Below are positions 1 through 64,000 of a stretch of 64,000 nt of DNA, in pieces. Position 1 is the first letter of the stretch, and every line of letters starts with the position of its first letter. A program made the position numbers and the translations under genes. Origin of the DNA: Tetrahymena thermophila SB210. Lineage: Eukaryota > Ciliophora > Oligohymenophorea > Hymenostomatida > Tetrahymenidae. The stretch covers positions 45,236 to 109,235 of the forward strand of contig NW_002476376.1 in NCBI RefSeq assembly GCF_000189635.1, given 5' to 3'. A model generated the notes under the pieces. That model was not told the origin of the DNA. It searched no databases and saw only the letters and a program-made list of their open reading frames with translations.

Positions 1-1639
1 AGATATTGATGCTGAAAAATTACCTAATACACTGAAACAACTAACAACTGGTATTGATTTTGAAAATCTCTCTGATGGTAGTGATTATGAATTTAAGAAG
101 AAATAATCTAAGTAGAAGAAGAATGAAAAGAAGCAAGAAAAATAGTTGAAAAAGACTTAATAGCTCAATGAAATTTAATTAAAGGGTGAAAAGGTACCTT
201 TATCTGAACAAGCAAGCGAAGATGAAGGTGAAAAAAAGCAAGCTGAAGGATAAAAAGGACAATTATTTGGTTTTGGAGCTGGCAAAAATGGTGCTGATGA
301 TGATGCCAATCAGAATGACTCTGACTCTGATTTTTTTACTATCAAGGTAAAATAAGATGACGAGGAAGAAGAAGAAGAAAATGATAAGAAAAAAAGTAGT
401 AAAAATAAACTTAGAAAAGGCAGTGCTGATGAAACAAAATAAAAATCTAACAAGAAAAGAGGAAGAGAATCTAGTTCTGATGAATAAGAAGAAGAAGATG
501 AAGAGGATGATGAAGAGTAAGTAGTTAAAAGATTAAATGAAGAAATGAAAGATTAGAATGATGAATATAGTGATTCTGATAGTATTTAGAAGGTATAATT
601 TGATGAAGAAGATTAATAAGATGATGATGGTGGAAAATAATTCAGAAAAGCTTATAGAATTGCAAAAGACTATATAGATTAAGAAGCTTTGGTGGATGAA
701 GATGACATTTAAGAATTCACCTTGGAGGAGGAATAGCACACATATTTAAAGATTTTGCAAGAGTTGATGCCAACTGAGAAGCTCTTCTTTTAAAATAAGA
801 AAAAGAATGTTAAAGTTATACATAATAAACAAAGTAGCTATGCAGCAATGCTTACTCAGGAAGAAGCTTAAACAATGAGTGGTAAGAAGAAGAACAAAAA
901 TAAATCTAAGGTAGAAGAAAATAACTAAGAAGAAGACAATGAAGAAAACTAAAACGAAGAAAATCAATAACATAAGAAAAAAGCTAAGAGTGGATTTGAC
1001 AAGGATTTCAATAGTGATGACAACAATGATGAAGATTAATTTGGAAGATAAAAAAGTGAAAAAGCTTACAATTTGGTTATTCCTCGTTTTGATCCCTCTC
1101 AACTTGTAGTTAAGAAAGTCATGTAAGCCTAAGAGAATGAAAAAATATAAAAGCTCAAAGAGCAAGAATCCAAAAAGAAATAAAAGAAGTCAACTGAAGC
1201 TAAGATTGAAGCTGGTATTGACAAAAAATTACAAAAAATAATGAAAGCCAATAGCATCTTGGATAAGAATCTCACTGAACACAGAAAACTCGAAGGTGTT
1301 GAAAAAGTTTAAAAGAAAGCTCCAGTTCTTAAAAAGCTAAAGATTGATTCAGACAAGTGGAAAAACATTATTAATGAAACTTCAACCATTAAGCATGAAA
1401 CAGAAAAAAGCATTGAATAAAGTAATTAATAGCAAACTTAATCTCAAAAAAGTCAATCTAATACTAAACAAACTGTTGTTAGTAATACAAAAGAACAACA
1501 ACAAGTAAAGCCAAAGTAATTAGGTAGATCACCAGCTTAACCTACTAACCACCACACTTCCTTAGGTATGCTTTTTGCTACCTTCCAACCAGATGCCAAT
1601 TAAGAAGGATCAAGATCTCAATTCAAATTGTTTGGTTGA
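1..1639 (+). CDS. Lys/Glu/Gln-rich, probably nucleolar protein (3' part, partial)
   Basis: The frame is open from base 2 to a TGA at 1637-1639 when TAA/TAG are read as Gln, giving the last 545 residues; the start lies outside the window. The N-terminal 300 residues are alternating acidic (Asp/Glu/Ser) and basic (Lys) tracts, for example EEEEEEN followed by KKKSSKNK, typical of nucleolar or chromatin proteins. From about residue 355 a less biased part contains YNLVIPRFDPSQL, a Lys-rich helix and VLKKLKIDSDKWKNII. The C-terminus is SRSQFKLFG. The PRFDPS stretch loosely recalls the C-terminal region of NOL8-type ribosome-biogenesis factors, but this is a weak impression from memory. No intron is needed. 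Reverse-strand frames over 533-1165 are shadows of the repetitive coding sequence. Function is not established. Confidence 0.8.
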
Positions 1640-2729
1640 GATAATAATTATTTTTTTATCAACAATTAAAAAACTTTGCTATAATTCTGGAATAGTTTTA
1701 ACATAAAAAATAAAAAATAAAATAAGTAATTAAGTAAGAAAGTAATTTAATATAATTGTTTTTAAAATAAGATATCTACTTTTTAAAAATAAATTTAGTA
1801 GCTGCATTAATAAATTTGTTAAAATATATGATAAACAAACAAACAAACAAAAAAACAAACAAACCAAACAATTAACTAACTAACTAATATGCTCAATAAA
1901 AACCTAATCCAATTTCTATTAATTTATTTTATTTGTAATATATTAATAATTAAATTTATTTATTAGTTTTAAATATATTTTAACATCATGCAATCTGTAT
2001 TTTTTGTCATTCATAATTAAATACTTCTAATAAATGTAATATAAAGCCATTTATCTCTTCATCTAATTAATCGATAATAAATTAAGCTTTAATTGATTAA
2101 TTTTTCATTTTTTAGCATCTCTTTGAATTTACAATTATTAAAAAAAGAAAAGAAATATAAATATTTCTATTTGTTTAAAATCAACCCAAGAAATAGAAAT
2201 CATTGTTAATATTATATTTTAAATTATTTTATAAACTTATTTTTTTTTTGAATTTAAAGTTAATTGTTTCATTTTTGTTAACTAAATAAGTAAGATAACT
2301 AACTATAAGAATAAGTTTTAATATTTACTTTATACTTTCTATCTATTAAATTAAAAAGAAGGTGGTCTTTAATTAAAAATTTCAAAATTTTAAATTCTAA
2401 AAATTTTTTTTCACCATTGGTAAAAAAGTGATTTTATGGAGAAGTTAAAGTATTTATTTTTTAAACTTTAGAATTTATAAGTTTTATTTATAAAAGAAAA
2501 TTAAGTTAGTTTTAATCATATTAATAATAAAACAGAACTATAAATTGTAACAGTTATAATAAATAAAATAAAAAAAGAATAAAATTTAATTATTGAATTA
2601 AAAATGATTATGATGTTTTAAATGAACGTGAATATTATGATTTATTTAATAATAAGAACAATCTTAAAAAAGAATATAAAAATATATATTGATTTATTTA
2701 CAAAAGAACCCAGAAGTAACAGTAATTTT

Positions 2730-2764
<35 letters not shown>

Positions 2765-3063
2765 TATATTTATATATATATAGCTTCATTTTAAAATTAT
2801 TTTCAATAACTTTAATTTTATTTTGTTTTGATTTAAATTTCAGTTTGAATTGCTCTGTTTAAGTTAAAAATTAATGATATATTTTGTGAATCAATCAATT
2901 TATTTAAGATATAATATTTAATATATTTCAAATATTTAGATAGATATTCAGGATTTTAGTTTTTACAAGTTATTTAATAATTTTTTTTATTATTATTATG
3001 GAAAATTTAATAATTTATTTTTAAAGAAGAAATATTTGTTTTTTTTTCTTCAAAATTATTTAA
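1640..3063. other. Intergenic A/T-rich DNA between convergent genes
   Basis: No coding signal is seen. It holds the 3' flanks of two convergent genes, an AAAC-type microsatellite at about 1831-1866 and a long (TTTA)n run at about 2731-2765. No terminator or RNA gene could be recognised. Confidence 0.6.
2731..2765. repeat. (TTTA)n microsatellite
   Basis: About eight uninterrupted tetranucleotide units followed by imperfect TATA-rich sequence. Similar runs occur downstream of several antigen genes in this window. Confidence 0.85.
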
Positions 3064-6000
3064 TCAATTATCAAAATCATGTAAATATTCTTCATCGAAG
3101 GCGCTGTATTTATCTTTGTTATCCCAGGGCTCTAATTTCTCAAAATCATTAACGTGATTACTGAAATTTGCATTTGATTTTTATTTGGAAGAGTATTTTT
3201 AGTTAGTATTGCTATAATTTGTAATTTTTTTGTTTATTGTTTTTGGATTAGTGCTAAAAGTAGATTCTGCGTAATCAAGCTGCTTATAATTTAGGTCTTA
3301 TTCATCTGTATTTTAAGAGTATTACTAAGTAACTATATGCTGTTAGGAAATTTGCTCATTTTTGTTTCTGCTCTCAGTATTTATTGTCTTTTTTTAAGTT
3401 ATAGTTATACTATCTTCTTTCAATATTTATGGAGAGACAACAATGCTTTTGTTTTCTGAATATAATATATTTTTGTCTGTGATATTTTCAACTACTGTCT
3501 ATTTAACTGGACTTTAGTATTAGCTGAAGCTTTTTAGTTTATTGCTGTGATGAGGATTTATTATTTTTTTTGGTATTTAAGCTGGTACACTATCGAGTAT
3601 TTCAGGAGGTTAAAAGCTATCATGTAGAGAGAGAACTTTAGGTCTATTTTAAGGATTAAAATCAATATGTTAAGTCCTTCTTTTGTCATGCTCATTAAGC
3701 TTTGGAGGAGATAACACCAGTTTTTGCTAGTACTTTTAATCATAGTAGTACCTGAGGCTCTAGAAGTTGATTTCTTTAAAGGCTTCAATTTGATAGCTTT
3801 CTTGAAGTTTTTGAGTTTGATTGTTATTGTTTAACTGATTAGTTTAAAAGTTGCTTTTAGTTGAAATCAAATGAGCTCCTGCTTTTAGGATTTGGGAATC
3901 AAAAATAAATTTGCTAAGGTTTTCCTCCTTACCATCACTGTTTGTCAGACAAAGCTAGCCTTTTTAAAAGCTAGTAGAATAATTCATTGATTTATTTTAA
4001 TTTAGTAAATCTTCAGATTAATCAAAAGCCTCATCTTATTCTGTAAAGCATTTAACTAAGTTATTTGGCAGAAGATTAGATTTAGTATTAGCATTACTAA
4101 ATGTATTTGTTCTGATTCTTTGGAATTATTTTTTAAGTATAGCCATGCTTAATTACCCTTCAACTGATTAATTTATCTCACTACCATTAAAATATTACGC
4201 ATCTATATCACTGCTTTTATTTCTATTATTCTTCTATTTAATTTTTATAAATTTATTAATTTTCTTATTTTCAAATAAAAAAATATCCAATTCATTTTTT
4301 TAAAAACCGTAAATATTTCTGAAGAGAAAATAAATCATTAATTATTTTTTATTTTGATATTTTAATAAAATAAATCATGATTTTTATTGATGTTAAAATA
4401 ATTTTAGGATTAATTAATAAAATCTACAGTATTTTAACCATGATATAAAAATTTTCTGTAAAATAATAATTATATATCTTGTATAATTCATTGAATTTTT
4501 TTTATACGTATTGCTTTTGAATGTGTTTATTTGATTTAAAATGATAGATAATAAGTTTGACTTGTAAAATTTATATTAATTTCATAATACTTAAATTTAT
4601 TATGGAAGTAAATTTTTTTACCTTGCTTTAATTCTAGTTAGATTTTTGCTGGATATTTGAATGCTAATAGTTAATTAGATTATCTAAATTATTCTAGTCT
4701 CTTGGTAATAAAGGAGCAGGTTTCTTTATAAAATTTATTTTTGCACTTTTTGTTGTCTGAGTATTTTAAGTTTCGTTGACACTATTATTATCTTTGTTTC
4801 AATATATAAATCTTTAATAACAAATGAAGCAAAAAAAAAAAAATTAGTTTATTTTTACATTTTAAGTCTGAGTTTTCTTCTAAGTTTAATGGAAAACTGG
4901 GAAAAACAATAGGAGTTTTTTTGTAGGTTTAAGAAGTATTAGCCAATTATGTATCTGATCCAAGCAAAAGAGATGGAAGATTAGATTTACTTTCTATTTA
5001 TTAATAATCATGCTAACTATTAGTTGACTATTTTGAAAATTACTACTTTTCCAAATTGCCATAAAACTTTTGAGAATTTCCTTAGTTTGATCTCAGCTTG
5101 AGCTTATTATTAAACGAAACATAAGATTAATCTCTTGCTTGTACGGATTTATTTTTATTATTTAATTAGGGAAAATTAGGGTCAACAAAGTAGGAAATCC
5201 TAACTTTGTAAAATTTCTTCTTTTATTGGCTAATATCGCTTGTGTTGAGGGCGTCTTTATCCTTTAAATTAAAAAAGAATTAAAAATAAGACATAAATTC
5301 ACTTAAATTGAGTTAATGCACCAATAAATAAAAATGAATAAACATTATTTTTAAGAATAGATTATTCAATATATTTTTTTTATTTTTTTTATCTTAATAA
5401 AAATATAATATTTGATCTTTTTGTATGTAATTTTTAAAAACTATGTTATTATTGAGTTTTAATAAAGCAATCAATAAAATACTGTTGGAATTGGCGATGA
5501 CTTGAATGATTATTCATACGATTATTGGATACTATTGTGCTCTGTATTTTCTTATCTATTTTTCTACCTTATAATTTGGTTTAGAGATTGCTGCACGTAG
5601 GTATTTGGGGGAGAGCAGGATGGTTAAGTCTATAGATGCACTCTTTTAGGTGAATACAAAGGACTTTGATCCCTAAAATTTTTTGATTCAGAAAAAGACT
5701 TATCTTACAAATTTTAATATTACTCTTCCTATTACAATTAAGCTTAGTTTTTTTAGCTAGATTCATTTCCATTTTGGTTCAAATTAGTCTGCTTAACAGT
5801 GCTGCTATTATTTTGTTGATTAGAAGCTTACTTTTAAATAAAATTGATATAATCTTTGTTTGCATTTGAGCTTGTTTGGATGTGATTTTATCCTGAATTT
5901 GGCTAAACAAACTGCTCAAATTACGCCATATGAGCAGGTAGCTATTTTGTTTTAATTTGAGCTAATTCCATAATTTTTCGCTAAGTGATTTTTCTCCCTT

Positions 6001-6355
6001 TCAAAATACAAACTTCATCTCTCCTATCACTGGGACTAGTTAAAATGATTTGCTTCATAACTTGCTAGCTTCCTTTTAACTAAGGCTATTTAGCATCATA
6101 AAATTCAACTTCGTTTTTAACTTTTCTGCTACTAATATTATCAAATGTTGTTGTTGCTGCTGAAGAAGGAGTAATATCTTTTGATCCTGCTCCTCCCCCA
6201 AGCAAAGCGCTTTTGCCAGTCAAATTTCGTTTTTAAAAAATATCTTCTATATTGCATCCATAGCTATTCCTATTTTAAAGCTTATTATTGTTTTCCCTCT
6301 CATAATTAGTTTTATTGATGATCTTTTAAAGAGGACTCAATTCCTTTATTTTCAT
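3064..6355 (-). CDS. Gln/Asn-rich protein of unknown function, four exons
   Basis: Predicted exons on the reverse strand: 6355-5483, 5261-4859, 4791-4622 and 4233-3064, joined by GT..AG introns of 221, 67 and 388 nt. The phases agree at every junction (0, 1, 0), giving 872 codons ending in TGA at 3064-3066. The start MKIKELSPLQKIINK is the first ATG of the long frame. The protein is rich in Asn, Gln, Ser and Lys with no signal peptide, membrane segment or family motif I recognise. Exon 1 contains LTSPSDRRDEVCILKGRK and a Gln-rich tail; the last exon ends EPWDNKDKYSAFDEEY..DFDN. The last exon also reads upstream to another possible ATG at 4338, so two genes (start at 4146 or 4338) are an alternative. 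The phase-matched splice at 4233 and coding-like sequence upstream of 4146 favour one gene. A standard-code frame at 3561-3788 is a shadow. Confidence 0.7.
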
Positions 6356-6977
6356 AGATCCTCTTAATTAAGAATAAACAACCCCTATGCAAACAACTAA
6401 ATAACTAACTAACTAATTAATTAATTAACTTATGTTACTATATATGTATGTATTTAATTTATGTATGTATGTGTGTATTAAAACTTGCTTTTGATGAATA
6501 AATTGTATGTATATAAATCTAAAATCTTAAAATTTTAATAATTATTATATTTATAAATAAATTCAATTTGTTTACCTTATTTTACTAAAGCTATTAAAAT
6601 TTATGTTTTTATATCCAGATATTAATCTATTTATTTATAATCTATCTATCTCTTTATCTTCATTCAACTCTCTTTCCTAACCATTCCTATTTACTTTACT
6701 CTTCAAGTTAAAATAATATTTTTAATAATATAATCAAGTGTTAAACTATATTTACAATACTTATTTTTAATAAAATTCATAATACCATTCTTAACAAGAT
6801 TAGAATCCTAACTCAAATCATTTGCTCTATAATCATAATCTTTTTAAAAGTAAACTAAATATTACTAAAAACATATTTTTCAAAGCATTTGAATATAGTA
6901 ATTTATTAATTGAGACATTCTAAAAATTATTTCTTAAATATTTTAAACTCTAAATAAATTAATTTTAAAAATATAGT
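6356..6977. other. Intergenic A/T-rich DNA
   Basis: Upstream flank of the preceding gene. It contains TAAC/TTAA and GTAT short tandem runs (about 6400-6480) and a pyrimidine-rich stretch (about 6640-6705). No gene is seen. Confidence 0.6.
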
Positions 6978-7080
6978 AGAAGAGTTGAAGAGTGTTACTT
7001 AGTTAATATATGTTTTAAATAGAAATGTTAAATGGTTAATTTTTCTCTAACTTTTTTATGATATTTCTTCCTGAAAGTAA
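6978..7080 (+). repeat. Orphan copy of the LRR-gene 5' flank
   Basis: This stretch resembles the DNA upstream of LRR2 (about 32510-32625, same strand) and of LRR3 (about 55590-55700, opposite strand). Shared landmarks in order are TTTTAAATAGAAAT, then CTAACTTTTTT, then GATATTTCTTCCT. No LRR exon follows it here; the antigen-array flank begins instead. It is probably a relic of a broken or displaced LRR gene. Confidence 0.55.
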
Positions 7081-7179
7081 ATGAATTAATTAATACTTTC
7101 CCATTAATTTAATTTCATAATTTTTATTTTTAATCAATCAAAAAATAGGGTAAATAGGTGTAATATTTTTTTCATTTTT

Positions 7180-7963
7180 GGGTGAATTAGAATCTACCAT
7201 TTACTATATATGATGAGAGCTATATTTATTAAATTTGCTCTTTAAAAAATATGTACGGGTTTCAGAAAATCAAAATAGTTAGTATGAATATAGCAAATGG
7301 TTAAAAATGGAAACTAAGATAGTAGTATGGGTAGACGGTAATACATCATAATAGACCTCTATCAATATAATTTATTGAGTGAAACCTTAACTCTGTATAA
7401 TATGTTCCAATTATAAATAAATTATACTTTCAGTAATAAAATGAAATGAAAAAATTTCTAGAAAAAAAATTTAATTCAACCAAATATTTTAGAAATAATA
7501 GTTAGTAATACCTTCTTACCTCTTTGATTCGTAAGTTTACCTCATTAAAACATATTTTTAAACTAATAACTTTATACACATAAGTATCTCTTTGCAGGAT
7601 TGCTATTTGACAAATTTTATTTAGTTATCAGTCAATAAGTTTTTAGTAGAATTAAAAATTTTTTATAATTATAAAAAAATGAAATTAAAAATAGCTTTTG
7701 AACCTAGCAAAATCAATTAAAAGATAAAAAATGCTTAACTAAATATTTAATTTTTTGATGAATTATTATTTGATTTAACAACTTTTTACTTAAAAAATTT
7801 GAGGATCTTCTAAGCTTGCTTATCAGCAATTAAAAATTAATTAAAATTACTTTTCATAATTTGTTGTTTTTAAAATATCTTTTTTTAAAAATAAACTTAA
7901 GAATTAAAATGAGTTACAACACATATACAGAAAACATGAAAATATAGCTTATTTATTTTAAAT
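7180..7963 (-). repeat. Conserved block downstream of i-antigen gene 1
   Basis: The first of five related blocks, each directly downstream of an antigen gene. It contains TTTGATTCGTAAGTTTACC (about 7523) and a GAACCTAGCAAAATCAATT landmark (about 7700). The part from 7180 to 7430, with GGGTAGACGG, is shared only with the block before gene 4 (21960-22210). It may hold 3' processing signals; this is inference from conservation between copies. Confidence 0.6.
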
Positions 7964-9307
7964 TCAAAATAAACATATTAAAATAAAAATAAGTGAAATA
8001 AAAAGAGTGTTTATTGAGCCACTAGTAGTGGTTGAACATGAGCTGACACCATCTGCAGTACCAGATGTTCCTTATGGGCATACACAAGCAGTTACAGCAG
8101 TAGATCCAGCTGGAGAGGTACGATTATTAGTGCAAGAAGTGCAAGAAGTAGCACCTTATGCAGAGTAAGTATTAACAGCACATTTATTACAACCTGATCC
8201 ATTACCATCTGTATCAAATGATGATACACTATATGAGCCAGCAGGACAGGTCTTAAGAGTAACAGTACAAATAGATTAACCTGCTCCTATAGTTTAAGTA
8301 TTAGGGGTTGATGTACCTGCAGTACAAGCAGTACATCCAGTTCCAGATCCATCTGTATCAAATCCTGAGGCAGAATAGTTACCTTTAGCACATGCTTTAA
8401 GAGTACAAACAGATTAATCTATTCCTTTTGTTTAATTATTAGGAGTTGATGTTCCTACAGTACAAGCAGTACATCCAGCTCCTGATCCAGATCCGTCTGT
8501 ATCAAATCCTGAGGAAGAATAGTTACCTTTAGGACATGCTTTAAGAGTAAGTGTACAAACAGATTAATCTGTTCCTATAGTTTAAGTATTAGGAGTTGAT
8601 TTACCTGCAGTACAAGCAGTACATCCATCTCCAGATCCGTTTGTATCAAATCCTGAGGAAGAATAGCTACCTTTAGCACATGCTTTAAATGTAACAGTAC
8701 AAACAGATTAACCTGTTCCTATAGTTTAAGTATTAGGGGTTGATGTACCTGCAGTACAAGAAGTACATCCTGCTCCAGATCCGTCTGTATCAAATCCTGA
8801 AGAAGAGTATTTACCTTTAGCACATGCTTTAAGAGTAAGAGTGCAAATAGATTAATCTGTTCCTATAGTTTAAGTATTAGGAGTTGATGTACCTGCAGTA
8901 CAAGCAGTACATCCATCTCCAGATCCGTCTGTATCAAGTCCTGAGGAAGAATAACTACCTTTAGCACATGCTTTTAAAGTAACAGTACAAACAGATTAAT
9001 CCGTTCCTTTAGTTTAAATATTAAGAGTTGATGTACCTGCATCACAATTTTAACAAGGAACTCCATCTGTGGTGAAATCAAAACCTGTATAACTATATTA
9101 TCCTTTAGGACATGCCTTAAATGTACATACATTTGGATCTTATCCAACCGTTCCTTTATTATGTGTACATAATCCACCAGGGCAGCTGGTACATTGGCCA
9201 GATGAACTATCGCCAGTAGGGTTATATGTACACATAGGACAGGGATCAGAGAGAACAACTTCTAAGAAGCTTAATACTACTATAAAAGCAAATAGTTTTT
9301 TATTCAT
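7964..9307 (-). CDS. Immobilization-antigen-like GPI-anchored surface protein 1 (447 aa)
   Basis: Single exon from ATG at 9307 to TGA at 7964-7966, 448 codons. The N-terminus MNKKLFAFIVVLSFLEVVLS is a clear signal peptide. An N-terminal Cys domain starts with CPMCTYNPTG. Five repeats of about 48 residues follow, each with the pattern C..TLKACAKG.YSSSGFDTDGSG.GCTACTAGTSTPNTQT. A conserved C-terminal domain contains CTSCTNNRTSPAGSTAVTAC, then a Thr/Ser stretch and a hydrophobic end (SINTLFISLIFIL) typical of GPI attachment. This matches the architecture of ciliate i-antigens (Tetrahymena Ser, Ichthyophthirius i-antigens): abundant surface and ciliary coat proteins. It has the most repeats of the five paralogs. 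An upstream inverted-repeat element lies 200-290 bp before the ATG. Confidence 0.92.
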
Positions 9308-9503
9308 TTACTAATGTTTAAGGTTTACTAATTTAATTAATTATTATTTATAATTTAATTTATTAATTAATTATTTATAATTACTTAAGTGCCAAACACT
9401 TTTTAAAATAATCGATTTATTTTTATTGATTAAGTATCTAATTTCCTGTTTTTATGTTTAATTTAGATATATTTATTTTCAAAAATTGTAATATTTCAAA
9501 TTA
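9308..9503. promoter_or_regulatory. Conserved 5' leader region of i-antigen gene 1
   Basis: Immediately upstream of the start codon, this A/T-rich stretch keeps the same landmarks in all five copies, including GTGCCAAACACTTTTTAAAA (about 9391). It probably contains the transcription start; no TATA-like site could be assigned in such A/T-rich DNA. Confidence 0.4.
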
Positions 9504-9605
9504 ATTGGGAGAGAAATTACAATCGGAGCGTTTTTAAGGCCAATATGTTTGAAGTTCACCTTCCATGCTAAATTTTTTCGCTCTCCAATCATTTCTCTAG
9601 GAGGG
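9504..9605 (-). promoter_or_regulatory. Upstream inverted-repeat element, copy 1
   Basis: Left arm GGGAGAGAAATTACAATCGG continuing AGCG (9507-9530) and right arm CGCTCTCCAATCATTTCTCT (9579-9598) are imperfect inverted repeats. They flank a core with ATATGTTTGAAG and CTTCCATGCTAAATTT. G+C is locally high for this window. The same element stands at a similar distance before antigens 2, 4 and 5 and is truncated before antigen 3, so it is a candidate regulatory site or protein-binding palindrome. Confidence 0.55.
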
Positions 9606-9736
9606 TTATATTTTGCAACATTTTTAAAAAAATCTTTAAAGAAATTATAATAATGAAATTTTTTTCCAAATCATTCTCAACCTCAATAGTTAGGATCCCC
9701 CACCTGAAAGATTTAAATTAATTACATTATTTTGCT

Positions 9737-11465
9737 TGAATTAAAAAAAAAGTAATTAGTAGTAATTAAGAAGATTGATTTTGTTAATATGAAAAGTATT
9801 GATATTTTACATGCTTTTTTCTAATTATAAAATTATAAATAATTTATAGTAAATAGTAAGTAGTTTCCAATTAACTATTTTTGAAAATAGTAGCATATCA
9901 TTTTTTTCATAAAATTAATTTATTTTTATATTCAGTAAGAAACAAAAATTTTTGGAATATAGCTATTATGAATGGAATTAAATGAGTAAGATAAATTAAA
10001 TTAATCAGTTTGTTTATTTGTTGCTTGAATTAAAAAAAAAAGTAATTAGAAATAACTAAGAAGATTGATTTTGTTAAAATGAAAGTATTGATATTTTATA
10101 TCCTTTTTTCTAATTATAAAATTATTAAAAATTTATAGTTAATAGTAAGTATTATCCAATTAACCATTTTTGAAAATAATAGCATATCATTTTTTTCATA
10201 AAATTAATTTATTTTTATATTCAGTAAGAAACAAAAATTTTTTGGAATATAGCTATTTAGAATGAAATTAAATGAGTAAGATAAATTAAATTAATCAATT
10301 CGTTTATTTGTTGCTTTAATTAAAAAAAAAGTAATTAGAAATAACTAAGAAGATTGATTTTGTTAAAATGAAAGTATTGATATTTTATATCCTTTTTTCT
10401 AAATATAAAATTATAAATAATTTATAGTTAATAGTAAGTAGTATCCAATTAATCATTTTTGAAAATAATAGCATATCATTTTTTTCATAAAATTAATTTA
10501 TTTTTATATTCAGTAAGAAACAAAAATTTTTTGGAATATAGCTATTTAGAATGAAATTAAATGAGTAAGATAAATTAAATTAATCAATTCGTTTATTTGT
10601 TGCTTTAATTAAAAAAAAAGTAATTAGAAATAACTAAGAAGATTGATTTTGTTAAAATGAAAGTATTGATATTTTATATCCTTTTTTCTAATTATAAAAT
10701 TATTAAAAATTTATAGTTAATAGTAAGTATTATCCAATTAACCATTTTTGAAAATAATAGCATATCATTTTTTTCATAAAATTAATTTATTTTTATATTC
10801 ATTAAGAAACAAAAATTTTTGGAATATAGCTATTATGAATGAAATTAAAGGAGTAACATAAATTAAATAATCAATTTGTTTGTTTGTTGCTTGAATTAAA
10901 AAAAAAGTAATTAGAAATAACTAAGAAGATTGATTTTGTTAAAATGAAAGTATTGATATTTTATATCCTTTTTTCTAAATATAAAATTATAAATAATTTA
11001 TAGTTAATAGTAAGTAGTATCCAATTAACCATTTTTGAAAATAATAGCATATCATTTTTTTCATAAAATTAATTTATTTTTATATTCAGTAAGAAACAAA
11101 AATTTTTGGAATATAGCTATTATGAATGAAATTAAAGGAGTAAGATAAATTAAATTAATCAGTTTGTTTATTCGTTGCTTTAATTAAAAAAAAAGTAATT
11201 AGAAATAATTAAGAAGATTGATATTGTTAAAATATAAAGTATTGATATTTTTACATCTTAATTTCTAATAATAAACTTATAAATAATTTAAGTTAATAGT
11301 AACTAGTATTCAGTTAACCCTTTTTGTCAATAATAGCATGTAATTATTTTCATAATGTTAATTTATTTTTATATTCAGTAAGAAAATAAAAATTTTTGGA
11401 ATATAGATATTATGAATGAAATTTCACGATGTAAATAAGATAAATTAAATTAATCAGTTTGTTTA
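9737..11465. repeat. Six tandem copies of a ~288-bp spacer repeat
   Basis: Unit starts are near 9737, 10023, 10312, 10602, 10888 and 11175, each at GCTT.AATTAAAAAAAAAGTAATTAG. Each unit then shows AAGAAGATTGATTTTGTTAA, AGCATATCATTTTTTTCATA and ATATTCAGTAAGAAACAAAA at fixed spacing. Units 2-5 are nearly identical; unit 6 is diverged. No open frame is conserved. Confidence 0.9.
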
Positions 11466-12130
11466 TTTTTACCCATAGAAAATACCTATGCAAATATTAA
11501 ACTAAAATTAATAAATTGAAATCAATAAATTAGGCAATCATAAATACTAAAAATGAAATTTTATCACAACTAACTATTATGTCTAATCAATATTAATCTA
11601 TTTATATTTTTTTAAAGGATATTTGATATATTAAATGTAAATATAAGTTGAGAAAATATATTGGCACAAAAAAAAAATTTAGGTTGAAAATTTAGAATTA
11701 ATTTTATTTATAGCTTGTTGCATAAAGGAAAATCAGTTGTTTAGATTGTAAAACTAAATTAAAATAATATTAGAAAACTTAGCTTTTTCAATAAAATCAT
11801 AAAAAGAAAATTGGATAATATCTAAATAGAGGATTTTAATACCTATAAGATAGTATTTATAAATATTATCTACTTTTTTAAGATGAAATAAAAATATCTT
11901 TAGATGAAACATTTTTTGGGCAAATCAATAATTTATTAAAGAAAATTTGAAAAAGAATGCGAATCATCATTTATTATCATGAGCAAAAATTTAACATTAA
12001 GATGCTGTAGTAATAGGTAATTAATGTAAAAAAATCTAAAAAATTAAATTTAAAAAAGTAAACTTTCACTTTTTTTGCTAAAGAATTCAAAATAATTATT
12101 TTAATAAATCTATTAAAAAAAATTAAAAAA
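11466..12130. repeat. Spacer tail block, copy 1
   Basis: A block that follows the ~288-bp repeats in every antigen spacer. It begins with a CATAGAAAATACCTATGCAA landmark, includes GGCAATCATAAATACTAAAA, and carries a small hairpin (TAGAGG..CCTATA, 11826-11847) matching TAGAGG..CCTCTA in the other copies. There is no coding potential. Confidence 0.75.
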
Positions 12131-12975
12131 ATTTTTTAACTGGCTGGCTTTCGTTTTATTTATTCAAAGAGGTTATTTTAATTTTATAGCATCTTGCTAC
12201 TTCATAGTAAGTAAGTAAAATAAATGCACGGATATAGAGAATTTTTTTTTTTCATGAATAATATATTATATGTAAGGTAGAGAGAGACCAGTTTTAATAT
12301 AGATGCACCCAAAAAAACTGCAGATTTAATGAAAATAACAAAATTCCTTTCAAAAAATGGTGGTTGGGTCAGGTAGGTCTCTATGAATCTAATATATTAC
12401 TTTGAATAATAAAATAAAATGAAATGAAAAAATCTCTTTAATTAAAAAAAATTTAATTCAACCAAATATTTTAGTAATAATAGTTAGTAATACCATCTTA
12501 CCTCTTTGATTCGTAAGTTTACATCATTAAAACATATTTTCAAACTAGTAACTACATTTAATATATACATAAGTATCTATTTGCAAGGATTGCTATTGGA
12601 GGAATTTTATTTAGTTATCAGTCAATAAGTTTTTAGTTGAATTAAAAATTTTTAATAAGTATAAAAAAATGAAATTAAAAATAGGTTTTGAACCTAGCAA
12701 AATCAATTAAAAGATAATAAACTCTTAACTAAATATTTAATATTTTGATGAATTATTTATTATATGATTTAACAACTTTTTACTTAAAAAAATTTGAGAA
12801 TCTTTTAAGCTTGCTTATCAGCAATTAAAAATTAATTAAAATTACTTTTCATAATATTTTGTTTTTAAAATATCTTCTTTTTAAAATAAACTTAAGAATT
12901 AAAATGAGTAACAACACACGTATTAACAATAATCAAAACATGAAAATATGGTTTATTTATTTATTTATTTTAAAT
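12131..12975 (-). repeat. Conserved block downstream of i-antigen gene 2
   Basis: Same order of landmarks as 7180-7963, including TTTGATTCGTAAGTTTAC (about 12507) and AGGTTTTGAACCTAGC (about 12683). It ends in a short (TTTA)n run just before the stop codon. Confidence 0.65.
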
Positions 12976-14040
12976 TCAGAATAAACACATTAAAATAAAA
13001 AAGAGTGATATAAAAAGAGTGTTTATTGAGCCACTACTAGTGGTGGAACATGAGCTGACACCATCTGTAGGACCAGATGTTCCTTATGGGCATACACAAG
13101 CAGTTACAGCAGTAGATCCAGCTGGAGAGGTACGATTATTAGTGCAAGAAGTGCAAGAAGTAGCACCTTAAGCAGAGTAAGTATTAACAGCACATTTATT
13201 ACAACCTGATCCATTACCATCTGTATCAAATGATGATACACTATATGAGCCAGCAGGACAGGTCTTAAGAGTAACAGTACAAATAGATTAATCTACTCCT
13301 ATAGTTTAAGTATTAGGGGTTGATGTACCTGCAGTACAACCAGTACATCCAGTTCCAGATCCATCATTATCAAATCCTGAGGCAGAATAGTTACCTTTAG
13401 CACATGCTTTAAGAGTACAAACAGATTAATCTATTCCTTTTGTTTAAGTATTAGGAGTTGATGTACCTGCAGTACAAGGAGTACATCCAGCTCCAGATCC
13501 AGATCCGTCTGTATCAAATCCTGAGGAAGAATAGTTACCTTTAGGACATGCTTTAAGAGTAAGAGTACAAACAGATTGATCTGTTCCTGTAGTTTAAATA
13601 TTAGGAGTTGATGTACCTGCAGTACAAGCAGTACATCCAGCTCCAGATCCATCTGTATCATATCCTGAGGCAGAATAGCTACCTTTAGCACATGCTTTAA
13701 GAGTAACATTACAAACTTATGGAGAATTTCCTGATGTTTAACTACTAGCAGTTGTTGTACCTGGAGGGCAATTATTGCAAAAAAGTCCAAATTATGAGTA
13801 ATCAAAACCAGATGAACTATATTTTCCTTTAGGGCATGGCTTAATTGTACAAACACTTGGATCTTATCCAACTGTTGCAGCATCTTTTGTACATAATCCA
13901 CTAGGGCAGTTGGTACATGGGCTAGATGAGCTATCGCCAGTAGCGCTATATGTACAAGGAGGACAGAGAGGGGGAGGATTAGAGAGAACAACTTCTAAGA
14001 AGCATAACACTGCTATAAAAACAAATAGTTTTTTATTCAT
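12976..14040 (-). CDS. Immobilization-antigen-like GPI-anchored surface protein 2 (354 aa)
   Basis: Single exon, ATG at 14040 to TGA at 12976-12978, 355 codons. The signal peptide MNKKLFVFIAVLCFLEVVLS is followed by a Pro-rich junction and a CPPCTYSATG Cys domain. Three ~48-aa Cys repeats follow (ACAKGSYSASGYDTDGSG, ACPKGNYSSSGFDTDGSG and ACAKGNYSASGFDNDGSG forms), then the shared C-terminal Cys domain and a hydrophobic GPI-type tail. The second half of the N-terminal domain (NNCPPGTTTASSQTSGNS) differs from copy 1 and resembles copy 5, suggesting a mosaic origin within the family. A long standard-code frame at 13431-13991 is a shadow of this gene. Confidence 0.92.
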
Positions 14041-14225
14041 TTTCTAATGTTTAAAGTTTAGTAATTTATTTAATTAATTATTATTTTTTATTTTTATTAA
14101 TTATTTATAATTATTTAAGTGCCAAACACTTTTTAAAATAGTTGATTTATTTTGATTGAAAAAGTATCTAATTACCTGTTTTTATTTTAGATGTATTTTC
14201 AAAAATTGTAATATTTCAATTCAAG
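14041..14225. promoter_or_regulatory. Conserved 5' leader region of i-antigen gene 2
   Basis: A/T-rich DNA before the start codon with the shared GTGCCAAACACTTTTTAAAA landmark (about 14131). Confidence 0.4.
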
Positions 14226-14335
14226 TGGGAGAGAATTTTCAATCGGAGGTTTTAATGCCAATATGTTAGAAGTCTGACCTATCATACTAAATTTTTCCCT
14301 CTCCAATCATTTTACTTGGAGGGTAATATTTCAAT
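14226..14335 (-). promoter_or_regulatory. Upstream inverted-repeat element, copy 2
   Basis: Left part GGGAGAG..TTCAATCGGAGG (14227-14250) and right part CCCTCTCCAATCATTTTACT (14297-14316). The right part also forms its own hairpin, CTCCAA..TTGGAG. The order and distance to the start codon match copies 1, 4 and 5. Confidence 0.55.
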
Positions 14336-15295
14336 ATTTTTAAAAAAAATTTTAACAAAAGAACTATCTAACTTATTACAATATTTTTTTAAAGAAGTAA
14401 ATGAATTTTCAGATGACCTATATATTAATCAGTAATTTATAAAAAATTAATTAGAAGTAATTAAGAAGATTGATTTTGTTAAAATGTAGAGTATTGATAT
14501 TTTTATATTTTATTTTCTAATAATAAAATTATAAATAATTTAAGTTAATAGTAATTAGTATTTAATTAATAATTTTTACCAATAATAGAATATAATTGTT
14601 TTCATAAAATTAATTTATTTTTATATTTAGCAATGAAAAAAAATTTTGAAATATAGATATACATTATGAATGAATTATATAGATGTAAGTAAGATAAATA
14701 TTATTTATTTATAGCTTGAATTTAAAAAAAAGTAATTCGAACAAATTAAGAAGATAGATTTGTTAAAATATAAAGTAATGATATTTTTACATCTTATACT
14801 CTAATAATTAAATTATAAATAATTTAAGTTAATAGTATATAGTATTCAATAAAACATTTTTGTCAATAATAGCATGTAATTGTTTTAATAAAATTAATTT
14901 ATTTTTATATTCAACAATAAAAAAAAATTTTTGAAATGTAGATAAATATTATTAATGAAATTTATAGATGAAAGTAAGATAAATTAAATTAATCAGATTA
15001 TTTATAGCTGGAATTTAAAAAAAAATAATTAGAACTAATTAAGAAGATTGATTTTGTTAAAATATATAGTATTGATATTTTTACATCTTATATTCTAATA
15101 ATAAAATTATAAATAATTTAAGTTACTGGTAATTAGTATTCAGTTAACCATTTTTGTCAATAATAGCATGTAATTGTTTTATTAAAATTAATTTATTTTT
15201 ATATTCAGCAACAAAAAAAATTTTTGGAATGTAGATATATATTACGAATGAAATTAAATGATATCATTCAGTAAGTAAGATAAATTAAATGAATC
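14336..15295. repeat. Three tandem copies of the ~288-bp spacer repeat
   Basis: The left boundary carries CAGATGACCTATATATTAAT (about 14412), then three diverged units starting near 14440, 14725 and 15010. All keep AAGAAGATTGATTTTGTTAA-like and TTTTTATATTCAGCAA-like landmarks. Confidence 0.75.
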
Positions 15296-15905
15296 AGCTT
15301 GTTTATTTTAACTCATAGAAAATAGATATGCTAATATTAAACTAAAATTAATAAATTAAAATCAATAAATTAGGCAATCATAAATACAAATAGTATAATT
15401 TTATCTTGACTAACTATTATGCCTAATCAATATTAATCTATTTATAAATTTTTTTAAAAGGATATTTGATATATTAAATGTAAATATAAGTTGAGAAAAT
15501 ATTTTGCGACAAAATAAAAAATTTAGTTAGAATACTTGTTGCAATAAGGAAAATAAATCTGTTATTTAGATTGTAAAACTAAATTAAAATAATATTAGAA
15601 AACTTAGCTTTTTCAATAAAATCATCATAAGAAAATTGGATAATATCTAAATAGAGGATTTTAATACCTCTATGGTAGCATTTTTAAGTAGCATCTAATT
15701 TTTTTATGGTGAAATAAAAATATGAATAGAAGAAACAGTTTTTGAACAAACCAATAATTTTACTAAAGAAAATTTCAAAAAAAATGTGAATTATCATTTA
15801 TTATCATAAGCATTAATTTAGCATTAAGATATTAAGATACTGTAAAAATAGGTAATAAATAAATGTAAGAAATTATAAAAAATTAATTTGAAAAAAGTAA
15901 AATCA
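15296..15905. repeat. Spacer tail block, copy 2
   Basis: Same landmarks as copy 1, including the TAGAGG..CCTCTA hairpin at about 15652-15672. No gene. Confidence 0.7.
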
Positions 15906-15929
15906 TTCATTTGCTAATTTTCATATATA

Positions 15930-16545
15930 TCATTTGCCTATATATATATTAATCAGCGGTAGGTAAAAAATTAATTAGAAGTAATTAAAGAGATAGATTT
16001 TGTTAAAATATAAAGTATTGATATTTTTGCTTTTTATTTTCTTATTATAAAAATAAATAAATAATTTAAGTTAATAGTAAGTAGTATTCAATTAACCATT
16101 TTTATAAATAATAGCAAGTAATTATTTTCATAAAATTAATTTATTTTTATATTCAGCAACAAAAAAAATTTTTTAATGTAGATATATATTATGAATGAAA
16201 TTTATAGATGTAAGTAAGATAAAATAAATTAATTAATCAGTTTGTTTATTTGTTGCTTGAATTAAAAAAAGTAATTAGAAATAATTAAGAAGATTGATTT
16301 TTTTAAAATATTAAGTATTGATATTTTTACATCTAACTTTCTAATAATAAAATTATAAATAATTTTAAGTTAATAGTAAGTTGTATTCAATTAACCATTT
16401 TTGTCAATGATAGCTTGTACTTATTTTCATAAAATTAATTTATTTTTATATTCAACAACAACAAAAAAAAATTTTTGGAATGTAGATAAATATTATCAAT
16501 GAAATTAAATGATGTAAGTATGATAAATTAAATTAATTAGCTTGT
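15930..16545. repeat. Two further ~288-bp spacer repeats
   Basis: Begins at a TATATATTAATCAGCGGTAGG boundary, with units near 15960 and 16256. This is a second copy of the composite repeat-plus-tail element within the same spacer. Confidence 0.7.
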
Positions 16546-17760
16546 TTCTTTTAACTCATAGAAATAACTTGATGCAAATATTAAACGTAATTTATAAATT
16601 AAAATCAATAAATTAGTTAATCATAAAAACTAAAAATGTAATTTTATCACGACTAACTATTATGTCTAATTAATATTAATCTATTTATAAATTTTTTTTA
16701 AAGGTTATTTGATATATTAAATGTAATATAAGTTGAGAAAATATATTTCCACAAAATTAAAAATTTGGGTTGAATATTTTTGAATTAATATTATTTATAG
16801 TTTGTTGCAATAAGGAAAATCTGTTGTTTAGATTGTAAAACTAAATTAAATTAAAATAATATTAGATAATTTAGGTTTTCAGTATAATTATAAAAAGAAA
16901 ATTGGATAACATCTAATAGAAGATTTTAATACCTCTACGGTAGTATTTTTAAGTAGTATCTAATTTTTTAAGACGAAATAAGAAGAAACATTTTTAGAGC
17001 AAATCAATAGTTTTATTAAAGAAAATTTGAAAAAAAATGTGAATCATCCATCATTTATTATAATTTTAAATTAAAAAATATTTTAATACTATTACTAAAT
17101 TTTTTTTAACGAAACCCATACACATTTATGTTAAAAGCTAAGGAATCATAAATTTTATATAATAATACATGTCAATGATAACTAAATATTGTAAATATAA
17201 TATTGGTTAAGCTGGGTTTCGACTTATTTGCATAAAATTTAAATTCAAAAATTTTGAATTATATAAAAAACATTGAATTCAACCAAATATTTTAGTATAA
17301 TAATTTGTAATACCTTGCCACTTTGATTCGTAAGTTTACCTCATTAAAACACATTTATGAATGAATAACAAAAATTTTGAATAATTTTTACTTTACATCT
17401 AATACAATACATTCTTTACAAGATTGCCATTTGAAGAAGAATTTTTTTCTAGTTATCAGTAAATAAGTTTTTAGTTGAATTAAAAAATTTTTATAAATAT
17501 AAAAAAATGGAATTAAAAATAGGTTTTGAACCTAACAAAATTAATTAAAAGATAAAATTTGCTTAACTAAACATTTAATTTTTTGATGAATTATTATTTG
17601 ATTTAACAACTTTTTTACTTAAAAAAATTTAGAGAATCTTCTAAGCTTACTTATCAGTAATTAAAAATGAGTTTAAATTTTTAAAATATAAACTTAAGTA
17701 TTAAAATGAATAAAAACACATGGATTAACAATAATAATACAGAAAACATGAAAATATAGT

Positions 17761-17803
<43 letters not shown>

Positions 17804-17811
17804 TTTTAGAT
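16546..17811. repeat. Spacer tail block, copy 3, and block downstream of i-antigen gene 3
   Basis: Tail block to about 17070 with a TAGAAG..CCTCTA hairpin (16917-16937). Then comes the gene-downstream block with TTTGATTCGTAAGTTTACC (about 17325) and AGGTTTTGAACCTAAC (about 17521). It ends in an unusually long (TTTA)n run at 17761-17806. Confidence 0.65.
17761..17806. repeat. (TTTA)n microsatellite downstream of i-antigen gene 3
   Basis: About eleven tetranucleotide units within 10 bp of the stop codon. The equivalent runs after genes 2 and 5 are much shorter, so this tract is length-variable between copies. Confidence 0.85.
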
Positions 17812-18732
17812 TCAGAATAAAGACATTAAAATAAAAATGAGTGATATAAAAAGAGTGTTTATTGAGCCACTAGTAGTGATGGAACATGAACTTACACCAT
17901 CTGTAGGACCAGATGTTCCTTATGGGCATACACAAGCAGTTACAGTAGTAGATCCAGCTGGAGAGGTACGATTATTAGTGCAAGAAGTGCAAGAAGTAGC
18001 ACCTTAAGCAGAGTAAGTATTAACAGCACATTTATTACAACCTGATCCATTACCATCTGTATCAAATGATGATACACTATATGAGCCAGCAGGACAGGCC
18101 TTAAGAGTAACAGTACAAACAGATTAATCTGTTCCTTTAGTTTAAGTTGTAGGAGTTGATGTACCTGCAGTACAAAGAGTACATCCAGTTCCAGATCCGT
18201 CTCTATCAAATCCTGAGACAGAATAGTTACCTTTAGCACAAGCTTTAAGAGTAATAGTACAAACAGATGAATCTGTTCCTATAGTTTAAGTATTAGGAGT
18301 TGATGTGCCTGTAGTACAAGAACTACATCCAGCTCCAGATCCATCTGTATCTAAACCTGAGGAAGAATAACTACCTTTAGCACATGCTTTAAAAATAACA
18401 GTACAAACAGATTAATCTGTTCCTTTAGTTTAAGTATTAGGAGTTGATGTACCTGCATTACAACTTTAACAAGAAAGTCCAGGTCCACTATAATTAAAAC
18501 CTGAAGAGCTATATTATCCTTTAGGGCATGCTTTAATTGTACATACATTTTGAGACATTCCAAATGTCCCAACACCATTTGTACATAATCCATTAGGGCA
18601 GTTGCTACATGGACCTAATTAGTTGTCGCCACTAGGGCTATATGTACAAATAGGACAGGGAGAAGGAGATTGAGAGAGAACAACTTTTAAGAAGCATAAC
18701 ACTGCTATAAAAGCAAATAGTTTTTTATTCAT
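17812..18732 (-). CDS. Immobilization-antigen-like GPI-anchored surface protein 3 (306 aa)
   Basis: Single exon, ATG at 18732 to TGA at 17812-17814, 307 codons. Signal peptide MNKKLFAFIAVLCFLKVVLS, N-terminal Cys domain (CPICTYSPSG, then GLCTNGVGTFGMS), only two ~48-aa repeats (ACAKGSYSSSGLDTDGSG and ACAKGNYSVSGFDRDGSG), then the shared C-terminal Cys domain and GPI-type hydrophobic tail. With copy 5 it is the shortest paralog. Its upstream inverted-repeat element is cut off at about 18970, where LRR-related sequence begins, so its regulation may differ from its neighbours or be lost. Frames at 17940-18239 and 18351-18593 are shadows. Confidence 0.92.
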
Positions 18733-18970
18733 TTATTAATATTTAAGATTTAGTAATTTATTTAATTAATTATTATTTATAATTTAATTTATTATTTTTT
18801 TATAATTAATTAAGTGCTAAACACTTGTTAAAATAATCGATTAATTTTTAATTAATTAAGTATCTAATTCCCTGTTTTTATATTTAATTAGATAATATTT
18901 TCAAAAATTGTAATGTAATATTTCAAATCAAATGGGAGTTAAATTTTTATTGGACCTTTTTAAGGCGAAT
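18733..18970 (-). promoter_or_regulatory. 5' flank of i-antigen gene 3 with truncated inverted-repeat element
   Basis: The leader is conserved, but the element keeps only a degraded left half (AATGGGAGTTAAATTTTTAT, TGGACC, then TTTTAAGGCGAAT). The right arm with CTCTCCAATCATT is absent; LRR-type DNA follows instead. Confidence 0.5.
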
Positions 18971-19121
18971 AAAAAATATTTAAAATTTTAATTTTATAAA
19001 ATGAAACTTGCTTTTTGTAAATTTGTATGGTAGCTTATTCTATTTAATGATATATTTTTTCTTCATTTTTTCCTTCTAATTAACTATTTAATGATATATT
19101 TTTTCTTCAATATTTAAAAAG

Positions 19122-21190
19122 TAACAAATAAATTGGTGATGAAGGTGCATCAAGCTTAGGTTCTGCTTTAGCAAATTGCATTAATCTCTCAGATTTGACA
19201 CTTTACCTTAGGTAAAAACAATTTATTTGTTTTTGATTGTGATATTTTTAATTATAAAAACTAATTAAAAACAATAAAGCTCTTTTTTCTTTTTCTTTTT
19301 ATTGTGTTTGCTTTTTTTTTGTTCTTTCTTTGTTAATTTAGCTCATCATTTTATTTTCAACTTTTGCTTTTATTATTTATTTCTTATTATTTCATATTTT
19401 TTCTTCATTTTTTCCTTCTAATTAACTATTTAATGATATATTTTTTCTTCAATATTTAAAAAGTAACAATTAAATTGGTGATGAAGGTGCATCAGGCTTA
19501 GGTTCTGCTTTAGCAAATTGCATTAATCTCTCAGATTTGACACTTTACCTTTAGTAAAAACAGTTTATTTGTTTTGGATTGTGATATTTTTAATTATAAA
19601 AACTAATTAAAAACAATAAAGCTCTTTTTTCTTTTTGTTTTTATTGTGCTTGCTTTTTTTTTGTTCTTTATTTGTTAATTTAGCTCATCATTTTATTTTC
19701 AACTTTTGCTTTTATTATTTCATATTTTTTCTCATTTTTTCCTTCTAATTAACTATTTAATGATATATTTTTTCTTCAATATTTAAAAAGTCAAAATTAA
19801 ATTGGTGCAATTGGTGCATCAGGCTTAGGTTCTGCTTTAGCAAATTGCATTAATCTCTCAAATTTGGCACTTCACCTTGGGTAAAAATAATTTATTTGTT
19901 TTGGATTGTGATATTTTTAATTATAAAAACTAATTAAAAACAATAAAGCTCTTTTTTCTTTTTATTGTGCTTGCTTTTTTTTTTGTTCTTTCTTTGTTAA
20001 TTTAGCTCATCATTTTATTTTCAACTTTTGCTTTTATTATTTCATATTTTTTCTTCATTTTTTCCTTTAATTAACTATTTAATGATATATTTTTTCTTCA
20101 ATATTTAAAAAGTGATAATTAAATTGGTGCAATTGGTGCATCAGACTTAGGTTCTGCTTTAGCAAATTGCATTAATCTCTCAAATTTGACACTTGACCTT
20201 TGGTAAAAACAATTTATTTGTTTTGGATTGTGATATTTTTAATTATAAAAACTAATTAAAAACAATAAAGCTTTTTTTTCTTTTTCTTTTTATTGTGTTG
20301 CTTTTTTTTTGTTCATTCTTTGTTAATTTAGCTCATCATTTTATTTTCAACTTTTGCTTTTATTATTTATTTCTTATTATTTCATATTTTTTCTTCATTT
20401 TTTCCTTCTAATTAACTATTTAATGATATATTTTTTCTTCAATATTTAAAAAGGTCTAATTAAATTAGTGATGAAGGTGCATCAGGCTTAGGTTCTGCTT
20501 TAGCAAATTGCATTAATCTCTCAGATTTGACACTTTACCTTTAGTAAAAAAGTTTATTTGTTTTGGATTGTGATATTTTTAATTATAAAAACTAATTAAA
20601 AACAATAAAGCTCTTTTTTCTTTTTGTTTTTATTGTGCTTGCTTTTTTTTTGTTCTTTCTTTGTTAATTTAGCTCATCATTTTATTTTCAACTTTTGCTT
20701 TTATTATTTATTTCTTATTATTTCATATTTTTTCTTCATTTTTTCCTTCTAATTAACTATTTAATGATATATTTTTTCTTCAATATTTAAAAAGGTCTAA
20801 TTAAATTAGTGATGAAGGTGCATCAGGCTTAGGTTCTGCTTTAGCAAATTGCATTAATCTCTCAAATTTGACACTTTATTTTGGGTAAAAATAATTTATT
20901 TGTTTTGGATTGTGATATTTTAAACTACAAAAATGAATATAAAACAAAAAAAATCTTTGAATTTATTTGATAGCTTTTATTTTTTTATCTTTTTTATTCC
21001 ACTAATATTATTTTATTTATTAATTTAAAGAATAATTTTAAATTTAAAAGTTTATTCTAATTTGATATTTATTTTAAAATTTACACAAATTTATTATAAA
21101 AGTTTTAGCCCAATGAATGAATCATAAAAGTTCAAAGTATTAAGCAAGTTTCTTAAATCAAAAAGATTAGTTGTCTTTTATTTCTAATGA
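19122..21190 (+). CDS. LRR1: leucine-rich-repeat gene, 5' end missing or unrecognised
   Basis: Seven predicted exons: 19122-19211, 19464-19553, 19791-19880, 20113-20202, 20454-20543, 20795-20884 and 21103-21190. Six are exactly 90 bp and phase 2 at both ends. Each encodes one 30-residue LRR of the form NQIGDEGASGLGSALANC followed by INLSDLTLYL. The last exon encodes the shared C-terminus KVLSKFLKSKRLV and ends in TGA. All splice sites are GT..AG and no exon holds TGA, so the body could be functional. However, neither the 50-nt cap exon nor the 5' flank of LRR2 and LRR3 is found upstream; antigen 3 lies there on the other strand. The introns (about 220-250 nt) are nearly identical, indicating recent amplification of exon plus intron. 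LRRs of this ribonuclease-inhibitor-like type bind other proteins. Confidence 0.72.
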
Positions 21191-21959
21191 TAAAAAATAG
21201 ATGAAAAAAGGATGAATAAATATAAAATGCTTGAATAGTATTATATATTTTATTATATAATATTTTGAAAAAGTGTTTTTAACCTAAAATATAGATAGAT
21301 AGATTTTATTATTGATTTTATATTTATAAATATCATTCATATTTTTGTAAGTATTTAAATTATTTATAAAAAATAAAAAAATTAAATTTACTTAAATAAA
21401 TTAAATCCTCATAAGCAAACCCTTTGGTTTCTCCAAAAATGATCAAATAAATTGAAACTTTTAGTGTTATATTACATTTTATTAAATTATATAAATGCCA
21501 AACTTTTATATGCCAGTTATATTTTAATCTTAAATATTATCCATCAATCATATTTCTATCCTTTTTTTATTTATCATGATTAATTAAATATCATTATTTA
21601 AATAATACTTCAGGGAGAAATCAAGTTTTACTTTTTATTTTAACATTAGTGGTCATTTTTTTCGTTTTATATTTTTTAAAATCATAAAATATTTTTTTTT
21701 TAAACTATCATTTATTCATTCAGACAATACAAATTTGATTTTTTTATTTCAGAATATTTAGAGTAAATTAATGAATTTAAAAGTCGTTAATGCTTGAATT
21801 TGGCTTTTTATATGCTTATTTCATATCAAGAATTTATGTAATTTTTTTTAATGAGGTATTATAAATTTTAAAGTGCATAACTTATTTTTTATTATAAAAT
21901 GTTCTCTAAATATTCTAGAAAAATACAAATTGGAGGTTTGGAGTCTTACTAAAAAATTA
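21191..21959. other. 3' flank of LRR1, A/T-rich
   Basis: No gene. The start shares short stretches with the 3' flank of LRR2 (39146-39330), for example ATAAATATCATT. The remainder is featureless A/T-rich DNA. Confidence 0.5.
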
Positions 21960-22790
21960 TTTATTTTCTTTTATTTGAAATAGATAGAATCTACTTTTTA
22001 CTATATATGAGAGGAAGCGATATTTGTTAAAGTTGATCTTTTAAAAAAATAAGTATGGGTTTCAGAAAATAAAAATAATTAGTATAAAAATATGCAAATT
22101 ATTAAAAATGGAAACTTAGATAGTAGTATGGGTAGACGGACATACATTATAATAGACCTCTATCAATATAATTTATTTAGTGAAACCTTAACTCTGTAAA
22201 ATATATGTTCCAATTTTGAATAAATTATACTTTGAGTAATAAAATAAAATAAAATGAAAAAATTAATTTCTTTAAATAAAAAAAATTGTATTCAGCCAAA
22301 TATTTTAGTAATAATAGTTAGCAATACCTTGCCTTGCCTTTATGATTCGTAAGTTTACCTCATTAAAATTTATTTACGAACTAATGCATTACATCTAATA
22401 CATACATAAGTATCTCTTTATAGGATTGCTATTTGAAGAATTTTATTTAGTTATAGTCAATAAGTATTTAGGTAAATTAAAAATTTTTTAAAAGTGTTAA
22501 AAAAATAAATTAATAATAGGTTTTGAACCTAGCAAAGTCAATTAAAAGATAAAATATTTAATTTTTTGATGAATTAATATTTGATTTAACAACTTTTTAC
22601 TAAAAAAAATTTAAGAATCTTCTAAGCTTGCTTATCAGCAATTAAAAATTAACTAAAATTAATTTTCTTAATTTGTGGTTTTTAAAATATCTTCTTTTGA
22701 ATTTAAACTTAAGAATTAAAATTAGTAACAACATAGGTATTAATAATAATCATACAGAAAACAAGAAAATATAGTTTATTTATTTTAGAT
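21960..22790 (-). repeat. Conserved block downstream of i-antigen gene 4
   Basis: Matches 7180-7963 along its whole length, including the GGGTAGACGG stretch (about 22130), TATGATTCGTAAGTTTACC (about 22341) and AGGTTTTGAACCTAGC (about 22518). Units 1 and 4 therefore share a longer downstream flank than units 2, 3 and 5. Confidence 0.65.
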
Positions 22791-23987
22791 TCAGAATAAA
22801 GACACCAAAATAAAAATGAATGATATAAAAAGAGTGTTTATTGAGCCACTACTAGTAGTGATAGAACATGAACTGATACCATCTGTAGGACCAGATGTTC
22901 CTTATGGGCATACACAAGCAGTTACAGCAGTAGATCCAGCTGGAGAGGTACGATTATTAGTGCAAGGAGTGCAAGAAGTAGCACCTTAAGCAGAGTAAGT
23001 ATTAACAGCACATTTATTACAACCTGATCCATTACCATCTGTATCTAATGATGATACACTATATGTTCCAGCAGGACAGGCCTTAAGAGTAACAGTACAT
23101 ACAGACTAACCTGCTCCTATAGTTTAAGTATTAGAGGTTGATGTACCGGCATTACAAGCAGAACATCCAGCTCCAGATCCGTCTGTATCAAATCCTGAAG
23201 CAGAATATTTACCTTTAGCACATGCTTTAAGAGTACAAGCAGATTAATCTAATCCTTTTGTTTAAGTATTAGGAGTTGATGTACCTGTATTACAAGTAGT
23301 ACATCCCGTTCCAGATCCGTCTGTATCAAATCCTAAGGAAGAATAACTACCTTTAGCACATGCTTTAACAGTAACAGTACAAACAGATTAATCTGTTCCT
23401 ATAGTTTAGGGATTAGGGGTTGATGTACCTACATTACAAGCAGTACATCCAGCTCCAGATCCGTCTGTATCAAATCCTGAAGCAGAAAAATTACCTTTAG
23501 CACATGCTTTAAGAGTACAAGCAGATTAATCTGTTCCTTTAGTTTAAGTATTAGGAGTTTATGTACCTGCATTACAAGTAGTACATCCAGCTCCAGATCC
23601 AGATCCATCTGTATCAAATCCTGATGAAGAATAGCTACCTTTAGGACATGCTTTAAGAGTAACAGTACAAGAAGCCTAACTTGTTCCTCTAGTATGACTA
23701 GTAGGAGTTGACGTACCTGGATTACAACTTAAACAAGGATTTCCATTAATGCTATAATCAAAACCTGAATAATTATATGTTCCTATAGGACATGCATTAA
23801 TTGTACATGCAGTTGAGCTTTATCCAACTGTTCCATTATTTTGTGTACATGTTCCACTAGGGCAGCTGGTACATTAGCCAGCTGAATCATCGCCAGTAGG
23901 GCTATATGTACAAAAAGGACAGGTATTAGAGAGAACAACTTCTAAGAAGCACAACACTGCAATAAAAGCAAATAGTTTTTTATTCAT
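22791..23987 (-). CDS. Immobilization-antigen-like GPI-anchored surface protein 4 (398 aa)
   Basis: Single exon, ATG at 23987 to TGA at 22791-22793, 399 codons. Signal peptide MNKKLFAFIAVLCFLEVVLS, Cys domain CPFCTYSPTG with GTCTQNNGTVG, then four ~48-aa Cys repeats. The repeats alternate between C..TLKAC and the shorter CTLKAC opening, the latter lacking two residues. The shared C-terminal Cys domain and hydrophobic GPI-type tail follow. Repeat linkers often read CTACNAGTS or CTTCNTGTS rather than the CTACTAGTS of copy 1. Intact upstream inverted-repeat element at 24186-24300. Confidence 0.92.
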
Positions 23988-24185
23988 TTATTAATGTTTA
24001 AGGTTTAGTAATTTATTTAATTAATTATTATTTATTATTTAATTTATTAATTATTTATAATTATTTAAGTGCCAAACACTTGTTAAAATAGTCGATTGAT
24101 TTATTTTGATTGATAAAGAATCTAATTCCCTATTTTTATATTTATTTTAGATATATTTTTAAAAATTGTAATATTTTCAAATCAA
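23988..24185. promoter_or_regulatory. Conserved 5' leader region of i-antigen gene 4
   Basis: A/T-rich leader with the shared GTGCCAAACACTTGTTAAAA landmark (about 24070). Confidence 0.4.
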
Positions 24186-24300
24186 GTGGGAGAGAAATTA
24201 AAATCAGAGCGTTTTAGGACAATACGTTCGAAGTCCGACCTTCCATGCTAAATTTTTTCGTTCTCCAATCATTTTACTTGGAGGAGTGGAGGAGGGTAAT
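24186..24300 (-). promoter_or_regulatory. Upstream inverted-repeat element, copy 4
   Basis: Left arm GGGAGAGAAATTAAAATCAG (24188-24207), core with CGAAGTCCGACCTTCCATGC, right arm CGTTCTCCAATCATTTTACT (24259-24278) with the internal hairpin CTCCAA..TTGGAG. This is the clearest copy of the core. Confidence 0.55.
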
Positions 24301-25255
24301 ATTTTATAACATTAAAAAAAATTTTTTAACGAATTAATAATATATCGACCTTTTTCTCTCTTTATATTTTTTCAGATGACCTATATATTAATCAGTGTAG
24401 GAAAAAAAATAATTAGAAGTAATTAAGAAGATTGATTTTGTTAAAATATTAAGTCTTGATATTTTTACATCTTATTTTCTGATAATAATATTATAAATAA
24501 TTTAAGTTAATAGTAAGTAGTATTCAATGAACCATTTTTGTTAATAATAGCATGTAATTATTTTATTTTTATATTCAGCAACAAAAAAAGTATTTTGAAA
24601 TGTAGATATTTATTATAAATGAAATGTATAGATGTAAGTAAGATAAATTAAATTAATCTTATTATTTATTTATAGCTTGAATTTAAAAAGAAGTAATTCG
24701 AACTAATTAAGAAGATTAATTTTGTTAAAATAAAAAGTATTGATATGTCTACATCTTACTTTCTAGTAATAAAACTATAAATAATTTAAGTTAATAGTAA
24801 GTAGTATGCAATTAACCATTTTTATCAATAATATCATGTAATTATTTTAACAAAATTAATTTATTTTTATATTCAGCAACAAAAAAAATATTTAGAAATG
24901 TAAATATTGATTATGAATGAAATTTTTAGATGTAAGTAAGATAAATTAAATTAATATGATTATTTATTTATTTATAGCTTGAATCTAAAAAGAAGTAATT
25001 TGAACTAATTAAGAAGATTAATTTTCTTAAAATAAAAAGTATTGATATGTTTACATCTTACTTTCTAATAATAAAACTATTAATAATTTAAGTTAATAGT
25101 AAGTAGCATGCAATTAACCATTTTTATCAATAATAGCATGTAATTATTTTCATAAAATAAATTTATTTTTATATTCAGCAACAAAAAAAAATTTTGGAAT
25201 GTAGATAAATATTATGAATGAAATTAAATGATGTCATTCAGTCAGTAAGATAAAT
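24301..25255. repeat. Three tandem copies of the ~288-bp spacer repeat
   Basis: The left boundary TTCAGATGACCTATATATTA (about 24370) is followed by units near 24405, 24680 and 24980 with the usual internal landmarks. Confidence 0.75.
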
Positions 25256-25975
25256 TAAATTTATTAGCTTGTTTATTTTAACTCATAGAAAATAGATATG
25301 CAATTAATAAATTAAAATCAATAAATTAGGTAATCGTAAATACTAAAAATGTAATTTTATCTCGACTAACTATTATGTCTAATCAATATTAATCTATTTA
25401 TAATTTTTTTAAAAGGATATTTGGTATATTAAATGTAAATATAAGTAAGAAAATATATTGAGACAAAATAAAAAATTTAGTTAGAATACTTGTAGCAATA
25501 AGGAAAATAAATCTGTTGTTTAGATTGTAAAACTAAATTAAAATAATATTAGAAAACTTAGCTATTTCTCTATATTCATAAAAAGGAAATTGGATAATAT
25601 CTAAATAAATAGAGGTAATTCCTCTAAGGTAGTATTTTTAAGTAGTATTTTAATATGAAATACAAATATGAACAATAGAAACGCTTTTTAAACATATCAA
25701 TAATTTTATTAAAGAAAATTTGAAAAAAAAATGTGAATCATCATTTAAAATCATAAGCAATAATTTAACATTAAGATATTAAGATGTGTCAAAATAGGTA
25801 ATAAATAAATGTAAGAAATTCTAAAAAATTCATTTAAAAAAAGTAAATTTTCTAATGGTTATCTTAAAATTTCCCTAAAATTTATATTTTTAAAATATTT
25901 AAAATTAAGTGGATTAATGAATTCCTCTATACATCTTTGAAATGTGTAATTAGAATATTTTTTTTACAGTGGGAC
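25256..25975. repeat. Spacer tail block, copy 4
   Basis: Tail-block landmarks with a hairpin-like ATAGAGG..TTCCTCTA at about 25608-25628. No gene. Confidence 0.65.
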
Positions 25976-26285
25976 AGGAATTTTCAGATGGCCTATATAT
26001 ATATTAATCAGTGGTAGGTAAAAAAGTAATTAGAAGTAATTAAGAAGATAGATTTTGTTAAATTATTAAGTATTGATATTTTTGCTTCATTACAAAAATA
26101 AATAAATAAATAATTAATTTAAATTAATAGTAAGTAGTATTCAATTAACCATTTTTGTAAATAAAAGCATGTAATTATTTTCATAAAATTAATTTTTTTT
26201 TTATTCAGAAACAACAAAAAAATTTTAGAATGTAGATAAATATTATTAATGAAATTAAATGAAGTGTGTAATATAAATTAAATTA
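25976..26285. repeat. Single ~288-bp spacer repeat
   Basis: The boundary AATTTTCAGATGGCCTATAT (about 25979) precedes one unit of the spacer repeat. Confidence 0.7.
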
Positions 26286-27060
26286 ATCAGCTTGTTTATT
26301 TTAACTCATAGAAATACCTACACACAAATATTAAACTAAAATTTATAAATTAAAATCAATAAATTAGGCAATTATATTTACTAAAAATGTAATTTTATCA
26401 CGAATAAATATAATAATGTCTAACCAATATTAATCTATTTGTTTTTTTTTAAGGATATTTGATATATTAAAAGTAAATATAAGTTGAAGATATATTGCTA
26501 CAAAAGATAAAATTTAGGTAGAAAATTTTTGAATTAATTTTATTTAAAGCTTGTTGCAATTATGAAAATCTGTTGTTTAAATTGTAAAACTAAATTAAAA
26601 TAATATTTTTAAGCTTATCTTTTCAACATAATTATAATATTATCTAAATAAAGGATTTTAATACCTCTAAGGTTGATTTTTTAAGTAATATATATCTAAT
26701 TTTTTTTACATCAATTAAAAATATCTTTAGAAGAAACATTTTTTGAGCAAACCAATAATTTTATTAAAGAAAATTTGAAAAAAAAATGTGAATCATCTTT
26801 TATTATCATAAGCAAAAATTTAACATTAAGGTATTAAGATACTGTAATTTAAAACAAAATAATAAAAAATATAAGTTAATTAATTAGTAAAATTTTCAAA
26901 TATGAAGTTTAGGTATTTAAAATTTTATCTCTTTATTCAGTTGAAATTTTATACCAATACAGTGGCTTTTTGTAGGTTTTGTATTAAAAAAGGTTTTTGA
27001 TCTTTTGTTAGTATAAAAAAATTTTTTTTTCTTGATTATTTTTAAATTCTTTTACAGATT
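26286..27060. repeat. Spacer tail block, copy 5
   Basis: Tail block with the degraded hairpin AAAGG..CCTCTAAGG at about 26649-26672, then unassigned A/T-rich DNA. No gene. Confidence 0.6.
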
Positions 27061-27619
27061 TGAATGAAATAGATTTCTTAAAAGGATATGTTAGTATTAA
27101 TAATTAGTAATAACTTACCTCTTTGATTTGTAAGTTTACCTCATTAAAAAGTATTTATGAACGAATAACAAAAATTTTGAATAATTTTTTACTTTACATT
27201 TAATACAATACATCAATATCTCTTTACAAGATTGCTATTTGAGGAATTTTATTTAGTTATAGTCAATAAGGTTTTAGTTGAATTAAAAATTTTTTATAAT
27301 TATAAAAAAATGAAATTAACAATAGGTTTTGAACCTAACAAAATCAATTAAAAGATAAAAAATGCTTAATTAAATATTTAATTTTTTTGATGAATTATTA
27401 TTTCATTTAAACAACTTTTACTTAAAAAATTTGAGAATCTTCTAAGCTTGTTTATCAGAAATTAAAAATTAATTAAAATTACTTTTCATAATTTGTGGTT
27501 TTTAAATATCTTTTTTTTTGAAAATAAACTTAAGAATTAAAATGAGTAATGACACACGTATTAACAATAATTATACAGAAAAAATAAAAATACAGTTTAT
27601 TTATTTATTTATTTTAGAT
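27061..27619 (-). repeat. Conserved block downstream of i-antigen gene 5
   Basis: Landmarks TTTGATTTGTAAGTTTACC (about 27123) and AGGTTTTGAACCTAAC (about 27324). It ends in a short TTTA run before the stop codon. Confidence 0.65.
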
Positions 27620-28543
27620 TCAGAATAAACACAATAAAATAAAAATGAGTGATATAAATAGAGTGTTTATTGAGCCACTACTAGTAGTGATAGAACATGA
27701 ACTGATACCATCTGTAGGACCAGATGTTCCTTATGGGCATACACAAGCAGTTACAGCAGTAGATCCAGCTGGAGAGGTACGATTATTAGTGCAAGGAGTG
27801 CAAGAAGTAGCACCTTAAGCAGAGTAAGTATTAACAGCACATTTATTACAACCTGACCCATTACCATCTGTATCAAAAGATGATACACTATATGAGCCAG
27901 CAGGACAGGCCTTAAGAGTACAAGCAGATTAATCTGTTCCTTTTGTTTAAGTATTAGGAGTTGATGTACCTGCATTACAAGAAGTACATCCAGTTCCAGA
28001 TCCATCTGTACCAAATCCTGAGGAGGAATAGTTACCTTTAGCGCATGCTTTAAGATTAACAGTACAAACAGATTAATCTGTTCCTATAGTTTAAGTATTA
28101 GGAGTTGATGTACCTGCATTACAAGAAGTACATCCAGCTCCAGATCCATCTGTATCTAATCCTGAGGCAGAATAGCTACCTTAAGCACATGCTTTAAGAG
28201 CAATATTACAAGCTAATGGACTTGATCCTTAAGTAGAAATATCAGCAGTTGTTGTACCTGGAGGGCAATTTTAACAAGGTGATCCATTTATGGCTAAATC
28301 AAAACCCGTTTAACTATATGTTCCTTTAGGACATGAATTAACTGTACATACAGTTGAATCATTTCCAGAGGTTTACACACCAACTGTACATTTTCCACGC
28401 GGGCAGCTAGAACATGGGCCAGATTAGGCTGTGCCACTAGGGCTATATGAACAAAGAGGACAGGGAGAAGGAGGAGGAGGAACAGAAAGAACAACTTATA
28501 AGAAGCATAATACTGCTATAAAAGCAAATAATTATTTATTCAT
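27620..28543 (-). CDS. Immobilization-antigen-like GPI-anchored surface protein 5 (307 aa)
   Basis: Single exon, ATG at 28543 to TGA at 27620-27622, 308 codons. The signal peptide MNKQLFAFIAVLCFLQVVLS uses TAA for Gln at two positions. A VPPPPSPCPLC junction leads to a Cys domain in which Cys spacing is kept but most other residues differ from copies 1-4 (GKCTVGVQTSG, TYSQTGFDLAINGSPC). Two ~48-aa repeats follow, then the shared C-terminal Cys domain and GPI-type tail. It is the most diverged paralog in the N-terminal domain and the outermost one, while its C-terminus stays nearly identical to the others. Confidence 0.9.
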
Positions 28544-28730
28544 TTACTAATGTTTAAGGTTTAGTAATTTAATTAATTAATTAATTATTATTTAATTTAT
28601 TAATTATTTTTAATTATTTAAGTACCAAACATTTGTTAAAATTGTCTAATTATTTTGATTAATTAAATATCTAATTACCTGTTTTTATATTTATTTTAGA
28701 TCTATTTTCAAAAAATGTGATATTTCAAAT
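28544..28730. promoter_or_regulatory. Conserved 5' leader region of i-antigen gene 5
   Basis: A/T-rich leader with GTACCAAACATTTGTTAAAA (about 28621), a diverged form of the landmark shared by the other copies. Confidence 0.4.
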
Positions 28731-28830
28731 TAATTGGGAGAAAAGTTACAATCGGAGCGTTTTAAGGCAAATATGTTTGAAGTCTGACCTTCCCTGCTAA
28801 ATTTTTTCTCTATCCAATCATTTTCAGATG
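28731..28830 (-). promoter_or_regulatory. Upstream inverted-repeat element, copy 5
   Basis: Left arm GGGAGAAAAGTTACAATCGG (28736-28755) plus AGCG, and core TTTGAAGTCTGACCTTCCCT. The right arm is shortened to CTATCCAATCATTTT and joins directly to the spacer-repeat boundary CAGATGACC. Confidence 0.5.
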
Positions 28831-29420
28831 ACCTATATATTAATTAGTGGTAGGTAAAAGATTAATTAGAAGTAATTAAGAAGATTAATTATTTAAAATT
28901 AAAAGTATTGATATTTTTACATCTTATTTTTTAACAATAAAATTATAAATAATTAAAATTAATAATAAAAGTATGTAATTAACCATTTTTGTAAATAAAA
29001 GTATGTAATTATCTTCATAAAATCAATTTATTTTTATATTCAGAAACAAAAAAATATTTAGAAAGGAAGATATTATGAATGAAATTAATAGATGTAAGTA
29101 AGATAAATTAAATTAATTAATTAATCAGTATGTTTATTAATAGCCTGAATTTAAAAAAGTAATTAGAACTAATTAAGAACATTGATTTTGTTAAAATGTA
29201 AAGTATTGATATTTTTACATCTTATTGTCTAATAATAAAATTATAAATAATTTAAGTTAATAGTAAGTAGTATTCAATTAACAATTTTTGTCAATCATTG
29301 CATGGAATTATTTTCATAAAATTATTTTATTTTTATATTCAGTAACAAAAAAAATTTTTGTGGTATTTAGATATTATGAATGAAATTAAATGATGTCAGT
29401 AAGGTAAATTAAATTAATCA
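28824..29420. repeat. Two tandem copies of the ~288-bp spacer repeat
   Basis: Boundary CAGATGACCTATATATTAAT, then units near 28860 and 29145. Confidence 0.75.
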
Positions 29421-30035
29421 GATTATTTATTTTAGCTTACAGAAAATAACAATACAAATATACAACTAAAATCAAAAAATTACGCAATCATAAATACTAA
29501 AAATGTAATTTTATCATGACTAAATATTATGTCTAATCAATATTAATCTATTCATATTTTTTTTTTTAAAGGATATTTGATATATTAAATCAAAATATAA
29601 ATTGAGATAATATATTGACACAAAATAAATAATTTAGGTTGAATATTTTTGAATTAGTTTTATTTATAGTTTGTAGTAATATAGAGAATCTGTTGTTTAG
29701 ATAGCAAAAGAAAAACTAGCTTTTCAATACAATTATAAAAAGAAAATTGGATTATATCTAAATAGAGGATTTTAATGCCTCTAAGGTAGTATTTTTAAAT
29801 AGTATCTAATTTTTTAATGATGAAATAAAAATATCAAAAGAAGAAACATTTTTTGAGCAAATGAATAATCTTATTAAAGAAAATTTGAAAAAAAAATGTG
29901 AACACAATTATTTATCAAAAGCAAAAATTTAACATTAGGATATTAAAAATACTGTAATAATAGGTAATAAATAAATGTAAGAAATTCAAAAAATTAATTT
30001 GAAAAAAGTTTATTGTATTATTTTTTTACAGTGGG
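29421..30035. repeat. Spacer tail block, copy 6
   Basis: Tail block with the hairpin TAGAGG..GCCTCTA at about 29763-29782. No gene. Confidence 0.65.
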
Positions 30036-30535
30036 ACATGAATTTTCAGATGATCAAAATATTAATCTGCGGTAGGTAAAAAATTAATTAGAAGTAATTA
30101 GGAAGATTGATTTTGTTAATATATTAAGAAAATATATTTTTACATCTTTTTCCTAATAATAAAATTTTAAATAAATTAAGTTAATAGTAAGCACAATTCA
30201 TTTAACCATTTTTGTCAATAATAGCATATAATTATTCATGAAATTAATTTATTTTAATATTCAGCAACAAATAAAAAATTTTGAAATGTAGATAGATATT
30301 AAGAATAAAATTTATAGATGTAAGTAAGATAAATTAAATTAATCAGATTATTTATATCTTAAATTAAAAAAAAGTAATTTGAACTAATTAAAAAGATCGA
30401 CTTTATTAAAATAAAAAGAATAGATATGTTTACATCATACATTCTAATAGTAAGATTATAAATGCAACAAAAAAATTTTGGAATGTAGATAAATATTATG
30501 AATGAAATTAAATGATGTCATTCAGTCAGTTAGAT
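30036..30535. repeat. Two diverged ~288-bp spacer repeats
   Basis: Boundary ATTTTCAGATGATCAAAATA (about 30041) with units near 30075 and 30360. The second is internally deleted. Confidence 0.65.
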
Positions 30536-31190
30536 AAATTAAATTAAACAAGTTATTTATTTTAACTGATAAAAAATACATATGCAAATATTAAACTAAA
30601 ATTAATAAATTATAATCAATAAATTAAGCAATCATAAATACTAAAAGTTTTATCACGGTTAACTATTATATCTAATCAATATTAATCTATTTACTTAAAT
30701 TTTTTAACGATATTTAATATATTAAATGTAAATAAATATAAGTTGAGAAAATGTATTGCAACAAAATAATAAATTTAGGTATAAAATTTTTGAATTAATT
30801 TTATTTACAGCTTGTTGTAATAAGGAAAATCTATTGATCAGATAGTAAAACTAAATTAAAATAATATTAGAAAATTTATATTTTGAATATAATTATAAAA
30901 AAAATTGAATAATATATAAATAGAGATTTTAATACCTCTAAGATAGTATTTTTAAGTAGTATCTAATTTTTTTTAAGATAATATAAATATATCTTTAAAG
31001 AAACATTTATTGAGCAAATCAATAATTTTGTTAAAGAAAATTTGAGAAAAAAATGTGAATCATAATTTATTATCATAAGCAAAAATTTAACATTAAGATG
31101 ATGTAATAAATAATAGGTAATAATTGTAATAAATTCGAAAAAATTCATTTGAAAAAAGTAAACTTTCACTTTTTTTGCCAAAGAATTCAA
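30536..31190. repeat. Spacer tail block, copy 7
   Basis: Last tail block of the array, with hairpin-like AATAGAG..CCTCTAAG at about 30919-30942. The short frame at 30963-31190 is chance; the same region in other copies is not open. Confidence 0.65.
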
Positions 31191-32509
31191 AAATAACTAT
31201 TTATTTTTCAAAATTATTTTTTAATAATAAATCTATTAACAAAAAATAAAATATATTTATAAACTAAATATTATTTGATTTATTCAAAGAATTTATTTTA
31301 ATTTTTTAGCATCTTGCTACTTCATAGTGAGTAAAATAAATGTCACAAATATAGAAAATTTTTTTTTCTTTTCGAATTATATATTGTATATAAGGTAGAC
31401 ACCAGTTTTAATATAGCTGCACCAAGAAAAAATTTCACAACTAAATAATATCTTCTTAATGAAATATGATCATAATTTTTTATATTTTTAATATCAACCT
31501 ATATCTAAAGATTATGAATATAGAGTTAATAAGGAGTGCTTCCGTCATTGATAGTATATTAATAAAAATTATTGAACATTAAAACATTAAAAATAATTCT
31601 AATTATTTACAATTACAGGTGAATATAATAAATAAAAAATTTCTTTTTTTTCAAAATAATTGTTGATAACAATATTTTATCAACTCTAATATACGAATAT
31701 TTGAAAAATTCATTAAAGGAAGAGATGTCGATTTTAAACACTAAGTTTTGAATATAGCATAAAAATTTAGAGAGAGTACAGAGATTACTTAGTGATAATT
31801 TAAGGATTAGGTATGAAAAGTAAGATAATTTATTAAGGATAATCCTTATTTATATATCGCTTTTATTTGTGAGTAAACAAAGATTTCATGAAGCTCAATT
31901 TAACGAAATTTAATTGATGATCTCAATAAAAAATCATTTTAAGCACAACTAATCCTTCATTATCTAAATGAAGATTAGAAATAAAACAGAGCATATATGA
32001 TTGAAGTTATCTAGATTGATTTAAATTTTATGATATATTTAATCTCATCTTTTAAAATTGATACATTATGAAATTTATAATTTTTTAACTGATAACTTTT
32101 TATATAATTTCATAATTATTTGAAATAAATTTTCATATTTATTATAATTTTTTATTATTAAATTTAAATTTTATCATTATACTTAATTTCATATGATACA
32201 TTGTGAATTTTTTAATTTATTAATTTTTTAAATTCTATGATTATTTGAAATTTTTATATTTTTTATAAATTATTAAGTTTCATATACCGTACGTAAATCC
32301 TCAATAAGGTTTGCTTGCGATCGAGATAGCGAGGAGGGTCAAAAAACTCACTATCACAAAAAATTATTTTAGTTTTCAGAATTATTACTATAAAAAATAA
32401 AATATGGGGTGGGGGGAAAATGTTTTTACTAACAGTGTTTAAATATTGTTCATTAATACATTAATCCTCAATAAAATTTTACATGGATATAATCTAATAT
32501 TAATATGGT
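31191..32509. other. Right border of the antigen array, A/T-rich
   Basis: 31191-31440 still resembles the end of spacer 1 (12060-12310, with TAGCATCTTGCTACTTCATA). A 47-codon coding-like stretch at about 31651-31793 has no visible start or partner exon. An AAGGATAATCCTT palindrome lies near 31838. A short G+C-richer patch is at 32285-32345 and a G-rich run at 32405-32418. No gene can be assigned. Confidence 0.5.
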
Positions 32510-32625
32510 AAAAGAGCTGAAAGGGTGTTAATTAGTTAAAACACGTTTTAAATAGAAATATTAATATTAATGATGAATAATTCACTAACTTTTTTGTGAT
32601 ATTTCTTCCTAAAAGCAAATTTATA
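32510..32625 (+). promoter_or_regulatory. LRR2 5' flank, shared with LRR3 and an orphan copy
   Basis: Contains CGTTTTAAATAGAAATATTA, CTAACTTTTTTGTGATATTT and CTTCCTAAAAGCAAAT. It lies about 240-360 bp before the first recognised LRR2 exon and aligns with the region upstream of LRR3. It probably includes the promoter or an unrecognised first exon. Confidence 0.5.
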
Positions 32626-32866
32626 AATTTATTTATATTTGATAATTATTAAAATTAATTTTTTCTTTTTATCCATTAATTAGTAATAAAATTGAATTAG
32701 TTTTTAAATATACTTATAATTAACTAAATTTCAATTAATTGTTATTCAGTATTTTTGAAAAAAATAAATAAATGATAAAATAGCAAAAATATTTTAACAA
32801 TATAGAAGAAGTAAATATTTATAATGTTATTAATATCTTTTAAATTTACTTTAATTTATTAAAAAG

Positions 32867-35800
32867 TTTTTAAATTCTTCACTATAATCTCATTTGGTAC
32901 TCCATATTTCTCTGTGGTATATTTAGTTTATTAATATTATTATTAAAGTCATTTTATTTAATAATTTTCAAGTTATTTACTAAATTTTTTCTTTTAGAAA
33001 TTCTCATCAATATTTATTTATTCATTTTTATTTATATAAATAATTTAATTATTTATTTTATCTTAATTTTCATTTTCAACTTTTTTCATTTCTTATTATT
33101 TTTTATTATTTCTTCATTTATTTTTTCATTCTGATTTACTAATTAATTATATTTTTTTCTTCAATATTCAAAAAGTTACAATCGTATTGGTGCAATTGCT
33201 ACATCAGGCTTAGGTACTGCTTTAGCAAATTGTAATAATCTCTTAGATTTGACGCTTGATCTTAGGTACTAATAGTTTTGGATATTGCCATCTTTTTTAA
33301 TATAAAAAAGGATATAAAACAAAATAACACTTTTTATTTTATAAAATTTTTATTAATAATAATATTTCTAATTAATTTTTATTTTAACTGAAATAAAATC
33401 AAAATAGTAAGTAAAATTTACTTAATTTATTTTCTAGTATCTTTTAAAAATCAATCTCAACTAAGATTCAGATTTTAATCTTAAATTTTTATGAGATTTA
33501 AAAAAAATTTCATTTATTAATTATTTAATTTCAAAATACTTTCATTTATTTTATAAAGCAAAAATAAATACTTCTTTTTTTATAATAATATTTAAGAAAA
33601 AAGGTAAAAAATTAATTAAAATTTGCAATAATTTTTTTTTATTTTTAATAATTTACTAAAAAGGAAATATTTTACTTATTAAATAATAAATATTTCCTTT
33701 TAAAATAATTCAGCATATATATATGTATTAGAAAATCAAAATCTATTCTAAATAAATAAAATTAATATCTGAAATTACATTTAAATTTAAAAATTAAAAA
33801 AAAAATGTAATAAAAATAAATAAAAAATTATTTATTCAATTAATTAAACTACTTTAGAGCAAATAAATCTATGAATAAAATTCTTAATTTTCCCCATCTA
33901 CAAAAATTTAATTAATACCTGGAAGTGCTATATTTTCTTTTTAACTTACTAAATAATATTTTTTTCTTCAATAATTAAAAAGAGGAACTTAGATTGGTGC
34001 AATTGGTGTATCAGGCTTAGGTTCTGCTTTAGCAAGTTGTATTAATCTCTTAAATTTGACACTAGATCTTAGGTATAAAATATTTTATTTGTTTTGGAAA
34101 TTGCGATCTTTATTAATATAAAAATGAATATCAAATAATATAACTCTTTTAATTTATTATTAAACTTTTTATTTGAATTATTATTCTTTATGTTTTTAAA
34201 TTCTTCTTGTTTTTCTTTGCTTCTTTGCTAATTTAACTTATTTTTTTATTTTTCAACTTTTGATTTTGTTATAAATGAGTTCATTCATTTCTTATTATTT
34301 ATTTCACATCGTTTCTTCATTTTTTTTTTCTAACTAGATATTTTTTTGTTCTAAATTTAAAAAGTGGAAATTTAATAGATACAATTGCTGTACTAGGCTT
34401 GGGTTCTGGATTAGCAAAATGCACTAACCTCTCAAATTTGACACTTACTCTTTAGTAAATTTTTAGTTTTGAATAAAATGAATTTAAAAAAATATAACTA
34501 ACTCTTTTAATTTATTAGTAACATTTTTTTATTTTCAACTTTTGCATTTTTTATTTAGTTTTTCTTCATTTTTTATTTCTAACTAACTAACTAGTTAACT
34601 AATTAATTAATTATATTTTTTTCTTGAATATTTAAAAAGTTCTAATTAAATTGGTGATGATGGTGCTTCAGGCTTAGGTTCATCTTTAGCAATGTGCACT
34701 AACCTCTCAAATTTAACACTTGATCTTGGGTAAAAATAGTTTATTTGTTTGAATATTATAGAAAAAAAATGAATTTAAAACAATTTAACTCTTTTAATTT
34801 ATTAATAACTTATTATTTGATTTTTTTAATTTTTATTCTACTTCTTTTTTTATCTTTCAATGTTTATTTTACTAATTTTTTTTATTTTTACTTTTTCTTT
34901 TATTTTTAATTAATTATTTTTTTATTATTTCATTATGTATAAATTAATTAATTATATTTTTTTCAAAGTCGCAATAATATTAGTGATTAAGGTACATCAG
35001 GCTTAGGTTCTGCACTAGCAAAATGCACTAATCTCTCAAATTTAACACTATAAATTCGGTAAAAACAGTTTATTTGTTTTGGATAAAGTGATATTTTTTA
35101 ATTTAAAAAAATGAATTTAAAACAAAATAACTCTTATAATTTATTTGTAAGTTTTTTATGTTGTTTATTTTTCTTTACTTTTTTTTATTCTGCTTATATA
35201 TTTTTTCTTTCTTTGTTAATTTAACTAATATTTATTTTCATTTTTCTACTTTTGCTTTTATTAATAATTAATTAATTCAATTGTTTCTTCATTTTTTCAT
35301 TCAAACCAACTAATTAATATTATTTTTTTCTTCAATATTTAAAAAGCGAAAATTAAATTGGTGCAATTGGTGGATCAGATTTAGGTTATGGTTTAGCAAA
35401 GTGCACTAATCTTTCAAATTTGACGCTTCAACTTCGGTAAAAAAAGTTTATTTATTTTGGTTATTGGGATATTTTTAATTTAAAAAAATGAATTTAAAGC
35501 ATATATTGTTATCTCTTTTTTCGATTTATTTTTCTTTTTCTCTTTAATTATGCTCATGTTTTTTTTTATTTGTTAATTTAACTAATTTTTTATTTTCAAC
35601 TTTTGTATTTATTATTAATTAATTAATTTTTATTATTTCATTTTGTTGTTTCTAATTTTTTCCATCTAGCTAACCTATTAATTTTATTTTTTTCTTCAAT
35701 ATTTAAAAAGTTGCAATTAAATTGGTGCAATTGGAGCATCAGTCTTAGGTTCTGCTTTAGCAAATTGCATTAAACTCTCAAATTTGACACTTCAACTTCA

Positions 35801-38800
35801 GTAAAAAAAGTTTATTTGCTTGGATATTATGATATTGTATAAAATGAATTAATAACAATATTGCTCTTAATTTATTTATTAGCTTTTTATTTGATTTATT
35901 TTTCTTTTTTTTATTCTATTAATTTTTTTCTTCTTTTTTGTTCATTTAAATAATTTTTTTATTTTGTTTTAATTCATATTATTTCTTCATTTTTCCTTCT
36001 AACTAACTAAAAAATTATACTTCTTTCTTAAACATTTAAAAAGAGAAAATGAAATTGGTGCTGTCGGTGCATCAGGCTTATGCTCTGCATTAGCAAAATG
36101 CACTAATCTCTCAAATTTTACACTTGATCTTTTGTAAAAATAATTTTGTTTTGTTTTGGATATTATGATCATTTTTAATATAAAAATGAAATTAAAATAA
36201 ATAGCTCTTTTAATTTATTTTATTAATAATCATTTTTTGATTTTCAACATTTTCTTTAATAATTTAGTTTTACTTCACTTTTTCTTTCTTTCTAATTAAC
36301 TAGCTAATTAATAATATTTTTTTCTTCAATCAATAATTAAAAAGTTACAATGAAATTGGTGATGAAGGTGCAACAGGTTTAGGTTCTGCATTAGCAAAAT
36401 GCACTAATCTCTCAAATTTGATACTTTGTTTAAAGTAAAACCAGTTTTTTTCTTTGAATATTTTGATAATTATTAATTTAAAAATGAAGCTAAAATAATA
36501 GAAATCTTTTAATTTATTAATACATTTCTATTTGATTTATTTTTTTTACCTTTTTATTCTGCTTATATTTTTTTTCTTTCTTTGTTAATTTAACTAATAT
36601 TTTCATTTAACTTCTTTTGATTTTATTATTTATTAATTAATTTCTTTGTTTATTCATTTTTTTTCATTCAAAATAACTAATTAATTTTATTTTTTTCTTT
36701 TTCATTTAAAAAGTGAAAATTAAATTGGCGCAATTGGTGCATCAGGTTTAGGTTAAGGTTTAGCAAAGTGCACTAATCTCTCAAATTTGAAGCTTCTACT
36801 TAGGTAAAAACATATTATTTGTTATGGATATTGTGATTTATAAAATAAATTTATAAAAAAAATAAAAATTTTTATTTTTTTATTTTATTTTTATTGTATT
36901 TGTGTTTTTTTTTTATCTTTCTTTGTTAATTTAACTCATTTTTTCATTTTCAACTTTTTCTTTTATATAAATTTATTCATTTCTTATTATTCATATTTTT
37001 TATTTATTTATTTATTTATTTTTTCTTTCTTTCTTTCTTTCTAACTAACTAATTAATTTTATTTATTTCTTAAATATTAAAAAAGAGAAAATTAAATTGA
37101 TGCAATTGGTGCGTAAGGCTTAGGCTCTGAATTAGCAAAATGCATTAATCTCTCAAATTTGACACTTCAACTTTGGTAAGATAGATTCTTTGTTATGGAT
37201 ATTGATTGATATTGTTATATTTTTTAATAAAAAATGAATTTATAAAAATACAACTTACTCTTTTAATTTATTTATTTATTAGCTCTTTATTTGATTTCTT
37301 TTTCTTTTTTATTCAACTTTTTTTTTTTACTAAACTTTAATTTTTCTTTTATTTTTAATTAATTAATTTCTTATTATTTAATATTTTTATTAATTTTTTC
37401 TTTTTAAGTAACTAAATAATTTTATTTTTTTCTTGAATATTTAAAAAGCGAAAATTAAATTGGTGCAATTGGTGCATAAGACTTAGGTTATGAATTATCA
37501 AAGTGCATTAATCTCTAAAATTTAATACTTGAACTTAGGTAAAATCAGTTTATTTTTATTTGTTTTAGATATTGTGATATTTTTATTTTAAAAATGAATA
37601 AAATATTATTTTTTTATTTATTTTTTAGCTTTTTATTTAATTTATTTTTCTTTTTCTTTTTCATTCTGTTGATATTTTTTTTTTCTTTTTTAATTTTCAA
37701 CTTTTTCAATTTTTATTAATTAATTTCATATTATTTGATTTGTTTTTCATTTTTTCTTTCTAACTAACTAATTAATTATTTTGTTTTGTTTTTCTGAATC
37801 TTTAAAAAGCGAAAATTAAATTGGTGCAATTGGTGCATCAAACTTGGGTTCTTAATTAGCAAAGTGCACTAATCTCTTTAATTTGACACTTGATCTTAGG
37901 TAAAAACTGTTTATTTGTATTGGATATTGTAATATTTTTTAATATAAAATATGATTTAAAAAAATATTTCTCTTTTAATTTATTAGCTTTTATTAGATTT
38001 ATTTCTCTTTTTCTTTTTTATTCTTCTTATATTTTTTTTCTTTTTTTTTAATTTATAACTTTCTTTTATTATTAATTAATAATTCATTTCTTATTATTGC
38101 ATTTTTTTCTTTATTTCCTTCTATCTTCAATATTTAAAAAGTCAAAATTAAATTAATGATGAAGGTGTATAGGGTTTAGCTTCTGAATTAGTAAACTGTA
38201 CTAATATCTCAAATTTGACACTTGATCTTAAGTAAAATTTTTTTTTTCGTTTTGGATTTGGCAATATTTTTTAATAAAAAAATTAATCTAAAAAAGATTT
38301 AACCACCCTTTTAATTTATTAATTTACTTTTTATTCAATTTATTTTCTTTTTTATTTTACTTATTATTTTTTTTATAATTAAATTTACTAATTTTTTAAT
38401 TTTCAACTTTTTCTTTATTTTTAATTTATTATTATTTTATATTTTTTCTTTCAGACTAACTAATTAATTATATTTTTTCTTCAATATTTAAAAAGCGAAA
38501 ATTAAATTGGTGCAATTGGTGTATCAGATTTAGGTTCTGAATTAGCAAAGTTCGCTAATCTCTCAAATTTAATAATTAAACTCAGGTAAAATCAGTTTAT
38601 TTGTTTAGAATATTGTGATATTTTTAAATTAAAAATGAAAAAATTATTAATCTTTTAATTTTTTAGCTTTTTATTTTATTTATTTTTTCTTTTTTTTATT
38701 ATTTTCCCTATTTTTTCTTTCTTCTTTTTTTGTTAAATTAACTAATTTTTTCATTTTCAACTTTTTCTTTTATACTAATTATTTATTTTTTTCAATATTT

Positions 38801-39145
38801 AAAAAGTTAAAATGAAATTGATGATGGAGGTGCATTAAGCTTAGGCTCTGCTTTATCAAAGTGTACTAATCTCTCAAATTTAACACTTTATCTTGGGTAA
38901 TAACAATTTATTTGTTTTGGATATTGTGATATTTTTTAATTTAAAAATGAATTTAAAACAATTTTATTTTTTAGCTTTTTATTTGATTTATTTTCCTTTT
39001 TTTATTAATATAATTTTTTTAGTAATTTAATTTAATTGACAATAAAAGTTAAAATAAAATCAATGAATCATCATAATTGAAAGTAATAAGCAAGTTTCTT
39101 AAATCAAAAAGATTAGTTGCCATTCAAATAAATTTTTATTTTTGA
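32867..39145 (+). CDS. LRR2: leucine-rich-repeat protein, 18 predicted exons
   Basis: A 50-nt exon (32867-32916, FLNSSLQSHLVLHISL) is followed by sixteen 90-bp exons starting at 33176, 33983, 34365, 34640, 34969, 35347, 35711, 36044, 36345, 36714, 37086, 37449, 37810, 38142, 38496 and 38807. A terminal exon 39049-39145 (KVISKFLKSKRLV..TGA) follows. Every repeat exon is 90 bp, phase 2 at both ends, starts after AAAAAG or a close form and ends before GTAA or GTAT. Together they give 529 codons with no TGA inside. Each repeat reads like ENQIGAIGASGLGSALAKC then TNLSNLTLDL, a ribonuclease-inhibitor-like LRR and likely protein-binding. A true first exon with ATG is not identified. Intron 2 is longer (717 nt) than the others (about 190-330 nt). 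Repeats are much more diverged than in LRR1, so this is an older array. Confidence 0.8.
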
Positions 39146-40530
39146 TAAAAAACTGGCTAAATAGGAGAAATAAATTAAAAATATTTGAAAATATCAAATG
39201 TTTTATTTAATAATATTTTGTAATAGGTAGGATCTTTTAACCTAAAGTATAAATTTATTAAAATTTTTATATTTATAAATATCATTTCTTTGTAAGTTAA
39301 TAAATAATCAAATTAAATTTACTTAAATAAAATAATTACTCTAAATTCATTCATTCCTTCCTTCCTCAACTTTTGTTAAAAAAGGTCAAATCTTTTATAA
39401 TTGCTATTTTTGTCTTTCTTATTATGACTTCTTATTTACTTATGTAAATGTGAAGCTTTTATATCATAGAAAAAAATTTGATGTATTAATAATGGAAATT
39501 AATAAAAATAAATTACAATATATAAAAATATTTTAAACATATTTGATGTTTAGATATACTTGAGAGTAGAAGTTAATAGTATTTTTTTTATTTAATAATA
39601 CTAATAAATAATAAGAAAAATAAAATTGTTCATTAGTGTTTAAAACAAATGAAAATAAATATACATTGAAGAAATTTCTTATCAAAATATAAGCTTTTAT
39701 GCTTAAGAAAAAAGGGTCAACATATCACAGAAAATAAATTGATCACACATCATATAAGTTTAAAAATAATGATAGTTAATATATATTTATATCTATCTAT
39801 ATTAATTAAATTTAAAAACTATTAAAATTAATCAAAAATTTAAAATCAATAGTATTCTTTGAATAATTTGAAAAATTAAATGAAAATGCTAAATTATTTA
39901 AATATTTTTTAAGCATGTCAATTTATCTTTTGTAAATCTTTATTAAAAAAAAGTAAAATTAACAAATTAAATTTTTTTTGTTTAAAATTTATAAAAAAAA
40001 TTAAAATAAAAAAAATAAAAATTATTTTGAAAAGAACATAAAAGCGAAAAGAAAAATAATTTAAGTAAAAATAAAGAAAAATATTAGAAACAAAAGCAAT
40101 AAAGAAATGATTGGTTTATGATAAATAAATACTTAAATTATAAAATGAGAAACACAGACAATGAATATATTAGAAATGAAATTTACAAAATAATTAAATA
40201 AGTAAAAAATATAATATAATTTAATAAATTAAGTAGAGATGGATTTTATTTATTTATTTGTTGATGTAGATGTTATTTGTTTAAAGCAAAAAGAATTATT
40301 ATAATTGTTTGAATTATTAATTAATTCTTTTTACTTTTTAATTAGCTTGCTAGTTATTGTTATTTGTTTATTTTTTGTTTGTTTGTTTTAAATTAAAAGA
40401 AAATTCTTTAGAGTTTTTGAATTGAGCATTCAACTCAAATTATAAATGAAGAATCATTTATTTATCTTCTTTCTTTTTTATTTGTTCTATTTAATTTGTA
40501 TTTTGAAATTTATTTATTTTTAAGCATTTT
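39146..40530. other. Intergenic A/T-rich DNA between convergent genes
   Basis: 3' flanks of LRR2 and of the methyltransferase gene. Only low-complexity runs are seen, for example CATTCATTCCTTCCTTCC (about 39349) and GTTT repeats near 40375. Confidence 0.6.
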
Positions 40531-41739
40531 TCAGTCAAGTTTTTAAGCTACAATGCATAGGATGTTCATTCCAAAGGGAGAGTTTTCTCTTCTTAGCTTT
40601 TCTTCAAATAAGATGAGAGCTTCATTTTTAATTTGGATATTTTGCTCATTGATTTTGTCTTTATCAAGATGATTTTCATAGTCTTCTTTGGTGAAGAAAT
40701 TATAGGGAATGAATTAGCTCCATATTAGGATGTTTTTAAAGCCAGCTCTTTCCATCATTAATTTGTATTCTTTCACTGAAAGGATTTCATCTTAATCAAT
40801 ATATTTGAATTCAGTCCTGGCTCCAGTCACTTTTTAGATGGCTTTGCTCATAATTTCATCGAAATCACTGTTGTTAGATTCACTATCCCATATAGTAAAA
40901 CCAACTCTGCCTCCTTTCTTCAAAACTCTGTAAGCTTCTTTTATCGCTTGAAAAGGATCTTTAACTTCATTAATTAGCATTCCGCCAAAATAAATGTCAA
41001 ACACAGAGTTTGCATAAAACAACTTTGTTGCATCGGCTCTTTCTGCAAACACATTCAATCCTTTATTAAAGTATAAGCCACTTGATTTAACTTATTCTTA
41101 AATGTTATCGCAAAGCTCTTATCCATCATTTTTAATACAATTAGTGTGCAATTTATCTTATTCCTACCAATCTTCCTCCATATTAGGAACAAAATTATAG
41201 TCATATAACTTAGTACTAAGAGGATTAACCTCTAGTAATTTTAATTTATGCTTAATTACACTTAATTTTACTTTAGAAATGTCAGTCAGAAACAATTTGC
41301 ACTGCTTTTTCTTCATTTAAACTAAATATGGAAGAATGTATTCTGTACCACAACCACATTCTAAAATAGCGTCTGTTGCCTCTTAGATGCTAAGCATATT
41401 ATAGACAATTTAAGTAGCTGCTCCAGTCATTGGATCTAAAAATCCAAATTTTTAAATTGATTGGATGCTTGAAAGAGTATCGTCTCCATAGCCACTATCA
41501 ATATACTCACCATCGTTCCCAGAGTAGTATTGACTTTTTAAAAATTTTTTAGGATTAATGAACTAGTTTTGATTGGAAACGCTATCTCTCCTAAATATCA
41601 GATATTCATCTAAATTAGAGGGATCATTTTTGCAAATAGGAAGCAAGTTTTGTTGCTAATCCTAAGCCTCTTCATCACTTAACTAGCTTTGCATGTCCAG
41701 AGAATCTTTATTTATATTTCCTACTAAATTATTAGACAT
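40531..41739 (-). CDS. Class I SAM-dependent methyltransferase-like protein (402 aa)
   Basis: Single exon, ATG at 41739 to TGA at 40531-40533, 403 codons. SAM-binding motif I is ILECGCGTE (residues 125-133, variant of D/ExGxGxG), preceded by a helix TGAATQIVYNML. A post-I strand ends in acidic LFLTDISKVKL. Motif IV-like VFDIYFGGMLINEV (about 246-259) and a Methyltransf_11-type block DPFQAIKEAYRVLKKGGRVG followed by FTIWD (about 261-285) complete the fold. The class I Rossmann family is well supported; the substrate cannot be told. A 120-residue Gln-rich N-terminal extension is not part of the domain, and the C-terminus has MMERAGFKNILIWSQF, the usual late strand of such enzymes. In motif I the second Gly position is Cys, which is tolerated in the family. 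Confidence 0.88.
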
Positions 41740-43021
41740 CCTTTGAGATTTGTTAAATTTGCTAATTCTAAGTTATTTAAAATTTGATTTCAATTGATTT
41801 TATTTGCTTTTTTAAATGAAAATCCAAGCAAAAAACTATAGAATATTTCTGGAACATTTAAAAAGTTCTATCAATTTTAAGCATTTTATATTTTTGATAT
41901 CTTTTTTTATCTCCTTAATTTAACCATTCAAATATGATTTATTATTGCTAACACTCTCATCTCAATCTTTCTAAGTAGATCTTTTAAATTCAATTATTTG
42001 TTTATTTATATGTTTGTTTGTTTAGTTATTTTTTAGTTGTTTCTTTGTTTGTTTGGTTATTTATTTAGTTGTTTGTTTGTTTAGTTATTTTGTTAGCTCA
42101 TTGCACATTTATTTATTTATGATATCACTATATATAATTTTCAGTCAAGCTAAATTTACTAAAAAACTCTATTAATTCTTATTGTTAAAGACTTACATGA
42201 AAATATTATCTTCACGATATTCTTTTAATTTGCAAATTTTATAATTATAATTTTAAAAAATTATGTTTTTTTTTGGATTTATGTGCTAATTTCAATGGAT
42301 ATTTTTTAATTGTTTACTTTGATTTAATAAAACAATCTATTATCTATATTAGAAATTTTTTAAATTATCTATCTTCTAATTATATAAATTTGAATGAATA
42401 AAATCTGACTGCATTTGATTGAAATTACCTCTTCTTATTGAAAGTTTAAAAAAATATAAATTACAAAAAAAAATTAATTTTTGATAAAAAAAATATTTTC
42501 TTTTTGAGAATAATATTTGAAACTTAATCAAAAAAGAAATGAGAAAAAACAAATTGTAATATTTACAATAAAAGCATTTTAAAAAAACTTTTACATAAAT
42601 TTTATTTCTCATTTTACATTTAAAAATGTAAGTTGCTTTATACTTAGAAAAATGGGATTATGAGAATGATAAAACGATAAAACATGAATTTATTTTAGTA
42701 TAATATTTTATTTATTTTTTAATTATTCAAAAATAATCATTTAAATTTTTATATAAATTTTAATTATTTGTATTGAAATGATTAAATATTCCTAAAGCGT
42801 TTGTTATCATTCTTAAAAATAATTTGTAAATTAAGTTGATAATGGAAACAAAAAATTATTTAAATCTTGACTAAAGTTTTTTAATTTGTATGAATAGATT
42901 AATAATGAATTAAATGATTAATTTTTAATATACAAAATATATAAAAAGGGCTTACTTATTTACTTAATAACTTATAAGTGAAAATTTTCATAATATTTTA
43001 CATTAATTAATTCAAAATTAG
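41740..43021. other. Intergenic A/T-rich DNA with GTTT/GTTA repeats
   Basis: Holds the upstream flank of the methyltransferase gene and the 3' flank of the next gene. A GTTT/GTTA tetranucleotide tract lies at about 41998-42095. The short frame at 42376-42612 is a chance opening in low-complexity DNA. No gene is seen. Confidence 0.6.
41998..42095. repeat. Imperfect (GTTT)n / (GTTA)n tract
   Basis: TTTGTTTGTTTAGTTATTT-type units repeated with small changes just upstream of the methyltransferase gene. Confidence 0.8.
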
Positions 43022-46000
43022 TCAGTTATTGAAAACTGCATCAAGAATGTTTTAAATATTATTAATATGGGTGAATGGCATGTTGACTTGATTAGTAAAA
43101 TAATTAGATTTGTGAGAAACAGAATTGATTGATCTGTATTCTTGTTTAATACTGTTTTGTGAAGATTCTACTTTGTTATCACTTTGGTTAGATTTATCTG
43201 TATAAATATTTATTTGGTTTTGGTTGCTTTTATTCATAATGCTTTTATTGACACTTTCTTCTTCAATTTATTTGGAGCAAGATTTTTCTTACGAGCTTGC
43301 TTGTTTCTTTAAATTTAATAATTAACTATGGAGGTCTTTGTTTTATTAAAGAGCTTATTAGCTACTTTCTAAGATTTGATTGTAATCTCTATTTGATTTA
43401 GGAGAAAGTTGTTTTTTACTACCTCTTTAAGATGTTACTCTTCTTTCAGTTGTAGGTGAAACTGTTAAATCGTAGCTAAGTTTAGAATCAGCAAAGTTAT
43501 TACTAGTATTATAAATATTACTACTTTAATTTATCTAATTAAACACACTTCTCCTACTAGATGGTTGTGCCTAATTTTAAGACTCTTTGCTGATTAATTA
43601 TTCGCCTTTTGGTGTTTGCTAATAAGGCTTTTTGGGAATATTTTAATTGTTCATTCTTTGACTCTAAGTGAACATGGAGTCTATGAATAACTCACTTGAT
43701 TATTATACAGCTGAGTCTTTGTTATATTATGAATCGCTGCTTCTATCCACTTCATAATTTGTTCTCTATGAAAACTCTTTCTTCTCTCTATTTGTTTACT
43801 ATTACACTTGCTTCTTATGAATCAAGCACTTAGCCATAGTTTCATAAAATAATTACCTCTTGTATTAATAGCAATATCTAAAGAAAGACTAAATCATTAT
43901 AATTTTTCTCTCAAATTCTCTGTCTAATTTTATTTTTAAAAATTATTTAATTTCTTTTTTATTTAATTTTAATAAAATAATTTTTTTAGACAAAACTTTA
44001 GCAAAAGTTTTGATAAAAATTAAATAAAAATTTTAATTATTTTAAATTAATTTTATCAACAAATTTTTTCTTTCTAAAAAGAAAAGAAACTTGTTTTAAT
44101 AAAAATGAAAAACAAATTATTTACTTTATTTTATTTAATGAGGAGAGTTTAAAGGATTTTCATTAGATTCATAAAAGGGATGCTTTTTACTGAATAAATT
44201 ATCATCTTCTTTTTAGGTGGAATTGAGTGCTTCTCTTTGGCCTATTTAAATATTTAAAAATTTTTAAAAACAAATTTTTGAACGATTTATAAAATTAATT
44301 ACTTAATTTTAAGGTTGATGAAGTTGGTTTTATTGTTTGACCAAAAGTTTTGAATGTTGTAAGATTTTCTGGAAGCAAGTTTTATTGGTGATAATTTAAT
44401 TTTTAAGATTAGTCTTCATATAAATTATTTTTTTAATTAATCAGATTTTCTTCATCTACTTCCATTTTATTTAAATTATTGTCACCCAAGTAATCACTGT
44501 GATTAAAGCTAAATGTTGTTTATTTCTTTTCAGGTCCTGTTGTTTGTTCTGATTAGTTTTTCACTTACTTATTTTCTGATTTTTGATTGGGAGAATAGTT
44601 GCTATTTTACTTGTTATCGCTGTAATCACCACTAGGTTGGTTATAATAGCTATAATTCATATTTTATTAAGAGTTTTAGTAATTCTAATTTGTACTGCTT
44701 GAGAAACTGCGAGGTTTAAGCTAACTATTTGTGAATCCCTTTGGTATTTTGGAGTGCACAATATTTAAAGACACAAAAGAATTGTTTTAAGAATTTGGAC
44801 CATTGTTAAAGCTATTTTGTAAATATCCACTTTGCTAGATAAGACTGTTATCAGGATTATTGTTCTTGTAAGAAGAATTATTTACTTGTTATGAAGGAAG
44901 GTTCGCATAGTTGGAATTAGTTATTATGCTATCCTTTCTTGATAAAGAAATATTTGGAAAAGGTATTCTTTCTAATTTCATTATTGTCTCCATATCAAGA
45001 GAATTATCCTCTTAATTGTTATAATTTTTTTAAGATTCAGAGAAATTTTATTTATTTCTGTAGAACTACTAATTCTGTTCTGCTTATTATTCATTGTGGT
45101 GATTTTACTATTAAAAGTTATTAAATTAGTTAGCTTAAACAGTTGAAGATTTTTAGTAATCTGACATATTTTAGTCAATATTTCTTTAATTTTAATGATT
45201 TTGATTTAAATATTGCTAAATTTAGATGTTTTTACTTTAATATGGTTATTAGTTGTTGTATTTGTTGATTTCATATTATTTATTATTTTCCATTTAATAT
45301 TATTTGCTATTTTCTAGCTCTTCGTCTTCTTCATCTTAATTTGAGTTATAGTATTAGCCTTGCTTTTATAGAAATTCTTCTTCCAACTGTTTTTGTTGAA
45401 TTTCTAGTTCATATAATTTTTATCTTTATTTCGCCTCAAGAGAACTCATTTAAATATCTTGATTATACCTATTTTCTTGAAATGATTCAATAGTTTCTTT
45501 ATCGATAACATTTTGGCCTTTATTATTTCTATTCATACCATTTTAATAACCAGATATCAAATTAGAATTATGCTGGGGAGGTTTGTTATTTTTAATTGCC
45601 AAAGATTTATTTTATGAAGGCTATGAGTTTATTTTTTATTAGTTTTCGTCTTGCTAAGGCGAAGTAAGTAACTATTTTTCATAATTGCTGTTTGATTTTT
45701 TCCTGAAATCAAATTTTTATTAAACAGATTGAATAGAATTTGCAGGAAAACAGTTTTGAGCTTTAAGAATATTAGGAGAACTCAATGTAGGTATTGATAT
45801 TTGCTCTGTATTCATACTTCCTTTTTTGTAGATGTACATTTAATTATGCTAAGTATTATTTGTATTCATCGAAAGTGGTTACTGATTCAGCTGATTAAAA
45901 TTATTAGGATGATTGAAATGAATTTCTTCTGAAAGTAATTCGCTCTCAAGTTCATATTCAAAACCAGGATGCTACTAAATAGTATTCTAATTTTATAAGC

Positions 46001-48186
46001 TGCTTCTTCTTGAAACCATGCTCTACCCCATTATATTTAACTTGTTTACATTTTGCTAATTAAATTACTGATTTTACTGTTACATTAACAACATTTAATT
46101 TATTTAATATTATCCTCCAATCTCGTAGCTTTATTTTCTATTCTTATTTTTTTAATTTTGTACTTCTCCTTATTCCTCACTCCAAAAATCGTCTGTCTAT
46201 GTCTATGAATCACTCACAATTTCTTATTTAATTAAATAAAAATTATTTTTTTTATTTTTAACAAAAATGTAAATTTTTTTTAAATTAATCTTTTGTTAAA
46301 TTGTATTTTCTGTTAAATTATTCATTTATTATTATAAAAGTTGATTTAGCTTTAACTTTTAGAACTCAAACAGCTTTTTTTTTTTACTAATTGTCAAAAA
46401 TATTTCTAAATTAAATTAATAAATGATTCAAATGTTTTTTGATAAAATTGCTTAAATAAATTCTTTTTTGTTTGTTTACTCTGAATTTCCTACAAAAGAT
46501 TCTTTTTTTTGATAAAACTACAAAATTCAAAGGTTTTTTTGATGTCATTTTTAACTAAGAAATTCTGAATTAATTTATTTATTGAAGTAATAATTGGAAA
46601 ATGTATTAAACTCTACGATTTTTATTGACATTTTTGATAAGAATTCAATTAAATAATTATTAATTTAGTATGAAAAATTTTATTAAAACGGTTTATTTTG
46701 TCAAGAATTCAGATACATTTTATATGGTTTAAAAAAATATTTTACTTGTAGAGCTTTTTATTTAGAGATTCAAGGAAGGGAGTTAGACAAAGCTGAGTTT
46801 TTCTTATTTTTACTTGATTAAAAGGTATTGAAGCGGATTTTGCTCTTTTAGAGTGATATTTTCATTTGTAGATGCTTGGACTTTGTATTGGTTTTTGAAC
46901 TCTTGTATTAGAACTTAAGCTAACTCTTACATATTAATGTTCTTTTTGTCATTCAGACTCATTTGGGATATTTGTTTACTCAGAGAAATATCAAGTTCGT
47001 CTGATTGAGTTTTTAAGTATTTCTTTTATGGGAGGTAATTTTCAATATTATAGGATGCAGCTGTTGGACTAGTTAAGGAATTTTGTGCTAAAAAACTGTT
47101 TGTATGGCTCCCAGATAAATTTGGTAATAATTAACTAGCAGAAGGAGAGACTATTTTGAGAGTAGACTTTGGTTTGAATTCTTCTAAGTTATACAAATGC
47201 TAATTCTTGCTTTAAGCAGCTTCCATTATTAGATTAGGGAATTCATTGATTTGAGTTTTATTTAAAAATCCATTATTAGCATTGCTGCTGTTGTTGTTTA
47301 AATTTTACTGATTATTTTTTGTATTCAAATTAGAATGGCTGAGAAAGTTATTTTGCTATTCAAAATTGTTAACTTTTGTATTGAGAGAGACATCAAAAGG
47401 TGTGTTTTCGCTATATTATCTGCTATGGATGGTTGTATTATTGTACATATTGTGTTGATTTTACATAGCAGCTGCTGACATAAGCTAATTCAGTATTGAT
47501 TTCACAAATACCTCTTGATTTATTATATCTGTTTTATTTTATTATATGCTACTTTCATTTACATCTCTGATGTTGTTTTACTCATTTCCAAACGTATCAA
47601 TTTTAGCATTCACGTTTGTAGATAACTTTTTCGAATTATTAAGCTAATTACTCCCTATATTATGATAACTTGACTATACTTGCTACTATTGATCATTTTC
47701 ATATCCAATTTATTGATAATCAAATGGCTAAGTCATAAAATCCTCTCCTGCTTCAGAGAGTTTTGTCTCTTGCCTATTTTAAGACTAAAAGAATTTATTT
47801 GTTGCTTAATTGCAATCACTCAATTACTAAGCATTGCTTAAATTGTTCAAATTAGGTGCTTGCTCAGAGAAAAAAGACTAAAGAGCCCTATTTTACTTCT
47901 CTTAAGAGCTAAGAGTACTAACATTATTAATCCAGCAAACATTTTTATTATTATTATTATTATTATTATTGATGCTGTTTTAACTTTAATTCGCATTATT
48001 TTAAACATTTTAATTGTTTTCGTCTTCGCTTTTATTATTTGCTTGCTATTTGGATCTTTTCTCTATGTTCTAATTTATCTATTTACGATGAATACTATTA
48101 CTTTAATTTAAGCTAGCTTCGAAACCATTTGTCATTTTCATCGACTCATTCATCGAATTATTGTTCTATTTTCTATTATTTTACAT
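43022..48186 (-). CDS. Large Gln/Asn-rich protein (about 1459 aa), four exons
   Basis: Predicted exons 48186-46746, 46222-44303, 44241-44125 and 43923-43022, with introns of 523, 61 and 201 nt. Phases match at all three junctions (1, 1, 1). The sum is exactly 1460 codons, ending in TGA at 43022-43024. Codon before the first ATG is TGA, which favours the start at 48186, though several Met codons follow within 16 residues. Exon 1 has a poly-Asn run coded by an AAT tract (47940-47970). Exon 2 starts IVSDSQTQTDDFWSEEQGE. Its middle has a Glu/Gln-rich helix likely to form a coiled coil (LEAKQRQKLYELEIQQKQLE). Exon 4 begins with an IQ-like motif, IMIQSFFRYCYQYKRQ, a possible calmodulin-binding site. 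No membrane segment or enzyme domain is recognised. Two or more genes are possible if RNA does not support the joins; the ATG at 43837 would start the smallest. Confidence 0.7.
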
Positions 48187-48959
48187 TCATAATATGTTTA
48201 ACTTTTTGGTTGAACCTAATTTTGAACTAACTAAATAAGAGACATTTTTTTTACTTTGAATTTTGTGAGGCTTGCCATTAATAATTGTCTATCTGATTAT
48301 GCTAATTTGTATTTAATGACATTAATTAATTAATAAACACTAATATTTAAAAGCCTTTTTATAAAAATTTCAAATAAATTTCAATTTATCAAATTATCCA
48401 ATTTGTTATTTGCAAAATTCATTCAAAATATTATTAAATTTTTTGCATTTCAAAAATAATTAAGATAGATCCATCAATCAATCTATCTATCAATCGGTCA
48501 TTTATTATTTAATTTTGCAGTTTATATCTAAATTGATTATTTTAAAAATTGAATGCAAAAATTAATACCATAAATAAATATTTGCTTTTAAATTAAAAAT
48601 TAACATTTTTCAAACTATTAATTATTGGTTTAAAAATTTTGAAATTCGCAGAAAAATAGAGCCTTTCTTATTTGTATTTAATTAATCAAAGATATTTTAA
48701 TATTTTTTTGATCCTATTTTGTTATTAATTTTATTAATGCATAACTACCAAAAAATTTCTAAAGCTAAACAAATTTGACTAGAATATTTTTTTCATTGAA
48801 TTATTTTACTAACTTTCTTTTCATAAATTATAAAAGCTGCTTTATAAATTAACAAATAAGCATATAATTCTAATTTTAATTAATTTTCTATAAAATTATT
48901 TAATTTATTATAAAAATGATAATAAATAATAATAAAAAATAAATTAAATTTTATTTTTA

Positions 48960-49140
48960 ATTTCTATCTGAGTTGTTTGTTAAAAATTAATTTTACTCTA
49001 AATTTCTTTCTTTCTTTATTTTTTAATTTAATCTAATTTATTTATTTTTTCATTTTCAACTTTTTCTTTTATTATTAATGAATTGCTTTCTAATAATTTC
49101 ATATATTTTATTCACTTTTTTATTCTTACTAGCTAATTAA
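48960..49140 (+). repeat. LRR-intron-like relic without an LRR exon
   Basis: The order TTTCATTTTCAACTTTTTCT, TTTTATTATTAAT, TAATAATTTCATAT, TTATTCACTTTTTTATTC and CTAGCTAATTAA is the order seen in the introns of LRR1 and LRR2. No 90-bp repeat exon follows. It is likely a fragment of a lost LRR gene; chance similarity of low-complexity T-rich DNA is possible. Confidence 0.45.
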
Positions 49141-49394
49141 CAAATGAATAGCCTATTAAAAAAAATCTTACTATTGCCAATTTTGAAAACTAAAAAATTG
49201 CTTTAAAAAATAATTTTAGTGATAAAATTTCATTTAAAAGTAAATGTCAAAATAGAATTTTTCTTTATTTAATTTTCAATAAAAAGTATAGAAAGAAACA
49301 AAGAAATAAATATAGTAGATAAATAAATATTTTTTAATTAAATAAAAAAATTAAAAGAAATAAAAAAAGGTTTTATTTTTGAAAAAATTGAATA

Positions 49395-49414
49395 CATCTC
49401 GGCCATTCGGCTCC
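49395..49414 (-). other. G+C-rich spot with tRNA A-box-like sequence
   Basis: The reverse strand reads GGAGCCGAATGGCCGAGATG, with TGGCCGAGATG fitting a class II tRNA A box. A T6 run follows about 6 nt later (49382-49387). There is no B box or cloverleaf, so it is not called a tRNA gene; it may be a tRNA 5'-half relic or chance. Confidence 0.25.
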
Positions 49415-49604
49415 TCTACTTACACAAGGAATTAGAGTAAATTTATTTCCTATTTCTAACTAAATAATTATTTGAGAATAGCTTAATAGATTTTAATTAG
49501 CAGTTTTCATAAATTTTAAATAGAAACATGCATCTATCTAAATGACTGACAAATAAATAAATAATAGGCTTAGAAAAATTAAATTTAAGATTCTCTTTTA
49601 TGAG

Positions 49605-52100
49605 TCAATATTACTAAGAAAGAGTATAAACATTTTCACCTGAATTAAATAAAATCTCTCCACTAGAGAGCTTAGCAATACCATAGTAAGACACATTCTC
49701 TAAATATTCTTCTTATTCTTAATTTTATTATAATATATAACTAAGATCAATTTGCTTTAAAGTTTTTGATTACAAGTCATAAATGTTAAAGAAACCATAT
49801 GAATACCACTGATAATCCCTTTTGCCTTCCAAATTTCCTGTTTATAAAATATATTTGCAGAATTCGGTGCTATGATGGTGATAATTTATATATTAGTCCA
49901 GATAAGCATATGCAAAGCATTTATTAAAATCAACTTAATGAATATACTTTAATTCAAATTTCTTATATCTATCATATTCGACTAATACTTATGGTGAATA
50001 GAAGATATAGAAAATATTTTCATCTACAAATAATTATATTTTATTATCTTTAAAATTATTGTTAATTTTATGACTCCACTTATCGAGATTAATAAATTTA
50101 AATTAAAAGTTGATCATACTCAGCGAGTAAAAGTATATCCAACTTTTTTATTTTATTTATTTAATGAAAATTAAGATAAATTCTGATGATTTTTAGTTAA
50201 AATAAGATAATAAAAATGATGTATATAAATATTTATGAACGGTTTTTTCAATGATCTGTCTTTTTGTAACATCAAAAATTCCAAAGTATTAATCAAAACC
50301 TCTTCTAAAAATGATAGGCAAATATAAATTATTTTCTGAGTCTGAATGAAATTTATCATATGCAAGTATGTCTTACTAAAGTATAACATAAGTATTATCG
50401 CCATCATCTTCTGATAACTCTTCCAACATCTAAACTGAGCATAACATGAATCTATCATTAAATACTTCATCACTAGCTAAGAAGACTTATTCAAAATTTT
50501 TTAAACAATAATCAACCAAATATTTTTTTAACTTTTACTAAATAGAAGGTAAAAAGTAAGTTTCAGTTGTTAGTTTATTATTTTTGAAATGTTGAATTTT
50601 GAAACTATCACTTTTTTTAAATATGATACATTAGTTATTTTTATAAATCAAATCTTCTTAACCAACTTATTTTAAAATATATTATGCTTAATTTTTATCT
50701 TCTTATTTATATTAATAAAATATCAGCATATTTAATTATTTATATGATCTTGAATAATTAAAACGCATAATGCAAGGGTATGTTAAGTGATTATTAAATG
50801 TTATAGGACTTAAAATCTGGTTTAAATATTCAATTTTTTTATTCAAATACCTTTTTCTTTTTTATATTATGAGTTATTATGAGAAGATATAGTTTTTACT
50901 ACCTTTAATCTTATTTACCTTTAAAAAATAATCATAGAAATTATCATAATAAAATGATTTAAAATCGTCATGCATACATCTGATGTATATATTATTTTTA
51001 AAACTAATTATTTGCTCAAAATTAAAAAAATCAAGATTATGATATTCATGATCTGGATTAACCCATTCTATTTTTCCCCTTTTAAATAGATTCTTTTCTT
51101 TCCAATCTTTAAGAATGTAGCCGTATGGAGGTTTTTTAACTAAAAAAGTCCAATTTGAAAATATTTTTTTTTATCTTTATTTAATCTAAATTGGAACTAC
51201 AAATGCATTTATTATTTCCTGATCCTAAATATTGGTTTATCTTAATATTTCTAAGCTAAACATATTTAATTGATATATTATGTTTTTTATAATTACGAAT
51301 AAAATAATATTGCCTTTATTTTTTTAGTTTTCTTAGTTTTGAACCTATTAATGTTTGAAGTAGTAATTGAATTCACTTTAAGTAATTGGAAGCAGTCTCA
51401 GCAATTTACTCTCTCCATAATCAAACTATTTAAATTCAACTTACTATTTGTTTAAATCTATTTTAAAAACGATTTTATAATTCAAAATATAGACTATTCC
51501 TGGTTCAATATAATCAAAGCATTCATGTATGCCATAATAATCATAAAATTTAAAAAATTATATTTGATGGGATATATGGGAAAAAACCAAACTTAAATCT
51601 AAATTATAAATTTTTATGTCTATTCTTTTTTCTTACTAAATAGATACCAAAATATATTTTGCTCCAAGTATTCCAAACTGAACTTATTTTTTTTCAAGCA
51701 TTCTAAACTGTACTTATTTTTCTTTTTTATCATTTTCGTAATAAATCTTTTATATCGCCAAATTTTAATTACTATTATTTTTAAAGTTTAAAAGTCTAAT
51801 TTATAGATAATTATCCTTAAGATTATCTTAGCATAAATATAAGCAATCTAATAGATTAACTTTTTTATTATTAACATCAATTTCGTATGTTTGTTTTTAA
51901 TACAGGTTTAATGGCAAAAATAAAGCTCTAATTAATAAAAGGTCATTATTACCAAAATCAAAACCAAAGCTATTAACTTGTATAATCTTAAATTCAGTAG
52001 GAATTTCTCCATTTTAAATTTCTTGAAAGGCGTGATTTTCAATTTCTAATTAATTATTTTACAGTTATTCCTCAAATTTAGTTTTTAGTTGTGAGTTCAT
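49605..52100 (-). CDS. Single-exon protein of unknown function (831 aa)
   Basis: ATG at 52100 to TGA at 49605-49607, 832 codons without interruption in the ciliate code. The start MNSQLKTKFEEQLQNNQLEI is the first ATG of the frame. The protein is rich in Tyr, Phe, Asn, Lys and Ile, with many short alternating hydrophobic strands such as FKIIQVNSFGFDFGNNDLL, ILGAKYILVSIQ and YFGIFDVTKRQIIEK. This suggests a beta-rich, possibly propeller-like fold. A short duplication, VQFRMLEKK then VQFGILGAK, occurs near residue 168. No signal peptide, membrane helix or catalytic motif is recognised. The standard-code frame at 50171-50473 is a shadow. Family unknown; confidence in the gene is high and in the fold low. 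Confidence 0.8.
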
Positions 52101-53439
52101 TTATTTTTTGTTTGTCTTTCTATAATATAATTTTTTTATATTTATTTTATATTTATATTTATTATAAACAAAAAAAGGTCATGTCAATTTCAAAAATGTA
52201 AAAATATAAAAGAAATTTAAATTACTTGCTTCTATTAATTTCTTACAAAAGAATTATTATTAATTAATTAATTAGTCTATAAATATTATTTTTATGATAA
52301 TTAAATTTAATTGCCTTAATAGATTAATAAAGTATTTGATCTCAAGAATTTAAAACTTATGTTTTGTTTGATTTCTGACAAAAGAATTCTTGTTATTAAT
52401 AAATCAATCTATTTTAATTTTAAAAACCTTATTAAATTAATAAAAGATTCGTTCTAAAGAATTTTTATAATTTTAACTTTAAATTTCTTACAAAAGAATA
52501 ATTATTAATTAATTAATTAGTCTAAATATATTACTTTTATGATAATTAAATTTAAATGCCTTTATAGATTAATAAAATATTTGATCTCAATAATTTAAAA
52601 CTTATGTTTTGTTTGATTTCTGACAAAAGAATTCTTGTTATTAATAAATCAATCTATTTTATTTTTTAGGCAATAATTTCAAAAACCTTATTAAATTAAT
52701 AAAAGATTTATTCTAAAGAATTTTTATAATTTTGACTTTAAATTTCTTACAAAAGAATAATTATTAATTAATTAATTAGTCTAAATATATTATTTTTATG
52801 AAAATTAAATTTAACTGCTTTAATAGATTAATAAAATATTTGATCTTTAGAATTTTATAACTTACTTTTTGATTTCTTACAAAAGGATTGTTATTAATAA
52901 ATCAATCTATTTTAGGCAATAATTTTAAAAATCTTATTAAATTAATAAAAAATATGTATTTTTTAAGAATTTTTATAACTTTAACTTTAAATTTCATATA
53001 AAGAATAATTTAAATCTTAAATAAAAAAATTTATTCTCTTGTAAATTTATTTTTAGGAATAAATAGATTTTCTTGTCATATTTTAATACAATATTTTGGC
53101 AATATAATTTGAAGAATTATTTAATTTATTTGAAGATTTTTTAGTATTTTATGAGAAAGATCATTTATTAGAACTTTAAAAAAAGTATTGATAAATATTA
53201 TATGAACTTTAAAAATTATTATTTGAGGTATAGCCAAACGCCATTCTAGAAATTCTTCTTAATCACTACGTGTGAGTTTTTCCCAAAAAATTATTTTTTT
53301 TTAACTTAACTTACAGGTTAGACAGAAGGTATCTATATTTTAGGTAAAATTATCTTATTACAAACTAATATATAATAAAACATATTGCTTTTTCAATTAT
53401 TCAAAATTTTTTTTATACTTTTTCATCATCTGTTTATGA
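52101..53439. other. Intergenic DNA with a higher-order repeat
   Basis: Upstream flank of the 831-aa gene and 3' flank of LRR3. Most of 52230-53000 is a tandem repeat described separately. The rest is A/T-rich with no gene. Confidence 0.55.
52230..53000. repeat. Tandem ~255-bp repeat made of two related halves
   Basis: Units begin near 52230, 52483, 52740 and (partial) 52988 at a TTTCTTACAAAAGAATAATT landmark. Each is followed about 125 bp later by the related TTTCTGACAAAAGAATTCTT. Both halves continue into ATTAAT runs. About three full units are present. Confidence 0.8.
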
Positions 53440-54191
53440 TCAATAGAAATATATTTCATAGACAACTAATCTTTTTGATTTAAGACACTTGCTTTTTACT
53501 TTCAATTATTATGATTCATTGATTTTGTTTCCACTTTTATATAAAATTAAATAAAGTAAAATATTTAAAAAAATTAAATTAAATAAAAACTAAAAAAAGA
53601 TTAGCAGGATAATAAAGAAAAAGAAAAAAAATCAAATAAAAAGTTAATAAATAAACTAAAAGAGTTAGTTATATTGTTTTAAATTTAATTTTATAAATAA
53701 ATATATCACGATCCAAAACAAATAAACTGTTTTTACCCAAGTTCAATTGATAAGTTTGAGATATTAGTGCAATTTGCTAAAGCACAACCTAAGCTTGATG
53801 CACCGATTGCCCCAATTTTATTGTATCTTATTAAATATTGAAAATATATAATTAATTAGTTATTTAGATGGAAAAAATGAAGAAAAAATATGAAATAATA
53901 AGAAATGAATTAATTAAAAATAAAAGCAGATATTAAAAATAGAAAAATGAATTAAATTAGTAAAGATAGAAGAAAGAAAAAAAACAAATACAATAAAAAA
54001 GAAGAAGAAAAATAAATTAAATAAAAAACTAATAAATATTTTAAAAGAGAGTTATTATGTTTTAAATTTAATTTTTTTAAATAAAAATATCACAACCCAA
54101 AACAAATAAACTATTTTTACCTAAGATGAAGTATCAAATTTGAGAGATTAGTGCAATTTGTTAAAGCAAAACCTAAGCTTGATGCACCTTA

Positions 54192-54204
54192 ATCACCAAT
54201 TTTA
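54192..54204. repeat. Target-site duplication, left copy
   Basis: ATCACCAATTTTA, identical to 54729-54741, bounding the insertion in the LRR3 repeat exon. Confidence 0.85.
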
Positions 54205-54728
54205 AAAAGAAATAAATTAGTAAAAATAAAATTTGTAAAAATAACAAAAGAAAGACAAAACTCATAGCCAAAGGGCAAGACAGGCAAAATAGTCTAGTAA
54301 GGAGCAAATCAAAAATCCTTCATGTCCGCTCCCCACTTAGAGTTCATTTGGGTTAAGATTCTTTAAGTATTCTCTCTTCCACGTTCCATACTGGAAGATA
54401 TACTTAAAGAATGATTGTCGACTTGGCGTTCCATATACACAAGTCTCAATCCGAACCAACAAATGAAATCCATATCTAATGTGGTCTGGAACAAAAAGAA
54501 GGAAAATTAAATAAATATTATATTTTATTATGTGAATAAAGCAGGATTTATAGTTTAAATTCATTTTAAACTATACTTGCTCACTATAAATAATCTAAAA
54601 TTCAATAATTGGTATACTTAATAAGCATAAAAATAAATAAAAATATAAATAAATATTATAAAATAGTTAATTTAAGAGTTATTCTGAGTGCATATTTATG
54701 TGCAAGTATTTCTATTCTATTCTATTCT
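54205..54728 (+). mobile_element. 524-bp SINE-like retroelement insertion
   Basis: It is flanked by perfect 13-bp direct repeats and interrupts an otherwise regular 90-bp LRR exon. The right end is a pentanucleotide tail (about four ATTCT units, 54708-54728), as in non-LTR retroelements primed on the target. Near the left end are an A-box-like TAGCCAAAGGG (54265-54275) and a B-box-like GAGCAAATC (54302-54310, one mismatch to consensus), spaced as in tRNA-derived SINEs. About 60 bp of A-rich sequence precedes the A box, which is unusual. The body (54320-54490) is G+C-richer than its surroundings. A reverse frame at 54337-54564 lies in it and is not convincing as a gene. No reverse transcriptase is encoded. 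Confidence 0.7.
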
Positions 54729-54741
54729 ATCACCAATTTTA
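54729..54741. repeat. Target-site duplication, right copy
   Basis: ATCACCAATTTTA, identical to 54192-54204, directly after the pentanucleotide tail. Confidence 0.85.
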
Positions 54742-55413
54742 TTCCCACTTTTTAAATATTAAAGAAAAAATATATTATTGATTAGTTATTTAGAAGGAAA
54801 AAATGAAGAAAAATATCAAATAATAAGAAATGAATTAATAATTAAATAATAAAAGTAAATGTTGAAAATAGATAAATGAGTTAAATAAATTAAGAAACAT
54901 AGAACAAAAAAAAACACAAGTGCAATAAAAAAGAAATAGAAATTAAATAAAAAGCTAATAAACAAATTAAAAGAGTAATATTGTTTTAAATTCGTTTTTA
55001 TAAATTAAAATATCACAATTCAAAACAAATAAACTGTTTTTACTAAAGATCAAGGGTCAAATCTGAGAGATTAGTGCATTTTGCTAAAGCAGAACTTAAA
55101 TCTGATGCCTCGCTTGCACCAATTTATTTAGAACTTTTTAAATATTGAAGAAAAAAAATAAAATATTAGTTATTTAGAAAGAAAAAATGAAGAAATAATA
55201 AGAAATGAATTAATAAATAATAAAAACAAATGTTGGAAATAAAAAATGAGTTAAATTAAGAAAGATAGAAGATAAAAAACACAAGTTCAGTAAACAAGAT
55301 AAAGAAAATAAATTAAATAAAAAGCTAATAAATAAACTAACAAAATTTAAAAATGAAATATACCTAAGATAAATATGGAGAACCTAATGAGATTACAGTG
55401 AAGAATTTAAAAA

Positions 55414-56168
55414 CTTTTAACATTAGTAAAAATAAATTTAAAGTATATTTATAAAAAAATAAATAATTACTTCTTATAATTTTCTGTAATAATTAATCTA
55501 TTATATCATTTATTTTTTTTTTCAAAAATATGGAATAGATTTATGGAAATTTAATTAATTAATTATAAGTGGATATAAAGAGCAAATTAATTATATGAAA
55601 TTTAAATTTGCTTTAAGTAATAGAAATCACAAAAAAGTTAGGGTAACATTAAATCTTAATATTTCTATTTTAAATGTGAACTTAAAAATATTGTTGGAAT
55701 CAGAGATAGGATATAAAGGATAATTAGAATTCGAATTCACTAGAATAAAATAAATTTTTAACATAATAAATAAATAAAATTTTCAAAATTTAATTCATTA
55801 GATAAACAAATCCAAAATTAAAAAAGCATTTAATTTTATATAAATAATACTCTCTAGCAATTAGGATAAAAATATGTATACTTACTTATAAACCTCTTGT
55901 ATAGATTGGATATAAAATCACTTGATTACTTGTTAAATATTTGTGTATGAATATTTATTTAAAATAAATTTTCTGAGTTATGTTTTAAATTCATAAATTA
56001 AATAAATAATTATTTTTTTAAAGTTATCTAAATAAATATCTTCAATTAATCTTCAATTATTTTAGACAAAGTTTTTAAGATTAAAAATATTTTCTAGAAG
56101 AAATAAGATAAGATAATATTTAAATGATAATAAGACAGGCAATAAAAAACACAGTTAAATTTTTAATT
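55414..56168. other. 5' flank of LRR3 and 3' flank of the REJ gene
   Basis: 55414-55700 (reverse strand) aligns with the LRR2 upstream region, including the TTAAAATAGAAATATTAA and CTAACTTTTTTGTGATTTCT landmarks at about 55630-55670. The remainder is A/T-rich with no gene. Confidence 0.55.
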
Positions 56169-59100
56169 TCATAATTTTATATTTTCTAAAATGTATTATA
56201 TTTATAATAAATTTAATAATTTAAGTATTATTCCATTTGAGTTGCCACCTGTTGCGATATAGCTAAAGATAAATATGCTAAATAAAGAAATTAGTGAAGA
56301 GAAAAATAGGAAATCCACACCAAACATGATAAAAAATGAGGATATTTTTCTGTTAGAGTAACTTTCTGATTAGCCACTAACAATAGATAAAATGATATAG
56401 TAGTAAAGAGCAAGCAAACCAATCATAATTATGCATGCAATTGCTTTACCTATTTTTCTTTTTTTGTATAAAAGTTGAATGATAGCAACACTGATAACAA
56501 TGATGACAAAATTGATACCAGATATTATCAATATCTACTATTCTTGATATGACTAGTCAAATATGATCGATATAGATAGTGAGTGAACTACTCTTAAATA
56601 AAATAGAGAGAATCTGAAAGCTCTAGATTACTCGTTACTGTAAACAAAGAATATACTGCTAAATGAGTGGAAAATAAGGATTTTTTTGATAATAGAAGCC
56701 TCTTACAATTTTTTACTGTTTTTAGATTCTTTTACAATATTGAAAATTTTCTACTCATCTTCATTTTTTTATTAATTTTAAATTTCTATAGAGTTTGCTT
56801 TGATTTCTTATGACTCTTGATCAATTTTAACTTATTATTTGATTTATTATTTATCTGTTTATTCATTTTAATTAATACACAGATCTAAGATGCTTTAGTT
56901 TTAATTTAAATTCTCCTACTCTAATTATGGTGTTTTATTATATTGTTACTATATGTATTGGGTTTATTGATTGGTAATCTAGTTAACTTAAATATTTAAT
57001 TAATCTCCAGCTTAAATAATATTTATATTTGATTAACCTGCAGATTAAATCATATTTGATTTGAGCCATCTATTTGACTACTCATTTTAATCATTTTAAT
57101 TCTGTAAATCTGGAGATAATTATTTTGATTTCTGTGGAATGCTCCTTCTTCTTCTTTTTATTGGAGACATTTATTTTTCCTAAGACACACTTTATTCAAT
57201 CTGGCCAATATTAACTAAAGATAAAGGAGCTATTGTAGAACAAGATAAGAATTCTTATTTAGAATCTAGCTACTTACCATACCAACATAGTCCTAGTTGA
57301 AGTAAAGTTGCTGAACCGAGGATCCAAAAAACTGCATACTCATAGAATGTCGTAAATTTTGAGATATTTTATATACCTTATGATCCAAAAGCAGTTTCTA
57401 AATTTTGATTACTTAATACAAATTTAAAGTCTTCTATTATTGTTGTAGGATGCTGATCTTTGCAAACGCAAGTATATCTTCCAGATGTGCTAGAATTTAT
57501 CAATTTACACTGTGAATTACTCCACTTTTAGGTAGTTTACTATTGCAAGCAAGTTAAATTATTTTTCGATGGTTTTATATTAGAGAATTAAAGTTAAAAG
57601 GAATTATCAAAAACAGTGTTTGGACCATTTTATATGCTTTAAATAGAAGGTTTAATAACTGGATTAAGAGATATTTAGATACCTGGAGTTTGATTTTAGA
57701 TTTAATTAGTATACTGCAGAAAGCCATCAGTTTAAATGAAAGGGTTTGAAGTATAGTTAGTTAATACTACATTATAGATATTTGTATCATTTTATTGAGG
57801 TTCATTTTACATATACAAATATCTTTAGAGGTTTTTAGGTGTTATTTACTCAGTATTCAGTGAGATTAAATTTCCATTTAAGTTGAGCTAACCTTAGTTT
57901 GGAAGGGTAATATTATTTAACATACTACCTATTTAATCTGCCATATTTATTTACTACTGCAATAAATTTGAAGGTAAGGAAGATGCAAGAGCTCTTAAGT
58001 AATCTGTTGAAACATCATCACTTGAATTCATGCCGTTCAAAATTCGTTTTCCATTATTATTACTTAGTTGGTCCAGTATTAAAGATATTGTTTGAGTTGT
58101 TGAATTCACAATTTTAAATGAGTCAACTAAATTCTAAAGAACGATATCATTATTATTTAATAGCTTATTATTTATGTTAATTTATTTTTATTAGTTTTGT
58201 AATATCAAGCTAACTTAATCAAGTACATTTTAACTCTAAAGTGATTATGTAGAAGTGAGAGAAGCTTGAAGAGTTGCAACAATTTTATTTGAAAATGTTG
58301 ATAAAAAGGAAGAGTTAGGAAGTAGGTTTGTCTGATTTATTATTGCTTAAATTAGAAGCACCTTTTTTTAGCTAACAGAGTCAAGGTTATATATATTTGT
58401 ATTTTTAGATATTTCTTCACTGATCACACAAAGATTTTTAACAATATCACTGACCCCAAAATTACTATTTTGTAGAGCAAGTGCTTAATCTAACAAACTT
58501 AGAAGTGCTTACTCGTCCTATTAAAACGTAGCCACATCCACTTATAAAGTGGTATTATAAATAGCTAAGTATGAATCCATAGCTTAAGCCATTATTATCA
58601 ATTTTCCTGAAGGAAGATATGTAGTAACTGATGAAGTTAGAGTTTGATCTTACAATTATCTTCTTAGAATCTTTTATGGAACTAATATTTCTTATTTTAC
58701 ATCAGTATCATAGTTGTAGTAGAAGAATTAATAAGTCAATGGATTATTATTTGTGATACAATTAGTGAACGAGATAACAAATTTTGTTGTTAATGCTTAA
58801 CCGCTTGAAGGAGTAATAGAAAGTTAGCAGTTTTGAGGAGGAATATTTACTTTAAAATTTGTTACACTTAAGCTTGGCATGATATTTTCAGGGTTATAAA
58901 CTGTGAATCTTATTTGGATAAGAGGGTTTACTACATTTAAATCTGAAAAGTAGTCCCAAATTCTAAATTTAACTTTCAGGTAATCAAATTTTATTACACC
59001 AACTACGAAATTATTGTAGAGAATGGCTCCTGCGTATGTGAGAATGTCTGAGTTTATTTTCGAATCATAAATGAGAGTTGCAGAGATATCGTCATTAATA

Positions 59101-62100
59101 TTTACTTTTTATATCTAAGAAGGATTATCAAATTTGACATACAATGGAGGGAGATCTATCTCAGCGAAGATTGTTAAGATCTCTGACTAAGCAGATCTTG
59201 TATCTTTAGACCCAGTGAATTTAAATTATAGTGTTTGGTAAGGGTTAAAAGTACCTCCTACAATTGTAAAAGTTTAAACATTTTATGGCACTTCAAATAG
59301 AGTATTTTTATAAGTATAACATTAATTATCTCCGTTTTATGAGCCTATTACCTTGCATGACCAATTGAGTTATATTCCTTATGGAGAATTAGGGTCAAGA
59401 ACTTCAAAATCTCTAGCTACTCCTATTAGAGCCAAATTTCTCTTATAGTCTACTAGCTATTCTTGCCCATTTTAAATGAAGAGTTAAAGATTAGATAACG
59501 AATAAGGAATTGAGAGATTGTATGTAGTTGTAAGTGCTTAGTTCGTGATTATAAATATTTACAACTAAAATATTTTATTTAAAATAGATATTAATGAATT
59601 GTTTTTGTTATAAAAGTTTACCTAAATATCTAAATTACTATTGGCAGAAAGAACTGAGTAAGGTGGAATATCGAGCTATAAAACTTGGCTTTTGTATTGA
59701 GTTAAATGTTAGTTGAGAGAAGGTAACGCTTAAGATGTTATTTAGATGTCATAAATATCTTAATAAGAATTTATTCCTGATAAACCACATTCTTAAGTAA
59801 AGAACATAAACTTCACTTGCAAATCGGCATACCTTTAATTTAAAATTAATTATTTTCCAAAAAAGTTATTTAAGAAGTTTTTTTATTTTTGTTTGAAATA
59901 AAATTTGATTGAATTTTTAGCTTTAAGATGAATTGATCTTTGAAATATTTAAAAAATGCTATTCTTTTTCTTTGGACATAATTTATTGATTTATTATTAA
60001 ATTGAAACGATTTCGAGAAGAGAATTTGGTTTTTATGAAAGATAATAAATTATTTACCTGAATAAGGGAGGATATTAATTTTGAATTGAGCTTACAGTAA
60101 TTTATTTCGTACTTTTAACATAACTAGCTGCTGATGTTGAGCCACTAAAATTAGTTTTGAATGTGTATTGTAATTTTATAGCTAAATTTGTGTCTGGTGG
60201 AGTTGTTTGTTTAGGTATAACTAAGATTTAGCCTTAATTAGTATTTACGGTTTGGATTATAGCATTTAAATTTTAAACAGTTTATTAATCAAAATTTTGT
60301 GCCTGATCTAATACCCATTTAAAATTTAAAAAACCTCTTCCAGCATCGTTTTTTATAGTTTGAATTTTAAAAGTAATGTCATTGCAGTAGCTTGTAACTT
60401 AGTCATATTGAAGGGTAACTTCGCCAGTGACAGATTCTTAAACAACAGATAATAGATATATAGTATCTATAGGATCTTGAGCTCCTTAAAACTTAAGTAC
60501 CTATGCTGTACTAATGATATTAATTGTGTCTGTAGCCATAATATTAGTATCTTAACCTTGATTTTAAAATTTAATAGTTATTTCTAATAATATTAAAAAA
60601 TAAAATTACTTAAAGTGACAATTACTTTGGATGAACTTATTGAACAAGTACTACTACTACTACCTAAAAGTGCAATTGTAGAAGGATCAAAGATCTGGTT
60701 ACATTAAAAATTAGGTATTGGTATTAAAGTAAGTCCAAACTCAAAAGTTATTGTGGGCTCGGATCCTGAAAAAACAGCATTAACAACTGCGATTTTGTTA
60801 TTACTACGAAAATAAAAATTGATATCCCTTTGATCATTATTGGAAAAGCATTTCCCGTTAGCATCTAATTGCATACCATCAAAGCAATCTATGCAGTTTG
60901 TACTTTATGAAGAAGAGCAAGATCTGCATGTACTAGGACAATTAAAGCAACTCTTATAATTAGTAAGATTGCATTACTAGCATTTGCTATCTAAAAGTTA
61001 GTAATTGTTTGGGCAAACTTAAACACACTCAAATTAACCTTAGTTAGGAGTATTTAAAATAGGATAATAACCACTTTTACATGATTTACAACTCGTTTTT
61101 AAGCCATCACTGCAAGTTTAACAAGAAGAATAGCATGCCAGACATTAATTACCACTTAAATAACCTGAACATTAACAAGTATTTGACTAAGTTTTAATAT
61201 AATTAGTAGCACAGGTATCACATACATTAGCCTATGAGCATGAATCACAATTTTACATGCAGTTTTAGCATACACCTTATGAATCTAAATACTAATTAGA
61301 CTATGAACACTTTTGAATACATTAATTTGTACTATTAATATTCATATAAACATATCCATTTTTGCAGTTATCACATGTTGTTGCATCAGAACATTTATCA
61401 CAATTCGTTATACAAGGTTAGCAAATCTATTCTGTAGAAGCTATAATATTTAGATATTAACCTGGATTACACTGTAACATGCACTTACCTGAATTTAAAT
61501 TGTAACCATCTAGGCATGTTTAGCATACACCTCCAGGACAAACACCAGTACAGGCATATGGGCACTATTGAATTTAACAATAAAATGATAAAATATTTTT
61601 GAAATTAACAAATTTGAATGAAAAATTTAATTTAAATTCATTCAATTTTTAAATAATAAGAAATTTTATGAACAAGAATTTTATTTTTTATAATTCATTT
61701 TATGAAAATTAATCAAAAATTTACCTAAAAATAAAAAAGAACTTCATAATCCGTTAAAGCAGTAGACAGAATATTTGAATTCTAAAAAATTTCAAACTTA
61801 ATAGAAGTTGACAGAGCTGTTGGAGCTACTGCTAAAAGAGGAATATTCACAAAAAATTAACTCAATTTATATCCACAATTATCATTTTAAATAGTGGGGA
61901 AATCTGCTATTTAAAATTCCTTTTAATCATATTATTTATTCTACCAAAAAGTAGTCACTTTTAAAGAAGTAGTCATGCCTGGAAAAATCAAACTAAAACT
62001 GATATAAATTGAGTCCAAATATTATTAATTTGCACTAAAGTCTATATCAAGTTAAATTCCAGAATTATAACCTGAAATTGTATTAGAACATTAAGGCATT

Positions 62101-62438
62101 CTTTAATTAGATGATGTAATAGGACTTTTAGTTACTGTATTGTAATATTTCCAATAATCCATAATAAATTTATCTTTAAAATCCGTTTTTGATGCAATCA
62201 TGCACCTGTATCCTAAATTTATTAAAAAATTTAATAGTTAATTATAAAATTAAAAAACAAATGTAATTGAATACCTAAAGCAGTTGAAGGTTTTGGATTT
62301 TTAAGTGTGTTAGTGCATTAAAACTGCTAAGCGGTGGTTAAATATACTAAAAAGACTATTTAAAATAAAAATATTATTGTAAGTTATTTAATTTGTGAAT
62401 ATATTAAATTTACAAGCAATTATTATCTGTAGCATCAT
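56169..62438 (-). CDS. Polycystin-1-like REJ/GPS-domain membrane protein (about 1896 aa), seven exons
   Basis: Predicted exons 62438-62414, 62355-62275, 62212-61725, 61564-60610, 60583-60058, 59832-57278 and 57229-56169. Phases match at every junction, giving 1897 codons with TGA at 56169-56171. Order of parts: signal peptide MMLQIIIAFFLVYLTTA; an N-terminal domain to about 198; a furin-like CxxC-rich region (about 199-436, CPYACTGVCPGGVCQTC); REJ-type beta-rich ectodomain (about 690-1300, IPPQNCQLSITPSSG); a GPS motif at about 1448-1492 (KWSNSQCKL, then RYTCVCKDQHPTT); a first membrane helix (about 1519-1541, YAVFWILGSATLLQLGLCW). A Gln-rich cytoplasmic stretch and about five more membrane segments follow near the C-terminus. 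GPS sites undergo self-cleavage in polycystins and adhesion receptors. No PLAT domain is seen. Intron 4 is 26 nt as drawn; a 53-nt version (acceptor before 60556) is also in phase. Confidence 0.85.
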
Positions 62439-64000
62439 TCCCAATCCCAAAATGTTTCAATTAGATTTTGTTTATTAATTTATTTAATTATATTAATAGT
62501 GGTAAATCAAATCAAGTGTATAATTAAATACAAAAAGTTCCTTTTTAGACAGTTACAATAATTATAATTTAATTATTATTAATTGCAAGAAAAACTTATC
62601 AAAACCAGATACTCCCCAGAGCAAGCAAAATTAAGATTATATAAATTTTTCTTTATTTATTCGAATTTTTATAGACTAAAACTAATCAATCTTACCATCA
62701 AAAAGCAAGTTATATATATATGTTTCATGTATAGTAAATCTTATGAATATTTAACTGAGAAGAATTTTAAATTTAATAAGCCTATATTATATCCATATTT
62801 TTATCAAATAAACAATTCCATTCATCTTTAAAATATTTTAGTTTCTATTTGCAGGAAGTAATATTTGAACTGTTACATTTTCTTATATAATATATAATTC
62901 AAATATGTGTTATTAATTAATTTATAATTTTATTTGCTTGAATGAAAGAATCCACTAGTTTTTGAAACCAAATATAGTCTAAAATTTATTTAAATATTTA
63001 CGCACTTAGTTTATTCATAGTATTAATTATTTTTAACTTGACTTTTGCTATAGATTGTTGGTTGAATGATAAACGTCTTTTTTATAATAATTTTTAAATA
63101 CAAATGATATATTTTTCGACATTCATTTGTTTGGCTATTACTGCTTAAGGTTGATTATTAAAACTGTAACAAATTTTAGTAAGGATAACTAAAAAGAAAA
63201 TTGTGTACTTTATATTGATTAATATGTAAAAAAATCAATTACGCTTTATTATATTACAATCAAATAATTGAAAATTTACTTTAACTTATATATTTTTACA
63301 TTTCCTTTTATCCATAAAAAATGTGGACAAAATATGTCATTAATTATTATAATTTTTAAAACATTTAAATCTTACATAAAAATTTTAAATTATGCTTTTT
63401 AAATATTAGACTGCTCGCCATAACCTTAGAGACCACTTTATATGACAACATGCCTTTAATCCCAAAAAATACTATCATATAATTGAAATGATTTAAACTA
63501 AATTTCAAGGGCATAATTGTTTCAGATAGATCTATAATTATTTTTAAATGAATATTTATAATAGTATTTATAAAATAAATTCTAATTTTTGTTATTTATG
63601 TCAAGCTTACAAACATTTAATTCATTCTAAAAGATAGATGATAAAAAAAAATTACAAGCTTAAAAATACTTCTTATTTTTGCATGTAAATAAATAAATAA
63701 TTAATAGCATGACTGTTTGAATACAATAAGATACTTTATTATTTCTTTATAAAAGAATCATACAAATAATACCCAATAGAAGAAACATGATGTAATATTC
63801 AAAAAAATAATTTGTATATGATTAACATTTTTAACATAATTAAAATAAAATTTAGTTTAAAATTATTCTTTTTTATTGCGCTTTAAAAAATGGAACAGTT
63901 ACCCTTTTATATTAGCATCAAAATATTAATATTTACCTGTTTCTTTTATTAAAAATACAAATTACAATATATAATAGATAAGGGGAATTATTGCCGGTCA
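62439..64000. other. Upstream flank of the REJ gene, A/T-rich to window end
   Basis: No supported gene. The short forward frame at 62583-62831 opens in G+C-richer DNA (LSKPDTPQSKQN in the ciliate frame) but soon becomes low complexity. A second denser patch at 63408-63470 reads coding-like on the reverse strand (DSIFWDQRHVVIQSGLQGYG), without start or splice context. Either could be an exon of a gene extending beyond the window. Confidence 0.5.

Follow-up and report, generated by a model that had tools for sequence, protein, structure and literature searches.

The window analysed here, a 64,000-nucleotide stretch of contig NW_002476376.1 of Tetrahymena thermophila SB210, is A+T-rich (G+C 16–31 % in 2-kb steps). 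Its plus strand carries two arrays of 90-nt LRR exons (6 exons, 19122–20884; 16 exons, 33176–38896), and on the minus strand a group of such exons surrounds a 524-bp insert (Table 1). The insert is bounded by a perfect 13-bp target duplication and its 3′ end consists of a (TTCTA)n tail, both of which had been pointed out in a preliminary description of this DNA. Deletion of the insert and one repeat copy restores, on the minus strand, an LRR exon of exactly 90 nt between AG and GT, confirming that the borders are defined to the base; read in phase 2 with the ciliate code, this exon gives GNKIGDQGASSLGFALTNCTNLSNLILHL. The duplication corresponds to nt 7–19 of the exon, so the insertion is exonic as had been stated, and the insert lies antisense to the minus-strand LRR gene. 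Together with relatives at different flanks (see below), the duplication and the short-repeat tail uphold the view that this is a retroposed element.

Table 1. Features of the insert and its surroundings in the window (window coordinates)
Feature	Position	Strand	Basis
Retroelement copy, 524 bp, no recognised coding region	54205–54728	+	Bounds of the 13-bp duplication; 3′ parts common to the C81, C167, C119 and other copies
Target duplication, left copy, ATCACCAATTTTA	54192–54204		Direct repeat
Target duplication, right copy, ATCACCAATTTTA	54729–54741		Direct repeat
Single-copy 5′ part, G+C-richer stretch and long hairpin (~54357–54413)	54205–54438	+	Own-genome comparison, folding
3′ non-coding part, shared from 54439 on with C81 and from 54458 on with C167	54439–54673	+	Genome comparison
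Conserved tail of ~54 bp, (TTCTA)n at its end	54674–54728	+	Tail copies; length and copy number fit the 54-bp tail of Tt.REP as given in the available text of PMC6564038
3′ hairpin, GTGCAT-ATTT-ATGTGC	54688–54703	+	Predicted fold; stem and loop compared in 108 tail copies and 26 SINEs
Pentanucleotide tail, (TTCTA)n	54710–54728	+	Window sequence
84 nt of the 90-nt host LRR exon	54121–54204	−	Exon reconstruction
First 6 nt of the 90-nt host LRR exon, preceded by acceptor AAAAAG	54742–54747	−	Exon reconstruction
Intact neighbouring 90-nt LRR exon	53737–53826	−	Exon reading
Intact neighbouring 90-nt LRR exon	55044–55133	−	Exon reading

No recognisable coding was found when the six ciliate-code frames of the 524 bp were inspected by eye; the frames run long, since only TGA acts as a stop. 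As a whole, the element is predicted to fold better than 100 of 100 shuffles (z −4.8), and its single-copy head contains a near-perfect long hairpin. LRR intron sequence was considered as the source of the first 58 nt and rejected, as 113 of 200 shuffles scored equally well.

The preliminary description had called the insert SINE-like, citing the direct repeats, the pentanucleotide tail and A- and B-box-like sites. One A-box match is present, at 54265 (TAGCCAAAGGG); however, shuffling produces such a match too, in 196/1000 cases for the whole element and in 88/1000 for its G+C-richer part. The B box did not hold up, as none exists in the element at zero or one mismatch (there is one at two). 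ARAGORN returned no tRNA over the window, Rfam returned no match over 54100–54850 at E values up to 1, and the first 234 bp have no second copy in the own genome. On these results the element does not qualify as a tRNA-type SINE, and the SINE identity proposed for this copy is rejected.

The genome assembly (101 Mb, 445 contigs, with the window in contig C161) matches a 160-nt T. thermophila telomerase RNA gene at 100 % identity and is taken as the macronuclear genome of this species, although a close relative could have the same RNA. Comparison of the element with this genome returned, besides the element itself, at least 40 other matches (best 40 of 136 candidates scored), all of which fall in the 3′ part. 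The nearest relatives among the matches scored are on contigs C81 (303 bp, 97 % identity), C167 (287 bp, 97 %) and C119 (195 bp, 94 %), while the remainder correspond to approximately the last 80–150 bp of the element (78–88 % identity). The check proposed in the preliminary description, a search for other copies of the insert with different flanks, thus found relatives of the 3′ part, with its 40 further matches, and none of the first 234 bp. A 20-base word from the tail, searched with up to two mismatches, was detected at 122 genome places (reversed-word control, 0) and occurs once in the window, at the insert. We read 108 distinct tail copies, comprising all 90 exact-word places, 14 places with one or two mismatches and 4 copies of greater divergence; the first 38 stretches were chosen with a query that contained the 13-nt target copies and the later ones via the tail word alone. 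Two copies (L103 and L105) end in TTCAA-type rather than TTCTA repeats, with a hairpin and site of the same kind.

Tt.REP is the non-LTR retrotransposon that Fillingham is said to have reported from T. thermophila in 2004. The last ~55 bp of the window element looks like the common tail of this LINE-type group. In the available text of Xiong 2019 (PMC6564038), Tt.REP is described as having a 54-bp tail in 169 macronuclear places, and 76 % of Tt.REP occur with LRR units; introns are described as favoured targets. The conserved tail of ~54 bp, kept in the macronucleus in 100–200 copies and tied to LRR repeats with 90-bp exons, would be the likeness between that description and our data, the tail having been matched by description and count (122 places here). 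The published insertions are intronic or adjacent to LRR units (PMC6564038, available text), whereas those described here occupy one intra-exon position, are accompanied by a 13-bp duplication and have a SINE-like partner besides. As neither ORF1 nor ORF2 (endonuclease, reverse transcriptase) was recognised in the 524 bp, the window copy is not classed as a complete, autonomous REP. We consider it likely that the insert is a non-coding, incomplete copy of the tail group taken as REP, its targeting of the LRR-exon site included. Against this, no REP coding sequence was seen adjoining a tail; the sole RVT_1 match found in the assembly (L050, C134:182753–183433 and around) has none. It lies in a 942-aa frame that also matches Exo_endo_phos just below the cut-off, is uninterrupted in the ciliate code and has an open 5′ end in the stretch read, an odd find in a macronuclear genome.

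The element might instead represent a short, non-autonomous SINE-like family of its own, complete at 524 bp, with a structured non-tRNA head and borrowing the same enzyme. The exact 13-bp duplication at its 5′ end, the G+C-richer head, the strong predicted folding and the want of a recognised coding frame would all suit such a family. The head is single-copy, however, the nearest relatives have only the last 287–303 bp in common with it and no left duplication, and neither a B box (zero or one mismatch) nor an Rfam match is present; we regard this explanation as unlikely. As a variant of the REP assignment, and not exclusive of it, the germline copy may be longer, its interior having been lost by programmed DNA elimination with the macronuclear insert as the remainder. 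The macronucleus loses most REP sequence but retains the tails (PMC6564038, available text), and the C81 and C167 copies break off on the left within LRR intron sequence without a duplication, which could be due to later deletion or to imprecise developmental excision. The window copy, by contrast, has a clean duplication at its two ends, which simple 5′ truncation at insertion would give equally well, leaving elimination a reasonable possibility that stops short of being probable.

We scored the sequence downstream of each tail, without gaps, against 26 defined positions of the exon core and acceptor. At least 20 of 26 positions agreed in 94/108 tail copies, placing them at the LRR site, vs 0/540 shuffles and 36/540 random upstream windows, which can themselves contain intact LRR exons. 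Lowering the threshold to 18 gave 103/108, 4/540 and 41/540, respectively, with five tail copies scoring below it. The exact-word copies, which were chosen blind to their flanks, behaved in the same manner (79/90 at 20 or more; 88/90 at 18 or more), and a looser motif test found both motifs in 102 of the 108. By a fixed rule, 37 tail copies interrupt an exon, and 16 of these, the window copy among them, show a repeat of at least 9 nt (mostly 12–13 nt). For many other tail copies the nearest upstream exon is intact, so their left junction is lost or unrecognised. Near-consensus exon sites with at most three mismatches number 2078 (975 + 1103; control, 0), of which a few may be left halves of occupied sites, although the pattern spans the insertion point. 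In using one and the same position of a multicopy target, and in having duplications of constant length, the copies behave like site-specific non-LTR elements. The available text of PMC6564038 gives neither an exon position nor a duplication for REP insertions.

One tail copy (L076, C129:113600–117100) bears a tRNA-like head, which led to a SINE-like family at the same site. In this copy the head is fused to a body and tail resembling those of L060 and L094, indicating a chimera or later recombination. With its 99-nt head as query, at least 40 matches with 98–100 % identity were obtained (best 40 of 44 candidates scored). The family's element measures 398 nt and consists of the head, a body, a hairpin (CGAGTGCAT-loop-ATGTGCGAG) and a (TATG)n end. 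The head contains a match to the A-box consensus (GGGCTAAGCGG, one mismatch) and, 52 nt away, one to the B-box consensus (GGTTCGAATCC, exact), in the expected order. The label 'tRNA-like' refers to these boxes alone, since ARAGORN and Rfam called no tRNA in the two heads tested (L076 and L120) and the predicted fold contains no cloverleaf (z −0.3); nor was a source tRNA gene present among the best 40 of the 44 matches of the L076 head.

The (TATG)n family occupies 50 places (44 heads and 43 tails, 37 of them paired). Reading 30 of the 44 head places yielded 29 young heads and one older, diverged copy (L138, C121:40380–40620) that retains head and early body and is evidence of an older wave of the family. 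Both ends are present in 26 of the 29 young copies, the (TATG)n end being absent from L076, L127 and L131. All 26 two-ended copies, which were found via the head, agree with the LRR site at 21–26 of 26 positions, and all 26 are flanked by target duplications of 12–14 nt; in its many short copies with duplications the family resembles tRNA-derived SINEs. The duplications track variants of the host exon (e.g. L115, L118, L121, L124 and L136). Left and right repeats of the same copy agree over a mean of 12.9 nt, compared with 8.7 nt for mispaired repeats (maximum 9.85 in 2000 mispairings), so the duplications are not due to chance. We prefer these 26 unselected copies to an earlier comparison of 42 pairs (12.6 vs 8.7), which held 16 tail copies preselected for a repeat of at least 9 nt. 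The mean pairwise identity of the 26 copies is 99.3 % (lowest, 98.2 %), and the family is very young. A further locus (L102, C412:112550–113300) has a 5′-truncated SINE copy followed by a REP-type tail copy at the same exon site.

A search of the open-access literature on SINEs of ciliates and Tetrahymena and on target-specific non-LTR elements, mainly at the level of titles and the beginnings of abstracts, yielded no report of the (TATG)n family. Neither SINE nor tRNA occurs as a whole word in the main text of PMC6564038 as available, and the available text of the germline genome paper (PMC5182062) has no mention of SINEs. The preliminary description named short tRNA-like retroelements as something its author did not know from genomes of this kind. 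That is half right: REP beside LRR units had already been published (PMC6564038, available text), yet a SINE family with a tRNA-like head does occupy the same site here. The label 'SINE' is wrong for the window copy and right for its company.

Alternatively, the tail and the LRR unit might form a single repeat, spread as a whole through unequal crossing-over and not by insertion again and again. Recombination has been proposed to enlarge LRR exon arrays (PMC6564038, available text), and some loci have two tail copies. However, the duplications of the SINE-like copies are specific to each locus, about two thousand near-consensus exon sites are uninterrupted at the insertion point, and two unrelated bodies are found at the same site. 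Co-spread by recombination alone is disfavoured by the locus-specific duplications, and we regard it as highly improbable.

What the two families have in common is a 3′ hairpin with the arms GAGTGCAT-loop-ATGTGCGAGTAT. Its stem shows next to no variation, being kept in almost every one of the 108 tail copies and 26 SINEs, while the loop varies, reading TTAT in 72/108 and ATTT in 14/108 tail copies and being replaced by a longer, different stretch in the 26 SINEs. Folding of the tail by itself is at best weak relative to shuffles (z −0.6, 0.7 and −1.7). There may also be a weak common stretch (AATTGGTATAC, followed by A+T-rich sequence) upstream of the hairpin in the window element (54603–54651) and in the SINE copies. 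LINE/SINE pairs elsewhere share one enzyme, and since the 3′ end, the site and the duplication length are the same here, one shared enzyme is the simplest reading; most likely, the (TATG)n family uses that of the tail group.

tRNA-derived SINEs can have 3′ ends matching those of LINEs. The (TATG)n family is reminiscent of these, with its A and B boxes, its own body, the LINE-tail hairpin and a short-repeat tail; it differs in that the copies read sit at one target site only and in that the head has neither an ARAGORN or Rfam call nor a tRNA fold. The window element differs from them in having no tRNA-like head. Within ciliates, putative SINEs have been annotated in Paramecium as multi-copy sequences without coding potential (PMC5405496, available text), and they are likewise non-autonomous class I elements. 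They make up, however, a larger share of germline-limited DNA than of DNA destined for the macronucleus, and the same text makes no mention of site specificity.

From the fixed site, the locus-specific duplications and the common 3′ end, which are direct observations, we infer the following course of insertion, with the identity of the enzyme and the nick positions deduced from the junctions. The machinery of the tail group would read the conserved 3′ hairpin and tail, and integration would proceed through target-primed reverse transcription at a single position in the repeated LRR exon of 90 nt. An endonuclease would first nick the sense strand of the LRR gene after nt 19 of the exon, the reverse transcriptase would prime at the short-repeat tail, and a cut in the second strand ~13 nt away would give rise to the 13-bp duplication. 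Loss of the missing 5′ part may date from the insertion itself or from a later time, or may be due to developmental DNA elimination. The target codes for the I-G-D-(E/Q)-G stretch of the LRR repeats, and this coding may hold the site constant despite fast change of the genes. Such a site could act as a safe haven, offering about two thousand near-consensus positions in exons that are potentially skippable; as the exon is 90 nt long and in phase 2, skipping one keeps the frame, and exons that carry an insert may be skipped in this way.

A more elaborate arrangement was also considered, in which members of the group are self-intronising, i.e. a sense-strand acceptor in the 5′ end of the element, the 13-nt duplication and a few letters of the element would together rebuild a 90-nt phase-2 exon. 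Counted from a TAG in the SINE head, the exon is exactly 90 nt in 11/29 copies, the commonest length (the others being 87–100 nt); the frame is kept via this TAG in only 13/29 copies. Among broken-exon tail copies, CT lies 7–9 nt past the exon core in 11/25, vs 389/4800 shuffles. Two of these 11 (L021, L083) resemble the edges of native exons and a third, L076, is the SINE head, reducing the count to 8/22, several of which have one common head. The window element contains no acceptor-type site, and we consider self-intronisation doubtful. If true, it would let the element fall into a longer intron and would also explain the REP remnants described in introns.

R1/R2, SART1 and Utopia are non-LTR elements with specific sites in rDNA, telomeres or snRNA genes. 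Like them, the tail group and the SINE-like family insert at one position in a multicopy host sequence; the difference is that the target here codes for protein, being an exon in a gene family that evolves fast. Our data suggest a parasite with a single target spot within such a coding exon, and what is new is this precision, a single intra-exon target position, which turns the published loose association of REP with LRR units into a defined target. A very young SINE-like family moreover persists in the somatic nucleus of T. thermophila, a model ciliate that is known to remove its transposons. As a natural experiment, the system allows one to ask by what means a retroelement finds a protein-coding target, how somatic insertions are tolerated in ciliates, and whether the rapid turnover of LRR genes draws on such insertions.
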